This document shows positions 1 through 64,000 of a stretch of DNA of 64,000 nucleotides, in pieces. Source of the DNA: Lachnospiraceae bacterium. Lineage in GTDB: Bacteria; Bacillota; Clostridia; Lachnospirales; Lachnospiraceae. A program made the translations under genes and the position numbers. The stretch covers positions 1 through 64,000 of the forward strand of contig JAFRYA010000005.1 of the NCBI GenBank assembly GCA_017441295.1, read 5' to 3'. The notes under the pieces are model-generated. The model searched no databases. It had not been told where the DNA came from and saw nothing but the letters and a program-made list of their open reading frames with translations. Positions within the stretch are counted from its first letter, which is position 1, and every line of letters begins with the position of its first letter.

Positions 1-1
1 G

Positions 2-3000
2 ACAGCTCCATTAGAGAATGTTTCAAAATGGTTCATCAATGGCAAGCAGCTTTACAAATATGACTTCAACGGAGATGCCAAGTACGACAGTCTTGATGCT
101 CAGGCACTTCTTGATTATGTTGTCGGCAATCGTGAAACCGTTAATGACATTGATTATGCTGATCTGGATGAAGATGGCGATATCGACACTCACGATGCAT
201 ATCTTGCTCTTAACAATCACGTTACTATCCCGGCAAACGGCGAAATCGATGTAGAAATCAAATTCGATATTCCTGGTATTGCTGAATATGATGATAACGG
301 AAATTATGTTGAAGGTTATATTTTCGCAACAGAATGCAATACAGAAGAAGGAGTTATCGGTGTAACTCATTCAATTCCTGTACTTGGTTACTATGGCAGC
401 TGGTCAGAGCCTGACATGACAGACGTTGGTTCTCTTCTTGAGTACATGTATGGTGAAGTAGATGTACCTCCTTATATGTATTTAGCTCTTTCAAATGCTG
501 CATTACAGACAGAAACTTACTTATTAACATATCCAAACGGTGGCACTTTCGCATTCGGCGGCAACCCATATATGTATGATGATGTTTATATGCCGGAGCG
601 TAATGCTATCAGCAGCAGCGCAACACTTAGTGCTTATCAGTATGCACTGATCAGAAATGCTGCAGGTACACTGTTTGAGGCAGTAGACGATGCTGGTAAC
701 GTCAAGTTTACTAAAGAAGAAATAGGCGAATACATCGGCGCATTCTACTATGCAAACCAGAGAAAATGGTACAATACTTCAACTTCATCAAGCATCAAGT
801 TCAAACCTACCGGCATTGCCGAAGGCACACAGTTATCACTGAACTTTAAGATTGCTCCGGCTTATTATCAGAATGAAGACGGCAGCATTAATTGGGATGA
901 TCTGGCTGAATCAGCTACTATCTCAGTTCCGGCTGTTATTGATAATACTGAGCCTGTAATCTCTAATATTGAACTGGTTAAAGATGATGAAGGCAACATC
1001 ACTGCTGTTAAAGTAACAGCAAGCGATAACGAGTATGTTGCAGCTCTTGGTCTTTATACAGAAGCTAATGATGAACTTGCATTCACTTCCTGTGACCTTG
1101 AAGTAGGTAAGGGCGAATCTCATGAATACACCCTTGAAGTAGACAGTTCAAAAGTTGCACCTCATATGTATGTATTCGTTGGTGACTATGCTGTTAACGA
1201 AGCTATTTATGAGATCAACCTCAATGCTGAAGAATTAGATGGTGAACTTACCATTAATATTGTTCAGGATGAATTGAAACTTATTGTTGGCAAGACAGTT
1301 AAGCTTGACGTTGAAGTTACTCCTTGGGGTATCAACGATTCATTCACTTGGACAAGTTCTGATGAAGCTGTAGCAACTGTTGATGCAAAGGGTTATGTAA
1401 CCGGTCTTACAACAGGTACTGTAACTATTACTGCAACATCTAAGAAAGACCCAACCAAGAGTGATACAGCTACCATTAACGTAATGGAATTCGACAAAGT
1501 TCTGAATGGTATTGTTTGGGATGAGAGCGGAAATAGATTCGTATCAGAATTCAACCTGAATACACTTCCAAATTATACAAAACTTTCAGATCATATCGCA
1601 GCAGGTCCTATTGATTCAATTGCTTACGACAATATCTTTAATACAATGTATGCCGCAAGCTATGATTCAGATAAGAAGACATCAGCTCTTTATCTGATGG
1701 ATCCTTATGATGGATACGCAGTAGAGAAGATTGGCGATGCTAATTCAGGCGATACTTATACAGACCTTGCTATGTCACCTGGTCTTTCTGTTGATTACGA
1801 CAAATATGTTGTTGTTTCAATCGACGGACAGTATGTAGACTTCATTGATGCCGCAACCGGTAAGGCATTCAGTTATTATCGTTTCAGCGCTCCGCTCGTA
1901 GGCATGGCTTATGAAGGAACAGGTAAGTATCCAAATACTGATTACTATTATGACTGGTATTTCTTTGTAGATGTTAATGGCGACATACATGAAACAGGCT
2001 TCATGTATGGTAATCCACAGGGCACAGGTGATGCGCTTTACTGGTTTGGCGACAACGTTGATGGCAATATCGGTTTCTCAACAGGAACTGCATATTACAA
2101 TTCAGCATATATCTCATACGAAGAAGATGAAACAGAGAACTTCTACTGGAGCCGTTTCGACGAGAGCGAAGGCAAGGTAGACATGATTGTCTTTGAAATC
2201 TCTTACGATACATCTGGAAATACACAGCTTGGAGAAGCTGACTTAATCGGCAGCTTTGACAATGATGTATGGCCTGTAGGCGGTTTATATGAAGAAAAAG
2301 ACATTCCAAGAGAAGACGATGGTTCTATCGCATGCACAATTGATAAAGCTATGTTCTTAGACAAGTTATCATGTGCTGAAGTAGAAACTGTAAAGGCTCC
2401 TGAAGTTAAGGGAAGCATTGATGCAGTTGTTTCAACCGGTACTTCTGTTGAAAGAGCTATCAAGATTGATGATGAACTCAACGCTTCAGGTGTATCAAGC
2501 GCTACTATTGAGATAACTGCAGACGATGATGGATCAGAGGAACTCTTCATCCACAACGGATTATATGAGCTCACATGGGATCCTGAAATCATCGAACTCG
2601 TTAAATACGAGAGCGAAGCAGATATGAAGTCAGCTCTTGAGGAAGATGGCAAGCTCGTATTCGGTTATGTTGATGAAGAAGGCTTCAAGATTGAGAACAC
2701 TGTTCTTGAACTTACATTCAAGCACCTTGACAGAACACAGGAAGGCACTATTGTTATCACAACAAAGGATAATGGATGTGCAAATCCAGGTTCAGTTGAC
2801 AAATATGTATTCAAGCCGGAAGGCGGTATCGATTCAGGCGCTGGCGTAACAGGTATCACTTTAGACCCTGCTACAGCTAAGATTGCTATTGATGATTCAC
2901 TTACACTGACACCAGCTATCAATCCTGTTAATGCTATGGATCCTTCAGTAACATACACCAGCAGCGATGAAGCTATCGCAACTGTTGATGAGAATGGCGT

Positions 3001-3688
3001 TGTTACAGGTAAGGCTGTAGGCAAAGCTACTATCACTGCAAAGACAAATGATGGCGGATTTGAAGCTACCTGCGAAGTTACAGTTCTCTTCAAGGATGTA
3101 ACTGATTCCAGCAAGTACTACTACAAACCTGTATACTGGGCAGCAGAGAATGGCATCACTAAGGGTTACACCTCTGGTGAGAACGCTGGCAAGTTCGGCG
3201 TTGGCCTGGGATGCACACGTCAGGAGTTCATCCTCTTCATTTACAGACTGGCTGGTACTCCGGATGTTGACATCAGCGATATCAACTCCAGATTCAGTGA
3301 TGTTTCCAAACTGAGCTCAACCTTCAAGAAGGCTATCGCTTGGGGCGTAAATGAAGGCATCATCAAGGGTTACTCAGACGGCACATTTGGTACTGGCAAG
3401 CCAGTTATCAGAAAAGATGCTATGATCATGATTTACAGATACGCAGGCAAACCTACTCCTTCAGAGGAAGGCATTGCAGCAGCTAACAAGTTTACTGATG
3501 TTAAGGGCAAATTCAAACCTACGTCAGATACATTTAGGGCTATTGCATGGGCTGCAGGCGAAGGCATCACCAATGGTTACACAAGCGGACAGTACAAGGG
3601 TATGTTCGGTTGCGACCTTGAGTGCTTACGTGAACAGCTTGTAACATTCCTTTACAGGATGGAAGGCAAGCCGGAAGTAGATTATTGA
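2..3688 (+). CDS. Cell-envelope subtilase-type surface protein, C-terminal part (5' end outside window)
   Basis: The frame is open from base 2, so this is a partial gene; 1228 residues are visible. Residues 21-74 (bases 62-223) form a dockerin: two Ca loops of the form DxNxD and DxDxDG, each followed by a helix. The next stretch matches the Fn3-like domains that follow the catalytic domain in C5a-peptidase/lactocepin S8 proteases, so the missing N-terminus is probably a subtilase; that is inference. Then come an Ig-like region, a BIG2 domain (about bases 1250-1490), a region of repeated strands possibly forming a beta-propeller (1500-2340), a cohesin-like beta region (2410-2820), a second BIG2 (2845-3085) and three SLH modules (3089-3685) for wall attachment. 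Likely a secreted, wall-bound protease. No LPxTG motif follows the SLH modules, which end the protein. Confidence 0.75.
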   Translation, partial: TAPLENVSKWFINGKQLYKYDFNGDAKYDSLDAQALLDYVVGNRETVNDIDYADLDEDGDIDTHDAYLALNNHVTIPANGEIDVEIKFDIPGIAEYDDNGNYVEGYIFATECNTEEGVIGVTHSIPVLGYYGSWSEPDMTDVGSLLEYMYGEVDVPPYMYLALSNAALQTETYLLTYPNGGTFAFGGNPYMYDDVYMPERNAISSSATLSAYQYALIRNAAGTLFEAVDDAGNVKFTKEEIGEYIGAFYYANQRKWYNTSTSSSIKFKPTGIAEGTQLSLNFKIAPAYYQNEDGSINWDDLAESATISVPAVIDNTEPVISNIELVKDDEGNITAVKVTASDNEYVAALGLYTEANDELAFTSCDLEVGKGESHEYTLEVDSSKVAPHMYVFVGDYAVNEAIYEINLNAEELDGELTINIVQDELKLIVGKTVKLDVEVTPWGINDSFTWTSSDEAVATVDAKGYVTGLTTGTVTITATSKKDPTKSDTATINVMEFDKVLNGIVWDESGNRFVSEFNLNTLPNYTKLSDHIAAGPIDSIAYDNIFNTMYAASYDSDKKTSALYLMDPYDGYAVEKIGDANSGDTYTDLAMSPGLSVDYDKYVVVSIDGQYVDFIDAATGKAFSYYRFSAPLVGMAYEGTGKYPNTDYYYDWYFFVDVNGDIHETGFMYGNPQGTGDALYWFGDNVDGNIGFSTGTAYYNSAYISYEEDETENFYWSRFDESEGKVDMIVFEISYDTSGNTQLGEADLIGSFDNDVWPVGGLYEEKDIPREDDGSIACTIDKAMFLDKLSCAEVETVKAPEVKGSIDAVVSTGTSVERAIKIDDELNASGVSSATIEITADDDGSEELFIHNGLYELTWDPEIIELVKYESEADMKSALEEDGKLVFGYVDEEGFKIENTVLELTFKHLDRTQEGTIVITTKDNGCANPGSVDKYVFKPEGGIDSGAGVTGITLDPATAKIAIDDSLTLTPAINPVNAMDPSVTYTSSDEAIATVDENGVVTGKAVGKATITAKTNDGGFEATCEVTVLFKDVTDSSKYYYKPVYWAAENGITKGYTSGENAGKFGVGLGCTRQEFILFIYRLAGTPDVDISDINSRFSDVSKLSSTFKKAIAWGVNEGIIKGYSDGTFGTGKPVIRKDAMIMIYRYAGKPTPSEEGIAAANKFTDVKGKFKPTSDTFRAIAWAAGEGITNGYTSGQYKGMFGCDLECLREQLVTFLYRMEGKPEVDY

Positions 3689-3694
3689 TTTTAG

Positions 3695-3724
3695 AAAGAC
3701 CTCCCTTCGGGGAGGTCTTTTTTT
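3695..3724 (+). terminator. Intrinsic terminator of the surface-protein gene
   Basis: An 11-bp perfect stem (3695-3705 with 3710-3720) closes a TTCG tetraloop and runs into a T tract to 3724. It lies 6 bases after the stop codon. Confidence 0.95.
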
Positions 3725-3739
3725 GCTTTAAAAGCATAG

Positions 3740-3768
3740 TTGATTATTAAAAAAAATGAGATTAAAAT
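3740..3768 (+). promoter_or_regulatory. SigA-type promoter for the zinc-ribbon genes
   Basis: TTGATT (3740-3745), a 17-bp spacer and TAAAAT (3763-3768) precede a leader of about 30 bases with an AAGGAGG ribosome site at 3791-3797. Confidence 0.6.
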
Positions 3769-3805
3769 AATACCAGATTATTATTTATCCAAGGAGGTAA
3801 TATAA

Positions 3806-4576
3806 ATGGGAGCATTTGATGATTTTGGAAAGAAAATCAGTGATTTTGCAGGCAATACTCTGCAAAAGGGTAAAGATACTGCTGAGACACTGAAACTTGA
3901 TATGAAAATCGGTGAAGAGAATGACAAGCTGAAAGGCCTGTTTTCAGAGCTGGGCAAGGCTTATTTCGAGGCTCATCCGGATGATTTCGACGAGTCTTTA
4001 GGCGCACTGGTTGCACCTATCAAAGAAGCTCAGGCTAAGATCCAGGGCTATAATGACGAGAAAGCAAAAATTAAAGAAGCTGAAGAAGCTGCCAAAGCTG
4101 CAGCTGAGGAAGCTGAGAGACAGGCAAAAGAAGCAGAAGAGAAGGCTAAAGCTGAGGCCGAAGCTGCCGCTGCAGCCGCAGCCGCTGCCGTTGCTGCACC
4201 TGTAGAGCAGGCTGCTGAAACTGTTGAAGAAAAAGTTGATAATTTTGCTGAAGCTACCGGTGAAAAGTTTGAAGAAGCAAAAGAAACAGTTGAGAATGCT
4301 TTTGAGCCTGTAGAAGAGAAGGCAGAGGAAGTTAAAGAAGCTGTTGAAGAAAAATTCGAAGAAGTAAAAGAGACTGTTGAAGAGAAGTTTGAAGACGCTA
4401 AGGAGACAGTCGAAGAGAAATTTGAAACTGCAAAAGAAGCTGTAGAGGAGAAGGTTGAAGAAATCAAGGAAGACATTGCTCCGGCTAAGCCGGTTCCAAA
4501 ATTCTGCTCTAAGTGCGGCTCACCGCTTATCCCTGGCGCTAAGTTCTGCGGATCATGCGGAAATAAGATTGGTTAA
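3806..4576 (+). CDS. Zinc-ribbon protein with long helical 11-residue repeat region
   Basis: A 256-residue protein of unknown function. Residues 1-90 are mostly helical and charged. Residues 91-131 are Ala/Glu/Lys-rich with a run of eight or more alanines. Residues 140-223 are an array of 11-residue VEEKFEEAKET-type repeats, like the amphipathic helices of LEA or apolipoprotein-like proteins. The C-terminus is a zinc ribbon with two CxxC knuckles (FCSKCG and FCGSCG). There is no signal peptide or membrane segment, so it is presumably cytoplasmic. AAGGAGG lies 8 bases before the ATG. The next gene also has a zinc ribbon, 19 bases downstream, and the two are probably co-transcribed. The repeats could bind membranes or protect proteins; this is inference from composition only. 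Confidence 0.85.
   Translation: MGAFDDFGKKISDFAGNTLQKGKDTAETLKLDMKIGEENDKLKGLFSELGKAYFEAHPDDFDESLGALVAPIKEAQAKIQGYNDEKAKIKEAEEAAKAAAEEAERQAKEAEEKAKAEAEAAAAAAAAAVAAPVEQAAETVEEKVDNFAEATGEKFEEAKETVENAFEPVEEKAEEVKEAVEEKFEEVKETVEEKFEDAKETVEEKFETAKEAVEEKVEEIKEDIAPAKPVPKFCSKCGSPLIPGAKFCGSCGNKIG
4223..4474 (+). repeat. In-frame 33-bp (11-residue) repeat array
   Basis: Repeats start at residues 140, 151, 169, 180, 191, 202 and 213 of the zinc-ribbon protein, with one shortened 7-residue unit at 162-168. The consensus is VEEKFEEAKET. Four consecutive units at residues 180-223 are nearly identical. Confidence 0.85.
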
Positions 4577-4595
4577 TCTTTGGAGGCATTTTTAG

Positions 4596-5174
4596 ATGAG
4601 ATATTGCAGTTCATGCGGTTCATTAAATGATACAGACGCTAAATTCTGTCAGAACTGCGGAAAGCATTTTGATTATGACGGCGGCACTCCTGTTTTGGAG
4701 ACACCTGAGCCTGTAAAAGAGGAAAGCGCTCCAATGCCTGAGCTGGTTACAGAACCTGTTCAGGCTGAAGAGCCTGCATTTGAGTCAGTTCAGGCTGCTC
4801 CGGTTCAGCCTGAAGTTGTAGCAGCCCCGATTCCAAACCCAGTGCCTCACAGAGGCAAAGCCATTGCACTTGGTATAATAGGCTTCATCCTGGGAATTAA
4901 CGGTCTGCTGTTCTGCTGGACACCGTTCTGCAGCTGGCTTTTCCTGATATTTGCTATTGTAGGTCTGATTCTGTGTAATAAGTCCAAAAAACTTATGAAC
5001 TTCAGACTGGCAGGAGCAGGCAAGATTATATCCATTATCGGTATAATCGCCTGCGCAATATTCGTTGCTTTTACAGTTTTCCTGCTGATCTACTTCAGAG
5101 ATGATCTGGGCAGAGTATTCGAAAACTTCTTCGAATATATGGAGAATGTCGAAATCCAGTTCGACTTTTATTGA
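4596..5174 (+). CDS. Zinc-ribbon membrane protein (DUF4190-like)
   Basis: A 192-residue protein. The N-terminus is a zinc ribbon (YCSSCG and FCQNCG, residues 3-22). A Pro/Glu/Val-rich linker (about 30-85) follows, then two to three hydrophobic segments with Gly-rich turns (about residues 90-168) as in DUF4190-type proteins, and a short charged C-terminus. A GGAGG ribosome site precedes the ATG. Such zinc-ribbon/linker/membrane proteins are common and mostly uncharacterised in Clostridia. It probably works with the preceding zinc-ribbon protein. It ends 2 bases from the convergent gene at 5177 with no hairpin between them. Confidence 0.8.
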   Translation: MRYCSSCGSLNDTDAKFCQNCGKHFDYDGGTPVLETPEPVKEESAPMPELVTEPVQAEEPAFESVQAAPVQPEVVAAPIPNPVPHRGKAIALGIIGFILGINGLLFCWTPFCSWLFLIFAIVGLILCNKSKKLMNFRLAGAGKIISIIGIIACAIFVAFTVFLLIYFRDDLGRVFENFFEYMENVEIQFDFY

Positions 5175-5176
5175 TC

Positions 5177-7192
5177 CTATTCTTCGTCTTTAGGGAACAG
5201 GTAATTGTAGTAGTCATAATCCAGAACGTTCGCAGAGAACGCCAGCTTATTAGCTACTTTAGTATTTATACGATCCACATAGGATTCATCAACGGTATAT
5301 CCTTCTTTGGGCGTGAAAGTGCCAGTTGCGGCATCGTAGTACCCAAGGGAGGATATCCAGCTATAATCAGGCCAAATGCAAAGAGCCTCTTCGTCTGAGA
5401 ATACATCTCTTCCAACCAGTAATCTGGAATCATAATCCACACCAAACAGATTAGAAACTGTAGGCAGAATATCAATACTGTATACAGGTTCAGACACTAC
5501 TATAGGCTCATCCATCTTCTCAAAGGCACCGCTCCACATGATCAGAGCAGAGTGGTGCATCTCAAATTCATTCTGCGGCTCAAAACCGTACAGTTCAGGA
5601 ATATAATTCTTATCCGTATACCATGCAGCGCTGTATTCCAGGCAGTATGGATAATGGTCAGTGGAAATGACTATCAGAGTATCGTCAGCCTTGCCGGCCT
5701 TTTCAAGCTCATTGATCAGATATTCCATGGCTCTGTCGAATTCCATGTTGTCGGCTTCATAAGTCTTAATAAAATCAGATCTGTCCCAATCAGCCAGAAT
5801 ATCACCGTATTTTTGCATATATGGACCTTCAGCCCATGCATACGCGCCATGTCCTGAAATAGTCATATAGTAAATGCTGAAATGATCTTCATTGATAAAC
5901 AGCGGAACAGAGTATTCCATCATTTCAAGATCGCTGTTTGGCCACTGATCAGTAATACCGGTCATTCCGTTGCCCTGCGCAATCCAGTGCTCATAACCAA
6001 AATTCTGATGTGTCTCATTACGGTAATAATAATCATACCAGCCGTTATGGAATGCATAACTGGTATATCCCTGACGCATCAGCTGGTTGCCAATAGTAAG
6101 GTAAAGGTTCTTTCCAATAGTGTTATAGAACGAAGAAACGCCGTTTGTAGGGATAATTCCCATGATATTGGAAAACTCTCCGGTTGCAGTGCTGCCGAGC
6201 CAGTATGGCTGATAATAGTCCTCAAAAACGATACCTTTTGTGGCCATTCTGTAGAGTGTAGGAGTAAATACAGGATCGATTACTTCTTTAGAAAATGCTT
6301 CAGCAGTGATCAGGATGATATTTTTGCCTGCGAACATGCCGGTAAATTCATTCTGCTTGCTCGGTTTCAGGCTCTTTACATATTCATGGATGCTTCTGAT
6401 AGTATCGTTATCTTCTTCAGCAATCAGTTTGTCAAAATCGATATCCATGACATTGTCTTCATAAACAATGGCAGTTGTCTCAGTTTCTGAATCCGGTTCA
6501 ATTTCTGACGTAGGTTCAGTAACAACGTCAGCCGGATCGAATTTGCCGCTCGGTTTGCCAAATGCCAGGTATGCCAGATCAATCCATGTGGCAGTATGAA
6601 GATTGTAAGCCTTAACAGTATTTGCATAACTGAATCTGGAGGTCAGATATTTAGAACCGCCTGAATTGCTGCCGATCAGCAGGAGTCCTACAACTTCAAA
6701 TAATAAAAACAGGACAATAAAGAAACATTTGCCCAAAGCTTTAACTTTAATGAAATTAAGGACTTTGATAATAAAGAAGAGCAGTATATAAAGCAGTACC
6801 GGAAGCTCAAACAGAACTATCTGAAGTACGCCGTTTTTGATAACTGTGAAAATGGTGTCTCCAAACTTGTCAACTACGTCTCCGGCTCCTGCGACAACTG
6901 ACTCTATACTCATAAACGCGCTGTATGAATTATAGATAAAGTATGCCAGCATGAAGACGAACGCGACTGCTTCCAATATTATCAGACCCAGAATCCGGTT
7001 AAACACCTTCGATTTAGTCAGAGAACACAGCACGTCACAAATAAAGCCGGCACCGGCAGCAACCAGCACAAGCACTATGACATTAACTGTAGTGAACTTA
7101 AGCGAACATAATACTTTTAATAAAACTTCAAAGTAAATAAATGTTAATGGAATATATAAAAATGTAAATATTAAACCTGCTTTGCTTTTCAT
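5177..7192 (-). CDS. LTA synthase family membrane sulfatase (phosphoglycerol transferase)
   Basis: A 671-residue protein with about five N-terminal membrane segments (residues 1-180), an acidic Thr/Glu-rich linker and an extracellular sulfatase-fold domain. Family landmarks are visible: a metal-binding Glu in ITAEAF, the nucleophile Thr in STATGEF, and the Asp-His pair in STDHYP. In LtaS-type enzymes these transfer glycerol-phosphate from phosphatidylglycerol to a growing polymer on the outer membrane face. The N-terminus is more divergent than in canonical LtaS, so the polymer could differ. No ribosome site precedes the ATG, and an extended -10 lies only 10 bases upstream, suggesting a near-leaderless message. 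Confidence 0.85.
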   Translation of the reverse strand: MKSKAGLIFTFLYIPLTFIYFEVLLKVLCSLKFTTVNVIVLVLVAAGAGFICDVLCSLTKSKVFNRILGLIILEAVAFVFMLAYFIYNSYSAFMSIESVVAGAGDVVDKFGDTIFTVIKNGVLQIVLFELPVLLYILLFFIIKVLNFIKVKALGKCFFIVLFLLFEVVGLLLIGSNSGGSKYLTSRFSYANTVKAYNLHTATWIDLAYLAFGKPSGKFDPADVVTEPTSEIEPDSETETTAIVYEDNVMDIDFDKLIAEEDNDTIRSIHEYVKSLKPSKQNEFTGMFAGKNIILITAEAFSKEVIDPVFTPTLYRMATKGIVFEDYYQPYWLGSTATGEFSNIMGIIPTNGVSSFYNTIGKNLYLTIGNQLMRQGYTSYAFHNGWYDYYYRNETHQNFGYEHWIAQGNGMTGITDQWPNSDLEMMEYSVPLFINEDHFSIYYMTISGHGAYAWAEGPYMQKYGDILADWDRSDFIKTYEADNMEFDRAMEYLINELEKAGKADDTLIVISTDHYPYCLEYSAAWYTDKNYIPELYGFEPQNEFEMHHSALIMWSGAFEKMDEPIVVSEPVYSIDILPTVSNLFGVDYDSRLLVGRDVFSDEEALCIWPDYSWISSLGYYDAATGTFTPKEGYTVDESYVDRINTKVANKLAFSANVLDYDYYNYLFPKDEE

Positions 7193-7202
7193 AACAGGGT
7201 AA

Positions 7203-7231
7203 AATATAGCACATAAATAGAGTTTAATAAA
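7203..7231 (-). promoter_or_regulatory. Extended -10 promoter of the LTA-synthase-like gene
   Basis: On the minus strand, TGC-TATATT (-10 at 7208-7203) sits 17 bases from a weak -35 (TTTATT, 7231-7226). The predicted start of transcription falls only about 4 bases before the ATG at 7192. Its -35 overlaps that of the divergent polA promoter. Confidence 0.5.
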
Positions 7232-7251
7232 CCACTATTTTCTGTTATAAT
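7223..7251 (+). promoter_or_regulatory. Extended -10 promoter of the polA operon
   Basis: TGT-TATAAT (-10 at 7246-7251), a 17-bp spacer and a weak -35 (TTTAAT, 7223-7228). This is the only good promoter before the polA-coaE-rluA-recU-rng run. Confidence 0.6.
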
Positions 7252-7278
7252 CATTAAAAATCTAAGATGGGTATTTAT

Positions 7279-9909
7279 ATGATGAAAGATAAAATACTAT
7301 TGATAGACGGACACAGCATTGTTAACAGGGCATTCTATGGAATCCGCCCTCTGACTAATGCTGAAGGACTCCATACGAACGCGATTATGGGTTTCCTGAA
7401 CATATTCTTTAATGAATATGCCAAGGTTAAACCTAAGTATGTTATTGTCGCTTTCGACGTCAGGGACAAGACCTTCCGTCATGAGATTTATAATGATTAT
7501 AAAGGCACCAGGAAAGGCATGCCGGATGAACTGCACGAGCAGGTACCTGTTCTTCAGGAAGTCTTGGCTGCTATGGGCATTAAGATCTGCACACTGCCTG
7601 GTTTCGAGGCTGATGATATTCTGGGAACTTATGCTAATCTGGCATCACAGGCAGGCATTGACGCTGTCATTTTATCAGGTGACAGAGATCTGCTGCAGCT
7701 GGCCAGCGACACTACCATGATATCAATTCCTAAGACCAAAGCAGGCGGAACTGAGATTGAGAATTATTTCGCTCAGGATGTAATCGATAAATATCAGGTT
7801 ACCCCTTTGGAATTCATAGACCTCAAAGCTTTAATGGGTGATACATCTGACAATATTCCGGGCGTTCCGGGAATTGGCGAGAAGACTGCTCAGCCTCTTA
7901 TAACCAAATATCATTCAATCGAGAATCTTTATGATCATCTGGAGGAAGTTACTCCGAACGGCGCCAAAGAAAAGCTCCGTAACGGCAAAGAAATGGCTGA
8001 ACTCAGCAAGGTACTGGCTACTATAAATGTAAATAGTCCTGTTCCTTTCGATATTCATGATGCGGAAATCCCTGATGAATCTGTCTTTTATAATGATAAA
8101 TCTTATGAATTATATAAGAAGCTGGAACTCAGGAAACTCCTGGAAAGATTTAAGATGGAATCTGTCAGCCGTCCTCAGCAGGAGGCAGAGTACAGTAAGG
8201 CCAACATCACATCATTCAATGGTTTCATAAAAGATGAAGATGCTGTGGGCCTTTTTGCGGAAGAAACTCTGGCATTTATTGGATTGGCCGGCAAAAAGGG
8301 TATATGTATATTTGAATCTGCCGATTCTGAGACCACTGTCAGTGCTCTGAAGGAGCTCTTTAATTCCGGCAAAGATATTTATGTTTACGGTCTTAAGAAT
8401 ATGCTGCATCTGATCGGAGACTGTGATTTCAGCCACGATAATATTTATGATTTAGAGATCATGGCATATATCCTGAATCCGCTTTTAAGCGATTATTCTT
8501 ACGATTTGATATCGAAGGATTACCTGGAGTCAATAGTGCCTTCAAAGGCCGATATTCTGGCTAAAACAAGCATTTCTGATGCCTATTACTCACTTAATAA
8601 AAAGGATCTGGCATTCAAAGTGGCAGCACTTTCAGCTGATTCTGCTTTCAAAGCATTCAGAGCCATGAAAGACAGACTGAACGATACAGGAATGTGGAGA
8701 GTTTTTGCTGATATTGATATGCCTCTGGCGTATTCGCTGTTCAATATGGAGCAGACCGGTGTCCGTGTTAACAGGCAGTCATTGAGCGAGTTCTCCATGC
8801 AGCTTTCAGATATGGCTTCTGAACTTGAAAAAGATATCTATGAAGAAGCAGGTGAGGAGTTTAACATTAATTCTCCGATCCAGCTGGGCAATATACTTTT
8901 TAACAAAATGAAACTGCCTCACGGCAAGAAGACCAAGAAAGGTTATTCCACATCAGCTGACGTACTGGAGAAGCTGGCACCGGATTTCCCGATAGTATCT
9001 AAGATCCTCAGGTACAGGCAGGTAGTTAAGCTCAGGTCCACATACGCAGAAGGACTGGCAAATTACATTGGCGAAGACGACAGAATACATGGCGTTTTCA
9101 ATCAGACAATTACCGCTACCGGCAGGATCAGCTCTACAGAGCCTAACCTTCAGAATATTCCTATCAGGCGTGCAATGGGGCAGGAAATCCGCAAGGCATT
9201 TGAGGCCAGGGAAGGATGCGTGCTACTGGACGCGGACTATTCTCAGATTGAACTCAGACTCCTGGCTCATATGTCAGGTGATGAGAATCTGATCAATGCG
9301 TACAAGAGTGAGGCTGATATCCATAAAATGACAGCTTCCAAAGTGTTTAACACACCACTTGATCAGGTGACCAAGGAGCAGAGGAGCAACGCCAAAGCTG
9401 TTAATTTCGGTATTATCTATGGCATCAGTTCATTTGGACTGAGCCAGGACCTCAGTATCTCCAGAAAGCAGGCGCAGGAATATATTGAGCAGTATTTCCA
9501 GACATATCCTCAGGTAAAGGAATACTTAGACAGAACTGTCAGGGAGGCCAAGCTGAATGGCTTTGTTACTACAATGTTCGGCAGGAGGCGACCTATTCCT
9601 GAACTCAGCAATACGAACTTCATGCTGCGTCAGTTTGGAGAGAGAGTAGCCATGAATTCGCCTCTTCAGGGCAGCGCGGCAGACATAATGAAGATCGCCA
9701 TGATCAACGTTGAAAAAGCGCTTAAAGAGGCGGATTTAGAGGCTAGAATAGTACTTCAGGTGCACGATGAGCTGCTGGTTGAGGCTCCTGAAAATGAAAT
9801 AGATCAAGTAAAAGAAATTTTATATAACGAGATGAAAAATGCCGCTGATACCAAGGTTCCGTTGGAGGTCGAAGTGGACTGCGGCAAGAACTGGTTAGAG
9901 GCTCACTAA
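7279..9909 (+). CDS. polA: DNA polymerase I
   Basis: Repair polymerase that fills gaps and removes RNA primers. The N-terminal 290 residues are the 5'-3' exonuclease (acidic GFEADD and GDRDLLQL motifs, then a helix-hairpin-helix). The middle third corresponds to the 3'-5' exonuclease fold but I see no DxE metal motif, so proofreading is probably lost, as in many Bacillota PolI enzymes. The C-terminal third is the family A polymerase: motif A DADYSQIELR, motif B NFGIIYG and motif C VHDELL. An upstream in-frame ATG at 7267 would leave no room for a ribosome site; ATG 7279 (or 7282) fits the family N-terminus KILLIDGHS. It overlaps coaE by one base (TAATG). Confidence 0.96.
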   Translation: MMKDKILLIDGHSIVNRAFYGIRPLTNAEGLHTNAIMGFLNIFFNEYAKVKPKYVIVAFDVRDKTFRHEIYNDYKGTRKGMPDELHEQVPVLQEVLAAMGIKICTLPGFEADDILGTYANLASQAGIDAVILSGDRDLLQLASDTTMISIPKTKAGGTEIENYFAQDVIDKYQVTPLEFIDLKALMGDTSDNIPGVPGIGEKTAQPLITKYHSIENLYDHLEEVTPNGAKEKLRNGKEMAELSKVLATINVNSPVPFDIHDAEIPDESVFYNDKSYELYKKLELRKLLERFKMESVSRPQQEAEYSKANITSFNGFIKDEDAVGLFAEETLAFIGLAGKKGICIFESADSETTVSALKELFNSGKDIYVYGLKNMLHLIGDCDFSHDNIYDLEIMAYILNPLLSDYSYDLISKDYLESIVPSKADILAKTSISDAYYSLNKKDLAFKVAALSADSAFKAFRAMKDRLNDTGMWRVFADIDMPLAYSLFNMEQTGVRVNRQSLSEFSMQLSDMASELEKDIYEEAGEEFNINSPIQLGNILFNKMKLPHGKKTKKGYSTSADVLEKLAPDFPIVSKILRYRQVVKLRSTYAEGLANYIGEDDRIHGVFNQTITATGRISSTEPNLQNIPIRRAMGQEIRKAFEAREGCVLLDADYSQIELRLLAHMSGDENLINAYKSEADIHKMTASKVFNTPLDQVTKEQRSNAKAVNFGIIYGISSFGLSQDLSISRKQAQEYIEQYFQTYPQVKEYLDRTVREAKLNGFVTTMFGRRRPIPELSNTNFMLRQFGERVAMNSPLQGSAADIMKIAMINVEKALKEADLEARIVLQVHDELLVEAPENEIDQVKEILYNEMKNAADTKVPLEVEVDCGKNWLEAH

Positions 9910-10517
9910 TGGTTATAGGAGTAACTGGCGGTGTAGGTACCGGCAAATCAACAATTTTATCAATACTGGAATCTGATTATGATGCTAAGATCATCCTTGC
10001 TGACGATGTCTGCAGGGACCTTATGGAACCCGGAGAGAGCTGCTATCAGCCGATCATCGACGAATTAGGCGAAGAGGTCCTGACTGACGGTCCGGGATCA
10101 CCATTCAACAGGGCCAAGATCGCAGAAATAGTTTTCAATGATGACACTAAGCGTGATAATATCAACAGCATTACTCATCCGCTTGTTAAGGAAGAAATCA
10201 TCAGAATGATCGACCAGTACAACAAAGAAGGTGTTAAATATATTATTGTTGAGTCAGCCATCATTATTGAAGCTAAATATCTGGATATCCTGGATGAGCT
10301 GTGGGTTGTTATAACTGACTACTGGGAAAGAGTAGACAGGCTGATCAGTTCCAGACATTATACGATCAAAAAGATTAACGAAATCATTGCTGCACAGATG
10401 TCAGACGAAGAATATATCAGTTATGCGGATTTCGTAATAGATAATTCTGAAACTCTGGAATATGCCAGAAAGCAGATTCACGACAGATTAGATGAGAGAA
10501 ATTATCATAGATTCTAA
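9909..10517 (+). CDS. coaE: Dephospho-CoA kinase
   Basis: Last step of coenzyme A synthesis, phosphorylating the ribose 3'-OH of dephospho-CoA. A Walker A loop (GGVGTGKST) lies at residues 7-15, followed by the family's ADDVCRDL segment and the THPLVKEEI lid region. Its 202 residues are normal for the family. The start is coupled to polA by a TAATG overlap, an arrangement frequent in Bacillota. It overlaps the next gene by 26 bases. Confidence 0.93.
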   Translation: MVIGVTGGVGTGKSTILSILESDYDAKIILADDVCRDLMEPGESCYQPIIDELGEEVLTDGPGSPFNRAKIAEIVFNDDTKRDNINSITHPLVKEEIIRMIDQYNKEGVKYIIVESAIIIEAKYLDILDELWVVITDYWERVDRLISSRHYTIKKINEIIAAQMSDEEYISYADFVIDNSETLEYARKQIHDRLDERNYHRF

Positions 10518-11460
10518 TTTATCAGGTTCGAGGCTGGATAAGACTGCCCTTAAGTATATAGGCAATGCTCCTATGAGCTTTGTCTATAAGATGCTGCGCA
10601 AGAAAAATATCACTCTTAATGACAAAAAGGCCTCAGGCAACGAGCTCCTCAAGACCGGCGACAGTATTAAAATTTATATTTCAGAAGACACATTTGAACT
10701 TTTTAAAAGAAAAACTACTGATGTACCTAGCAGTGAGGAACTGAAGAAATATATTATCTATGAAGATGATGAGATCATCGCCATGGATAAGCCTGCAGGA
10801 ATGCTTTCACAGAAGGCTGCGGCCAGCGATATTTCAATCAATGAACTGCTGGTTGCATACCTGAAGAAGGACATGCTGTTTCTGCCGGGTATTTCCAACA
10901 GACTGGACCGAAATACCTCAGGCATTATATTGGCCGGCAAGAACCCGATGGCTTCCAAACTGCTGAATATTGCCATTAGGGAGAGATATTTAACTAAGAA
11001 GTATCTGTGCCTGGTCAAGGGCGAGCTGACGTTAAAAGGCTCATTTGGGGCATTTCTGGTCAAAGATAACGATACAAATCAGGTAAGGGTGTCTGAATCA
11101 GGAGCAGAAAATGACCGTATAATTACCGGAATTAAGCCATTGGCATATAATGGTCGGTCCACACTGACTGAGATTGACCTGATAACAGGCAAGCCTCATC
11201 AGATCCGAGCTCATCTGGCCTTTCTGGGTCATCCGCTGGCAGGTGACACAAAGTACGGTGATACTGAATATAACGACTATTTCAGGCGTAAATATAACTT
11301 AAAATGGCAGCTGCTGCATGCTTACAGGATTGAATTTGACGAAATGACTGACAATCTGAACTATTTGAACGGAAAGCATATTGAAGCACCGCTGCCTGAA
11401 CAGTTTGGAAAGATTCTTAAAGGAGAAAACCTATGGCAACATGGAATTCCAGAGGACTGA
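10492..11460 (+). CDS. RluA-family pseudouridine synthase with S4 domain
   Basis: A 322-residue RNA pseudouridine synthase. Residues 1-70 form an S4-like RNA-binding domain. The catalytic domain follows with the family motif NRLDRNTSG carrying the catalytic Asp, and a GKPHQIRAHL motif near the C-terminus. It resembles the RluC/RluA group acting on 23S rRNA, but the target uridine cannot be read from sequence. It is distinct from the RluD-like gene at 26236. The start ATG lies inside coaE. Confidence 0.88.
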   Translation: MREIIIDSNLSGSRLDKTALKYIGNAPMSFVYKMLRKKNITLNDKKASGNELLKTGDSIKIYISEDTFELFKRKTTDVPSSEELKKYIIYEDDEIIAMDKPAGMLSQKAAASDISINELLVAYLKKDMLFLPGISNRLDRNTSGIILAGKNPMASKLLNIAIRERYLTKKYLCLVKGELTLKGSFGAFLVKDNDTNQVRVSESGAENDRIITGIKPLAYNGRSTLTEIDLITGKPHQIRAHLAFLGHPLAGDTKYGDTEYNDYFRRKYNLKWQLLHAYRIEFDEMTDNLNYLNGKHIEAPLPEQFGKILKGENLWQHGIPED

Positions 11461-11972
11461 GAGGTTCCCAGTTCGAGGAAATGATCAACATTACAAATGA
11501 TAAATACAGGGAACTGAAGCTGGCGCTGGTCCAGAAAATCCCTACACCTATTAAACCTGTTGAAATAGACGACAACAGACATATCACGCTGGCTTATTTC
11601 GAGCAGAGAAGTACTGTTGACTATATCGGCGCTGTTCAGACTTATCCGATATGTTTTGATGCCAAAGAATGCTCGAACAGCACTTTTGCTCTCTCAAATG
11701 TTCATAAGCACCAGTATGAATTTATGCGTGATTTTGAAGGTCAGGGAGGCATCGCGTTCCTGCTGATCCATTTCACGAAAGAAGAAAAGATATATTATAT
11801 GCGTTTTCTGGAGTTGGATATGTTTATGCGCAGGGCAGAGATGGGCGGACCAAAGAGCTTTAAGATTACGGAATTAGATGAAAACTATTTTATAGGACCT
11901 AAATACGGTGTTCAGGTACATTATCTCGAAGGACTGAACAAGGACCTGAGAGAGCCTGAAAGGTTGGATTAA
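11433..11972 (+). CDS. recU: Holliday junction resolvase RecU
   Basis: A 179-residue nuclease. Matches to RecU include an N-terminal SRGLRGSQFEEMIN segment, the KIPTPIKPV stretch, STVDYIG, FDAKEC, and the HKHQYEFM and QGGIAFLL blocks. Catalytic positions are visible as D63, D76 and K78; position 76 is Asp where Bacillus RecU has Glu. RecU cuts four-way junctions during recombination and chromosome segregation. RuvAB are encoded at 61473-63073 without RuvC beside them, consistent with RecU being the resolvase. AAGGAGA precedes the ATG, which lies 28 bases inside the preceding gene. The stop overlaps the next start (TAATG). Confidence 0.88.
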   Translation: MATWNSRGLRGSQFEEMINITNDKYRELKLALVQKIPTPIKPVEIDDNRHITLAYFEQRSTVDYIGAVQTYPICFDAKECSNSTFALSNVHKHQYEFMRDFEGQGGIAFLLIHFTKEEKIYYMRFLELDMFMRRAEMGGPKSFKITELDENYFIGPKYGVQVHYLEGLNKDLREPERLD

Positions 11973-13852
11973 TGGATAGAAAGAATGCACTTAACGACAA
12001 AATACTTTTAAGCGTTGAGAAGCCTGCCAGATACACCGGCGGCGAGATCAACAGCGTAATGAAAGATAAGGACAAGGTGGATATCCGATTCGCCATGTGC
12101 TTTCCTGACGTTTACGAGATCGGCATGTCCCATCTGGGGCTGCAGATTATTTATACATTATTGAATAATCGAGATGACATCTGGTGCGAACGCGTTTTTT
12201 CTGTTTGGCCTGACCTTCATAACATCATGAAGGCTGATAACATTCCTCTATTCGCTCTGGAATCTCAAGACCCTATTAAAGATTTTGATTTTTTAGGGAT
12301 AACGCTTCAATATGAGATGGCTTATACCAATGTTCTGCAGGTACTTGACCTGGCAGGCATTCCTTTTAATGCTTCTGACAGAACAGATGCGGATCCTATT
12401 GTGATCGGCGGTGGTCCATGTGCATATAATCCGGAGCCTCTGGCTGATTTCTTCGATATGTTTTATATCGGAGAGGGTGAGACTGTTTATTATGCTTTGA
12501 TGGATCTTTATAAAGAGCATAAAAAATCAGGCGGGTCAAAAATGGATTTCCTTATCGCGGCTTCGCAGATCCCTGGCATCTATGTGCCAATGCTTTATGA
12601 AGTAAGCTATAAAGAAGATGGAACTATAGGATCATTTAGACCCAAAGCAGAGTATGCTGACACTGTTCCCGAAACCATTATTAAGCAGGTTGTTTCAGAC
12701 ATGTCATTTGAAATGTATCCGGAAAATCCTGTTGTACCTTATGTACAGGCTACACAGGACAGGGCAGTGCTGGAAATCCAGCGCGGATGTATCCGCGGCT
12801 GCCGTTTCTGCCAGGCCGGGTATATTTACAGACCTTTCAGAACCAGAAGCCTGGAAGCTCTCAAAAAATATGCTGAAAAGATTATTGCAAATACAGGTTA
12901 TGAGGAGATTTCACTTTCTTCTCTCAGCTCCAGCGATTGTCCGTTCCTGGGTGATCTGCTGGACTTCCTGATCAAGGAATTCCACGAAAACAAAGTAAAT
13001 GTTTCGCTGCCATCGCTCCGAATTGACGAATTCTCTTTGGACATCATGAGCAAGGTGCAGGATGTCAAGAAGAGTTCTCTGACATTTGCTCCCGAAGCAG
13101 GAACACAGCGTATGCGAAACGTTATTAATAAAGGCATTACCGAAGAAGACATCATGGACGGCTCTGAGAAGGCCTTCCTGGGCGGCTGGAATAAGGTCAA
13201 GCTGTATTTCATGCTTGGCCTGCCAGGAGAGACAGAAGAAGATATCAAAGGCATAGCTGACGTGGCTGAAAATATCGCTGAGCTTTATTATGATACAGTT
13301 CCGAAGGAGCAGAGGATGGGTAAGGTAGCTATTACTATCAGCACATCTTTCTTCATTCCGAAACCATTTACTCCGTTTCAGTGGGAGCCTATGTATAAAC
13401 CTGAAGTATATTTGGAGAAAGCTGCTCTCCTGAATGAGACAGTTAAATCCAAACTTAACAAGAAGAGTATTAAATATAACTGGCATGACGCCAAGACATC
13501 TGTTATCGAAGGATTGTTGGCCAAAGGAGACAGACGCATATGTGAAGTAATCAGCAAAGTTTATGAAAAAGGCGGCTTCTATGATGCCTGGACAGAGCAT
13601 TTTGATTATGACAGATGGCTGGAGGCCTGTGATGAAGCAGGCGTTGATATGGATTTCTTCGTTTACAGAAGACGCAGCCTTGATGAGATCCTTCCTTGGG
13701 ATTTCATAAATATTGGTGTTACCAAGAAGTTCATGCTTAAGGAGTATGATAATTCTCTTAAAGAAATTGTTACTCCTAATTGTGCTGAAAAATGTTCCGG
13801 ATGTGGCGCCGGATGCTTTGGTGGAGGTATCTGCATTGAAAATAAGAATTAA
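11972..13852 (+). CDS. B12-binding-like/radical SAM protein, TIGR03960 family
   Basis: A 626-residue protein. The N-terminal 220 residues resemble the B12-binding-like region of this family (FPDVYEIGMSHLG; VIGGGPC). The radical SAM core starts near residue 270 with the cluster motif CIRGCRFC (Cx3Cx2C). A C-terminal Cys-rich tail has CAEKCSGCGAGC. Family members pair with, or are fused to, the DUF2344 protein encoded next, and commonly lie upstream of RNase G and rplU as here. The reaction is not established; an RNA-modification role is often suspected. Lacking biochemical evidence I give no gene symbol. Confidence 0.88.
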   Translation: MDRKNALNDKILLSVEKPARYTGGEINSVMKDKDKVDIRFAMCFPDVYEIGMSHLGLQIIYTLLNNRDDIWCERVFSVWPDLHNIMKADNIPLFALESQDPIKDFDFLGITLQYEMAYTNVLQVLDLAGIPFNASDRTDADPIVIGGGPCAYNPEPLADFFDMFYIGEGETVYYALMDLYKEHKKSGGSKMDFLIAASQIPGIYVPMLYEVSYKEDGTIGSFRPKAEYADTVPETIIKQVVSDMSFEMYPENPVVPYVQATQDRAVLEIQRGCIRGCRFCQAGYIYRPFRTRSLEALKKYAEKIIANTGYEEISLSSLSSSDCPFLGDLLDFLIKEFHENKVNVSLPSLRIDEFSLDIMSKVQDVKKSSLTFAPEAGTQRMRNVINKGITEEDIMDGSEKAFLGGWNKVKLYFMLGLPGETEEDIKGIADVAENIAELYYDTVPKEQRMGKVAITISTSFFIPKPFTPFQWEPMYKPEVYLEKAALLNETVKSKLNKKSIKYNWHDAKTSVIEGLLAKGDRRICEVISKVYEKGGFYDAWTEHFDYDRWLEACDEAGVDMDFFVYRRRSLDEILPWDFINIGVTKKFMLKEYDNSLKEIVTPNCAEKCSGCGAGCFGGGICIENKN

Positions 13853-14486
13853 ATTTTCAAAGAACGACAGCGTAAAATTCCTGGGGCATCTGGACATCAT
13901 GCGTTTCTTTCAGAGAGCTTTTGTCAGAGCAGGAGTAAAAATGTTATATTCTGAAGGCTTTAATCCGCACCAGAAAATGAGCTTCGCTCAGCCTCTGGGT
14001 GTCGGCATAACCAGCACCGGAGAATATCTGGATGCTGATGTTGTTGACGGGCAGGACCTTACAGAAATCAAAGAGAACCTTGATAAGGCATGCCAGGGAG
14101 GATTTGATATTCTTTCCGTAAAAGAGCTGCCGCTGGGAGTGCCTAATGCCATGTCCGCAGTCAAATACGCATCATATTCTGCTGATTTTAATGATAATAT
14201 ACTTCCCGACCTTAATGGTTTTATGGCTCAAGAGTGTATATTGACTAATAAAAAAACTAAATCCGGTGTCAAAGAAATTGACATCAAACCATTGATTTAT
14301 AAATGTGAACTCAATGGCAATACACTGCATTTTATTGTAAGCGCCGGCAGTGAAAACAATATTAAACCAGATCTGCTGCTTGAAAACCTGATGTCATTTT
14401 TAGGGCTTCAGTATTCCAGAGATATGGTAAAGATTACAAGACGTGATCTGCTCGGAGACAATTTTATCCCGCTTAGTGATCTGTAA
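13836..14486 (+). CDS. TIGR03936/DUF2344 radical-SAM-linked protein
   Basis: A 216-residue partner of the preceding radical SAM protein. The start is TTG 13836, chosen because GGAGG lies at 13823-13827 with 8-base spacing and because the family begins with the KIRIKFSKND segment; longer in-frame starts would be shadows inside the upstream gene. The characteristic FLGHLDIMRFFQRAF and SEGFNPHQKMSFAQPL segments are present. The 17-base overlap suggests translational coupling. In other bacteria the two can form one polypeptide, so this is probably a split of one functional unit. Confidence 0.85.
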   Translation: MKIRIKFSKNDSVKFLGHLDIMRFFQRAFVRAGVKMLYSEGFNPHQKMSFAQPLGVGITSTGEYLDADVVDGQDLTEIKENLDKACQGGFDILSVKELPLGVPNAMSAVKYASYSADFNDNILPDLNGFMAQECILTNKKTKSGVKEIDIKPLIYKCELNGNTLHFIVSAGSENNIKPDLLLENLMSFLGLQYSRDMVKITRRDLLGDNFIPLSDL

Positions 14487-14495
14487 AGGTGAATC

Positions 14496-15701
14496 ATGAA
14501 AAAGAAAAGAGAAGAAGGCAAGCTGGTCATAACCAGAATAGAGAACAACATACTTTCGCTGCTCATGAACGATGATAACGAAATTGAGCAGATTTACTGC
14601 GACGGAGGACGTTTTGAATCTCTTGTCGGCAATATTTATGTCGGCAGAGTCACAAATATCATTGATAATATTAACGGTGCTTTCGTTGAATACGCTTCCG
14701 GCCGTTCAGGTTTTATGCTGCTTGACGATGAGCCTGATCCGACTTTCGCAGACATAAACAGAGATGAAGGCCCTATTCGATGCGGAGATATGCTTTTGGT
14801 TCAGATTACCAAAGACGCTTCCAAAAACAAAGAGCCAGTTCTGACCACGAATATTACTCTGACAGGTAAATACATTGTACTGACGACAAAGAATCCAGGA
14901 CTGCATTTTTCCGCTAAATTCAGAAATAAAGAAAAGTCAGCTGAGATTCTTGAAAGATATGAGCAGCTGGGGCCAAAGGAATATGGATTTATCATCAGAA
15001 CTAATGCTGCGAATGCTCCATTGGACAGTATTTTTGAGGAGATTGACCTTTATTCTCAGCTCTGGCTGACTCTCAGGGACTGCGGATATTATAAGAAAAA
15101 GATTTCACAGATCTATTCCGCGCCAAAGTCATATCTGGCCAGCATACGCGACGGTTATGACGAGAAGGTTCACACAATAATTACTGACAATAATAAGATT
15201 TATAAAGAGATTTCTGATTATCTGACTGTTTATCAGCCGGATGACGCTGACAAGCTGCAGCTTTATGACAATCCTTATGTTTCATTGGATGTGCTATACA
15301 GTATCAGAAGCCAGATAGAAGACGTTTTAAGCGAACGCGTATGGCTTAAATCAGGCGGTTATCTGATCATACAGCCGACTGAAGCATTGATATCAATAGA
15401 CGTAAATACAGGCAAATACGTGTCTAAAAGGGATGCCCAGAGGGAATTCCTCAAAATTAACCTGGAAGCTGCTGAGGAAATCGCACGCCAGATCAGGCTC
15501 AGGAACCTGTCAGGCATTATTGTTGTAGACTTTATCAACATGAAGTCTGCTGCTAGCAGAGACTTACTATTAAAGGCCTTTGAGGGCTATCTGAAACGCG
15601 ATCCGCAGAAGACCACTTTGGTCGATATGACCAAGCTGAACCTGGTCGAGGTTACACGCAAAAAAGAGAGAAGACCACTTTACGAACTTATGGATATTTG
15701 A
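14496..15701 (+). CDS. rng: Ribonuclease E/G family protein
   Basis: Single-strand endoribonuclease for rRNA maturation and mRNA decay. A 401-residue protein with an N-terminal S1-like RNA-binding region (GNIYVGRVTNII, about residues 45-105) and the DNase I-like catalytic core with its Asp residues in ISIDVNTGK and IIVVDFINM. It ends soon after this core: the CxxC zinc-link and small domain of RNase E are not visible, which is usual for short clostridial RNase G forms. It lies 9 bases after the DUF2344 gene. Confidence 0.9.
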   Translation: MKKKREEGKLVITRIENNILSLLMNDDNEIEQIYCDGGRFESLVGNIYVGRVTNIIDNINGAFVEYASGRSGFMLLDDEPDPTFADINRDEGPIRCGDMLLVQITKDASKNKEPVLTTNITLTGKYIVLTTKNPGLHFSAKFRNKEKSAEILERYEQLGPKEYGFIIRTNAANAPLDSIFEEIDLYSQLWLTLRDCGYYKKKISQIYSAPKSYLASIRDGYDEKVHTIITDNNKIYKEISDYLTVYQPDDADKLQLYDNPYVSLDVLYSIRSQIEDVLSERVWLKSGGYLIIQPTEALISIDVNTGKYVSKRDAQREFLKINLEAAEEIARQIRLRNLSGIIVVDFINMKSAASRDLLLKAFEGYLKRDPQKTTLVDMTKLNLVEVTRKKERRPLYELMDI

Positions 15702-15735
15702 TAGAATTTAACAAAATATTTTGATGGGGGCTACT

Positions 15736-16800
15736 ATGGATATTATTGATGAGATCAGAGCCGGAAATAAAGAAGCGATAAAGAATGTTTATAAAGATAA
15801 CGCCAAAGACGTTTATAATTTTGCCAAGTCAATAACAGGCAATCATGAAACCGCGCTGGAGGCTACTAAGAAGACATTTATCAAGCTTTTTACCGATATA
15901 CAGAATGGAGAAACGCCGACAAATATCAGGCTGGCAGCCCTTAAGATGTCTTATGACGAGGCATGCCGCATAGCAATGCCTTCCACAGAGAATATTATTT
16001 CACCTTATGACCCGATTGAGCCTAAAGAAGAAGAAACAAATATCAACCCGGCAGAAACAGCTGAAGAAGCGGCTGAACCGCTCGCTGAAAGTGCGCCGGA
16101 AGAAGCTCCTCAGACCGAAGAGGTATCTGAAGTTAGTGAAGAGCCAGCTGTGGCTGATGAAGTTCCTCAGGAACAGGCGTCAGAGGAAGCTGCCGTTGAC
16201 CCTGTAGATACTCCTGAAGAGATGACGGAAGTCTTTAAGGAAGCAGAGGCAGAGGCCGAAGTTACTGAAGAACCTGCAGAAGCTCCTGCTGACGATTTTG
16301 TAGATGCTTCAGTACTTGATCAGGACGAAGAGGTTCCTGTTGAAGAAGCTGTTGTTGAAGAAGCTTCTGCAGAACCTGAAGATGAAGCATCTTTCGGAGG
16401 ACTTACCTTCGTTTCACTTGATCCGGAAGACCTGGACAAGCCTGAAGAAGTTACTGAAGAAGCTGCAGAGGCTGCTGATGAAGCTGCTGAGCCGGCTGGT
16501 GCAGCAGCGCAGGTTGAAGAAGCTTTGGAAGAAACTGTTTCTGAAGAAGTTCCTTCTGATGATATTCCTGCTGAAAAAACTTTGGACGAGGCCGCTTCAG
16601 AGCTTCCTGCAGAAGATACAGAAGAGACTGTTTCCAAGAAGCACAGGCCGGGTTATGTCATTTGTATAATACTTTGCATTATTCTTATATTACTGCTTAT
16701 TTGGTTCCTGATCGGACTGCTTGAGAACCTTGGTGTTATCCCTGATACCATAGACCTTGGATATACATGGTTTAATAACGCAATTTATCCATTGTTTTAG
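15736..16800 (+). CDS. Membrane-anchored acidic protein with sigma-region-2-like N-terminus
   Basis: A 354-residue protein I cannot assign to a named family. Residues 1-85 read like region 2 of ECF sigma factors (an AIKNVYKDNAKDVYNFAKSITG segment-like pattern, then TFIKLF), but no region 4 helix-turn-helix follows. Residues 95-300 are a disordered-looking Glu/Ala/Pro/Val-rich acidic tract. A single hydrophobic segment (about 307-331) precedes a 23-residue tail, so the sigma-like part should be cytoplasmic and tethered. ATG 15736 follows GGGGG at 15726-15730; a longer TTG start is disfavoured. It closes the polA-rng run. It may be a sigma-like adaptor or regulator; no function is claimed. Confidence 0.75.
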   Translation: MDIIDEIRAGNKEAIKNVYKDNAKDVYNFAKSITGNHETALEATKKTFIKLFTDIQNGETPTNIRLAALKMSYDEACRIAMPSTENIISPYDPIEPKEEETNINPAETAEEAAEPLAESAPEEAPQTEEVSEVSEEPAVADEVPQEQASEEAAVDPVDTPEEMTEVFKEAEAEAEVTEEPAEAPADDFVDASVLDQDEEVPVEEAVVEEASAEPEDEASFGGLTFVSLDPEDLDKPEEVTEEAAEAADEAAEPAGAAAQVEEALEETVSEEVPSDDIPAEKTLDEAASELPAEDTEETVSKKHRPGYVICIILCIILILLLIWFLIGLLENLGVIPDTIDLGYTWFNNAIYPLF

Positions 16801-16812
16801 CAATTCTTTCAG

Positions 16813-16841
16813 TTGACTTTTCTTTATCAGTGTGATACATT
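16813..16841 (+). promoter_or_regulatory. Promoter of the rplU-prp-rpmA operon
   Basis: TTGACT (16813-16818), a 17-bp spacer and an extended -10, TGA-TACATT (16836-16841). Transcription would start near 16848. Confidence 0.7.
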
Positions 16842-16847
16842 TTGCTA

Positions 16848-16925
16848 GTTGGCCGCTCAATGAGGTTTTTAAAGTACGCATATCGCGTCACCATAGTTGG
16901 CGAGTATTTATTTAGGAGGTACATT
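16848..16925 (+). promoter_or_regulatory. rplU leader, possible L21 autoregulatory leader
   Basis: About 78 bases separate the predicted transcription start from the rplU ATG. L21 leader RNAs are known upstream of rplU-ysxB-rpmA in Bacillota. A short pairing between TCGC near 16881 and GCGA near 16900 is visible, but I could not confirm the family fold by eye. Confidence 0.35.
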
Positions 16926-17303
16926 ATGTACGCAATCATTGCAACCGGCGGAAAGCAGTACAAGGTTTCCACAGGTGACAAGGTCAGAGTTGAGAAGCTC
17001 GACAAAGAAGTAGGCGATAAGGTTTCTTTCAAAGAAGTTCTGCTCATCAGTGATGGCACAGTAACAGTTGGAAATCCTTACGTAGAAGGCGCATTAGTTG
17101 AAGCAACAGTTGTTGACCAGGCTAAAGACAAGAAGGTAATCGTTTACAAGTACAAACCTAAGACAGGTTACCACAAGAAAAACGGACACAGACAGCTTTA
17201 TACCGAGCTTGAAATCGGCGAGATTTCAGTAGCAGGCAAGAAAGCAGCTAAGAAAGAGCCTGTTAAAGAGGCAGAAGCTGAAGCTGCACCGGTAGAAGAG
17301 TAA
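16926..17303 (+). CDS. rplU: 50S ribosomal protein L21
   Basis: Large-subunit protein binding 23S rRNA. Start at ATG 16926, where the canonical MYAIIATGGKQYKV begins 6 bases after AGGAGG. The body ends with the YHKKNGHRQ-type motif. The protein is 125 residues against a usual 103 or so, because a Lys/Glu/Ala-rich acidic tail of about 20 residues follows the conserved end. Confidence 0.97.
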   Translation: MYAIIATGGKQYKVSTGDKVRVEKLDKEVGDKVSFKEVLLISDGTVTVGNPYVEGALVEATVVDQAKDKKVIVYKYKPKTGYHKKNGHRQLYTELEIGEISVAGKKAAKKEPVKEAEAEAAPVEE

Positions 17304-17316
17304 TTGGTTTTATCCG

Positions 17317-17637
17317 ATGATCCAGGTTACGATCCAAACAAGTTCAGGAGAATATAAAGGTTTCAGCTTTTACGGCCATTCAGGCTTTGCTGAGGAAGGA
17401 AGCGACATTATCTGCGCAGCTGTTTCCGCTCTGGTTATTAACACAGTTAATTCTCTGGAGAGATTCACTTCCGATCAATTTGATAAGGAAACAGATGAAG
17501 ACAAACCTTTAATATCAGTCAGATTTACAGACAGACTGAGCCCGGAAGGGAAACTGCTTGTGGATTCCATGATTCTTGGGGTCAAAGATGTAGCTGACTC
17601 ATACGGATATGTTGAAATGGTTTACAAGGAGGAATAA
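17317..17637 (+). CDS. prp: Ribosomal-processing cysteine protease Prp
   Basis: Cuts the N-terminal extension off L27. A 106-residue protein (YsxB family) with the catalytic pair His21 (GHSGFA) and Cys33 (IICAAVSAL). It sits between rplU and rpmA as in other Bacillota whose L27 carries the extension, and its substrate is encoded 4 bases downstream. Confidence 0.95.
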
Positions 17638-17641
17638 CCCC

Positions 17642-17926
17642 ATGATGAAAATGAATATTCAGTTTTTTGCTCATAAAAAGGGTGTTGGTTCTACCAGAAA
17701 CGGCAGAGATTCTGAGTCCAAGAGATTAGGTGCTAAGAGAGCAGATGGTCAGTTCGCAAAGGCTGGCAACATCTTATACAGACAGAGAGGCACCAGAATC
17801 CATCCTGGCGAGAACGTTGGCAAGGGTAAGGATGACACACTGTATGCATTAGTAGATGGAAAGGTTCATTTCCACAGACTTGGCAGAGACAAGAAACAGG
17901 TTTCAATCATTCCTGTTGAAAAGTAA
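17642..17926 (+). CDS. rpmA: 50S ribosomal protein L27 with Prp-cleaved N-terminal extension
   Basis: L27 reaches toward the peptidyl-transferase centre. The start is ATG 17642, 9 bases after AAGGAGG, giving 94 residues. The N-terminus [14 protein letters not shown] contains the Prp recognition sequence; cleavage is expected between the second Phe and Ala to expose the AHKKG end needed for function. An immediate alternative ATG is at 17645. Confidence 0.97.
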
Positions 17927-17939
17927 TTGAACTTTTTAT

Positions 17940-17979
17940 GGGCTTCAAATCTTCCGGTTTGAAGCCCAAATTTTCTTTT
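17940..17979 (+). terminator. Terminator after rpmA
   Basis: A perfect 10-bp stem (17940-17949 with 17958-17967) and 8-base loop, followed by an AAATTTTCTTTT tract. obgE begins 12 bases later, so read-through or a hidden promoter must serve it. Confidence 0.85.
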
Positions 17980-17981
17980 GA

Positions 17982-19280
<1,299 letters not shown>

Positions 19281-19292
19281 AAAGGATATAAT

Positions 19293-19574
19293 ATGACCAG
19301 CAAAGAGCGCGCGCTCCTTCGCAGCCAGGCACATCATCTGGAGCCTATAGTACATGTAGGCAAGGACAGTCTCACACCTGAGGTGACTGCAGCTGTTGAT
19401 GAAGCATTGGAAGCCAGGGAACTGATCAAAGTAGGCGTACTTAAAAACTGCTTTGACGATCCTAATGAAATAGCGCAGATCATTGCGGAAAGAACCAAAG
19501 CACAGGTTGTCCAGGTTATGGGCAAGAAGATCACGCTTTACCGCAAGAATAACAAGAAAAATGACAAAAGATAG
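19293..19574 (+). CDS. yhbY: CRM-domain RNA-binding protein YhbY
   Basis: A 93-residue single CRM domain protein associated with pre-50S ribosomes. The family signature VGKDSLTPEV and a GKKITLYR C-terminus are present, with a basic tail. It overlaps nadD by 14 bases. Confidence 0.93.
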   Translation: MTSKERALLRSQAHHLEPIVHVGKDSLTPEVTAAVDEALEARELIKVGVLKNCFDDPNEIAQIIAERTKAQVVQVMGKKITLYRKNNKKNDKR

Positions 19575-20262
19575 AAAGAAAATCGGAATATTGGGCGGAA
19601 CATTTGATCCGATCCATTTCGGACATCTGTTTCTGGCGCAGACAGCGTTAGATGCCATGGATCTCGACGTTGTTCTCGTTATGCCTTCACCGTCTCCATA
19701 TTACAGGACTGACAAGAAGGTTTCTGATGCAGAACATCGCTGCAATATGATCAAATTGGCTATTGCTGACAATCCTGATCTGGAATTTTCAGATTTTGAG
19801 ATCGTTCATGACAGCCATTACACATGCGATACACTGGAAGCATTCAAAAAGGAACATCCTGACAGCGATGTGTACTTTATCCTGGGCGGAGATTCGCTTT
19901 TCAGCATCGAAAACTGGCTGAATCCGGACAAAATCTTCGCGAACGCGACAATCCTTACCAGCAAGCGTGAAAACCAGAATAAAGGCGCTTCAGGCTCTCT
20001 GAAAGCATCTGACTCATTTATTGACATGGACAATGACGGCATCAACGACAGGGAACAGGTTGAGACGCTCGAAGATAATGTTGAGCTGCAGATTGAATAC
20101 CTCAGACGCAAATTCGGTGCACGTATCGTAAATGTTCACGTTCCTAATATTGAGATTTCTTCAAGCGAGATCCTCCGCAGGATCAGAGACGGCAGATCGG
20201 TCAAGTATTATCTGCCGGACAGCGTTATAGATTATATAGAGAAAAATAAATTATACAGATAG
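19561..20262 (+). CDS. nadD: Nicotinate-nucleotide adenylyltransferase with inserted acidic loop
   Basis: Makes nicotinate adenine dinucleotide in NAD synthesis. The nucleotidyltransferase motifs are present: GGTFDPIHFGH near the N-terminus and ISSSEILRR near the C-terminus. ATG 19561 is chosen from the family N-terminus; the ribosome site is weak, fitting coupling to yhbY. The 233 residues exceed the usual 190-215 because of an extra segment at about residues 138-167 containing DMDNDGINDREQ, a pattern like a calcium-binding loop. The segment sits at the variable loop before the NVELQIEYL helix, away from the catalytic motifs. Confidence 0.93.
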   Translation: MTKDRKKIGILGGTFDPIHFGHLFLAQTALDAMDLDVVLVMPSPSPYYRTDKKVSDAEHRCNMIKLAIADNPDLEFSDFEIVHDSHYTCDTLEAFKKEHPDSDVYFILGGDSLFSIENWLNPDKIFANATILTSKRENQNKGASGSLKASDSFIDMDNDGINDREQVETLEDNVELQIEYLRRKFGARIVNVHVPNIEISSSEILRRIRDGRSVKYYLPDSVIDYIEKNKLYR

Positions 20263-20274
20263 AAGGCGTTAGAC

Positions 20275-20886
20275 ATGAATTTGGAATTTTTTGAGCAGGT
20301 TATCAGCCAGATTAAAGAAAAAATGGATCCGGAGAGATATATGCATACTATTGGTGTTGCATATACCAGCGCGGCTCTTGCCATGAATTATCATTATGAC
20401 AACGTAGATAGAGCCATGATCGCCGGACTTCTCCATGATATTGCCAAATGCATACCAAATGAAGAAAAAGTCCAGATATGCATGGATAATGAGATCATTC
20501 TTTCAGAAGCAGAAATAGAGAATCCGTCTCTCATCCATGCCAAGCTCGGAGCGCTGGTAGCTCAGCAGGATTTCTGGATCTATGATGTAGAGATTCTGGA
20601 TGCCATCCGTTCCCATACGACCGGCGAACCTAACATGAAGATGCTCCAGAAGATCGTTTTTGTAGCTGATTATATTGAGCCAAACAGAACTGATATAATT
20701 CCTAATATTGACCGCATACAGGAGATGGCATTTAATGACCTCGATCTGTGCGTACTCACAATATTAGGCAACACATTGGAATATCTTAAGACGAAGGGCA
20801 GGACCATTGACCCGAGAACCCAGATATCTTATGATTTTTATAAGGAACTTATTGATAACAGAGATAAGAACAAGGAGGCTAAATGA
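20275..20886 (+). CDS. yqeK: YqeK family HD-domain Ap4A hydrolase
   Basis: A 203-residue HD phosphohydrolase of the bis(5'-nucleosyl)-tetraphosphatase (symmetrical) YqeK type. Metal ligands are visible in HTIGVAY, LLHDIAK, IHAKLGA and FVADYIEPNR. It sits between nadD and rsfS as in most Bacillota. Its stop overlaps the rsfS start (ATGA). Confidence 0.93.
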   Translation: MNLEFFEQVISQIKEKMDPERYMHTIGVAYTSAALAMNYHYDNVDRAMIAGLLHDIAKCIPNEEKVQICMDNEIILSEAEIENPSLIHAKLGALVAQQDFWIYDVEILDAIRSHTTGEPNMKMLQKIVFVADYIEPNRTDIIPNIDRIQEMAFNDLDLCVLTILGNTLEYLKTKGRTIDPRTQISYDFYKELIDNRDKNKEAK

Positions 20887-21230
20887 CTTCAAAAGAAATA
20901 GCAAAGAAGGCATATGACTATTTAGACGAGAAAAAGGCTGTCGATATCCGAATAATCGATATCAGCAAAATTTCTATTATCGCTGATTATTTCATTATTG
21001 CGGGAGGCACCAATGTCAGACAGGTTAAGGCTCTGGCTGATAATGTAGAAGAAAAACTGGCTAAAGAAGAAGTTGTTCCAAAGCATGTCGAAGGCTACAG
21101 CAATGCAGGTTGGATCCTGATGGATTACGGTGATGTCATCATCCATATCTTCAATCAGGAAGACAGGCTGTTCTATGACCTTGAGCGTATTTGGACTGAC
21201 GGCCAGGTTATTGAAAGGATAGAATTATAA
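20883..21230 (+). CDS. rsfS: Ribosomal silencing factor RsfS
   Basis: A 115-residue DUF143 protein that binds L14 on the 50S subunit and blocks subunit joining in slow growth. The IADYFIIAGGTN and WILMDYGDVIIHIF motifs are typical. The stop directly abuts the ATG of the next gene. Confidence 0.94.
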   Translation: MTSKEIAKKAYDYLDEKKAVDIRIIDISKISIIADYFIIAGGTNVRQVKALADNVEEKLAKEEVVPKHVEGYSNAGWILMDYGDVIIHIFNQEDRLFYDLERIWTDGQVIERIEL

Positions 21231-23198
21231 ATGAATCCGGTATTATTGGAAGATTTCTGCAATTTCAAGTATTTATCGAACATTGCGTTTTCGCCGGAAG
21301 GAAAGAGCGCCTGCTTTGTTGTTACAGAGAGCGACCTGGAAAAGAATGATTATAAGAGCAATATTTATCTCCGTGCTGATGGCTCTATCAGAAAGCTTAC
21401 GTCCGGAAATAAAGAAGGCTCTTTTTTCTATTACGACGAAAACACCGTAATGTTCACCGGCAACCGTGATGATTCCAAAGAAAAATCTTTCGGCTGCAAA
21501 GTTTACAGGATCAGGCTGGACGGCGGAGAATCCGAGCTGGCATTTAAGCTGCCTATTTCAGCCAAAAAGTTTATTCCGCTGCCAAATGGCGATCTGTTGG
21601 TTGTTGGTACTGTGTTCCCCGGATATGAAGACCTGTATAAAGGCTCTCCAAAACTCATTAAGGCATTTCAGGATCATATGAAGGAGAATGAAGACTACGA
21701 GATCGTTGATAAAGTTCCCTGGTGGTTCAACGGCGCGGGCTTTATTAAAGACGCATATGCAAGTCTTTATTATTATGACATTAAGAAGAACAAACTGACT
21801 CTGCTTACAGAAAAGGGCATTGATATTTCAAATGCTGAACTCTCACCGGACAAGAAGTCCGTTTATTATGCACGCAGGGATGTCTCTCCGGCTTTATCCA
21901 ATATATTCAACGGCATGGAAATCTGCCGTATGGACCTTGAGAGCAGGGAAGAGACTCCGGTTATTAAAAGCAAAAAGAAGTTCAATATTGAAGGCTTTGC
22001 TCTGGGTGAAACCTTTATGCTGGTTATTGCCCATGATGAATCGCTGGGACTTAATACAGATCCTGATTTTTATAAAGTTGATTATAAAACAGGCAGATGC
22101 AGGAAATACTGTGCTTTCAAGCAGAGTATAGGCAGCTCAGTCGGCAGCGACATCAGGTATGGCGGAGGCAAGTCTGCTGTGATGCGCGGCGATACGTTCT
22201 ATTTCATATCAACTCAGTTTGACAGCGCCAATATTTATAAGCTTGAAAAAGGCGTGATCACTCCTGTAACAGAGACCGAAGGCTCAGTTGACAGTTTTGA
22301 TGTATTTGATGGCCATATATTGGCCACAGGGCTCTTAAATATGGGCGGTCAGGAGCTTTTTGATGAAGAATTGAACATACTCTCATCTTTCAACAAAAAC
22401 GTCTTAAAGGGCAAATATGTGGCTCATCCTGAAAAACTGAACTTTATGTCAGAAGGTGAAGAAATCCATGGATTTGTGCTTAAACCTATTAATTTCAATC
22501 CGAAGAAGAAATATCCGGTAATCCTGGACGTTCACGGCGGTCCGAAGACTGTATATGGTGAAGTTTATTACCATGAGATGCAGTATTGGGCAGGCAAAGG
22601 TTATTTCGTCATTTTCTGTAACCCTAAGGGCTCGGACGGACGAGGTGATTTCTGTGATATATTCGGCAAATACGGAACAATTGATTACGAACAGATCATG
22701 CATTTCTGCGACGAAGCTCTTAAGGCATATCCTCAGATGGACAAGGATAATATGTTTGAGACCGGCGGATCATACGGCGGCTTTATGACAAACTGGATAA
22801 TCGGTCATACCGACAGATTCAAGGCATGCGCCAGCCAGCGATCCATTTCAAACTGGATTTCTTTCTACGGTGTTTCAGATATTGGCGTGAGATTTGCTCC
22901 AGACCAGATAAAAGGTGAAATCTGGCCGGATCCTAAGAAGCTGTGGCAGCATAGCCCTCTTAAATATGCTGACAAAGTAAAGACACCGACATTATTCATT
23001 CATTCGTTTGAAGATTACAGATGTCCGATAGAGCAGGGCTATCAGATGTATACTGCTCTGATAGCTCATGGTGTAGACAGCAAGATGGTACTGTTCAAGG
23101 GTGAAAACCATGAACTGTCCAGAAGCGGCAAGCCAAAGCACAGGATCAAGAGACTGACAGAAATCACTGAATGGTTTGAAAAGTATAAAGACAAATAA
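21231..23198 (+). CDS. S9 family serine peptidase (acylaminoacyl-peptidase-like)
   Basis: A 655-residue protein: N-terminal beta-propeller-like region (about 1-380), then an alpha/beta-hydrolase domain. The serine is in GGSYGG (Ser514), the Asp in FEDYRCP and the His in ENHELSRSG. No signal peptide, so it is probably cytosolic and trims peptides. It follows rsfS with no intergenic base, suggesting co-transcription, though S9 peptidases are not part of the usual obg-rsfS cluster. Confidence 0.9.
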   Translation: MNPVLLEDFCNFKYLSNIAFSPEGKSACFVVTESDLEKNDYKSNIYLRADGSIRKLTSGNKEGSFFYYDENTVMFTGNRDDSKEKSFGCKVYRIRLDGGESELAFKLPISAKKFIPLPNGDLLVVGTVFPGYEDLYKGSPKLIKAFQDHMKENEDYEIVDKVPWWFNGAGFIKDAYASLYYYDIKKNKLTLLTEKGIDISNAELSPDKKSVYYARRDVSPALSNIFNGMEICRMDLESREETPVIKSKKKFNIEGFALGETFMLVIAHDESLGLNTDPDFYKVDYKTGRCRKYCAFKQSIGSSVGSDIRYGGGKSAVMRGDTFYFISTQFDSANIYKLEKGVITPVTETEGSVDSFDVFDGHILATGLLNMGGQELFDEELNILSSFNKNVLKGKYVAHPEKLNFMSEGEEIHGFVLKPINFNPKKKYPVILDVHGGPKTVYGEVYYHEMQYWAGKGYFVIFCNPKGSDGRGDFCDIFGKYGTIDYEQIMHFCDEALKAYPQMDKDNMFETGGSYGGFMTNWIIGHTDRFKACASQRSISNWISFYGVSDIGVRFAPDQIKGEIWPDPKKLWQHSPLKYADKVKTPTLFIHSFEDYRCPIEQGYQMYTALIAHGVDSKMVLFKGENHELSRSGKPKHRIKRLTEITEWFEKYKDK

Positions 23199-23223
23199 AA
23201 AAGGCCGGGCACCAAGCCCGGCC
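23197..23223. terminator. Shared terminator between the S9 peptidase gene and lexA
   Basis: A perfect 8-bp GC-only stem (23203-23210 with 23216-23223) with loop ACCAA. On the minus strand it runs into TTTTTT, a strong end for lexA; on the plus strand the T tract is weaker. Confidence 0.85.
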
Positions 23224-23232
23224 AAATCTTTA

Positions 23233-23847
23233 TCAGAACATCCTGAAAACTCCGATTACTTCGCCTAATATCGTCACATTATCTGTAATGATAGGATCAT
23301 AATCAGGATTGTCAGGCTGGAGACGGAAGTGACCGTTCTCCTTATAGAAGTATTTAACAGTAGCCCCATCCTCGATCAGCGCTACAACCAGGTCACCGTT
23401 CCTCGCTGTATCAGCCTGTCTGACAATGACCTTGTCTCCGTCGAATATGCCGGCATTGATCATACTGTCGCCGCGGACGATGAGCATGAATACCTGATCA
23501 TTCGGGAGCATATCGACAGGAATAGGGAAGTAGTCCTGAATATTCTGTTCGGCCAGGATAGGCTCACCGGCAGCAACGCGGCCGACAATAGGAACATTAC
23601 AGAACTCACGCCTGTTAAGCGCGAACTCCTCATCAATGATCTCTATGGCACGCGGCTTGGTCGGATCCCTCCTGATATAGCCATTGGTCTCAAGTGCCTC
23701 TAAATGTGAATGAACAGAAGCCGTAGATTTAAGATTAACAGCCTGGCAGATCTCGCGGACTGCAGGCGGATAGCCCTTGGCCAGGGTAACTGACCTGATA
23801 TATTCAAGTATCTCAAGCTGCTTAGATGATATTCTTCCTTTAGGCAT
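23233..23847 (-). CDS. lexA: SOS repressor LexA
   Basis: A 204-residue repressor: winged helix at 1-65, S24 autoprotease at 80-204. The Ala93-Gly94 cleavage site (VAAGEP) and the catalytic Ser128 (RGDSM) and Lys165 (TVKYF) are all visible. The start at 23847 follows GGAGGG and gives the canonical MPKGRISSKQ; upstream in-frame starts run into the operators. It is divergent from the YneA-like gene and probably autoregulated by the boxes between them. Confidence 0.97.
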   Translation of the reverse strand: MPKGRISSKQLEILEYIRSVTLAKGYPPAVREICQAVNLKSTASVHSHLEALETNGYIRRDPTKPRAIEIIDEEFALNRREFCNVPIVGRVAAGEPILAEQNIQDYFPIPVDMLPNDQVFMLIVRGDSMINAGIFDGDKVIVRQADTARNGDLVVALIEDGATVKYFYKENGHFRLQPDNPDYDPIITDNVTILGEVIGVFRMF

Positions 23848-23876
23848 ATTAAACCCTCCAAATTCTTTCTGAATGT

Positions 23877-23905
23877 ATTCTAACACACGAACATACATTT
23901 TGCAA
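23877..23905 (-). promoter_or_regulatory. lexA: lexA promoter
   Basis: Minus strand: TTGCAA (23905-23900), a 17-bp spacer and TGT-TAGAAT (23882-23877). LexA box A overlaps the -35 end. Confidence 0.65.
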
Positions 23906-23916
23906 ACAAATGTTTG
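23903..23916. promoter_or_regulatory. LexA box A
   Basis: A 14-bp palindrome, CAAACAAATGTTTG, close to the Gram-positive consensus CGAAC-N4-GTTCG with one symmetric change. It overlaps the lexA -35. Confidence 0.75.
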
Positions 23917-23924
23917 TTTTTCTA

Positions 23925-23953
23925 TTGACAAACATTTGTTCGTGTATTATTAT
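23925..23953 (+). promoter_or_regulatory. SOS promoter of the YneA-like gene
   Basis: TTGACA (23925-23930), a 17-bp spacer and TATTAT (23948-23953). LexA box B begins inside the -35 and fills most of the spacer, so LexA binding should block polymerase. Confidence 0.8.
23929..23942. promoter_or_regulatory. LexA box B
   Basis: CAAACATTTGTTCG, in the spacer of the YneA-like promoter. One half-site is the exact GTTCG consensus. Confidence 0.8.
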
Positions 23954-23958
23954 ACAGG

Positions 23959-23972
23959 CAAACAGATGTTCG
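23959..23972. promoter_or_regulatory. LexA box C
   Basis: CAAACAGATGTTCG, just downstream of the YneA-like -10 at the expected transcription start. It is 30 bases from box B, centre to centre. Confidence 0.8.
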
Positions 23973-23985
23973 TGAGGTGATAAAC

Positions 23986-24312
23986 ATGAATAGAAAGTCT
24001 AATAGGAGAATGAAGAAATCAGCTGTCAGCTTTTTCGCAGGATTAATAATTATTGCTGCAGCTTTATGCATTATATTATTTACAAATGGTAATGTTGCGA
24101 GGGCAGACGGAGAGGCAGCTGCGCCAAGGACCAGATATTATGAGACCATTACAATAAAGGGCGGTGACTCATTATGGAGCATTGCTTCTGAGTACCGCAC
24201 CAGCGAGTATAAGGATAATAACGCATATATTGATGATCTGATGTTTGTAAATAATCTGGATTCAGAATATATTACAGCCGGACAGCACCTGATAATCATC
24301 CGTTACAGATAA
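23986..24312 (+). CDS. YneA-like SOS-induced LysM membrane protein
   Basis: A 108-residue protein with a short basic N-terminus, one membrane segment (about residues 12-33) and an extracellular LysM domain (GDSLWSIASEY to the end). Size, layout and divergence from lexA match YneA, which delays cell division during the SOS response in Bacillus and relatives. Sequence alone does not prove division inhibition. ATG 23986 follows GAGGTG at 23974-23979; a GTG at 23977 overlaps that site. Its stop abuts the recombinase stop with no base between. Confidence 0.85.
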   Translation: MNRKSNRRMKKSAVSFFAGLIIIAAALCIILFTNGNVARADGEAAAPRTRYYETITIKGGDSLWSIASEYRTSEYKDNNAYIDDLMFVNNLDSEYITAGQHLIIIRYR

Positions 24313-25434
24313 TTACAGATCGTCCAGATCCAGTTCATAAGATTCGAATTCTATTTCAGGAGAAGGCTCTTCGGGCCTTCTTTCTGTATTTCTAAGAGGA
24401 ACCATATTTCTGGCCATTCTTCTGCGTGAATCTTCTATAGCAGCATAATGTTTCTTGGTCGTATTAACATCAGCATGTCCGAGAACATCAGCAACCAGAT
24501 AAATATCACCGGTCTGTTTATACAGCTGGGTGCCATAAGTACTCCTTAATTTGTGCGGAGTGATCTTCTTGAGCTGCGTAATTAGGGTAGAGTACTTCTT
24601 AACCAGATTTTCAACGCTTCTGACGGCCAAACGTTTACGCTGCAGAGATAAGAAGAAAGCGTTTTCATGACCTATCGCAGGAATGATAGCATTTCTTTCT
24701 TTTAGATATTCCAGAAGCGCAGCTTCAACTTCGTCACCAAAATATACAACTACCTGATTTCCGCCTTTGCGGACAATCTTGATTCCGTGATTCTTAAAAT
24801 CGACGTCATTTAAGTCCAGACCAACGCATTCAGATACACGGATGCCTGTTCCTAACATAAGAGTAAGGATTGCCAGATCGCGAACCTTGGTTTTCTCATG
24901 AAAATGCTGCTGCTGAGCGGTCAGATTTCGCCCTGTTTCGACTTCATCGAGCAGTTCCTTAACTTCGTCCGTATCCAGGCGAATAATGTCTTTATCATGT
25001 ATTTTTGGCATTCTGACGATAGCCGGAGGATTGGTCTTTATCATTTCCAGTCTGTAGAAGAAATTATAAAAAGATCTGATGCTGGAGAGCTTTCGCATCA
25101 GCCCGCGCTCGCCATTAATACGCTCAGTATTGTCTGTATTGTTATAAACCTTCAGATAATCCAGATAATCCTGAATAGTCGAAGGTGTGACTTTATCGAG
25201 AATAGAGATAGGGTAGTCAGTTATTTCCATCTTGCCGCCCAGATTCGTCTCGTTCTTGATGTAATTAAAGAAAATATTCAGATCGTACGCGTATGCTATA
25301 CGCGTTCTGGCAGAAGTTGTCGGCTCAATACCTCTGAAAAATGATGCGCTGAAAGAGGGGAGAGTCTTAAGCTTCTCCCTTAATTTGAGGTCTGTATCTA
25401 TCTTAAATTGTTCGTGATAAGTCTTATTTGCCAT
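24313..25434 (-). CDS. Tyrosine recombinase (XerC/XerD-like)
   Basis: A 373-residue recombinase with an N-terminal SAM-like core-binding domain (about 35-140) and a catalytic domain. The catalytic set is visible: Arg in GTGIRVSE, Lys in IVRKGG, HxxR in PHKLRSTYG, His in LGHADVNTT and Tyr in KKHYA. An extra acidic tail of about 30 residues follows. ATG 25434 is preferred over GTG 25440 because it is preceded by AGGTG and starts MANKTYHEQF. It overlaps the upstream ttcA-like gene by 11 bases. No phage genes or att repeats were seen nearby. It could be the chromosome-dimer resolvase or a paralogue. Confidence 0.88.
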   Translation of the reverse strand: MANKTYHEQFKIDTDLKLREKLKTLPSFSASFFRGIEPTTSARTRIAYAYDLNIFFNYIKNETNLGGKMEITDYPISILDKVTPSTIQDYLDYLKVYNNTDNTERINGERGLMRKLSSIRSFYNFFYRLEMIKTNPPAIVRMPKIHDKDIIRLDTDEVKELLDEVETGRNLTAQQQHFHEKTKVRDLAILTLMLGTGIRVSECVGLDLNDVDFKNHGIKIVRKGGNQVVVYFGDEVEAALLEYLKERNAIIPAIGHENAFFLSLQRKRLAVRSVENLVKKYSTLITQLKKITPHKLRSTYGTQLYKQTGDIYLVADVLGHADVNTTKKHYAAIEDSRRRMARNMVPLRNTERRPEEPSPEIEFESYELDLDDL

Positions 25435-26131
25435 AAACACCTGTCAAAACTGCTCTGAACATTCTTTCCTTGGCACCCGGATGGTCTCGGTTCAGCTGAT
25501 TAGCCAGTTCTTTGGCATATTGACGCTTAGTTTCGCCGTCAACAGGGCAAGGATTCTTAAGAATCTGCAGGTTATATTTGTTTACAAATCCAATAATATC
25601 GGCTTCTTCAACATACATCAGCGGTCTGATAAGGGTCAGGTCCATACGATCCAGGTAAGTGACCGGCTTAAATGAATAAAACCTGCCTTCAAACAGCAAA
25701 GAAAGAAGCATTGTATTAACTATGTCATCTTTATGATGGCCAAAAGCTGTTTTGTTGCAGCCGTGTTCCTTAGCCATTGTGTTCAGGGCTCCTTTTCGCA
25801 TCTTGGCACAAAGAGAGCAGGGGCTTTTCTCATTACGCTGATTAAAAACAACCTCTGCGATGTCAGTCTTGGCTATTGAATATTCAACACCCAAAGAATC
25901 AGTAAAAGACCTGATCTGTTCAAAATCTATATTACCAAAACCTAAATCTACGCTGATAGCCTCAATATCGAACTTCTTGGGATAGAACCTCCTAAGTTCT
26001 TTAAGGGCATATAAAAGCGCCAGGCTGTCCTTGCCGCCGGAAACTCCGACTGCGATCCTGTCACCGTCATCGATCATCTGGTAATCATCAACTGCGCGCC
26101 TTACATAACTTAATAATTGCTGGAGCTGCAT
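25424..26131 (-). CDS. TtcA family tRNA thiolation protein (PP-loop ATPase)
   Basis: A 235-residue protein of the TtcA/TilS superfamily: PP-loop SGGKDS at residues 31-36, CSLC pair and a further Cys in NPCPVDG that together fit Fe-S cluster ligands of TtcA-like enzymes, and a GHHKDD motif. TtcA makes 2-thiocytidine in tRNA; a paralogue with another substrate is possible. GAGGA precedes the ATG and a good promoter lies at 26180-26208. Confidence 0.82.
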   Translation of the reverse strand: MQLQQLLSYVRRAVDDYQMIDDGDRIAVGVSGGKDSLALLYALKELRRFYPKKFDIEAISVDLGFGNIDFEQIRSFTDSLGVEYSIAKTDIAEVVFNQRNEKSPCSLCAKMRKGALNTMAKEHGCNKTAFGHHKDDIVNTMLLSLLFEGRFYSFKPVTYLDRMDLTLIRPLMYVEEADIIGFVNKYNLQILKNPCPVDGETKRQYAKELANQLNRDHPGAKERMFRAVLTGVYGK

Positions 26132-26179
26132 AAAAAATTCCTCATAATATGAAAATAGAGTCCTGTTAACCTGAAATTT

Positions 26180-26208
26180 ATATTAACAGAACTATTCGCA
26201 AAAGTCAA
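26180..26208 (-). promoter_or_regulatory. Promoter of the ttcA-like/recombinase pair
   Basis: Minus strand: TTGACT (26208-26203), a 17-bp spacer and an extended -10, TGT-TAATAT (26185-26180). No LexA box overlaps it. Confidence 0.75.
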
Positions 26209-26235
26209 CTTTAACGAAGTGATAGTGGGTAAAAA

Positions 26236-27156
26236 TCAAAGAATTTCAAGAATATGGGCAAAATACTCAGGCAGATCCGCAGAAAACTCCATATATTCAT
26301 TTGTACGCGGATGAACAAATCCAAGCGTCATTGCGTGAAGCGTTTGTCCCTGAAGAGGTTCTCCTTTATATTTGAACTCACTTAATTTGCCGCCATACGC
26401 TATATCACCCAATAACGGATGTCCGATACTTGCCATGTGCACTCTGATCTGATGAGTCCTGCCGGTCTCAAGAACGCATTCAATATAAGAATACCCGGCA
26501 AATTCCTGAATAACGTGATAATGAGTAACTGCGGGCTTGCCGTTACGCTCATTAATAGCCATTAGTTTACGGTCAGATGGCTTTCTGCCTATGCTTCCGG
26601 TAATAATTCCGTCATTTTCTTTTAATTTGCCTACAATAATGGCTCTGTATCTGCGGTTCATCGAATGATTCTTGAGCTGTTCCGCTAAAGAACTATGCGC
26701 GAAATCATTTTTCGCACAGATTAAAACACCTGATGTGTCTTTATCTATGCGGTGAACTATTCCGGGACGCAGCACGCCATTTATTCCGGACAGATCCTTG
26801 CAGTGATACATCAAGGCATTTACAAGAGTTCCCGTATAATGACCTGCAGCAGGATGTACAACCATACCCTTCTCTTTGTTCACTACAATAACATCTGAAT
26901 CCTCATACAGAATATCTAATTTGATATCTTCAGGAAGAATTTCAGGCTCCATGTTTTCAGGCACATCAAAACAGATCACATCATCAGACTTTACCTGATA
27001 ATGTGAATTGCACAGGGAATCGTTGACCAGCAGACGTTCCTCTTTGATCAGTTTTTGGATATAGCTTCTGGAGAGATTATCAGCTTCTTCCGCCAGATAC
27101 TTATCTATGCGGATGCCTTCTTTTTCATCAGAAACCGTGAAAACAAGCTTGGCCAT
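26236..27156 (-). CDS. rluD: Ribosomal large subunit pseudouridine synthase RluD-like
   Basis: A 306-residue RluA-family enzyme with an S4 domain (about 10-70) and the catalytic HRIDKDTSG motif, plus ETGRTHQIRVH. It follows lspA as in Bacillus (lspA-ylyB), so the closest role is the RluD/YlyB type acting on 23S rRNA. The start at 27156 lies one base after the lspA stop; a longer start would overlap lspA. Confidence 0.9.
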   Translation of the reverse strand: MAKLVFTVSDEKEGIRIDKYLAEEADNLSRSYIQKLIKEERLLVNDSLCNSHYQVKSDDVICFDVPENMEPEILPEDIKLDILYEDSDVIVVNKEKGMVVHPAAGHYTGTLVNALMYHCKDLSGINGVLRPGIVHRIDKDTSGVLICAKNDFAHSSLAEQLKNHSMNRRYRAIIVGKLKENDGIITGSIGRKPSDRKLMAINERNGKPAVTHYHVIQEFAGYSYIECVLETGRTHQIRVHMASIGHPLLGDIAYGGKLSEFKYKGEPLQGQTLHAMTLGFVHPRTNEYMEFSADLPEYFAHILEIL

Positions 27157-27157
27157 A

Positions 27158-27742
27158 TTACTTCTTAGATTTGCCAAACAGCATCAGATTGCTGTCTTCT
27201 TTATAAACAAATATAAAGAAAATTATTAATAATACCGCGGCGACATCTACACAGATATCGGCGAAATTAAAAACAGGGAAATTAATGATCTTGAAATAAA
27301 TATAATCAACTACATAACCGTTAAATACACGGTCGATCAGATTACCAATTGCGCCTCCGCATAATATTGTCAAAATAAAGCTTAATAAAACCGCATTCTT
27401 GAAAGATTTCGGCTTAAAAATGGCATCTTCTTCAAGAGATTTATCCAAATATGCGCGGAGCTTCTTATAAATACGTATTACAAGATAAACGATTGCTACA
27501 ACAACAATCGCTGTAATTATAAAGAAAATCCATTGTTTGTTCTGAAGTATGCCAAAAGCAGCTCCCCGGTTCTCAACATATGAGAACTCAAGAACTCCGT
27601 CTATCAGAACTATAGGCCCATTGCTTTTCAAAGTCTGTGATGCCCAATACTTAAACAGCTGGTCACATGCTACCAGAACTATGAAAAATATGGCCTGGAT
27701 GATGAAATATGATTTAAGCTTATCTGAATACTTTTTAACCAT
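27158..27742 (-). CDS. lspA: Lipoprotein signal peptidase
   Basis: Signal peptidase II, which cleaves prolipoproteins in the membrane. Four membrane segments; the aspartyl dyad is Asp146 (GYVVDYI) and Asp162 (FNFADIC), with the conserved GNLIDR before them. The protein is 194 residues against about 150-170 usual; the extra length is a charged cytoplasmic loop at about 92-115. AAAGGA precedes the ATG. Confidence 0.95.
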   Translation of the reverse strand: MVKKYSDKLKSYFIIQAIFFIVLVACDQLFKYWASQTLKSNGPIVLIDGVLEFSYVENRGAAFGILQNKQWIFFIITAIVVVAIVYLVIRIYKKLRAYLDKSLEEDAIFKPKSFKNAVLLSFILTILCGGAIGNLIDRVFNGYVVDYIYFKIINFPVFNFADICVDVAAVLLIIFFIFVYKEDSNLMLFGKSKK

Positions 27743-27772
27743 TAATAATTGGTCCTTTGGCGCAATAATAAT

Positions 27773-27800
27773 ATAGCTGCCCTCATTAAAGGGCAGCTAT
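27773..27800 (-). terminator. Terminator of the radC-mre-sepF operon
   Basis: A perfect 10-bp stem (27773-27782 with 27791-27800) with an 8-base loop, located after sepF. The following T tract on the minus strand is interrupted (ATTATTATT), so termination may be partial, feeding lspA. Confidence 0.75.
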
Positions 27801-27820
27801 TGAATGCATTTTATGAAAAA

Positions 27821-28330
27821 CTACAGTAATGGTGACTTGAATCCTGTGATGTCAAATGTGTTGTCATCACCGCTGAAAAGATCCTGGAAATCACCTGAAA
27901 TATCAACTGAGTTCGGTGTGGCAATGAAGATGTAGTTGGAAATCTTCTGTAAATTGCCATCTAATGCGTAGCATGAACCTGAAATGAAATCAATGATCCT
28001 CTGAGAAATCTCAACATGAAGTCCTTCGAAATTAATAATAACAGCTTTGCCCTGAAGAAGTGTCTCTGTAATTTCTCTTGAATCTTCGATTGATGATGGC
28101 TTGAAAATGCAGACTTCCTGCTGTGAACCTCTGGCGCCGGCGCCTTTGCTGTAAGCAGGCTCTGATTTCTTTTTCTTGCCGAACAGGCCGCCTTTTTCCT
28201 TTACAGGAGCTGGCTCCTCTTCAGTCTCGTAGTCATCCTCAATATATTCTTCTTCATCGTAGTACTCGTCATCGTCGTCCCCAGGTTTAACGCTGAATGC
28301 ATCAAGGAACTTATCACTTAATTTTCCCAT
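27821..28330 (-). CDS. sepF: Cell division protein SepF
   Basis: Membrane anchor and bundler of FtsZ at the division site. A 169-residue protein: an amphipathic N-terminal helix (1-15), an acidic Asp/Glu/Tyr linker (17-45), a basic patch, and the SepF core (about 72-155: EVCIFKPSS, GKAVIINFE, RIIDFISG). Upstream genes yggS and an HlyD-like gene fit the ylm-type cluster. It is the last gene of its operon. Confidence 0.93.
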   Translation of the reverse strand: MGKLSDKFLDAFSVKPGDDDDEYYDEEEYIEDDYETEEEPAPVKEKGGLFGKKKKSEPAYSKGAGARGSQQEVCIFKPSSIEDSREITETLLQGKAVIINFEGLHVEISQRIIDFISGSCYALDGNLQKISNYIFIATPNSVDISGDFQDLFSGDDNTFDITGFKSPLL

Positions 28331-28347
28331 AGTATCTCCTTTACATC

Positions 28348-29037
28348 TTAAACATTATAAATGCGCTCTCCAAAAATGCTGGTGCCGATTCTGACTATGT
28401 CAGCGCCTTCTTCTATGGCGGTTTCAAAGTCTCCGCTCATGCCCATTGAAAGCACATACTTACTAATATTATCAACGTTTGACTTTTCAATGTCAATAGA
28501 TAATTTCTTCATTTCACGGAAATAAGGCCTTATTATTTCAGGGTCATCACAGGCTGGAGCAACAGTCATAAAACCCTTTATTTTTATATGGCTGAAATGA
28601 CTGATCTGAGAAACCAGTTCAGCAGCGTCTTCCGGCTTAACACCGAACTTGCTTTCCTCTCCGGCAGCATTAATTTCAATCAAAATGTTAACTGTAACGT
28701 CTTTCTTGGCAGCTTCTTTTTCTATCTCTTCAGCCAGCCTCAGTGAATCCACAGAATGGATCATATAAACCCTGCCAACGACGTATTTGACCTTGTTTCG
28801 CTGCAGATGTCCTATCAAATGCCATCTGATATCGGATGGCAGCTGATCAATCTTGTCCATGAGCTCCTGGACCTTGTTTTCTCCGAAATCGCGCACTCCC
28901 AGATCATAAGCCTCGCGTATCATTGAAACAGGTTTTGTTTTGCTGACCGCGACCAGAGTAACTTCCTGACTGTATGGGCTTCTGGCTGCTGCATCGTTTA
29001 TTCTTTTATTTATCAGCTCAAGATTTTCTTTGATCAT
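28348..29037 (-). CDS. yggS: PLP homeostasis protein, YggS/PLPBP family
   Basis: A 229-residue alanine-racemase-like TIM barrel that binds pyridoxal phosphate and buffers it. The PLP Lys lies in LVAVSKTKP, followed by FGENKVQE, WHLIGHLQRNK and a SMGMSGDFE phosphate-binding loop. Placement directly before sepF matches the Gram-positive ylmE position. Confidence 0.93.
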   Translation of the reverse strand: MIKENLELINKRINDAAARSPYSQEVTLVAVSKTKPVSMIREAYDLGVRDFGENKVQELMDKIDQLPSDIRWHLIGHLQRNKVKYVVGRVYMIHSVDSLRLAEEIEKEAAKKDVTVNILIEINAAGEESKFGVKPEDAAELVSQISHFSHIKIKGFMTVAPACDDPEIIRPYFREMKKLSIDIEKSNVDNISKYVLSMGMSGDFETAIEEGADIVRIGTSIFGERIYNV

Positions 29038-29041
29038 AGCA

Positions 29042-30403
29042 CTACTCTTTCTTAGGCTGCCTGATTACCTGGTCGTATACTTTTAGGCCATTCTGCGTGT
29101 TTGCTGAGACGATGTAATAATTATTGTTCTCACCTATAATATCGACGTTTCTGAACGAATTAACGCCGTTATTTACGATGTAAACGCCGTAATAGTTTTC
29201 TTTCTCGTTGATCGTAAACGTCGTATTGTCAGTAATATTATACAACACATCTCCTGACTCAAAATAATCCGTAGGGACATAACAGAATTCATCGTTTGTC
29301 CTGATAATTTCAGCAGGCGTGAACTGGATTGAGTTGTCTCCTTTGGCGTCTTTCTTCTCAACCATAAATCCATAGTCGGATGAATTGCCGCCCTGTGTCA
29401 TGAAACCTTTTGGGATGGTATAACACTGTCTGGTAATAACTGATGATTTCGGTATTTTGAGGCCAGATTCAGTCTTGTCCTGGATTCTGATGGCAATATA
29501 CCGGTCTGACAGATATCTGATGGAATACTTGTCCAGGGTCAGCACGCCGTATGTATTGCCCGCTTTCGTCATCAGCTCGAATTTGCATGTGGTTGACACA
29601 TTATCTTTAACAAATTCAATATTCAGGCGATCAATATCCTGAAAATCCTCCGGATTGCTGATCTGTATAATCAGATACCACTCATCAGAAGTAACGACTT
29701 TGTAAATAGGGTCGCCCTTTTTAACCATGTCATTTGATTTGATGATGTGCTTGGTGTAATTTGCCTTTCTGAAAGACTGGGCCTCAACGCTTTCTCTTGT
29801 GAAATTCTCAAATCCGTCAATATAATGCAGCATTACGCCGGACACTTCAGAACTACCGATATGATAGCTGCCGTCAGTCAGCTCGCTGATAATATTGGAG
29901 AAAACATTGTTATTGATGAGATCCAGTATCTGTGAGTCAATTCTGTTGATCAGATTATATGTCTCGTAATAATCGTTATTTGAAAACGAAGTATCAAAGT
30001 CATAAAACGTTGTGCGGATATGAGTCAGGTCGTTTTCATTCAGAATAGCCTGGCTCTTGGAGAGTTCTTCCAGCTTCTTGGAAATAGTTCCGTTATGATC
30101 GATAACATATGTATCCTGACCAACAAAAATCTGGGAAGTATCTCCGACGAAGAAGTTAATATATCCGTCATCATCAGAAGTAACAACGTTTTCATTCCTG
30201 ATGATCAGTGCTGTATACTGACTCTCAAAATTGCTGGCAACCTGGCCTTTGACAACTTCGTAAGTTCCATTAGAAGATCCAAAAAAGTACATGCAAAAAG
30301 AAACAATTAAATACAGGAGCACAGCTAAGCCAATGAAAACTCCAAAGTTTAATTGCTTCTTTTTCTTATTATTATTTTGTGTTTCTAATGTATTGTCTTT
30401 CAT
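29042..30403 (-). CDS. HlyD-like membrane-anchored protein of the sepF cluster
   Basis: A 453-residue protein with a polar N-terminus, one membrane segment (about 21-43) and a large extracytoplasmic beta-rich region. It resembles HlyD/membrane-fusion adaptors: a biotinyl-lipoyl-like barrel begins near residue 48 and another near 235 (MVKKGDPIYKVV). No ABC transporter or inner-membrane export partner lies beside it. Similar HlyD-like genes occur next to sepF in Clostridia, which suggests a wall or division role rather than efflux; this is inference. Confidence 0.75.
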   Translation of the reverse strand: MKDNTLETQNNNKKKKQLNFGVFIGLAVLLYLIVSFCMYFFGSSNGTYEVVKGQVASNFESQYTALIIRNENVVTSDDDGYINFFVGDTSQIFVGQDTYVIDHNGTISKKLEELSKSQAILNENDLTHIRTTFYDFDTSFSNNDYYETYNLINRIDSQILDLINNNVFSNIISELTDGSYHIGSSEVSGVMLHYIDGFENFTRESVEAQSFRKANYTKHIIKSNDMVKKGDPIYKVVTSDEWYLIIQISNPEDFQDIDRLNIEFVKDNVSTTCKFELMTKAGNTYGVLTLDKYSIRYLSDRYIAIRIQDKTESGLKIPKSSVITRQCYTIPKGFMTQGGNSSDYGFMVEKKDAKGDNSIQFTPAEIIRTNDEFCYVPTDYFESGDVLYNITDNTTFTINEKENYYGVYIVNNGVNSFRNVDIIGENNNYYIVSANTQNGLKVYDQVIRQPKKE

Positions 30404-30406
30404 GTC

Positions 30407-30826
30407 TTACAAAGAAAGAACAACATACTCCTTGAACTGTTCCGGAAGTTCGTGCTCGTCCATTGATAAGCTGATAATGAAATCAACATTAAGTGTCTGT
30501 GATAAAACAACAAACTTGTCTAAAAGGTCTGCAAGATCTGATCCCTCATATCCTACAAGAGTAAGGAAACTGTCAAAATAAATAGCTTCAATATCACTGT
30601 TGCCTGCTACCAGACCGCTGATAAAACCGATGAGGGCTTCTGCGCTCAGCACGAAATATTCGCTGACATTAACCAGTCTGATCCTTCTGTCAAGCTCAAA
30701 CATATGCTTGGCATTCTTATCAAGATATATTACAACACCATCTGAATTCTTTGCCTCAGAATTAGCGTTATCCAGCATATACTTGGTTTTTCCTTTTCCT
30801 TTTGCTCCTAAAACAAGTTTGACCAT
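30407..30826 (-). CDS. Small P-loop protein of unknown function
   Basis: A 139-residue protein that is essentially a minimal P-loop NTPase: Walker A GAKGKGKTK at residues 6-14 and a Walker B-like IEAIYFDS. No other domain is visible. ATG 30826 is chosen because GGAGGA precedes it and the Walker strand follows at once; an earlier in-frame start would add 14 unsupported residues. It lies 20 bases after mgsA and 3 bases before the HlyD-like gene, so the two are probably translated together. I do not recognise a characterised family. Confidence 0.75.
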   Translation of the reverse strand: MVKLVLGAKGKGKTKYMLDNANSEAKNSDGVVIYLDKNAKHMFELDRRIRLVNVSEYFVLSAEALIGFISGLVAGNSDIEAIYFDSFLTLVGYEGSDLADLLDKFVVLSQTLNVDFIISLSMDEHELPEQFKEYVVLSL

Positions 30827-30846
30827 AATTTTATTCCTCCATATGT

Positions 30847-31242
30847 TTATTTGTATGCGTTTCTCCAATCAAGGTCACCGCGGTTGATCGCCATGATCAG
30901 TATCTCTGCCGTAGCCAGGTTGGTTGCCAAAGGGATGTTATTGATATCACACAACTGATATACCCTGGCGTAATCCATTTCGTGGCCGCTCGGCTTTACA
31001 GGGTCTCTAAGGTATATTACGGCATCTATCTGATTGCATTCAATCTGAACGCTCATCTGCCTGCCGCCTCCCAAATGACCCGGAAGGAGTTTGTGAATAC
31101 TCAGATCAGTGGCATCTTCGATGAGTTTGCCTGTGGTGCCTGTAGCAAATAATTCATGCTTTGCCAATATGTTTTTATAAGCAATACAAAAATTCTGCAT
31201 TAATTCTTTCTTAGAATCGTGCGCAACCAGACCGATATTCAT
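30847..31242 (-). CDS. mgsA: Methylglyoxal synthase
   Basis: Converts dihydroxyacetone phosphate to methylglyoxal, a glycolytic bypass for phosphate starvation. A 131-residue protein with LVAHDSKK, the phosphate-binding TGTTG, PGHLGGGRQM and the catalytic region YLRDP. It follows rodA, the usual place in clostridial mre operons. Confidence 0.94.
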   Translation of the reverse strand: MNIGLVAHDSKKELMQNFCIAYKNILAKHELFATGTTGKLIEDATDLSIHKLLPGHLGGGRQMSVQIECNQIDAVIYLRDPVKPSGHEMDYARVYQLCDINNIPLATNLATAEILIMAINRGDLDWRNAYK

Positions 31243-31253
31243 CTTACTCCCCC

Positions 31254-32399
31254 TTAGAATGTTATCTTCTTCCTTAATCCGACATTAAGTATTAAGCCAA
31301 TTCCTACAAAAGATGTTATCAATGAACTTAATCCGTAACTGACAAACGGCAGCGTCAGACCGGTATTAGGTATGATCATCGTATTAACTCCAATGTTAAT
31401 GAACGACTGGACTGCGATCAATGTACCGTATCCGACGGCTATTGACCGGCCGATCTGCTCTCTCGCCCTGTACCCTATCCTGAAACATTCAAAAATGATA
31501 AGGCCTAAAAGAACAATCGTGGCCAGTGTGCCGATAAAACCTAATTCCTCACCGATGATCGTGAAAATAAAGTCAGTCTCAGGCTCGGAAATAAAGTTTG
31601 CGTTCTTAACGCTGGTTGGCGAATCATTGTTTAAGCCCTTGCCGCTAAAACCTCCTCCTGCAATGGCAGTAACAGCATTTTCCTGCTGATACCTGATCTT
31701 CGCCGCTACTTCATTATTAGCGTCATAGAAACCTATCAAGCGGTTGTACTGGTATTCAGGAATTATATTCTTATCAGCAGGCAGAATAAATATCAATGCG
31801 ATAAACACAGCTGCCAGCGGCAAAATAACCAGAAAAACCCTCTTAATAATCTTACTGTGCAGTCCCGACACAAACATTATAGCACAAAAGATACAAATTA
31901 TAACTATAGAAGTTGATAAATCGGGCTGTAATAATACTAAAGATAGCGGAATTGCGAACATTACCAATGCAAATATAAGGAATTTCACTGAATTCAATGA
32001 TTGATTATTGTTCGAAAGCAATACCGCAAAGAATATCAGCAGCAGTAATTTGGACACTTCTGAAGGCTGAAACTGGAAATTGCCAATAGCGATCCATCTC
32101 TGTGCGCCCAGCCAGGTTGCGCCGAAAAGCTTAACGGAAACAAGCAGCGCCAGATTGACAAAATACATCAGCCAATAATAGCGGATAATAAACTCATATT
32201 TAACCAGTGAAACGACAAACATGATGATTACGCCGCCGATCAGACCAACGATCTGTTTTTTGGCCATGGCAGGGCTGGCGGCAGACGAAATAACCGCGAT
32301 GCCCAGTACTGATAATGCAATTACATAAAATATCAGCCTGTAATCGAGGGTCCTGAAGTCGTATGATTTTAATGTATCTATTATACGCTTTAAGTTCAT
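31254..32399 (-). CDS. rodA: Rod-shape SEDS glycosyltransferase RodA
   Basis: SEDS-family peptidoglycan polymerase for side-wall elongation, working with PBP2 (mrdA), encoded directly upstream. A 381-residue protein with about ten membrane segments. The SEDS signatures AQRWI and NTGLTLPFVSYGLSS are present. It is distinguished from the FtsW-like gene at 60137 by its mre context. Confidence 0.92.
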   Translation of the reverse strand: MNLKRIIDTLKSYDFRTLDYRLIFYVIALSVLGIAVISSAASPAMAKKQIVGLIGGVIIMFVVSLVKYEFIIRYYWLMYFVNLALLVSVKLFGATWLGAQRWIAIGNFQFQPSEVSKLLLLIFFAVLLSNNNQSLNSVKFLIFALVMFAIPLSLVLLQPDLSTSIVIICIFCAIMFVSGLHSKIIKRVFLVILPLAAVFIALIFILPADKNIIPEYQYNRLIGFYDANNEVAAKIRYQQENAVTAIAGGGFSGKGLNNDSPTSVKNANFISEPETDFIFTIIGEELGFIGTLATIVLLGLIIFECFRIGYRAREQIGRSIAVGYGTLIAVQSFINIGVNTMIIPNTGLTLPFVSYGLSSLITSFVGIGLILNVGLRKKITF

Positions 32400-32409
32400 A
32401 TATGCTGCC

Positions 32410-35268
32410 CTACTCTGAGTGGAAGCCCTGGATTTCGTTGACTGCCTCAGCGTTCATAACGTCTTCCAATGTAAGCTCACCAAAGTAATATTTTAATGTG
32501 TCATTTAATACGCCGCCCGGATATGACGTAGAGTCACTGTTTCTGATCATGCAGGCGAAGGAGACTTCCGGATTTTCATAAGGTGCATATCCTACGAAAG
32601 CCGCATGGTTGGAGCGGCGCAGATCTTCTTCAGCTGTTCCTGTCTTGCCGGCAACGGTTACTCCAAGTGATGTAAAGAAGCTCTTTGCTGTGCCTTCGGT
32701 AACAACCAGACGCATTCCGTAGTGAATAGCATCCCATTCATCCTGTGTCAGCTCAACTGTATTGGTCAGTTCAGGTTCAACCTTCAGCAGAATATCTCCA
32801 TTTGAGTTTTCTACTCTGTCTACCAGACTTAAAGAATAATTTTTTCCACCGTTTGCAACAGTATTGACATATCTGGCCATATGCACAGTCGCATAACCAT
32901 TAGTACCCTGACCAATGGCAGTACGTACTGAGTCAGTGGTTGAAACTCTGGGAGCAGTCTCTTCAATCTCTACTCCTGACTTAATGCCCAGGCCCAGCTT
33001 GATGGCATAATCTTCAATAATATCAAGAGCCTCGGCACTGACATAAGTGCCGGAATCCGAACCCATTTCATAGCCCAGCTGGAAGAAATAATAGTTACAT
33101 GAATGACACAGCGCGTGCGCGACGTCGACGCTGCCGTGGCTGGCCGGTGCTACGTAGCATTTAGGCGAAGGTGATACCGCTTCGAAATAAACAGCGTCAT
33201 AAATGGTTCTGTCCGTTGTCGTGTAATCTTCGCCCAGTCCGGCAACAGCTGTACAGAGCTTAAATGTTGATCCGGGAGCAGTCAGCGCCTGTGTGGCCCT
33301 GTTAAACAAAGGCTGTGAATCATCCATACTGAGCTGATACCAGTACTCAGAATCAATGGAACCGGACAGTCTGTTATTATCATAAGACGGATATGTGACA
33401 AGTGCTTTAAGCTTGCCGGTTTTGATGTCAGTAATTGCCAGAGCACCAGAACACGGATCCAGTGCCAGCATGGCAGGTGTAATAACCAGGTTTGAAATCT
33501 GATCTATTACATAGCCATATGTTCCGTAATATCCATTCATAAGCTTTTCATAAGCTTCATCCTGTTCCAGTTTGCCCTGATCATAAAGCATCAGACAGAT
33601 TGTATATGGATCGATCTCAACGTTGTAGACCATATAGTAATAAATCAGCTTAGAAAACTCCCTGTTGTCATGCAACAATGAAACAGCTTTCTCGACAACG
33701 GCATTATAAATTTCGTCCGAGTTAGCGTACTTGGCTTCAGAATCAATGATATTAACCTTGATCCAGTTCTCGGAAATCGCGTGCTGAATGAATTCACGAA
33801 GTGAAATGAAACCATTAGACCATTCTTTATAAACCGAGTCGCTGGTATCCATGACTGTCTTATCCAGAATGCCCTCATTACCCAGCAATTTATATATATA
33901 ATACATGTACTCATAGTACTCTTCGCTGAGGTCATTTACGGCTGTCGGATAAAGAGTCGTCAGCTCATTGTGAAGATTCTCGATAATTTCCTTCTCTTTG
34001 AGCTCATAAATTGACAGGGTGTCTTTTTCACGCTGCGATGCAGTTGTCCGATTAAATTTAGTAACATCGATTACGTTAGTAAGGAGTTTATAATATACGT
34101 CCTTGACCGGAATATAAACGTATGTCTGCTTTTCTTTTGCGACATAGTCATAATTAACAATTTTATTTACAAGAGCCGCAGCCAGCTTTTTCTCCAGAAT
34201 CGTATAAGCCGCGATCTGAAGATCCCTGTCAATGGTCAGATACAGGTTGTTGCCGCTGCTGGATTTTTCTTCGTCAATTACTTCCAGAATACTTCCCTTG
34301 CTGTCAACGAATACAGTTTCAAAGCCTTTTGATCCCTGAAGATATGAATCAAAAGACTTCTCCAGACCGGTCTTGCCGACAATGTCTGAAGATTCATATT
34401 TAATTCCTGCCGGATTATAAAGGTTGTATTCAGCCAGTTCATCTTCAGAAATCTGTCCGGTATAGCCGATCAGCGGAGCAAAATAGATTGCGTCATCATA
34501 TACTCTCTTGTAACTTTCTGAAATAGAAACACCGGTCAGATCATCCGTACTCTCAAGGATAGCTGCCTTGGTCTGTTCGCTGATATCATTGGAAATAACT
34601 GTTGAAACATATTTCTGATATGAATTCAGTGACAGCGCATATCTGACAGTAGCGATCTTGATAACATCAGTCTTGGAATACAGTTCTGTATCGATGCCGT
34701 AGTGATCGCAGAAATATTCCATGATTTCATCCGGAGTCTTCTTGTCATAGCCCTGCTCATAGATCACGTCAGAAGTCTTGCCAAATACATTGCAAAGGAA
34801 AGTTATCTGCCTGGTGACAGGATCGGCCACAAAGGCATATTCTCCAAACTGGTTGACCTCGATATTAAAATCGCTGATGATCTTGTCACCGTTGGCTTCG
34901 ATCAGCTTAATGGTGTTGTAAACGATACCGTTAATGATAGTTCCTTTGTTTTTGCCGCTTGGGATCTCATCAGTCATTGTAACGGAATAACAGATTTCAT
35001 TATGAGCCAGCAGATTGCCGTTACAGTCATAAATATTCCCTCTTGGGCCTTCATGAGTAATGGTTTTCTGCGCTTTCTGAGTGAAATTCTCAACATAATA
35101 ATCAGACCTGATGATCTGCAGATAGAAAAGCCTTACGAACAGAATAATGAAAAGCAGCGCGAAAACAGCACCAAGAATAAATAATCTTGATGAGAGGATT
35201 TTGATCAGGAAAGATTTAATAATATCCCAGACCAGTAATAATTTTTCTTTTATGAAAGAAAACCTCAT
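32410..35268 (-). CDS. mrdA: Penicillin-binding protein 2 with large helical insertion
   Basis: Transpeptidase for elongation. A 952-residue protein against 600-700 usual. One membrane segment (about 28-52), then the PBP dimerization domain with RGNIYDCNG, and the transpeptidase with SxxK at Ser667-Lys670, SxN at Ser723-Asn725 and KTG at 875-877, so it should be active. Residues about 362-600, between the LYLTIDRDLQ segment and the ALAITDIKTGKL strand, are an added helical, acidic region (33469-34185). Its start overlaps the mreD stop by one base (TAATG). Confidence 0.93.
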   Translation of the reverse strand: MRFSFIKEKLLLVWDIIKSFLIKILSSRLFILGAVFALLFIILFVRLFYLQIIRSDYYVENFTQKAQKTITHEGPRGNIYDCNGNLLAHNEICYSVTMTDEIPSGKNKGTIINGIVYNTIKLIEANGDKIISDFNIEVNQFGEYAFVADPVTRQITFLCNVFGKTSDVIYEQGYDKKTPDEIMEYFCDHYGIDTELYSKTDVIKIATVRYALSLNSYQKYVSTVISNDISEQTKAAILESTDDLTGVSISESYKRVYDDAIYFAPLIGYTGQISEDELAEYNLYNPAGIKYESSDIVGKTGLEKSFDSYLQGSKGFETVFVDSKGSILEVIDEEKSSSGNNLYLTIDRDLQIAAYTILEKKLAAALVNKIVNYDYVAKEKQTYVYIPVKDVYYKLLTNVIDVTKFNRTTASQREKDTLSIYELKEKEIIENLHNELTTLYPTAVNDLSEEYYEYMYYIYKLLGNEGILDKTVMDTSDSVYKEWSNGFISLREFIQHAISENWIKVNIIDSEAKYANSDEIYNAVVEKAVSLLHDNREFSKLIYYYMVYNVEIDPYTICLMLYDQGKLEQDEAYEKLMNGYYGTYGYVIDQISNLVITPAMLALDPCSGALAITDIKTGKLKALVTYPSYDNNRLSGSIDSEYWYQLSMDDSQPLFNRATQALTAPGSTFKLCTAVAGLGEDYTTTDRTIYDAVYFEAVSPSPKCYVAPASHGSVDVAHALCHSCNYYFFQLGYEMGSDSGTYVSAEALDIIEDYAIKLGLGIKSGVEIEETAPRVSTTDSVRTAIGQGTNGYATVHMARYVNTVANGGKNYSLSLVDRVENSNGDILLKVEPELTNTVELTQDEWDAIHYGMRLVVTEGTAKSFFTSLGVTVAGKTGTAEEDLRRSNHAAFVGYAPYENPEVSFACMIRNSDSTSYPGGVLNDTLKYYFGELTLEDVMNAEAVNEIQGFHSE

Positions 35269-35795
35269 TATTCTTCGCTTTCCTCGTTTTCGTAATACAT
35301 GTACATCTTGCTGTTCAGGAATTTAAGAGGTTTGAACAGCAGCAAACCTGCCACAAATGTAAGCAGCAGTTCCGGTACGATTATATGTGTAAGACAATAT
35401 CCGATAGCCAGTCTGCCCCTGAGAACATAGAAACAGATAAAGTATGCGATGCTGTAAAATGCATCACTGCAAAGCAGCAGGACCAGCGGGATATATATAA
35501 CATTTGAATAAAAATACTTATTCCATCTGCCATTGACATATCCGATCAGCAGATATATCAGTGCGTGGAATCCTAAAACCTCGCAGAAAAAAACGTCAGC
35601 AACCAGGCCGGCGAAAAATCCGACCAGCATTCCGGCGTTCTTGCCTCTGGAGTATCCATACATAAAAGTCAGGATAAGCAGGAGATTCGGTGCGACTCCC
35701 AGAAACGGAATTCTCGCAATTATTGTATATTGAACGATAAACGCAAAAATGATCAATATGAAGATAATGAAAAAATTCCTTACCCTATAAAACAT
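35268..35795 (-). CDS. mreD: Rod shape-determining protein MreD
   Basis: A 175-residue integral membrane protein with five to six hydrophobic segments, the GVAPNLLLILTF-type N-terminal motif and a short acidic tail. It links MreC to the elongasome. It overlaps mreC and mrdA by one base each. Confidence 0.9.
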   Translation of the reverse strand: MFYRVRNFFIIFILIIFAFIVQYTIIARIPFLGVAPNLLLILTFMYGYSRGKNAGMLVGFFAGLVADVFFCEVLGFHALIYLLIGYVNGRWNKYFYSNVIYIPLVLLLCSDAFYSIAYFICFYVLRGRLAIGYCLTHIIVPELLLTFVAGLLLFKPLKFLNSKMYMYYENEESEE

Positions 35796-36916
35796 TAATC
35801 AGATGTCTCCTTAAGCTGGGTAATAACCAGCACTTCGTTCAGATTCGTAAAATCAACCGCAGGAACAACATGTCCTGACTGTGTCAGCTCGCTGCCGTCC
35901 AGCTGGAAATCGTTAACATATCCGATCAAAAGACCCGGCAGATATTTGGAGCTGACGTTTGATGTGATGATCGCTTCATTCAGACTGATATTGACTGAAA
36001 CGCTGACGTCATGGAATTCGATCAGGTTCTGTTTCATCAGCGTAATATTTCCGCTTACAAAGCACAGGTCATTGGACTTCTCGAACATACCGCTGACGCT
36101 GTTGTCATCATCAATGATGGAACGTACAGTAGAATAGTTCGGCCCAACGTCAATAACGATGCCAACCAGTCCGCCTTCAGCCACAACATTCATATCCTTG
36201 GCAATTCCATCATTAGAGCCTTTGCTGATAGTAAATGTAGCGAACCAGTCGCTGGAATCCTTTGCAACTATCTCTGCCGCGATTGTTTCGTAATTAACAT
36301 ACTGGTCTTTAAGATCCAGGAGCTTCCTGAGCCTGTTAAGAACGGCTTCTTTCTGTCTAAGTGAAACATTATCAGCCGTCAGCTGAGCGATCTGATCTTT
36401 GAGCTCTTTATTTTCGTCATATACGTCCTTGAGGTCGCTCAGGAGTTCAATCTTGTCAAAAATCCAGTATCCAACAGTATTAACGCCCTTCTGAGCAGGA
36501 GTAACAACTATAGAAGCCACAGCTTTGAAAGGTTTTGCAACAGTATCACTGATAGATGACAGGATGATAAGAGCCACACAAATGGCACCTAAAATAATAA
36601 GTAAATGCTTAGGATTGACCTTGATAGGCGCCTTCTGGCTCGGTGATTTATGGATTTTGAAATAATTAAATATATTCTGGAACCAGGCTTTGACCTTCTC
36701 AAAAGGAGTCAGCGGATTATCAGCATCGCGGTAATCCGTTTCTTTCTTGGTCTTGCCGATATATTCCTGAAAGCCACGTTCCCTATTCTTTTCTTTTTTG
36801 ATCTTATCAGAGTATTTCTTTGCTATCCTGCTGACTTTACCCGGTTCCTTTGCAGGAGGGGTGATATTGGAGGAATGCTGCTTCTCTTTGAAGATCTCAT
36901 CAACCTTTTTTGTCAT
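35795..36916 (-). CDS. mreC: Rod shape-determining protein MreC with long cytoplasmic extension
   Basis: A 373-residue elongasome scaffold. The membrane segment is at about 106-123, so a Lys-rich cytoplasmic region of about 105 residues precedes it; typical MreC has only a few. After the membrane come a coiled coil (about 160-195) and the beta-rich MreC core (VAKDSSDWFATFTI, GLVGIVIDVGPNYS). Confidence 0.92.
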   Translation of the reverse strand: MTKKVDEIFKEKQHSSNITPPAKEPGKVSRIAKKYSDKIKKEKNRERGFQEYIGKTKKETDYRDADNPLTPFEKVKAWFQNIFNYFKIHKSPSQKAPIKVNPKHLLIILGAICVALIILSSISDTVAKPFKAVASIVVTPAQKGVNTVGYWIFDKIELLSDLKDVYDENKELKDQIAQLTADNVSLRQKEAVLNRLRKLLDLKDQYVNYETIAAEIVAKDSSDWFATFTISKGSNDGIAKDMNVVAEGGLVGIVIDVGPNYSTVRSIIDDDNSVSGMFEKSNDLCFVSGNITLMKQNLIEFHDVSVSVNISLNEAIITSNVSSKYLPGLLIGYVNDFQLDGSELTQSGHVVPAVDFTNLNEVLVITQLKETSD

Positions 36917-37935
36917 TAGTTATAAACCTTTTCCTGCGGGAAGTATCTGACAGAATCATACTTGGATGAGCTCATTATCTTGGTAACTCCCTTGATCGTA
37001 CTGTTGATCGGGTCAGGCATGAGATTAACTTTCAGACCTGTCTCTCTGTTGAATAATGAGTCAATATTCTTCATGTTGGCTGAGCCGCCCAGCAGATACA
37101 TACCGTTATCAACAATATCAGCTGCCAGCTCAGGAGGAGTTTTCTCCAGAGTCCTCTTAACAGCGTCAATAATAGGCTCAATAGTTTCAGCTACAACCGG
37201 ATTGATCAGTTCAGAGCCGATAGTCGTTCTGACCGGAAGTCCTGTGGCCAATACTCGTCCGAACAGCTTCATTTCTTTATGTACAGGACGAAGACCCAGA
37301 TCAACCAGGTTAAACTTAAGCTGCTCTGCGCTCTTCATGCCGATCAGCTTAGCTTCAGCCTGCTTAACAGCGTTTATAATAGCCTCATTTATCTTATTTC
37401 CGGCTACTTTGATAGTATTGCAAAGAACTATGCCTCCGAGAGAAACAACCGAAATATCGGTGGTATCGGCGCCGATATTGACTATTATGTTGCCGCGCGG
37501 GCTCTCAATGTCAACGCCGCAGTAAACAGAATCAGCAACACTCTTCTCTACTACAGAAATACTCCTCGGCTTGATCTTGGAGTTGGCAACCAGCTCATGG
37601 AATGCCCTCTTCTCAACCTCCGTGGTGTCTGTAGGAACGGCGATCAGAAAGTCTGAACCTCTGACGTTCTTGCCGTAGTTGAGCTTTTTATATAAATGCT
37701 CCAGAATGAGCTGCATCTTATCAATGTCAGAAATAACGCCGTCCACAACCGGGAATATAACTTCAATATTCTCAGGTGCTTTCTCAAACATTTCATAAGC
37801 GTCGTCACCATAGCCCAGGACCAGTTTTCTGTCCTTGATGGTAATAACGTTCTTCTCCGTCAGGATCTCGCCAGTATTGACGTATGACAGCCTGACGTTG
37901 CATGTACCGATATCAATGCCGTATTTATCACTCAT
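36916..37935 (-). CDS. mreB: Rod shape-determining actin homologue MreB
   Basis: A 339-residue actin-fold filament protein. Landmarks are the N-terminal GIDIGTCNVR phosphate loop, a second loop NIIVNIGADTTDISVV and an adenosine motif GMYLLGGSANM. Several normally near-invariant positions differ (DIGTCNVR rather than DLGTANTL), so it is a divergent MreB. It is the only MreB in the window and heads mreBCD after radC. Confidence 0.92.
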   Translation of the reverse strand: MSDKYGIDIGTCNVRLSYVNTGEILTEKNVITIKDRKLVLGYGDDAYEMFEKAPENIEVIFPVVDGVISDIDKMQLILEHLYKKLNYGKNVRGSDFLIAVPTDTTEVEKRAFHELVANSKIKPRSISVVEKSVADSVYCGVDIESPRGNIIVNIGADTTDISVVSLGGIVLCNTIKVAGNKINEAIINAVKQAEAKLIGMKSAEQLKFNLVDLGLRPVHKEMKLFGRVLATGLPVRTTIGSELINPVVAETIEPIIDAVKRTLEKTPPELAADIVDNGMYLLGGSANMKNIDSLFNRETGLKVNLMPDPINSTIKGVTKIMSSSKYDSVRYFPQEKVYN

Positions 37936-38632
37936 TGATCAAACCCTCTTCTTTGAAACTGATGTATTTCCTGTCGCCAATAATTATATGGTCCAGCAGC
38001 TCAATGCCTATCATCCTGCCGCCTGCAGCAATCTTCCTGGTGCTGGCAATGTCATCCTTGCTGGGGACCGGATGCCCGCTGGGATGATTATGCAGGAGAA
38101 TAATATTCACTGCCTCGTACTTTAATGCTTCTATGAACACTTCCCGGGGTGAAAGCAGAGCCGTGTTGACAGTACCTTCTGAAATGATCATATCCTTGAT
38201 CAGCCCACATGCGCTGTCCAGCATGATCAGCATGATGGCTTCGCGCGGTCTGTGCCTGAGCTGTTCGGTATAATATGCCGCGATAGACGCCGGACTGTTA
38301 AAATTCAGCCGGCTCCTCAGGCTGTTGCTGGCGATTCTCAAAGATAATTCAGCGATAGCCATTATCTGAGTAGCCTTTACCCTACCGATGCCCTTAATTT
38401 TCATGAGTGAGACCATCTCGTAATTGAAAATGTTCAGGATGTTCTCTTCACTGCATGATGGAGACGTAAGAATCTGCCTTGAAAGGTCCACGGAGTGACA
38501 TTCGTTGCTGCCTGTTCTTAAAATAATAGCCAAAAGCTCCGCGTCAGACAAAGCTTTCGGCCCAAATTTCCGAAACTTTTCGTCCGGACGTAAATCAGGC
38601 TGCAGGTCCTTAATTGTAATATTATGCTTCAT
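37928..38632 (-). CDS. radC: RadC family JAB/MPN domain protein
   Basis: A 234-residue protein: N-terminal helix-hairpin-helix region (MKIKGIGRVKA) and a C-terminal JAB metalloprotease-like domain with HNHPSGHPVPSKDD metal ligands. The cellular role is unsettled despite the repair name. It commonly precedes mreB. GAAAGGA precedes the ATG and it overlaps mreB by 8 bases. Confidence 0.92.
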   Translation of the reverse strand: MKHNITIKDLQPDLRPDEKFRKFGPKALSDAELLAIILRTGSNECHSVDLSRQILTSPSCSEENILNIFNYEMVSLMKIKGIGRVKATQIMAIAELSLRIASNSLRSRLNFNSPASIAAYYTEQLRHRPREAIMLIMLDSACGLIKDMIISEGTVNTALLSPREVFIEALKYEAVNIILLHNHPSGHPVPSKDDIASTRKIAAGGRMIGIELLDHIIIGDRKYISFKEEGLINE

Positions 38633-38669
38633 GATCAGTCCTTTCAGACTAACCCCTCATGGATATTTT

Positions 38670-38699
38670 ATTTTAGCATATATATAAGTCTTAATACAA
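38670..38699 (-). promoter_or_regulatory. Promoter of the radC-mre-sepF operon
   Basis: Minus strand: TTGTAT (38699-38694), an 18-bp spacer and an extended -10, TGC-TAAAAT (38675-38670), between the ynbB stop and the radC start. Confidence 0.5.
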
Positions 38700-38710
38700 T
38701 GTAATTAGTG

Positions 38711-39958
38711 TTAAAATTCGATGTCCTGCAGCGCGCAAAGGAGCGCGTATTTGCCCTGCTCATATGTTATTCCGCCCTGGAAATAAGCGGTATATGGAGG
38801 ACGCATCGGACCGTCTGCTGACAGTTCAATGGATGAGCCTGAAACGAAAGATCCGCAAGCCATAATTACTGTATCAGCATATCCCGGCATGTCGCTGTCT
38901 TCCGGCTTAACAAAGCTGTCAATATATGATGCTGCCTGGATCGCTTTGCAGAATTTCTTTAATTTCTCCGGCTCTTCAAAATCTATAGCCTGAACTATGC
39001 ATGCATGCTGCTCATCAGATGCAGGAACAGCCCTGAATCCATGCTTTTCGAAAAGAGCCGCAGCCAGATGAGCATTTTTTAGTGCGTTTGCAGTTACAGC
39101 AGGTGCCAGGGATAATCCCTGATAGAAGGATCTGAGTACACCTAAAGTAGCTCCGACCTCTTTGCCCAGACCAGGTGAAGTCAGTTTATAAGCACATCTT
39201 TCGATCAGGTCTGCACGGCCAACAATATATCCTCCAATAGGAGCCAGACCGCCGCCCGGATTCTTGATCAGCGATCCAACACAGAGATCAACGCCATAGT
39301 CAGTAGGCTCATCCGGATAAACAAACTCTCCATAGCAGTTGTCAACAAACACAATGATATTGCTGTTAATGTTTTTAACAAACTTAACCGCTTCACCAAT
39401 ATGCTCAGGACTGAGAGAAGCTCTGTCTTTATATCCTTTTGAACGCTGGATTGCGATAATCCTGGTTTTATCTGAAATGGCTTCTTCAATGGCCTTATAG
39501 TCAAATTCAGCCTCATCGATCATTTCAACATGTTTATAAGAAACACCTATTTCCTTGAGAGAAAGCGGTGAATCCACAATGCCGATAGCCATTTCCAGAC
39601 TGTCGTATGGCTTGCCTGTAATATAAATAAGTTCATCACCAGGCAGAAGGTTCGCTGAAAGCGCCAGATAAATGGCATGTGTACCGCAGGTTATCTGAGG
39701 ACGCACCAGAGCGTCTTCTGTATGGAAAATATCAGCATAAACCTTCTCCAGGTCATCACGGCCGGCGTCATTATATCCGTAACCGGTGGACATCCCCAGA
39801 TGGGCTTCAGAAATCCTGTTCTTTCTGAAAGCGTTCAGAACTTTGTATTGGTTAGCTTCTGATATATCATCAATCCGCCTGAAAGTTTCATTCAGGCTCT
39901 CTTCTATCTGCTGTGCTTCTTTTAATAATTCAGGATCAATGTCAGGGTAATTAAACAA
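38711..39958 (-). CDS. Methionine gamma-lyase family PLP protein (YnbB-like)
   Basis: A 415-residue fold-type I PLP enzyme of the family annotated as aluminium-resistance or methionine gamma-lyase-like. A PLP Lys lies in GSLIKNPGGGLAP, and ITCGTHAIYLAL binds cofactor phosphate. The reaction is not established. It follows miaA and hfq-type neighbourhoods in Bacillota, as here after miaA, with an 8-base overlap. Confidence 0.88.
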   Translation of the reverse strand: MFNYPDIDPELLKEAQQIEESLNETFRRIDDISEANQYKVLNAFRKNRISEAHLGMSTGYGYNDAGRDDLEKVYADIFHTEDALVRPQITCGTHAIYLALSANLLPGDELIYITGKPYDSLEMAIGIVDSPLSLKEIGVSYKHVEMIDEAEFDYKAIEEAISDKTRIIAIQRSKGYKDRASLSPEHIGEAVKFVKNINSNIIVFVDNCYGEFVYPDEPTDYGVDLCVGSLIKNPGGGLAPIGGYIVGRADLIERCAYKLTSPGLGKEVGATLGVLRSFYQGLSLAPAVTANALKNAHLAAALFEKHGFRAVPASDEQHACIVQAIDFEEPEKLKKFCKAIQAASYIDSFVKPEDSDMPGYADTVIMACGSFVSGSSIELSADGPMRPPYTAYFQGGITYEQGKYALLCALQDIEF

Positions 39959-40895
39959 TGTCTTTCTCCTTCAAAATGTTAATTATATGTTTAGTCATCT
40001 CTTCTATGCCTGCAAAGTCTTCATAATTGACCCAGATGGCATCCTTCTCGCGTTTGAACCATGTAATCTGGCGTTTAGCGAAATGACGTGTATTCAGTTT
40101 CAGTTTATAAACAGCCTCATCCAGTGAACATTTACCTAAAATATAGTCAGCTATTTCTTTATAACCCAGGCCCTGCATTGCCAGTGAATCCGGTGAAATA
40201 CCGCTGTCAAGCAACCCTTTTACTTCATCAGCCAGTCCTTCGTCCATCATTAGTTCGACACGGTCTTCGATCCTCTTATAAATCACATCCCTCTTCCTGT
40301 TAAGGATCAGATAAGCGTAATTATATGGAGATTCCTTCTGGCGCTGTTCGGTGTTGTGGCTGGACATCTGCGCACCGGTTTCATGGTAATATTCCAGTGC
40401 TCTGATGACTCTCTTCACATTGTTTCTATGAATAGCCGACGCTGATTCAGGATCCACTTCATTCAGCATATCATGCAGGTATTCAGCACCTTTTTCTTCA
40501 GCTAACTGCTCAAGCTCGTGTCTGTATGATTTATCAGTTTCCTCATCAGTAAAATCAATATCATACAGCAGCGCCTGGATATAGAAACCGGTGCCACCGA
40601 CAATTATAGGAATATGACCTCTTTCCCATATCTCTTCGGCATATTTCAGGGCTCTGTGCTTGAATTCATAAACATTGAATTCATCGTCCGGCTCAAGCTC
40701 ATCGATCAGAAAATGAGGGACTCCCTGTGTTTCTTCAGGTCTGATCTTGGCAGTACCTATATCAAAGCCTTTATAAACCTGCATTGAATCAGCACTGATG
40801 ATCTCTCCGCCGATCATTTGGGCCAGCTTAACAGAAAGAGCCGTTTTGCCGACTCCTGTAGCACCGCCTATAATGACTAATGGCTTCTTATTCAT
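39951..40895 (-). CDS. miaA: tRNA dimethylallyltransferase
   Basis: Adds the isopentenyl group to A37 of tRNAs reading U-starting codons. A 314-residue protein with the P-loop GGATGVGKTALS, the SADSMQVYKG motif and a C-terminal RHFAKRQITWFKRE segment. MiaB, which methylthiolates the same base, is encoded in the same operon. It overlaps mutL by one base. Confidence 0.96.
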   Translation of the reverse strand: MNKKPLVIIGGATGVGKTALSVKLAQMIGGEIISADSMQVYKGFDIGTAKIRPEETQGVPHFLIDELEPDDEFNVYEFKHRALKYAEEIWERGHIPIIVGGTGFYIQALLYDIDFTDEETDKSYRHELEQLAEEKGAEYLHDMLNEVDPESASAIHRNNVKRVIRALEYYHETGAQMSSHNTEQRQKESPYNYAYLILNRKRDVIYKRIEDRVELMMDEGLADEVKGLLDSGISPDSLAMQGLGYKEIADYILGKCSLDEAVYKLKLNTRHFAKRQITWFKREKDAIWVNYEDFAGIEEMTKHIINILKEKDIV

Positions 40896-42694
40896 CAGAC
40901 TATCCTCTTAAACTTTCTTTCCAGTTCGGACTTGGAAATGGAGATGATCGTCGGCCTGCCGTGCGGGCAGTTGAACGGATTGTCCAGACGAAGCAGTTTG
41001 TCTATCAGCTCATCAGCTTCAGAGAATGACATCTTATTGCCGCCCTTTACAGCTGCTTTGCATGCGGCAGTCGCTATACGGTCATGTATCATTGTTGACG
41101 CGAAAGAGCCTCCATAAGCGCCTAATTCGTCGATAATCGACACGAAAAGGTCCGCGCTGTTAAACGTATATAAATCAGCAGGAACAGCTGAAATGGCGTA
41201 TTCTGAGCCGCCAAAATGGCTTATCTCAAAACCGATATCATTGAATTCCTTCATATAGCGGGTCAAAATACTTTCTTCATCCGGAGTCAGCGAAACAATG
41301 ATCGCAGGCGATACTGCCTGGCTGTAATGAGCTCCGGACATCAAGTCGGCTGAAAACTGTTCATAAAGAACCTTTTCATGAGCTGCATGCTGGTCGATTA
41401 TATATATTTTATCTTCGAATTCAACAATCCAGTATGTCTCGAAAACATTGCCGATGATGCGGTGTTTCTTTCTGGCGGTGTCAGTCAGAAAACCATCTTC
41501 AAAGAATGAAGGCTGTGAAAATGAATCCTCACGTACCACAGGCTGAGGCGCAGTCTGGATCCTTTTTTCTTCGAACGGTTCAGGAGCCTTTGGTACTGGA
41601 ATATGCACCTGCTCAACAGGCTTGATCTCTGGGATTATCCGGTCCTCTGCTTTAGGTATGTCACGTGTAACAAGCCTTTCTGCAACAGATACGGAAGGGA
41701 TGTTCTCCCTCTCTCTGATAGTTTCAGAGATCAGGTTCAGAACGCTGTTATATACTCTTTCATTATCAGAAAAGCGAACTTCCATCTTGGATGGATGCAC
41801 ATTGACGTCCATCAGTTCAGGCTCAATTGTTATATTGATGACCGTAAACGGGAATGAGCCTTTCATCTGATAATTCTTATATGCTTCTTCGATGGCAGCG
41901 CTGATAATCTTATCCTTAACATACCTGCCATTTACGAAATAGTATTCAAAATTCCTGTTGGTCCTGGCCAGCTCAGGGTTTCCTATATATCCTGTAATAT
42001 GCAGCAGGCTGTCCTGTTTGTCGATTTCTCGCATTCTGGACGTAATATCCCTGCCGAAAACAGCATAAACTGTATCCTTCATGGAATTATTTCCTGAAGT
42101 ATTCAGTTTCATTGAGCCATTTGATGTGAATTTGATCGCTATCTCAGGATGCGAAAGCGCGATCTTTTCAACGATATCATAAATGTAGCCTGCTTCAGTC
42201 TGGGAGGACTTTAAGAATTTAAGTCTGGCAGGGGTATTAAAGAATATATTTCTGACAATAACAGTGGTGCCGTTCGGAAGTCCTGCTTCCTGACAGCTGA
42301 CTTCTTCTCCGCCCTCCAGCTTAATGATCATGCCTGTCATGTCGTTAGCTGTCTTGGTGCAAAGTTCAATCCGGGAAACCGCAGCAATACTGGAAAGAGC
42401 CTCACCCCTGAAACCCAGCGTCCTGATAAATGCCAGGTCTGACGCATCGCTGATCTTACTTGTGGAATGCCTTAAGAAAGCCTTTCTTACCTGGCTTTTA
42501 TCTATTCCGCAGCCATTATCAGTGATCCTGATCAGGCTTATTCCGCCGTCCTTGATCTCAACAGAAATAGCATTGGCACCGGAGTCGATGGAATTTTCCA
42601 TCAGTTCCTTTACAATGCTGCTTGGACGGTCTACAACCTCGCCGGCCGCAATTTTATCTATTGTGTTTTTATCCAGCAGTTTAATCTCATTCAT
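40895..42694 (-). CDS. mutL: DNA mismatch repair protein MutL
   Basis: A 599-residue GHKL ATPase with N-terminal motifs (KELMENSIDSGA, DNGCGI, TLGFRGEAL). The C-terminal endonuclease motif DQHAAHEKVLYE and the late Zn-ligand CPHGRP are present, so this MutL should nick DNA itself, as expected where MutH is absent. It overlaps mutS by 8 bases. Confidence 0.97.
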   Translation of the reverse strand: MNEIKLLDKNTIDKIAAGEVVDRPSSIVKELMENSIDSGANAISVEIKDGGISLIRITDNGCGIDKSQVRKAFLRHSTSKISDASDLAFIRTLGFRGEALSSIAAVSRIELCTKTANDMTGMIIKLEGGEEVSCQEAGLPNGTTVIVRNIFFNTPARLKFLKSSQTEAGYIYDIVEKIALSHPEIAIKFTSNGSMKLNTSGNNSMKDTVYAVFGRDITSRMREIDKQDSLLHITGYIGNPELARTNRNFEYYFVNGRYVKDKIISAAIEEAYKNYQMKGSFPFTVINITIEPELMDVNVHPSKMEVRFSDNERVYNSVLNLISETIRERENIPSVSVAERLVTRDIPKAEDRIIPEIKPVEQVHIPVPKAPEPFEEKRIQTAPQPVVREDSFSQPSFFEDGFLTDTARKKHRIIGNVFETYWIVEFEDKIYIIDQHAAHEKVLYEQFSADLMSGAHYSQAVSPAIIVSLTPDEESILTRYMKEFNDIGFEISHFGGSEYAISAVPADLYTFNSADLFVSIIDELGAYGGSFASTMIHDRIATAACKAAVKGGNKMSFSEADELIDKLLRLDNPFNCPHGRPTIISISKSELERKFKRIV

Positions 42695-45272
42695 TGGTTT
42701 CGCGTTTTAATTCATACAGAATATTGAGAGCATCCAAAGGAGTCAGCCTGTCAACATCAATATTTCTTATCTTTGAAATTATTTCCTGCGCTGCATCATC
42801 TGTTTCATTTGATTCAATGCTCTGAAGCAGCTCAGGCTTTTTCATCGTTATGTCAGCCGTAATCAGCTGATTAACGATTTCTTTCGCGCGCTTGGTGATT
42901 TCTGCAGGCACGCCGGCCAGTGAAGCTACCTGAATGCCGTAACTCTTATCGGCGCCGCCTCTGATGATCTTACGCAGGAAGATGATATTGTCGCCCTGCT
43001 CCTTAACACTGATACAGTAGTTCTTGACGCCATCGATCATGCCTTCCAGTTCAGTCAGTTCATGATAATGGGTTGAGAAGAACGTCTTAGCACCGCATTT
43101 TCTTTTATTTGCGATATATTCCACTACAGCCCATGCAATCGACAGACCGTCAAATGTGGACGTGCCCCTGCCAATCTCATCCAGAATTATCAGGGACTTA
43201 GATGTGGCATTTCTTAAAATATTGGCAACTTCGGTCATTTCAACCATGAAAGTACTCTGTCCGATGGCCAGGTCGTCAGATGCTCCGACTCTCGTAAATA
43301 TACGGTCGCAAACAGCTATATCCGCGTAAGAAGCAGGAACAAAGCTGCCAATTGAGGCCATCAGCACTATCAGCGCCAGCTGCCTCATATAAGTGGATTT
43401 ACCGGCCATATTCGGTCCGGTAATAATGCTTACACGGTTTTCGTCCTCATCAGAATATGCGTCATTCGGAATGAACGTGCCTGAATCCATAACCATTTCA
43501 ACAACCGGATGACGGCCGTCTTTAATATCTATAATACCTTTTGTATTGATCTTAGGACGGACATAATGATTGTGCTCAGCCACATATGCCAAGGAACAGA
43601 AAGCGTCAATCTTGGAAATAACAGCAGCTGTTTTCTGAATGCGGATCACCTGGGAGGCAATCTGTTCACGGATATCAGTGAACAGGTCATATTCCAGGGA
43701 GAACAGCTTCTCTTCCGCTCCGAGGATCATGTCCTCGAGTTCCTTGAGTTCGTCAGTAATATATCTCTCGGCATTTACCAAAGTCTGCTTTCTGATATAT
43801 CTGTCCGGAACTAAATCTTTATACGAATTCGTTACTTCGATGTAATATCCGAATACTTTATTAAACTTGATCCTGAGGTTTTTGATTCCGGTGCTTTCGC
43901 GCTCCTTTTCCTCAATCTCTGCCAGCCATGTCTTACCTTCAACCTTGGATTTTCTGAGTTTGTCAATCTGTTCTGAATAGCCTTCCTTGATAATGCCGCC
44001 ATCTTTGATAGCTATCGGTGCATCTTCAACGATAGACTTCCCGATCAGTTCGGCCAGATCTTCCAGACAGTCCAGATCATCATAAAGACAGGTCAAAGTG
44101 CTGCACTTGTAATTTTTCAGGATATATTTGATATGTGGCAGCATCTCGATTGAGTTCTTAAATGCTATCAGATCTCTCGGATTGGCAGATTTGTACGAAA
44201 TTCGGGCCAATAAGCGCTCCAGATCATAAATTGGATTAAGATATTCCCTGAGCTCATCACGGTCAATAAGGCTGGAATTCAGCTCTTCTATGGCATCCTG
44301 TCTGTGCCTGATCTCATCAGGGTCGATCAGAGGCTGTTCCAGGAAAAACCTGATCCTTCTGGCTCCCATGGCAGTCTTGGTCTTATCAAGCACCCACAGG
44401 AGTGAGCCTTTCTTATTCTTCTCGCGCATGGTCTCAACCAGTTCCAGATTTCTTCTGGTTGCTGAATCAATGACCATAAACTTATTTGCTGAATAAGTTG
44501 TGATCCTGTTAAGGAAATCCAGGCTTGTTTTCTGCGTTTCGTAAAGATATTTGAGCAATGCGCCAACGCACGGGATGCAGCCTGAATAATCATTAAGCCC
44601 CAGTCCGCTGAGATCGATCACATTGAAATGCTTCTTAATAAGTTCAGCGCAGCTGATCTGGTCGAAATATGAATCATTCAGGAAATAACAGGTAATACCC
44701 AGCTTGTCCCTCAGATAATTGAAATCAACAGGTGCCATTGCAAATGAATGGTTGGTAATGATCTCAGCAATCGGGAATTTATTTATCTCATCCATTAAGC
44801 CCTGCGCATTGTCGACCTGAGTAGTCAGAAACTCGCCTGTGGTAATGTCAACCATAGCGATTCCGTAATAATCAGTCGCATAATAAATGCACATCAGATA
44901 ATTATTCTTATCTTCGTCCAGTGCAAGGCTGTTAAGGTTGGTGCCCGGAGTAACAACACGGATAACGTCACGTTTTACCAGTCCTTTAGCCAGCTTAGGA
45001 TCCTCAAGCTGCTCAGCAATAGCTACTTTATAGCCTTTAGATACCAGCTTGTTCAGATAAGTATCCACAGCATGATAAGGAACTCCGCACATAGGTGCGC
45101 GCTCCTCCAGTCCGCAGTCCTTTCCGGTCAGCGTGATCTCCAGTTCTTTGGACGCAGTGAGCGCGTCGTCAAAGAACATTTCATAAAAGTCACCTAATCG
45201 GTAAAATAATATGCAGTCAGGATATTGTTTCTTGGTCTCAAGATAATGAGACATCATCGGTGATAGTGCCAA
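42687..45272 (-). CDS. mutS: DNA mismatch repair protein MutS
   Basis: An 861-residue mismatch sensor. The N-terminal mismatch wedge motif GDFYEMF, Walker A GPNMAGKSTYMRQ and the STFMVEMTE signature are present. The start is the usual LSPMM-type N-terminus, which places it 35 bases inside the miaB reading frame; this long overlap appears genuine. Confidence 0.98.
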   Translation of the reverse strand: MALSPMMSHYLETKKQYPDCILFYRLGDFYEMFFDDALTASKELEITLTGKDCGLEERAPMCGVPYHAVDTYLNKLVSKGYKVAIAEQLEDPKLAKGLVKRDVIRVVTPGTNLNSLALDEDKNNYLMCIYYATDYYGIAMVDITTGEFLTTQVDNAQGLMDEINKFPIAEIITNHSFAMAPVDFNYLRDKLGITCYFLNDSYFDQISCAELIKKHFNVIDLSGLGLNDYSGCIPCVGALLKYLYETQKTSLDFLNRITTYSANKFMVIDSATRRNLELVETMREKNKKGSLLWVLDKTKTAMGARRIRFFLEQPLIDPDEIRHRQDAIEELNSSLIDRDELREYLNPIYDLERLLARISYKSANPRDLIAFKNSIEMLPHIKYILKNYKCSTLTCLYDDLDCLEDLAELIGKSIVEDAPIAIKDGGIIKEGYSEQIDKLRKSKVEGKTWLAEIEEKERESTGIKNLRIKFNKVFGYYIEVTNSYKDLVPDRYIRKQTLVNAERYITDELKELEDMILGAEEKLFSLEYDLFTDIREQIASQVIRIQKTAAVISKIDAFCSLAYVAEHNHYVRPKINTKGIIDIKDGRHPVVEMVMDSGTFIPNDAYSDEDENRVSIITGPNMAGKSTYMRQLALIVLMASIGSFVPASYADIAVCDRIFTRVGASDDLAIGQSTFMVEMTEVANILRNATSKSLIILDEIGRGTSTFDGLSIAWAVVEYIANKRKCGAKTFFSTHYHELTELEGMIDGVKNYCISVKEQGDNIIFLRKIIRGGADKSYGIQVASLAGVPAEITKRAKEIVNQLITADITMKKPELLQSIESNETDDAAQEIISKIRNIDVDRLTPLDALNILYELKRETNE

Positions 45273-46683
45273 TGTAGTAAAATCCTTTCGCTTCGTCTAA
45301 TCTGACATTAACAATCTGTCCAACAAGGCTCTCATCTCCCTTTAAGTGTACGACACTGTTATTGGACAACCTGCCAGTCACATAGGCAGGGTCTTTAGGG
45401 TTAATCCCCTCAACAAGGACATCCATTGTCCTGCCTTCATACAGGTCAGTCTGTTCTTTGCCAATTTCAGTCACTAATGCCAGCAGTCGGTTAAATCTGT
45501 CATCAACTATATCTTTAGGAACCTGATCAGGCATTGAAGCCGCTCTGGTTCCGGTTCTTTTTGAATAAATAAATGTGAAAGCGCTGTCAAAACGCACTTT
45601 TCTGACTACGTCCAGTGTTTCCTGGAAATCTTCTTCAGTTTCGCCCGGGAATCCGACAATAATGTCCGTAGTTATTGCAACATCTGGTATTCCTTTCCTG
45701 ATCTTATCAGCCAGAGCCAGATAGCCTTCCTTGTCGTATCTGCGGTTCATTTCCTTAAGTACCCTGCTGCTGCCTGATTGAAGCGGCAGGTGAATGTGCC
45801 TGCAAATAATAGGATTATCCCTGATAACACGGATCAGTTCATCAGACAGATCCTTTGGATGGGAGGTCATGAATCTGACGCGTTTTATGCCGGGAACATT
45901 GGCAACTTTATTAAGCAGATCCGGGAAGTCATAAGCATATGAGTTGACGTTCTGGCCCAGAAGCATTACCTCAACAACGCCATCAGCAGCCAGCTGCCTG
46001 ACTTCGTTCAGGATATCTTCCTGTGCCCTGCTTCTTTCACGTCCGCGTACATAAGGTACTATGCAGTAACTGCAGAAATTATTGCAGCCATACATGATAT
46101 TTACGCCTGATTTGAATTTATAAACCCTGTTGGCAGGAAGGTTTTCAACAATTTCAGACGTTCCATCCAGCACTTCAGTCTGGTTTTTGCCTTCGCAGAA
46201 ATAAAGGAACAAAAGTTCAGAAAGCTTATAAATATTATGGGTTCCAAAAATAATATTTACATGCCTGTAGCTCTTTTTAACTATAGCAACGACGTCCGGC
46301 TCCTGCATCATACAGCCGCACAGGGCTATGATCATGTCCGGGTTATGGTCCTTGGAATTCTTGAGAACTCCCAATCTGCCGTACACCCTGACGTTGGCGT
46401 GCTCCCTGACAGTACAAGTGTTGTAAAGAACAAAGTCGGCATCCTCAGTATCAGTCATCACATAGCCTATTCTCTGCATAATGCCGCAGAGTTTTTCAGA
46501 GTCCTTGGCGTTCATCTGGCAGCCGAAAGTATTGATGCATGCAGTGAGCTTTCTGCCCTTTTCTTCCTCGATTGATGAAACGATCTTCCTGCATTCGTCA
46601 ATAAAATAGTACTGCCTCTCAGGTTCTGTCTCAGGAGCTTCCGCTAAAATATTCTGTTTAATGTCTTCGTCTATGTAATACAT
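45238..46683 (-). CDS. miaB: tRNA-2-methylthio-N6-dimethylallyladenosine synthase
   Basis: A 481-residue radical SAM methylthiotransferase: UPF0004 domain (NTFGCQMNAKDSE), radical SAM motif CNNFCSYC and a C-terminal TRAM domain. It completes ms2i6A37 together with MiaA. An N-terminal extension of about 40 residues precedes the UPF0004 domain, as in clostridial MiaB. Confidence 0.96.
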   Translation of the reverse strand: MYYIDEDIKQNILAEAPETEPERQYYFIDECRKIVSSIEEEKGRKLTACINTFGCQMNAKDSEKLCGIMQRIGYVMTDTEDADFVLYNTCTVREHANVRVYGRLGVLKNSKDHNPDMIIALCGCMMQEPDVVAIVKKSYRHVNIIFGTHNIYKLSELLFLYFCEGKNQTEVLDGTSEIVENLPANRVYKFKSGVNIMYGCNNFCSYCIVPYVRGRERSRAQEDILNEVRQLAADGVVEVMLLGQNVNSYAYDFPDLLNKVANVPGIKRVRFMTSHPKDLSDELIRVIRDNPIICRHIHLPLQSGSSRVLKEMNRRYDKEGYLALADKIRKGIPDVAITTDIIVGFPGETEEDFQETLDVVRKVRFDSAFTFIYSKRTGTRAASMPDQVPKDIVDDRFNRLLALVTEIGKEQTDLYEGRTMDVLVEGINPKDPAYVTGRLSNNSVVHLKGDESLVGQIVNVRLDEAKGFYYIGTITDDVSLS

Positions 46684-46685
46684 GT

Positions 46686-47828
46686 CTAAATATAAATGTA
46701 AAAATTGTCTCCTATACAGCAGCTGCCGGCGTATTCTGCCTTTTCATCCAGGACCATTTTAAGTTTTGGAAAATGGTAAAATCTTAAATGGTTATGGTTG
46801 TACTTCAACTTCTGCATAATAAAGAGCTTGCCGAGGAGCGCTACGAATTCCTCATCCGGGAAGTTGATATCGATATCAGCACTTCTTAGATTCAGGAAAT
46901 CGACACTGTTTTCATTGTTGATTTTAATATATGGAATGCCGTCCACAACATATGCAACGTCCAAGTCATCTCTCAATGGTCTGTCATTTCTGAAAGAAAT
47001 TTTCTCTTCAGTACTGATATTGTGGAAGAATGTTTCTGAATGGACCTTATCTGCATCTACCACTGTGTAATACAAATAATTATCAGAAAAGCCCGGACTC
47101 ACAATATATTTGTCATTGTAAGTTGAAACCAGAATGTTCAGCTCATGCATTGTGGAATTTGCTTTTAGGTTCTCGCAGAACTGATCTGCATCGCCAAAGT
47201 AAACGCCTTCTATCAATGCAGCTTCTTCAGATGCTTCAGGAATCCTGCTGTCTTCCAGACAGTTAAAGCCTGTCTTGATCATGAACTTAGTATCAGCAAT
47301 ACGCCTGATCAGGCTAAAGCCATTATTGATGTATGTTTCTTCAGTTACATCAAACTGCTCATTGGTTTCAGCATCAAAAAGCGTAAGGTCAAATTTGATC
47401 CTGCCTATGAACTGCCCTGAGTCTTCATCCAACGGCAGTTCTTTTTGAATCAGAACCATGTTTTCAGACAGGATGAATGCTGTAAGGCGGCTACCTTTCT
47501 CTGAATAATCAGAAACCTCTGTAAATGAGCATAACAGAATTGGTTCTTCATCTTCAGTAATACTTCCCCTGTAAATATTGATTACAGTTTCATCTGCTGA
47601 TTTCTCCGCACAGCAAAAGAAGATCTTATCATCCGAGCCTGAGCAGTTAACTATTCTGACAAAAGCTTCTTTTGTCATCAGAGGATATAGCTCTTTAATG
47701 GCTCTTCTGAATGGATCAAACAGGAAATACTGCAGATGGTCACCAACCTGATAAACCTCCAGGATTTCTTCACCTTTTGCAGCTAAGGTATGGATTTGTC
47801 CGCTTTTTTTAACTAAATTTATATTCAA
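46686..47828 (-). CDS. Hypothetical protein heading the miaB-mutSL operon
   Basis: A 380-residue protein I do not recognise. It has no signal peptide, membrane segment, nucleotide-binding loop or metal motif; composition and alternating hydrophobic stretches suggest mostly beta structure, perhaps a propeller. The start is TTG 47828, set by GGAGG six bases upstream; an earlier in-frame TTG at 47846 would place that ribosome site inside the coding region. It ends 2 bases before miaB and has its own promoter at 47853-47881, so it is the first gene of the operon. Confidence 0.7.
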   Translation of the reverse strand: MNINLVKKSGQIHTLAAKGEEILEVYQVGDHLQYFLFDPFRRAIKELYPLMTKEAFVRIVNCSGSDDKIFFCCAEKSADETVINIYRGSITEDEEPILLCSFTEVSDYSEKGSRLTAFILSENMVLIQKELPLDEDSGQFIGRIKFDLTLFDAETNEQFDVTEETYINNGFSLIRRIADTKFMIKTGFNCLEDSRIPEASEEAALIEGVYFGDADQFCENLKANSTMHELNILVSTYNDKYIVSPGFSDNYLYYTVVDADKVHSETFFHNISTEEKISFRNDRPLRDDLDVAYVVDGIPYIKINNENSVDFLNLRSADIDINFPDEEFVALLGKLFIMQKLKYNHNHLRFYHFPKLKMVLDEKAEYAGSCCIGDNFYIYI

Positions 47829-47852
47829 TTTCTGCCTCCAAAACAATATATT

Positions 47853-47881
47853 ATTGTATCACAGAATCCGTATTTATTAAA
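47853..47881 (-). promoter_or_regulatory. Promoter of the hypothetical-miaB-mutSL-miaA operon
   Basis: Minus strand: a weak -35 (TTTAAT, 47881-47876), a 17-bp spacer and TGA-TACAAT (47858-47853). The -35 overlaps the stop codon of the upstream flavoprotein gene. Confidence 0.55.
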
Positions 47882-49487
47882 GCGGATGATATCTTTTATA
47901 TATTTCTTCAAAGACCTTTATTCCATCTATGGCTGCGCTGGTAATGCCTCCCGCATAGCCAGCGCCTTCGCCGCATGGATAAATGCCTTTGATGCTGCTT
48001 TCAAAATGATCGTCCCTGACTATTCTGACAGGCGATGACGTCCTGCTTTCAACAGCAAGAATCAATGTATCATCGTCATCATATCCGGACATTTTTGTTC
48101 CAAAGAAAGGCATTGCCTCTTTAATGTCCCTGGAAACAAATTCAGGCAAAATATTGTTTAAGTCCGTATAGCAAACACCGCCTTTAACACCTGAAAATGT
48201 ATTATTACCTTTTGACGGTACAGTCTTAACAAAGTCCCTGTAATACTGCGCCGGAATATGTCCGTTTCCGCATTCAAAAGCTTTCCTTTCGAGGTCCCTC
48301 TGGAATTCAATACCTTTCAATGGCACAGTGTCAGAACCCACATCTTCAGGGGAAACGCTGACAATAATTGCAGAATTGGCGAACTCACCGTCTCTGCCTG
48401 AATAGCTCATTCCATTAATGCACAGATGACCCGGTTCAGAGGAAGAATCGACAACAAACCCACCCGGACACATGCAGAATGAAAAGACACTTTTGCCATC
48501 ATCAGCTCTGTACGTCAGCTTGTAATCAGCCGGCGGGAGCTTATTGCCATACTTTTCTTTATATTCAGGGCCATACTGGATCCGGTTAATCTTGTCCTGG
48601 TCATGAACAGCTCTGATTCCAACAGCAAAAGGCTTGCCCTGCATATTGATGCCGGCTTCAAAGAGCATCTTAAATGTGTCTCTGGCAGAGTGACCTGTTG
48701 CAAGTATCAGATCCGAACATCTCAGTTTATGACTGACACCGTCCTTTGTATAAATAATGCTTTCCAATCTGTCATCATCTGATCTGAAGCCATCAAATCT
48801 GGCATTGAACAGTACGTCCCCTCCATGCGATACAATATAGGTTCTCATGTTTTTAACGATTGACATTAAAACGTCTGTTCCCAGATGCGGTTTATTGGAA
48901 TACAGGATTTCCCGCGGACCCCCATTCGCAACAAAAGTCTCTAATACAAGCTTATTTCTGCCTGACGGGTCGTTAACACCTGTATTGAGTTTGCCGTCTG
49001 AAAAGGTTCCTGCGCCGCCTTCTCCAAACTGAATGTTTGTCTCAGGATCCAAAGGAGCTGCATTATTCCAGAAATCATTTACCTTTCTGATTCTGGAGTC
49101 TGCGTCATCTCCGCGCTCAAGCAAAATAGGCTTGTAGCCATTCTGAGCCAGGAAATACGCTGCAAACAGTCCGGCCGGTCCGCTTCCGACCACAACAGGT
49201 CTGTTAATAAGGGCAGCGCTGCCCTGCTCTGGAAGTTTATAATTCTTTGGTTTGGATATTGATACTTTAGGATTCCTGCATCTTCTTAAGATTTTATCTT
49301 CATCATTAACGCAGACATCGACAATATAGCTGTAGTGAATATGATCTTTATCCCTTGCGTCCAAAGATTTCTTTATAATAAAAAAATCCGATATTACGTC
49401 GGGTGATACTTTCAGAATGGAAGCTGCTTTCTTTAACAGTCTGCCCTCCTGACCGATATCTATTTTAATTCCTGAGATTCTGATCAT
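47877..49487 (-). CDS. FAD-dependent dehydrogenase, COG2509 family
   Basis: A 536-residue flavoprotein. After a 90-residue N-terminal domain comes the FAD/NAD(P) Rossmann motif VVVGSGPAGLFAA, then the family segment QFGEGGAGTFSDGKLNTG and a C-terminal GEGAGYAGGITSAA FAD loop. Substrate unknown. It follows the HI0933-type flavoprotein by one base and ends the EF-G-paralogue cluster. Confidence 0.87.
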   Translation of the reverse strand: MIRISGIKIDIGQEGRLLKKAASILKVSPDVISDFFIIKKSLDARDKDHIHYSYIVDVCVNDEDKILRRCRNPKVSISKPKNYKLPEQGSAALINRPVVVGSGPAGLFAAYFLAQNGYKPILLERGDDADSRIRKVNDFWNNAAPLDPETNIQFGEGGAGTFSDGKLNTGVNDPSGRNKLVLETFVANGGPREILYSNKPHLGTDVLMSIVKNMRTYIVSHGGDVLFNARFDGFRSDDDRLESIIYTKDGVSHKLRCSDLILATGHSARDTFKMLFEAGINMQGKPFAVGIRAVHDQDKINRIQYGPEYKEKYGNKLPPADYKLTYRADDGKSVFSFCMCPGGFVVDSSSEPGHLCINGMSYSGRDGEFANSAIIVSVSPEDVGSDTVPLKGIEFQRDLERKAFECGNGHIPAQYYRDFVKTVPSKGNNTFSGVKGGVCYTDLNNILPEFVSRDIKEAMPFFGTKMSGYDDDDTLILAVESRTSSPVRIVRDDHFESSIKGIYPCGEGAGYAGGITSAAIDGIKVFEEIYKRYHPL

Positions 49488-49488
49488 A

Positions 49489-50661
49489 TCAAATACTATT
49501 TCCCGCTATTTGACCCGTAGACCACGCCCATTGCAGATTGTAGCCTCCGCATATTCCGTTCACGTCTATTATCTCACCTGCGAAATAAAGGCCATCTATC
49601 AGTCTCGACATCATGGTCTTGGGGTTAATCTCGTCAGTTGATACGCCTCCTGCAGTAACCTGTGATTCATCAAAGCTTCTCAGGCTGTTAGGAGTAGCAA
49701 TAAAATGCTTGATCAGTTTGACTTTTGACTCGGCTAAACCGTCAGACATTTTCAAAATAACCGCGGTCAGCTTTTTATTTAGTATTCCCAGCAGATGCGG
49801 ATTGGCTTTTACAGCAAGTATCAGCTCATCTTCTGCGAATTCCGGCAGGAGATCGACTGACAACGATAACCTGCATCCGGATTCATTCAGCCTGCCAAAA
49901 TCAGATGATATCTGAAATACAGGGATGCCTGACAGTCCATAGTCATTAAACTGCAGATTGCCTGTAGCCCTGATAACTTCTTTGCCATCAGCGAAAAGCT
50001 TGACCGTACTGTCATTTCTGACTCCTGCCAGAGCCTTAAAGAATTTATCAGAACAGTTTATTCCGCACAGAGCCGGACGCGGCTTAATTATCTGATGGCC
50101 AAAAAGTCGGGCCAGTTCGTATCCCGAGCCGTCAGATCCGCTTTTGCAGGCGGAATTACCTCCCGCTGCGATAACGAGCTTCCTGGAATAGTAACTGTTA
50201 TCAATATTAAATCCGTTTTCATTTTTGATAATTGAAATTGGCTGATAATTCAAAATAAACTCAACACCTGCGTCCTCACACGCAAAACGCAGAGCGTCCA
50301 GAACAGATGAAGCCTGGCCGCTTCTAGGATAGACAAAATCATTCTTAATTTCAAACAGCAGGCCTAATCCGCCGAAAAAAACCAGAGTATCACGGCAGTC
50401 GGATATGCCAATGACTTCTTCAACGAAAGATCTGTCACCAATTGTGAAATACGGATATATTCCTTCAGGATTCCGGTCAAATAAATCAACCCTGCAATTC
50501 ATGTTTGTAAGGTTGCATCTTCCGTTGCCCGTGGAAAGAATCTTCCTGCCGACGCGATCACCATGCTCGATGACCAGAACGGATTTATTATTCTTTTTTG
50601 CTTGAATGGCGGTGCGCATTCCTGCTGCACCGCCACCAATAATGATTACATCGTAAATCAA
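49489..50661 (-). CDS. HI0933/YhiN family flavoprotein
   Basis: A 390-residue NAD(P)/FAD-dependent oxidoreductase of the family annotated as aminoacetone oxidase or BaiN-like. IIGGGAAGMRTAI binds FAD, GRKILSTGNGRCNLTN is the family signature, and the end has GICGGYNLQWAWSTG. The physiological substrate is not established. It lies 6 bases after the EF-G-like gene. Confidence 0.88.
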   Translation of the reverse strand: MIYDVIIIGGGAAGMRTAIQAKKNNKSVLVIEHGDRVGRKILSTGNGRCNLTNMNCRVDLFDRNPEGIYPYFTIGDRSFVEEVIGISDCRDTLVFFGGLGLLFEIKNDFVYPRSGQASSVLDALRFACEDAGVEFILNYQPISIIKNENGFNIDNSYYSRKLVIAAGGNSACKSGSDGSGYELARLFGHQIIKPRPALCGINCSDKFFKALAGVRNDSTVKLFADGKEVIRATGNLQFNDYGLSGIPVFQISSDFGRLNESGCRLSLSVDLLPEFAEDELILAVKANPHLLGILNKKLTAVILKMSDGLAESKVKLIKHFIATPNSLRSFDESQVTAGGVSTDEINPKTMMSRLIDGLYFAGEIIDVNGICGGYNLQWAWSTGQIAGNSI

Positions 50662-50667
50662 GATAAA

Positions 50668-52755
50668 TTATTCCTCGTCGTCTGTATGTCTTGCAGCAAC
50701 TTCCTTCTGCTGTACATCAGCCGGAGCCTGCTCGTAACGTGAGAATTCGTATTCGAAATCACCGAAACCACCGGTCATTGAACGAAGTACTGTGCCATAT
50801 CCATAAAGCTCTGAGTTAGGAACATCTGCCTCAATGCATGTGATTCCAGGAGCAACAGCGTTTGAACCAAGAACACGGCCACGTCTCTTATTGAGGTCAC
50901 CCATTACATCACCGGTGAATCTGTCAGGAACAGTAACCTTAAGTGATACGATCGGCTCAAGGAGAACTGGATTAGCCTCCATAAAGCCTTTCTTGAATGC
51001 CAGGATGGTAGCCATCTTGAATGACATTTCGTTAGAGTCTACCGGATGGTATGATCCATCGTACAGAATAGCCTTAACGCCAACTACCGGATAGTTTGCC
51101 AGAGGTCCTCTCTGAACGCATTCCTGAAGTCCTTTTTCAACTGCAGGGAAGAAGTTCTTAGGAACTGATCCGCCGACTACTCTCTCTTCAAACTCATAAG
51201 CTTTCTCAGTATTTCCGAGAGGTTCGAAGATCATACGAACATCACCGTACTGGCCGTGGCCGCCTGACTGTTTCTTATGCTTACCCTGAACGTCAGCGCT
51301 CTTGCGGATGGTCTCACGGAAAGCAAATGCAGGTTTGTCAAGAGTGATGTCAACTTTGTATTTATCTTTCATCTTAGAAACAACAACGTCGAGCTGCTGA
51401 TCGCCGATACCGTAAATAAGAGACTGCTTGTTCTCTTCATCATTCATTGTCTTAAGAGTCTGATCCTCTGCGCAGAGTTTCTGAAGAGCCTGGGAGATCT
51501 TATCTTCCTCGCCTTTATTTACAGCTGAATATTTCATGTATGTATATGGTTTTGAATATTCAAACTTGTCAATAATAATTGGAGTATCTTTTCTGGAAAG
51601 TGTATCGCCTGTCTTAGCAAGGTTCAGCTTACCGATAGCACCGATATCGCCTGCCTGAAGTTCTTTGATCTCTTCAAAGTTCTTGCCGCGCTTAATATAA
51701 AGTTTGGAGATCTTCTCGGACTCATCTGTAGCTGCATTAAATACCTGATCATCGCTTGTAAGAACACCTGAATAAACCTTAACTACTGAATACTTACCAA
51801 TGAATGGATCCATGATAGTCTTGAATACGTATGTTGCAAGCGGTTTTGTAGGATCACATGTAAGTTCGAATTCTTCATCAGTCTTAGCATTAACAGCATG
51901 CTTCTTAACAGGTGACTCATTTGGAGCCGGGAAGTAACGCTCGATGTTTTCAAGAACCATCTTAGCGCCAAGGTTCTTAATTGAAGAACCAACCATTACA
52001 GGAACAAGGTCTCCGCCTGTAACAGCTTCCTTAAGAGCGCTGTAAATCTCATCAAGAGTGAACTCTTCACCGCCGAAGTATTTCTCCATGAGTTCTTCAG
52101 AAGTCTCAGCAACTGCTTCATCGATCATGTTTCTGTATTCATCAAGATGAGCCTGAGCATCAGCAGGAACGTCACATACATCATATGAGCCGTCAGCTTT
52201 GAACTTTCTGCCGGCCTTGCGGATAACGTTTACATATCCAACAAACTGTCCGCCCTCATCAATTGGAATATGGAACGGAGCAATCTTATTGCCAAACTGC
52301 TCTTTAAGAGATGAAATAACTGTATAGTAATCAGCATTAACATCATCCATGCCGGAAACATAGATCATCTTAGGAATGTTATATTTCTCGCAAAGATTCC
52401 AAGCTTTGATTGCGCCAACTTCAAGGCCTGACTTAGCGTTAATAACGATAACAGCGCCATCGCAGACGCTTACAGCCTCTTCAGTTGCACCAACAAAATC
52501 AAAGTAGCCCGGAGCATCCAGGACATTGATCTTAACACCGTTAAATTCAACAGGAACTAAAATAGTACTGATTGAGAATTTTCTCTTGATTTCTTCTTTA
52601 TCAAAATCGCTGATGGTGTTGCCATCATTGATGTTGCCCATTCTGGTAATGATGCCAGTGGTAAGCGCCATAGATTCAACGAGAGTTGTTTTACCGGAAC
52701 CGCCATGACCTAAAAGTGCCACATTTCTAATGTTTTCTGTCTTATAAACATTCAT
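50668..52755 (-). CDS. Elongation factor G paralogue (EF-G-like) with altered G motifs
   Basis: A 695-residue translational GTPase-like protein with all EF-G domains. The P-loop is GHGGSGKTT rather than AHIDAGKTT, placing it in the EF-G-like subfamily and not canonical FusA. The G3 motif reads DAPGY at residues 80-84, with Tyr at the catalytic His position as in that subfamily. The G4 base-specificity motif, normally NKxD, reads SGMD at 134-137. The start at 52755 follows GGAGGT and gives MNVYKTENIRNVALLGH; the 19 residues upstream are unsupported. The role is unknown; ribosome rescue or regulation is possible. Confidence 0.88.
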   Translation of the reverse strand: MNVYKTENIRNVALLGHGGSGKTTLVESMALTTGIITRMGNINDGNTISDFDKEEIKRKFSISTILVPVEFNGVKINVLDAPGYFDFVGATEEAVSVCDGAVIVINAKSGLEVGAIKAWNLCEKYNIPKMIYVSGMDDVNADYYTVISSLKEQFGNKIAPFHIPIDEGGQFVGYVNVIRKAGRKFKADGSYDVCDVPADAQAHLDEYRNMIDEAVAETSEELMEKYFGGEEFTLDEIYSALKEAVTGGDLVPVMVGSSIKNLGAKMVLENIERYFPAPNESPVKKHAVNAKTDEEFELTCDPTKPLATYVFKTIMDPFIGKYSVVKVYSGVLTSDDQVFNAATDESEKISKLYIKRGKNFEEIKELQAGDIGAIGKLNLAKTGDTLSRKDTPIIIDKFEYSKPYTYMKYSAVNKGEEDKISQALQKLCAEDQTLKTMNDEENKQSLIYGIGDQQLDVVVSKMKDKYKVDITLDKPAFAFRETIRKSADVQGKHKKQSGGHGQYGDVRMIFEPLGNTEKAYEFEERVVGGSVPKNFFPAVEKGLQECVQRGPLANYPVVGVKAILYDGSYHPVDSNEMSFKMATILAFKKGFMEANPVLLEPIVSLKVTVPDRFTGDVMGDLNKRRGRVLGSNAVAPGITCIEADVPNSELYGYGTVLRSMTGGFGDFEYEFSRYEQAPADVQQKEVAARHTDDEE

Positions 52756-52792
52756 GTGAAAAATACCTCCAAATGTATAATATCGCCTATAT

Positions 52793-52821
52793 ATACTACT
52801 AGAAAACCGCATTATTTACAA
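52793..52821 (-). promoter_or_regulatory. Possible promoter of the EF-G-like gene
   Basis: Minus strand: TTGTAA (52821-52816), a 17-bp spacer and TAGTAT (52798-52793). The match is modest. Confidence 0.4.
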
Positions 52822-52860
52822 GTAAATTTTGTTAAAGTGTTATAGTTTATATCAATAATA

Positions 52861-52890
52861 AAACAGACCCGCTGATACGGATCTGTTTTT
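52861..52890. terminator. Terminator of recA
   Basis: Stem AAACAGA (52861-52867) with TCTGTTT (52882-52888), extended by CC/GG after one mismatch, with T tracts on both sides. It lies just after the recA stop and before the EF-G-like promoter. Confidence 0.75.
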
Positions 52891-52926
52891 GAGAATAATT
52901 ATTGTATTTTAAGCTGAAATAAAGCA

Positions 52927-54009
52927 TTATTCCTCAACATCCGGCTCAAGGTCATCCGGATTGAACTCAGCCATATTATCGAACTCTTCTTCAGATGAAG
53001 GGACCTCAGGGATCTCGCCGTTAAATCCCATCTTATTTCTGACCATGTTATCAACTCTGGCGAAGAATTCAGGATTAGCCTTGAGATATGCCTTAACATT
53101 CTCTCTGCCCTGTCCGATACGTTCGCCTTCGTATGAATACCATGCGCCGCTCTTGTTAATGATATTGAAAGCAACAGCCTGATCAAGAATATCACCAACA
53201 GCTGAAATGCCTTCGCCAAAGATAATGTCGAACTCTGCCTCTCTGAAAGGAGGAGCAACTTTATTCTTAACAACCTTGGCCCTTACTCTGTTACCGATAA
53301 CCTCACCGCCCTGCTTGAGCTGCTCGATCCTGCGGATATCTATCCTGACAGATGCGTAGAACTTAAGAGCGCGTCCGCCTGTAGTAGTCTCTGACGGGCC
53401 ATAGAATACGCCGATCTTCTCTCTGAGCTGGTTAATAAAGATAACAGTACAATGTGTCTTGGAAACAATAGCGGTCAGCTTCCTGAGCGCCTGGGACATA
53501 AGTCTCGCCTGAGCGCCTACAGTAGCCTCACCCATCTCGCCATCGATCTCATGTTTAGGAACAAGCGCTGCTACAGAGTCAATGATAATGATATCCATAG
53601 CTCCGGAACGGACCATGGTCTCACAGATCTCGAGACCCTGCTCACCGTAGTCAGGCTGGGAAATATATAAATTATCAACATCTACGCCGATATCATGAGC
53701 GTATTTAGGATCCAGCGCATGCTCTGCATCGATAAAGCCTGCGATGCCGCCGTTCTTCTGAACCTCAGCGACAATATGCAGAGCCAGGGTGGTCTTACCA
53801 CTGGCCTCAGGACCGTAGATCTCAACAATCCTGCCGCGAGGGATGCCGCCAACACCCAGCGCCTTGTCCAGGCTGATGGAACCTGTGGAAATAGTGTCAA
53901 CCTCCATAGCCTTCTGGTCACCAAGTTTCATAACAGAACCCTTGCCATAATCCTTCTCTATCTTAGCAATCGCTGCATCCAATGCTTTTAATTTCTCTTT
54001 ATTGTCCAT
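52927..54009 (-). CDS. recA: Recombinase RecA
   Basis: Strand-exchange protein and SOS co-protease. A 360-residue protein with Walker [10 protein letters not shown], the [12 protein letters not shown] Walker B region, the L2 loop NQLREKIG and [12 protein letters not shown], and an acidic C-terminus. It follows cinA as in many Bacillota but has its own LexA-controlled promoter and its own terminator. Confidence 0.98.
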
Positions 54010-54030
54010 TTCTTACTCCTTTAAATGAAT

Positions 54031-54046
54031 GCGAACTTATGTTCGC
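54031..54046. promoter_or_regulatory. LexA box of recA
   Basis: GCGAACTTATGTTCGC, an exact CGAAC-N4-GTTCG consensus extended to a 16-bp inverted repeat (two central mismatches), directly downstream of the -10. Confidence 0.93.
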
Positions 54047-54050
54047 TTTT

Positions 54051-54079
54051 ATAATAAATCAATAATTGATTTTTGTCAA
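54051..54079 (-). promoter_or_regulatory. recA: recA promoter
   Basis: Minus strand: TTGACA (54079-54074), a 17-bp spacer and TATTAT (54056-54051). The same two hexamers and spacing are used by the YneA-like SOS promoter. Confidence 0.88.
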
Positions 54080-54100
54080 CAGAATATTAGACTTACCTGC

Positions 54101-54143
54101 TTATAAAAATGTAGCATCCTGCCCATTCCGAGACAAGATGCTA
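54101..54143 (-). terminator. Terminator of the cinA-ended operon
   Basis: Stem TAGCATC (54112-54118) with GATGCTA (54137-54143) and an 18-base loop; on the minus strand it is followed by ATTTTTATAA. It separates cinA from recA. Confidence 0.6.
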
Positions 54144-54163
54144 ATAGTAAAGTTAATATTAAT

Positions 54164-55411
54164 TTAATATTGTAATACAGTTGTTCTGATAAGGTCGAGA
54201 GCCCTGACGACAGTCCTCTCCCTGATCTCCTGACGGCCTCTCGGAACGTTGGTCTTAATAACCTTTGTCCCGCCATTATAGTAAATGCCGATATAAACCA
54301 GGCCGACAGGTTTCTCCGGTGTTCCTCCTAATGGACCTGCAATGCCTGTGGTGGATACTCCGATATCTGTTCCGGCTGCCATCGCAGCTCCCCTGGCCAT
54401 CTCAGCGGCGCATTCTTCGCTGACAGCGCCAAATGTATCCAGAGTATCCTTGCTTACACCCAGTCTTTTGGCCTTGGCCTCATTAGAATAAGTTACAAAA
54501 CCTTCTTTATAAACATCACTGGCTCCGCTGACATTGATCAGCCTGCCGGCAAGAAGTCCTCCTGTACAGGACTCAGCAGTCGTTATTGTCAGACCTTTTT
54601 CATTCAGCAGATGGATGATTGCGTCCTCCAGAGTCTCCTCTTCGTCCGTAGAATAAATATAAGGCCCCAGAACGTCTTTGATTCTCTCAAAAACAGGTTC
54701 TATCATAGCCTTGGCCTGCTCTTCGTCATGTGCCTTGGCAGTAATTCTCAAATGAACCTCTGCAGTCTTGGCATACGGTGCAACAGTCGGATTAGTGCTG
54801 TTATTCAGGATATCATCAATCCTGGCTGCGGCTTCGCTTTCACCGATTCCGACTAGCTTGACCATGACAGAATAAATAGTTTCATTGGATTTTTTCAGGA
54901 AATACGGAATACAGTATTCCTCAAATAACGGAACAAGTTCTCTCGGCGGGCCAGGCAGCATTATTACTGTCTTGCCGTCTTTTTCGATCAGGATGCCGGG
55001 AGCTGTGCCGTTTTTGTTTGTCAAAACGGTGCAGCCTTCAGGCACCATTGCCTGTTTCAAATTGTTTGGCGTCATGGATTGGCCCGGTCTGGAAATCTTA
55101 TTAAAGAAATAATACAGCCTGTCTACTGTTTCTTTATCTTCTACGAGTTTCAGACCCAGCGCCTCTGTAATGATTTCCTTCGTCAGGTCATCATTAGTAG
55201 GCCCCAGGCCGCCTGAAGTGATAATACAGTCAGACCTGCCAAGGGCTGTTAATATGCAATCTTTTAACCTGTCCGGATTATCTCCGACAACAGTCTGATA
55301 AAACATTGAAAGACCAAGCTCTGCGCATTTTTCAGAAATGTACTTGGCATTTGTATTCAAAATATTTCCAAGTAATAATTCCGTACCTACACAAATCAGT
55401 TCAACATTCAT
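54164..55411 (-). CDS. cinA: CinA family protein (competence/damage-inducible, NMN amidohydrolase domain)
   Basis: A 415-residue two-domain protein. The N-terminal MoeA-like domain has ELLLGNILNTNAKY and the GGLGPTNDDLTKE signature; the C-terminal domain has TTAESCTGGLLAGRL, the PncC-type nicotinamide-nucleotide amidohydrolase. CinA domains act in pyridine-nucleotide salvage and repair. Its position upstream of recA is conserved. It overlaps pgsA by one base. Confidence 0.94.
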   Translation of the reverse strand: MNVELICVGTELLLGNILNTNAKYISEKCAELGLSMFYQTVVGDNPDRLKDCILTALGRSDCIITSGGLGPTNDDLTKEIITEALGLKLVEDKETVDRLYYFFNKISRPGQSMTPNNLKQAMVPEGCTVLTNKNGTAPGILIEKDGKTVIMLPGPPRELVPLFEEYCIPYFLKKSNETIYSVMVKLVGIGESEAAARIDDILNNSTNPTVAPYAKTAEVHLRITAKAHDEEQAKAMIEPVFERIKDVLGPYIYSTDEEETLEDAIIHLLNEKGLTITTAESCTGGLLAGRLINVSGASDVYKEGFVTYSNEAKAKRLGVSKDTLDTFGAVSEECAAEMARGAAMAAGTDIGVSTTGIAGPLGGTPEKPVGLVYIGIYYNGGTKVIKTNVPRGRQEIRERTVVRALDLIRTTVLQY

Positions 55412-55989
55412 TACTTTAATCCTGACGTAAAAGCCTTTCTGTTTTTATATAAATAATCAATTAATGAAATGATAGTAAGAGCTAAAGCAATATACATTAC
55501 AACTATCGTCACAATGTTATAAATATTAGAAACAACCGGCGGCCAGTTATAACCGGCACACAATCCGGCAAAATCAAAAGTCATCAGTCCGCACATAACC
55601 ATCTGGAATCCGGTCTTGAATTTGCCCCAGTAGCTGGCAGCAAGGACTACTCCCTTGCCGGCTATTACCAGACGGAAGCCTGAAATAGCGAACTCTCTGG
55701 CCAATATAATAATGCAAACCCAGAATGGTAGCTTGCCTAATGCCACAAAACAGATCATTGAAGACATGACCAGGATCTTGTCAGCCAGAGGATCGGCGAA
55801 TTTGCCGAAATCTGTTACCAGATTCCTCTTCCTTGCTATCTTGCCGTCAAATGTATCCGTAAGACATGCGCCAATAAAAATTAACAGCGCGACATGACTG
55901 GTGAACGAAAAGAAATCAGTCATCAGGAAAAAAATATAAAATGGGATCAGTATCAATCTTAAAACAGTTAATTTGTTTGGTAAATTCAT
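55411..55989 (-). CDS. pgsA: CDP-diacylglycerol-glycerol-3-phosphate phosphatidyltransferase
   Basis: First committed step of phosphatidylglycerol synthesis, the lipid that LTA-synthase-type enzymes consume. A 192-residue membrane protein with the CDP-alcohol phosphotransferase motif spread over TDTFDGKIAR and GKFADPLADK. It overlaps rimO by 4 bases. Confidence 0.94.
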   Translation of the reverse strand: MNLPNKLTVLRLILIPFYIFFLMTDFFSFTSHVALLIFIGACLTDTFDGKIARKRNLVTDFGKFADPLADKILVMSSMICFVALGKLPFWVCIIILAREFAISGFRLVIAGKGVVLAASYWGKFKTGFQMVMCGLMTFDFAGLCAGYNWPPVVSNIYNIVTIVVMYIALALTIISLIDYLYKNRKAFTSGLK

Positions 55990-57278
55990 ATCTTTTCCAC
56001 CATTTCACCGTACAGGTCGTAATCACTGGACGCGTTGATCTTAACTAAAACATAATCGCCTGACATCAGATCATAATCCGACTTGAAATATACAAATCCA
56101 TCGACGTCAGGAGCGTCCATATAGCTCCTGCCAACAAAAACGCCGTCTGAAGGCAGAAAACCTTCTACAAAGACTTCCAGTTCACGGCCTACTAAGTGCT
56201 CAAGATTCTCAGCGGATATCTGCTCCTGAAGGCTCATTATCTCATCTCTTCTGGCAGTTTTGACATCCTCATCTACCTGATCCGGGAAGTTATAAGCAGG
56301 TGTCCCCTCTTCTCTGGAATATGTAAAAACGCCCAGTCTGTCAAAAGCTGTTTCTTTAACAAATTCAACCAGTTCGGCATGGTCAGCCTCTGTCTCTCCC
56401 GGGAAACCGGAAATCAGCGATGTCCTGATTGCTGCGTCAGGAATCACCTGTCTGATCCTGGCTATAATGTTTCTGATGTCCGCGGATGAGGTCCTGCGGC
56501 CCATCTTTTTTAATATTTTATCAGAAATATGCTGGATAGGCATATCCAGATAATTAACAATCTTTGGATTCTTAGCTATTACATCCAGCAGTTCTTCTGT
56601 AATCTCTTCAGGATAAGTATATAACAGTCTGATCCATCTGAAACCATCAATTTCACATAATTTCTCAAGCAGTTCAGGAAGAGCCTTCCTGCCATAGATA
56701 TCCATGCCGTAAATCGTAGTCTCCTGTGCGACAAGGATCAATTCCTTAACACCTGAATCCGCCAGGAATTTAGCTTCTTCGAGAAGCTGCTCCATAGGAT
56801 AGCTTTTGTATTTGCCCCTTACATAAGGGATGATGCAGTAAGTGCATCTTTTGTTACAGCCTTCAGCAATTTTCAGGAATTCATAATGACCGCCGGTGGT
56901 CAGAATCCTCTTAAAGCTGTCAGTTGATACTTCATGCTCAGCAATTATTACCGGCAGCCTGTCGAGTTCTTTTACGCCAATATATGCGTCAACTTCAGGC
57001 AGTTCCGTAATTATCTCATCTTTATATCTTTCTGAAAGGCAGCCAGCCACGATCAGCTTGCGGCATTTGCCTTCAGTCTTCATTCTGGCCATATCCAGTA
57101 TGGCTTCTATAGATTCTTCCTTGGCAGCATCAATAAAGCAGCATGTATTTACAACAATAACATCTGCTTCATATTCGTCCTCAGTAAAAGAAAAGCCGGC
57201 AGCAGAAAGACGCCCCAGCATTTCTTCGGAATCTACTCTGTTTTTGTCACAACCCAGAGAAACTAAAAAAACCTTCAT
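55986..57278 (-). CDS. rimO: Ribosomal protein S12 methylthiotransferase RimO
   Basis: A 430-residue radical SAM enzyme: N-terminal UPF0004 domain (VSLGCDKNRVDSE), CNKRCTYC cluster and C-terminal TRAM domain. The LGCDKN N-terminus separates RimO from MiaB. It modifies an Asp of S12. The rimO-pgsA-cinA order is typical. Confidence 0.95.
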   Translation of the reverse strand: MKVFLVSLGCDKNRVDSEEMLGRLSAAGFSFTEDEYEADVIVVNTCCFIDAAKEESIEAILDMARMKTEGKCRKLIVAGCLSERYKDEIITELPEVDAYIGVKELDRLPVIIAEHEVSTDSFKRILTTGGHYEFLKIAEGCNKRCTYCIIPYVRGKYKSYPMEQLLEEAKFLADSGVKELILVAQETTIYGMDIYGRKALPELLEKLCEIDGFRWIRLLYTYPEEITEELLDVIAKNPKIVNYLDMPIQHISDKILKKMGRRTSSADIRNIIARIRQVIPDAAIRTSLISGFPGETEADHAELVEFVKETAFDRLGVFTYSREEGTPAYNFPDQVDEDVKTARRDEIMSLQEQISAENLEHLVGRELEVFVEGFLPSDGVFVGRSYMDAPDVDGFVYFKSDYDLMSGDYVLVKINASSDYDLYGEMVEKI

Positions 57279-57283
57279 ATCGT

Positions 57284-57517
57284 TTAGTTGTTAGTGTTGA
57301 GTACAGTAACCTTCTGAGAATAAATCTCATCAATAGCGGTTGAAAGCGGCTTTGAATCAGGCTCATCAACCAGTGGCTCAGCTCCATCTACCAGCTGGCG
57401 AGCTCTCTTGGAAGCTGCCATTACGATAGAATATCTGCTCTGTACGATAGGCTGTTCTCCATTTTCAACTTCACTGTTTACTGCGTCCATTAAATCTGTA
57501 TATGACGGATGTAACAT
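57284..57517 (-). CDS. rpoZ: RNA polymerase omega subunit
   Basis: A 77-residue protein with the omega signature SRYSIVMAASKRARQL. It helps assemble RNA polymerase. Follows gmk by 11 bases, the usual order; GGAG lies before its ATG. Confidence 0.93.
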   Translation of the reverse strand: MLHPSYTDLMDAVNSEVENGEQPIVQSRYSIVMAASKRARQLVDGAEPLVDEPDSKPLSTAIDEIYSQKVTVLNTNN

Positions 57518-57528
57518 TTTATTTCTCC

Positions 57529-58101
57529 TTACTTAAGTTCGTTTTTTGCTAATACATTATTATGCAATAAGTCAACTGATTTTTCAACATCTTCATTGAT
57601 AATAACATAATTGTATTTATCAATGAACTTTTTCTCTTCCTCTGCCCTGTCCAGTCTCTTCTGGATCTGCTCAGGAGTTTCGGTGCCTCTGTGCTCAAGT
57701 CTCCTTCTAAGTTCTTCCATACTCGGAGGCAGGATAAAGAACAGCATGGCTTCCGGCATGATCTCTTTGATCTGCAGACCGCCCTGGATGTCTATCTCAA
57801 GGATGACGTTCTTACCTGATTCCATCTGGGATTCAACCCATTCACGCGGGGTACCGTAATAATTACCGACATAGTGAGCATGCTCAAGGAGCTTGCCCTC
57901 GACAATCATCTTTTCAAACTCATCTCTTGTGATAAAGAAATATTCCTTGCCATGAACTTCGCCCGGACGCGGATCTCGCGTTGTTGCTGAAATAGACAGC
58001 GCATAATCCTCAGGATATTTCTCCAGCAGCCTGTTCATCATGGTGCCTTTGCCGGCGCCTGACAGACCTGAAACAACTATCAGTGAACCCTTTTTACTCA
58101 A
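57529..58101 (-). CDS. gmk: Guanylate kinase
   Basis: Phosphorylates GMP to GDP. A 190-residue protein with P-loop SGLSGAGKGT, the TTRDPRPGE nucleotide-binding segment and GNYYGTP. It overlaps yicC by 8 bases. The remA (DUF370) gene that often sits between yicC and gmk in Bacillota is absent here. Confidence 0.96.
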   Translation of the reverse strand: MSKKGSLIVVSGLSGAGKGTMMNRLLEKYPEDYALSISATTRDPRPGEVHGKEYFFITRDEFEKMIVEGKLLEHAHYVGNYYGTPREWVESQMESGKNVILEIDIQGGLQIKEIMPEAMLFFILPPSMEELRRRLEHRGTETPEQIQKRLDRAEEEKKFIDKYNYVIINEDVEKSVDLLHNNVLAKNELK

Positions 58102-58972
58102 TGTTCTGTACCTGCTCTCTGATTTTTTCTATACAAGTTTTCAGTTCAATACCGCAATTGGTTACTTCAATATCGTTTGATTTGGAAAGAATCGTATTGG
58201 ATTCCCTGTTCATTTCCTGTGCAATGAAATCCAGGTTGCGTCCTACCTCACCGCCTTTAGTCAGCAGATCGCGCATATGCCTGATGTGTGTACAGAGTCT
58301 GACAAGTTCCTCATCAATAGCGATCTTATCAGCATACATTGTGACTTCTGCCGCTATTCTGCCTTCATCGATCTGACCGTCATCAAGAAGCTGGTGGAAG
58401 CGGTCGATCAGTTTGGCTTTGTAATCTGTAATAATGCCCGGGAGCTTGCTTTCAATAAGACTGGTGATGCCATCCATTGTGTCAAGCTTGGTGAAAATAT
58501 CATTCTTGAGAGACTCGCCTTCCTTGGCTCTCGCATCCCTGAACATTGTAAATGCACCTGTAAGCGCATCCTTAAGAATACTCCACAGTTCTTCTTCGTT
58601 GATCTCGTTCTCCTGAAGAGTAAGAACATCAGGAGATTTGGCTATTGTGGATGTGTGGATATCATCATCCAGGCCAAACATGTCTTTGATCTGCTCAAAA
58701 TATCCATAATATTCTTTTGCGAGCTCAGGGTTAAATTTCAAAGAAGCTGAGCCTTCGCCCATATCTTCGTATGAAATATAAATATCCATCTTGCCTCTGG
58801 ATGCATATTCCCTGAGATAATTCCTGATGTTTGATTCGAATTGGTTGAATTTACGCGGCATTTTGATGCTCACGTCAGAATATTTGTGGTTTACTGATTT
58901 GATCTCGACAATTACCTTTTTCTCGTCTCTGACCAGCTCGCACCGGCCAAAGCCTGTCATACTGTTAATCAT
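58094..58972 (-). CDS. yicC: YicC family endoribonuclease
   Basis: A 292-residue YicC/YloC protein. The N-terminus INSMTGFGRCE is the family signature, and the C-terminal DUF1732 region has the EMNRESNTILSKS motif. The start at 58972 is chosen from this signature; an upstream in-frame start would add nine residues. It overlaps the preceding gene by 8 bases. YicC proteins cleave RNA and affect small-RNA decay in other bacteria. Confidence 0.92.
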   Translation of the reverse strand: MINSMTGFGRCELVRDEKKVIVEIKSVNHKYSDVSIKMPRKFNQFESNIRNYLREYASRGKMDIYISYEDMGEGSASLKFNPELAKEYYGYFEQIKDMFGLDDDIHTSTIAKSPDVLTLQENEINEEELWSILKDALTGAFTMFRDARAKEGESLKNDIFTKLDTMDGITSLIESKLPGIITDYKAKLIDRFHQLLDDGQIDEGRIAAEVTMYADKIAIDEELVRLCTHIRHMRDLLTKGGEVGRNLDFIAQEMNRESNTILSKSNDIEVTNCGIELKTCIEKIREQVQNIE

Positions 58973-60140
58973 AAATTCCCTGCCTAAAATAATAGTCAAG
59001 AATCTCTTTCGCTGCCTCTATGGCCTCCGTATTGGATTCCTGCTTGTTTTCTATCATAACACAAACAACGATTTTTTCATCATCTTTTTGAGCAATGCAC
59101 ATAAAATATGAATGCTCATATTCATAATCCGCTTCAGGGTCATCAGCCACACATTCACCCTTGATCGCGAATACATCATAGCTGTCACTTTTTACCATGC
59201 CACAGTTACCTGATGTGACATTGTTCTGCATAAACTCAAGCAGCTGAGCGCATTCATCAGCTGTCAGCAAAGTCTCTGCCTCTGAATATTTGGTCTTGCT
59301 CAAAACATTATTATCAGCATCCAGTATCTCAGATACCAGGATAGTTTTCATCAATTTGCCGCCATTAGCTGCAGCGCATACATACTGAGCCATCTGATAA
59401 AGCGTAGACAGACCGTCACCATCCGTCTCATCCTGAACAGAAAATGCCTTTTCATCTGTAAAGATTTCAAAGTCCATTGTAATGTCACCTGCCTGGATTT
59501 CAGCAGGCAGAATAGCTCCCTGCGTAACACGGTTAAAGAGAACGCCGTTGTTATCGTCAGAAATAATGCTGTCCCAATTTTCAGCCACGCTAGCAGGATC
59601 AAAATCAGGCGCAGAAACGAGAGCCTTCACACTGCCGGTGGAAGGATCCATGACAATAACACCGCCGGAGATATTATTCAAAGCCTTATAGCAGGCTTCC
59701 TGAAGCGGTACATCAAGCGTTGTCCTGATGTTCTTTCCAGGACTTTTGACTCCGTTGATCTCGTTGGAAATATTCTTAAAGAATCCCACTCCCGGTGACA
59801 GCAGATTGTAATTGTATGATGACTCCAGACCTAATGCTCCATTCACATCAAATCCGACCACATGGGCAAATTCTCTGCCATATGGATAAGCTCTGATTTC
59901 TGAACCGTCTTCTCCGTTTTCAGAAAATGCGAGAATATCATCGTCTTCTGAATAAATGATTCCTCTGAGCACCTTTTTCTTGAGATTCTCTGAACGTCTG
60001 TTATATGGATTGTTAATTACAGTGCTGGCATCGTTGGCCAGAAAAACAACCATACAAACGCACAGCGCCACAAAAAGAAGCGTAAAGAAAGTGCTGATAG
60101 CGATAATATCTATGTTAAGGAAGTTCCTGCTCTTTTTCAT
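58965..60140 (-). CDS. Degenerate class B penicillin-binding protein (probable pseudo-transpeptidase)
   Basis: A 391-residue relative of the PbpA/FtsI proteins that pair with FtsW. One membrane segment (about 10-35), then a short dimerization region and the GGVIVMDPSTGSVKALVSAPDFDP strand of the transpeptidase. After NRVTQG, where PGSTFK with the catalytic serine should come, it reads ILPAEIQAGD; there is no SxxK. The SxN region is deleted and the KTG motif reads KGE (327-329). The TLYQMAQYVCAAANGG helix and following strands remain. The reading frame is intact and overlaps ftsW by 4 bases, so it is an expressed, shortened, probably inactive protein rather than a decayed gene. Confidence 0.82.
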   Translation of the reverse strand: MKKSRNFLNIDIIAISTFFTLLFVALCVCMVVFLANDASTVINNPYNRRSENLKKKVLRGIIYSEDDDILAFSENGEDGSEIRAYPYGREFAHVVGFDVNGALGLESSYNYNLLSPGVGFFKNISNEINGVKSPGKNIRTTLDVPLQEACYKALNNISGGVIVMDPSTGSVKALVSAPDFDPASVAENWDSIISDDNNGVLFNRVTQGAILPAEIQAGDITMDFEIFTDEKAFSVQDETDGDGLSTLYQMAQYVCAAANGGKLMKTILVSEILDADNNVLSKTKYSEAETLLTADECAQLLEFMQNNVTSGNCGMVKSDSYDVFAIKGECVADDPEADYEYEHSYFMCIAQKDDEKIVVCVMIENKQESNTEAIEAAKEILDYYFRQGIYD

Positions 60141-61480
60141 TTGCGTACCCCCTTAACGTTATTGTGTACAGACAATACATATAATGCCTGGATCATTCCA
60201 AATATGATCATAGAGCCCAGCAGTGAGCTGCCGCCGCTGGAAATAAGCGGAATGTTCATGCCTGTGGACGGAATAAATTTAATAACTCCTCCAATAGTCA
60301 GGAATACCTGGAATGCGTAAGTTGCAGCCAGACCGAAAGCAAGCAGCTTGTAAAATACCATCTCAATCTTGATGGCTATCTTCATCATCATAAGCGCAAA
60401 GCAGAGGCACAGAAGAATCAGGAAAATACCGAACAGACCTCCCATTTCCTCACAGATTGCAGAGAAAACGAAGTCATTGTTAACAACAGGTATACTGTTT
60501 GGAGAGCCTCCAAAAAGACCTACTCCGAACCATCCGCCTGTACCGATTGCGAAGAGTGACTGCGCAATCTGATAGCCTCTATTGTCGATATCTGACCACG
60601 GATCGATCCAGGAAGATATTCTTACCCTGACATGCGGAAATAGCTTATATCCGGCAAATCCGGCCGCTCCAAGGCCAACAAAACCGCCAATTATATAGAA
60701 AATATTCTTTCTGGCTACAAAAACCATCAGAACATATATAACGAATATTGTAAGCGCGGATCCCAGGTCATTGCACAGCGCCAGAATGCCGCAGTGGATA
60801 GCCGCGCAGACTGCAGTAATAATGACAGTCTTGATATTGTTTGCATGGTGAAATGCCGCAGCCACGAACAAAACGAACAGAATCTTGACAAACTCCATCG
60901 GCTGGAATGAAATGAATCCCAGGTCTATCGCCAGCTTGGCGCCATAGGAATACTGCGCCAGAACAAGAACCAGCACCAGCAGGGCTGCGCTGACTCCGAA
61001 ATATACCCAAGTGAGATTTCTTAAGAACTTAGCTCTCTTGCAGAAAAATACAAATACAAAGAACATTACTGCTCCGAACAGCAGAATAAAGAACTGTCTG
61101 ACGGCCACATCAAAATCAAGCCTTGTCTGTATTACAAAGCCTACAGTGATGAACATGCACATTACCAGGTTCAGATTTCTGTTCAGTTCAGTAAATAATG
61201 GAATAACTACTGCCATCAGCATCAGGAAAAGTACCTGTCCGATATATAACGTCAGAACAGATCTGGCGGACAGGCCAGGTGCATTACCCAGATGGATCTG
61301 CAGGAAAATAGATAAAAAGCTGGCCAGATGAAACAGCAGCAGCAAAGCTATCTGAATGATCCTGATAGACTTTTTGTCTTTTTTATATTCTCTTAACAGC
61401 GAAATAACAGAAAACACAACAAAAGCTGCAAAAACAATAAGCATTATGTATTTTCCGCACGCTGAGTAGAAATTAAACAT
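60137..61480 (-). CDS. FtsW/RodA/SpoVE family SEDS protein
   Basis: A 447-residue SEDS glycosyltransferase with about ten membrane segments. Signatures include the [14 protein letters not shown] segment, an Asp-rich DPWSD loop and [13 protein letters not shown]. The window's RodA is the one in the mre operon, so this is probably the FtsW-type division (or sporulation SpoVE-type) enzyme; the two cannot be separated firmly by sequence alone. It is followed by the degenerate PBP. Confidence 0.88.
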
Positions 61481-62471
61481 GTTTTAACCCAAGATGACCA
61501 TACGCCAGGTCAGTAACTACCCTTCCTCTCGGTGTCCTGTTGATAAAGCCGCATTTGACAAGATATGGCTCGTAAACGTCTTCAATAGTTCCTGAGTCTT
61601 CACCGATCGCGGCTGCAAGTGTATCAAGGCCAACCGGACCGCCTGAGAATTTAGTTATCATTGTATTAAGCAGAACGCGGTCAGTAGCGTCCAGACCTTT
61701 TGAATCAATATCCAGCAGATTCAGAGCGTCATCAGTGATTTCTTTAGTAATGGAGCCATCAGCTTTAACCTGAGCGTAATCCCTGACTCTCTTAAGCATT
61801 CTGTTGGCAATACGCGGTGTGCCTCTGCTGCGCCTTCCGATTTCAAAAGCACCGGCTTCATCAATCTCTACGCCCAGCTTCTTGGCTGAATTTCTGACAA
61901 TAATTGCCAGTTCTTCCGGTTCATAGAACTGCATCCTGTGGACAACGCCGAAACGGTCGCGGAGAGGCGCGGACAGAAGTCCTGCCCTCGTGGTTGCACC
62001 GATCAACGTAAATTTCGGCAGATCGATGTGGATTGTATCTGCAGCGCTGCCCTTGCCTGTAACTATATCAATGGAGTAATCCTCCATTGCAGAGTACAGT
62101 GTCTCTTCTACAGGTTTATTGAGCCTGTGGATTTCATCGATAAACAGCACGTCGCCTTCATTAAGGCGCCTGATAATGGCAGCTATTTCCCCCGGAATCT
62201 CAATGGCAGGTCCGGAAATAATCCTCATTCTGGCTCCCATCTCATTGGCAATAATGCCTGCCAGTGTGGTCTTTCCCAGTCCCGGAGGTCCATAAAACAA
62301 AATATGGTCTATAGGTTCACCCCTCTTTTTAGCCGCCTCAATGTAAATGGAAAGGCTTTCCTTTATCTTTTCCTGTCCGATATAATCCTTGAGGAATTTA
62401 GGACGGAGATTATTCTCCAGTTCTACTTCAGTTATATTATTGATTTCAGTATTAATTGTTCTGTTTCTCAT
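61473..62471 (-). CDS. ruvB: Holliday junction branch-migration helicase RuvB
   Basis: A 332-residue AAA+ ATPase: Walker [10 protein letters not shown], Walker [11 protein letters not shown], sensor [18 protein letters not shown]-terminal winged helix ending [13 protein letters not shown]. It overlaps ruvA by one base. Confidence 0.98.
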
Positions 62472-63073
62472 CAGTCAATGATCTTAAGAGCTTCTCCAAC
62501 AAGCTCGGAAACTGTCATATTATCAGTTACATTAATCGTATTAAATGCCGCCATAATGGATGAACGGTTGAAACCAAGTGATTCCAGCGCATTCAATGCT
62601 TCGCTGACAACCGCAGAATCGGAATTAACCCTGACAGCTGATGCGGCATTCTCGCTCTCCAGCAGCGCTTCTTTGCTGTATTTGCCTTTGAGTTCGATAA
62701 CAATCTTCTGGGCGGTCTTGGCTCCAATGCCTTTTGAACCTGCGATCAGCTTGGCGTCCTCGAAAACAATGGCGGATTTCAGTTGTTCCACGCTGATAGA
62801 TGATAATATGCTCATCGCGCCTTTAGGGCCAATGCCGCTGACTGTCAGCAGGCTTTCGAACATTTTAAGCTCTTCCATTGTCAGAAAGCCAAACAATGAT
62901 ATATCATCCTCTTTGACAGCCATATATGTATGGACTTTGACTTCATGCATGTCAGGCATTAGTCTGAACAGGGATGACTGGGGCATGGAAATCTTGAAGC
63001 CGATATGGCCGCATTCCAGTACTATCGAAGAATCATCGATATAAGTTACATTTCCAATCAGATAACTAATCAT
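62471..63073 (-). CDS. ruvA: Holliday junction DNA-binding subunit RuvA
   Basis: A 200-residue protein: OB-fold N-terminus, tandem helix-hairpin-helix ([16 protein letters not shown] and [13 protein letters not shown]) and a C-terminal RuvB-binding domain. No ruvC precedes it; RecU at 11433 is the probable resolvase. Confidence 0.97.
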
Positions 63074-63576
63074 ATGCTGAAAAACTTAATCCTTTTTATA
63101 TTTTTAATGACGAACATCGCGATAATGCCCATAACTACGCCTGTTACAAGTCCTGAAATGATCAGAACCGGTATGTAATATACGACCTGTACCGCGCCGA
63201 CTACAAAGCATGCTACGACCAGCTGCCCAATATTATGCGCGACTCCTCCGGCAGCGCTGACGCCTACCGGTGAGAACTTTTCGCTGCGGCTCATCGGCCA
63301 CATGACCGCGAAACTGAATAAAGCTCCAAATATGCTGAATATTATACTAAAAACGGAGCCAAATAACAAACCATTAATTATTATCCTGGCCAGATTGATC
63401 AGTGCCGCGTCAACAGGCTTCATGAAATACAAGGCGAACACAATGATGATATTAGCCATGCCTAGCTTCATTCCGGGCACACCAAAATTAAAGGGTATCA
63501 GAGACTCCAGATATCCCAGGATCAGTGCCAGGGCACAGAATATTCCTAAAAATGCTGCTCTTCTGCTCTTTTTCAT
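63070..63576 (-). CDS. Gx transporter family membrane protein
   Basis: A 168-residue protein with five to six membrane segments of the Gx transporter family (often annotated heptaprenyl diphosphate synthase component I), which resembles ECF-type S components. PGMKLGMANIIIVF and GGVAHNIGQL are family segments. Substrate unknown. It overlaps ruvA by 4 bases and typically travels with the NusG domain II protein encoded before it. Confidence 0.85.
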   Translation of the reverse strand: MKKSRRAAFLGIFCALALILGYLESLIPFNFGVPGMKLGMANIIIVFALYFMKPVDAALINLARIIINGLLFGSVFSIIFSIFGALFSFAVMWPMSRSEKFSPVGVSAAGGVAHNIGQLVVACFVVGAVQVVYYIPVLIISGLVTGVVMGIIAMFVIKNIKRIKFFSI

Positions 63577-63932
63577 CAGTTGATCAATGCGTCTGTTTCC
63601 TGATTGGTGCCTGTTATCCGCACAATAATTTTATGTGGAAGACAGATTATGGACTCTCCGCTTTTGCTGATTTCTTTGTGTTTAACGCATATCTGGTTAG
63701 GGCAGTCAGACTCAATGACAGATACTGTTCCCCCATGAATTTTAACGATATTCCAACCCTCGGGAGTATCAACTCTGTATTCAGTATCAGAATCCAGCGT
63801 AAATACTGCTGTGACCTCACCGTCCACAACAATCTCAACCGACTCTCCCCTTTTGCCATTAATGGTAATCAGGAGAAATATGCCGGCTAAAATGAGCGCT
63901 ATAGCAATTATCAGAAAATCCAGTTTTTTCAT
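63576..63932 (-). CDS. NusG domain II-containing extracytoplasmic protein
   Basis: A 118-residue protein with an N-terminal membrane anchor (about 5-23) and a NusG-domain-II-like beta fold carrying conserved cysteines (SDCPNQICVKH and SIICLPHKI). Such proteins accompany Gx transporters and flavin-transfer or Rnf-type genes. The ATG at 63932 is preferred: the upstream ATG at 63941 overlaps a -10 hexamer. That would make the mRNA nearly leaderless, since no ribosome site fits. Confidence 0.8.
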   Translation of the reverse strand: MKKLDFLIIAIALILAGIFLLITINGKRGESVEIVVDGEVTAVFTLDSDTEYRVDTPEGWNIVKIHGGTVSVIESDCPNQICVKHKEISKSGESIICLPHKIIVRITGTNQETDALIN

Positions 63933-63939
63933 ATTTTGC

Positions 63940-63969
63940 ATTATATCAATTTGTTTAACTTATTATCAA
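63940..63969 (-). promoter_or_regulatory. Promoter of the NusG-II/ruvAB/ftsW/cinA operon
   Basis: Minus strand: TTGATA (63969-63964), an 18-bp spacer and an extended -10, TGA-TATAAT (63945-63940). Predicted transcription start falls at or next to the ATG at 63932. Confidence 0.6.
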
Positions 63970-63983
63970 GCTTATGCTATACT
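63955..63983 (+). promoter_or_regulatory. Divergent promoter at right edge
   Basis: TTAACT (63955-63960), a 17-bp spacer and an extended -10, TGC-TATACT (63978-63983). An ATG lies 6 bases further at 63990, at the expected transcription start. Confidence 0.5.
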
Positions 63984-63989
63984 TGATGT

Positions 63990-64000
63990 ATGAAACGGCT
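63990..64000 (+). CDS. Possible start of a gene running off the right edge
   Basis: ATG AAA CGG CT is all that is visible. It is proposed only because a good promoter ends 6 bases before it; there is no ribosome site, so it would be leaderless. The product is unknown. Confidence 0.25.

Follow-up and report, generated by a model that had tools for sequence, protein, structure and literature searches.

A clostridial gene lying between rng and rplU encodes a protein that joins an N-terminal domain with the predicted fold of sigma-70 region 2 to a single predicted membrane helix and a conserved aromatic tail. The fold is retained, both surfaces that once bound ligands have been rewritten and are constrained, and a precedent exists in PhyR of the alphaproteobacterial general stress response. 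For these reasons the favoured reading, at a rough probability of 0.45, is a membrane-anchored, transcriptionally dead mimic of sigma region 2 whose binding partner would be a protein other than core polymerase.

Gene and protein architecture

The gene was analysed in a window of 64,000 nucleotides, which is the whole stretch of DNA considered here (Table 1). What a preliminary description had reported from the sequence is confirmed, with two details corrected, the acidity of the linker and the extent to which the rng-rplU position is conserved. The start methionine has an equivalent in the same-genus orthologues, mostly with GAGGT-type Shine-Dalgarno sites ahead of it, and no terminator-like site was found between rng and the gene. 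These membrane-tethered region 2 proteins are described by no family of Pfam or NCBIfam. Downstream, the 125-bp rplU leader (16801-16925) contains the promoter-like TTGACT-17-TACATT and a small hairpin (CGTCACCATAGTTGGCG); a search of the whole window with Rfam at the gathering threshold gave no RNA match and no L21 leader.

Table 1. Features of the gene under study and its surroundings (window coordinates)
Feature	Position	Strand	Basis or remark
Gene under study	15736..16800	+	354 aa and stop; ATG start; GGGGG 6 nt upstream, purine-rich
Degenerate sigma-70 region 2 domain, residues 1-82, four helices	15736..15981	+	AlphaFold2, Foldseek, HMM matches
TALEATKK, residues 39-46, aligned to canonical core-binding DxxDxxQE	15850..15873	+	Alignment with 42 sigma factors
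LKMSYDEA, residues 69-76, region 2.4 helix; invariant Asp74 where the canonical residue is Asn	15940..15963	+	Alignment
Disordered acidic linker, residues 84-302, fast-evolving	15985..16641	+	AlphaFold2, composition, dN/dS
Single transmembrane helix, residues 305-331 (approximate), predicted N-in/C-out	16648..16728	+	AlphaFold2, charge distribution
Conserved tail LGVIPDTIDLGYTWFNNAIYPLF, residues 332-354	16729..16797	+	W, GY.WFN and final F invariant over six genera
rng (RNase E/G family)	14496..15701	+	34 bp upstream of the gene under study
rplU (ribosomal protein L21)	16926..17303	+	Downstream flank of the gene under study
Promoter-like TTGACT-17-TACATT with TG, plausible separate rplU promoter	16813..16841	+	Such matches in the region not above chance in number

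A predicted sigma region 2 fold

By prediction, the N-terminal domain is a sigma region 2 fold. The Pfam profile Sigma70_r2 matches residues 1-100 with an E-value of 9e-4 and 19.4 bits, below its cut-off of 24. All 17 NCBIfam matches of the window protein are to sigma factors. The profile matches of this protein are weak but point consistently to one family; the orthologues score better (TIGR02985, 1e-6; SigM family, 1.2e-6; TIGR02954, 8.6e-6; SigW, 1.5e-5). In an AlphaFold2 model built from ten orthologues, residues 1-82 form four helices with pLDDT values of 90-97, and a Foldseek comparison with the PDB returns sigma factors at all of ranks 1-37, except for the PhyR complex at rank 36. Region 2 of sigmaE superposes on the predicted structure at 1.8 Å over 80 columns, with a Foldseek TM-score of 0.74 by target length. 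In absolute terms the Foldseek E-values are modest, the whole-protein model reaching 0.039 at best, since disorder takes up most of the query; their weakness counts against the mimic.

The four-helix fold and the significant profile match place the domain, at the level of the fold, within region 2 of the sigma-70 family. The preliminary description, which had assigned residues 1-85 to an ECF sigma region 2 and seen no region 4, is borne out on both points: the closest solved folds of the four helices are sigma region 2, no Pfam or NCBIfam profile matches region 4, and residue 83 is followed by disorder up to the transmembrane helix. A better match to a different helical family, which would have spoken against this assignment, was looked for with profiles and Foldseek, and no such family scored comparably. 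An engineered repeat protein, the best chain in a PDB profile search, was rejected, as no single stretch was significant. The features of a functional ECF sigma factor are absent from the protein, that is, region 4, the DxxDxxQE motif and the hallmarks of regions 2.3 and 2.4.

Rewritten contact surfaces under selection

The ten orthologous domains were aligned with region 2 of 42 genuine sigma factors, a convenience sample from genomes of the same order. The motif DxxDxxQE, through which sigma factors contact the beta-prime subunit of core polymerase (PMC13147305), reads [ST]xx[AQE]xxK[KSN] in all ten: position 39 is S/T throughout (D/E in 28/42 genuine sigmas), position 42 is A6/Q3/E1 (D33/E9, thus D/E in 42/42), position 45 is invariably K (Q in 35/42), and position 46 is K7/S2/N1 (E29/D10, 39/42). 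The residues of regions 2.3 and 2.4 have fared similarly: at position 67 the orthologues have A7/E3, as opposed to W/Y/F in 42/42 sigmas; at position 74, D in 10/10, as opposed to N in 34/42; and at position 81, M/A/S in 10/10, as opposed to R/K in 36/42. A role as a promoter-specificity factor, already set aside in the preliminary description, is thus unlikely, since the residues for binding core and the -10 element are replaced in every orthologue. Neither of the two rewritten surfaces, to judge from these replacements, would now bind polymerase or promoter DNA.

The replacements are themselves conserved. T44 and T47 are invariant among the ten orthologues, as are several of the replacement residues, and many of the invariant residues of the domain fall in the two segments that formerly contacted ligands (residues 39-47 and 69-76). 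In simple pairwise counts, in which some dS values are saturated, the domain has a dN of 0.005-0.10 and a dS of 0.28-1.75; dN is similarly low in the tail and higher in the linker. Given the invariant replacements and a dS far above dN, the region 2 domain looks rewired rather than decaying, and under strong purifying selection. The loss of region 4 and of the canonical sigma residues would also be expected of a decaying ECF sigma pseudogene that had accidentally become fused to a membrane segment; this explanation has next to no probability, as it is contradicted by intact genes in ten genomes (and the tail in an eleventh), by a dN/dS far below 1 in both domain and tail, and by the recurrence of the architecture in five other genera.

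The conserved hydroxyl residues could have another meaning: phosphorylation of a Ser/Thr in the core-contact segment might restore the negative charge and allow polymerase to be bound, as in ECF43. Like the protein studied here, ECF43 (EcfP/EcfK) lacks the acidic motif of region 2.2, and EcfP/EcfK are activated by Thr phosphorylation (PMC8999054, PMC13147305); the S/T at position 39, where D/E is canonical, and the invariant T44 and T47 would suit such a switch. ECF43 differs, however, in possessing region 4 and a neighbouring Hanks-type kinase, and the position of its phospho-Thr (in DAED) is Leu/Met in 10/10 orthologues. Moreover, Lys occupies the Q position in all ten and mostly also the E position, the region 2.4 contacts are lost, and no kinase gene was recognised among the immediate neighbours read, all of which makes a phospho-switched sigma factor very improbable.

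Linker, membrane helix and tail

The preliminary description had noted an acidic linker of 200 residues. Its disorder is corroborated, residues 84-302 having pLDDT values mostly of 40-50 in the AlphaFold2 model; its strong acidity is particular to this species. Here, D+E account for 35% and K+R for 3% of the residues, with a net charge of -71, whereas in the linkers of same-genus orthologues the acidic residues are mixed with 13-21% K+R and the net charge ranges from -8 to -35. Among these orthologues, the linker varies in length from 104 to 223 residues, and it evolves much faster than both ends of the protein.

The one C-terminal membrane segment described earlier is recovered as a single transmembrane helix. 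In the genus, two to three K/R residues precede the helix and none follow it, a charge distribution from which an N-in/C-out topology is predicted. The helix and the final 23 residues match the region 2 domain in their degree of conservation; the tail has the consensus DLGYxWFNxxIYPLF. Matches of the linker and membrane segment to the Pfam families Prominin, RIFIN, SCO1 and PBP1_TM were rejected as low-complexity matches.

With this topology, the protein might be a latent split sigma factor, that is, a region 2 subunit freed by intramembrane proteolysis that pairs with a separate region 4 protein to start transcription. Both elements have precedents. RsoA of Bacillus subtilis, likewise a region-2-only polypeptide, acts in transcription initiation together with SigO (PMC8103513), and sigma domains with a C-terminal membrane segment occur in IutY and in ECF48, ECF52 and ECF53, release by proteolysis being established for IutY and predicted for the three ECF groups (PMC8999054). 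In the latter, however, an anti-sigma-like or zinc-finger extension is attached to a full sigma factor, whereas the present protein has no such extension and no region 4; it differs from RsoA in the missing core-binding residues and in its membrane anchor. A split sigma factor must bind core, and both DxxDxxQE and the -10-binding hallmarks are replaced in 10/10 orthologues; no region-4-only gene adjoins the gene, its flanks being rng and rplU. We therefore regard a split sigma factor as improbable.

Genomic context and distribution

Wherever the rng-rplU slot is assembled in the genus, in 11 genomes, the gene lies upstream of rplU/rpmA/obg; the other genomes of the genus do not assemble it. 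The genomes sampled are registered as Parasporobacterium sp. or Lachnospiraceae bacterium, mostly metagenome-assembled genomes from ruminant gut, plus one uncultured Clostridia. In ten of the 11, rng is directly upstream and the gene is intact, in the order rng - gene - rplU - rpmA - obg; in the eleventh the contig breaks off, so that just the C-terminal part is visible, ahead of rpmA. Of 29 rng loci from other Lachnospiraceae, seven have an empty slot (gap about 96-226 bp) and four have NUDIX, L,D-transpeptidase-like or lipoprotein-like genes in it, while at the remaining loci rplU is not within reach of rng. After rng, four other Lachnospiraceae loci (L113, L121, L124, L139) recurrently have what is by eye a YbaK/aminoacyl-tRNA-deacylase-like gene of about 155-190 aa.

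A search with a C-terminal profile, which may miss more divergent members, found proteins built from the same three parts in a further four genera of Lachnospiraceae and in one other clostridial family. The neighbours of these distant homologues, in part checked with Pfam and otherwise judged by eye, differ from locus to locus: tyrS and, by eye, gpsA (L030); a DivIVA-like gene (L031); an M20 peptidase and a MotA/ExbB-like gene (L032); a permease and a metallo-beta-lactamase-fold gene (L142); and, by eye, a large efflux-type protein (L143). Sigma profiles match the L143 homologue at its N-terminus (3e-4); the N-terminus of the more divergent L030/L032/L142 subfamily is predicted to adopt the region 2 fold (pLDDT 83), with sigma factors as all of its top 20 PDB matches. 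A wider search at the level of the order added only matches to the membrane segment, and the plasmid and phage records searched gave no match. Matches of the C-terminal profile to the transmembrane segment only, in a MATE-like transporter of the same genome and in open reading frames of about 690 aa, are weak and were treated as chance. Three of the five distant homologues (L030, L031, L142) are within a few genes of tyrS; a general association with tyrS was rejected, as 0/30 other tyrS loci have a homologue within 1.5 kb.

With homologues at unrelated loci, the link to rng and rplU exists only at the level of the genus. The earlier proposal that a conserved position between these genes ties the protein to a translation/RNA cluster does not extend beyond it, and a conserved functional role as a neighbour of rng and rplU was rejected, most other Lachnospiraceae having no such gene there.

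The scattered loci bear on a further explanation, in which the sigma ancestry is of historical significance only and the domain, as a generic adaptor, binds an envelope or cell-division partner in a membrane scaffold unconnected with transcription. Such an adaptor could reside at loci as different as those with the DivIVA-like gene, tyrS and the MotA/ExbB-like gene; the rewriting of both ancestral ligand surfaces and a membrane helix and tail conserved to the same degree as the domain are also consistent with it. None of the genes beside family members at the loci read was recognised as encoding a sigma or anti-sigma factor, and for this reason a generic adaptor is nearly as probable as a mimic. 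A mimic is further weakened by the fact that a domain kept merely as a protein-binding adaptor would look identical. On the other hand, the closely kept backbone and the concentration of invariant residues in segments 39-47 and 69-76 suit the reuse of a sigma-type binding surface.

A proposed membrane-anchored mimic and comparable proteins

Under the favoured reading, the mimic could have arisen and could operate in the following manner: An ancestral ECF-type region 2 domain would have lost region 4 and acquired a single membrane helix, attached through the long disordered linker and bearing the conserved aromatic tail on the outside. Its polymerase-contact and promoter-contact surfaces would have been rewritten and afterwards kept under selection. 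Most likely the partner of the domain is a protein, such as an anti-sigma factor that binds region 2 or a similar regulator, and it may be held or titrated near the membrane, so that the domain would possibly act as a decoy; this capture may respond to something that the conserved membrane helix and tail sense or bind.

The genes for PhyR, NepR and EcfG usually occur together, whereas no nepR- or ecfG-like neighbours were recognised at the loci read for the present family, and this argues against the mimic. The sigma-like domain of PhyR pairs the correct ECF fold with core and promoter contacts that have degenerated, and it titrates an anti-sigma factor (PMC8103513); the fold and the degenerate contacts recur here, restricted to region 2. 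PhyR is a response regulator that combines its ECF-like sigma domain with a receiver domain, whereas the protein studied here contains no sigma region but region 2, is anchored by a membrane helix and gave no receiver domain match in Pfam. A more specific version of the mimic, in which a previously undescribed clostridial family would use the rewired domain to capture a transcription regulator at the membrane, with the outer aromatic tail controlling its release, as a Gram-positive, membrane-tethered counterpart of PhyR, is rather improbable at present.

Reports of sigma-fold proteins that have ceased to act as sigma factors are rare. In the literature consulted, the clear case is PhyR, which accounts for how an entire stress response is turned on. 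The family under study appears to have lost its polymerase and promoter contacts to a comparable extent, in another phylum and with the domain tethered to the membrane, and automatic annotation may mislabel its genes as encoding sigma factors of RNA polymerase. The genome of the window encodes two RpoD-like, primary-type sigma factors in open frames of 385 and 357 aa, at G000:C17:32583-32795 (L060) and G000:C10:48308-48517 (L061), and, besides these, four short ECF-type sigma factors.
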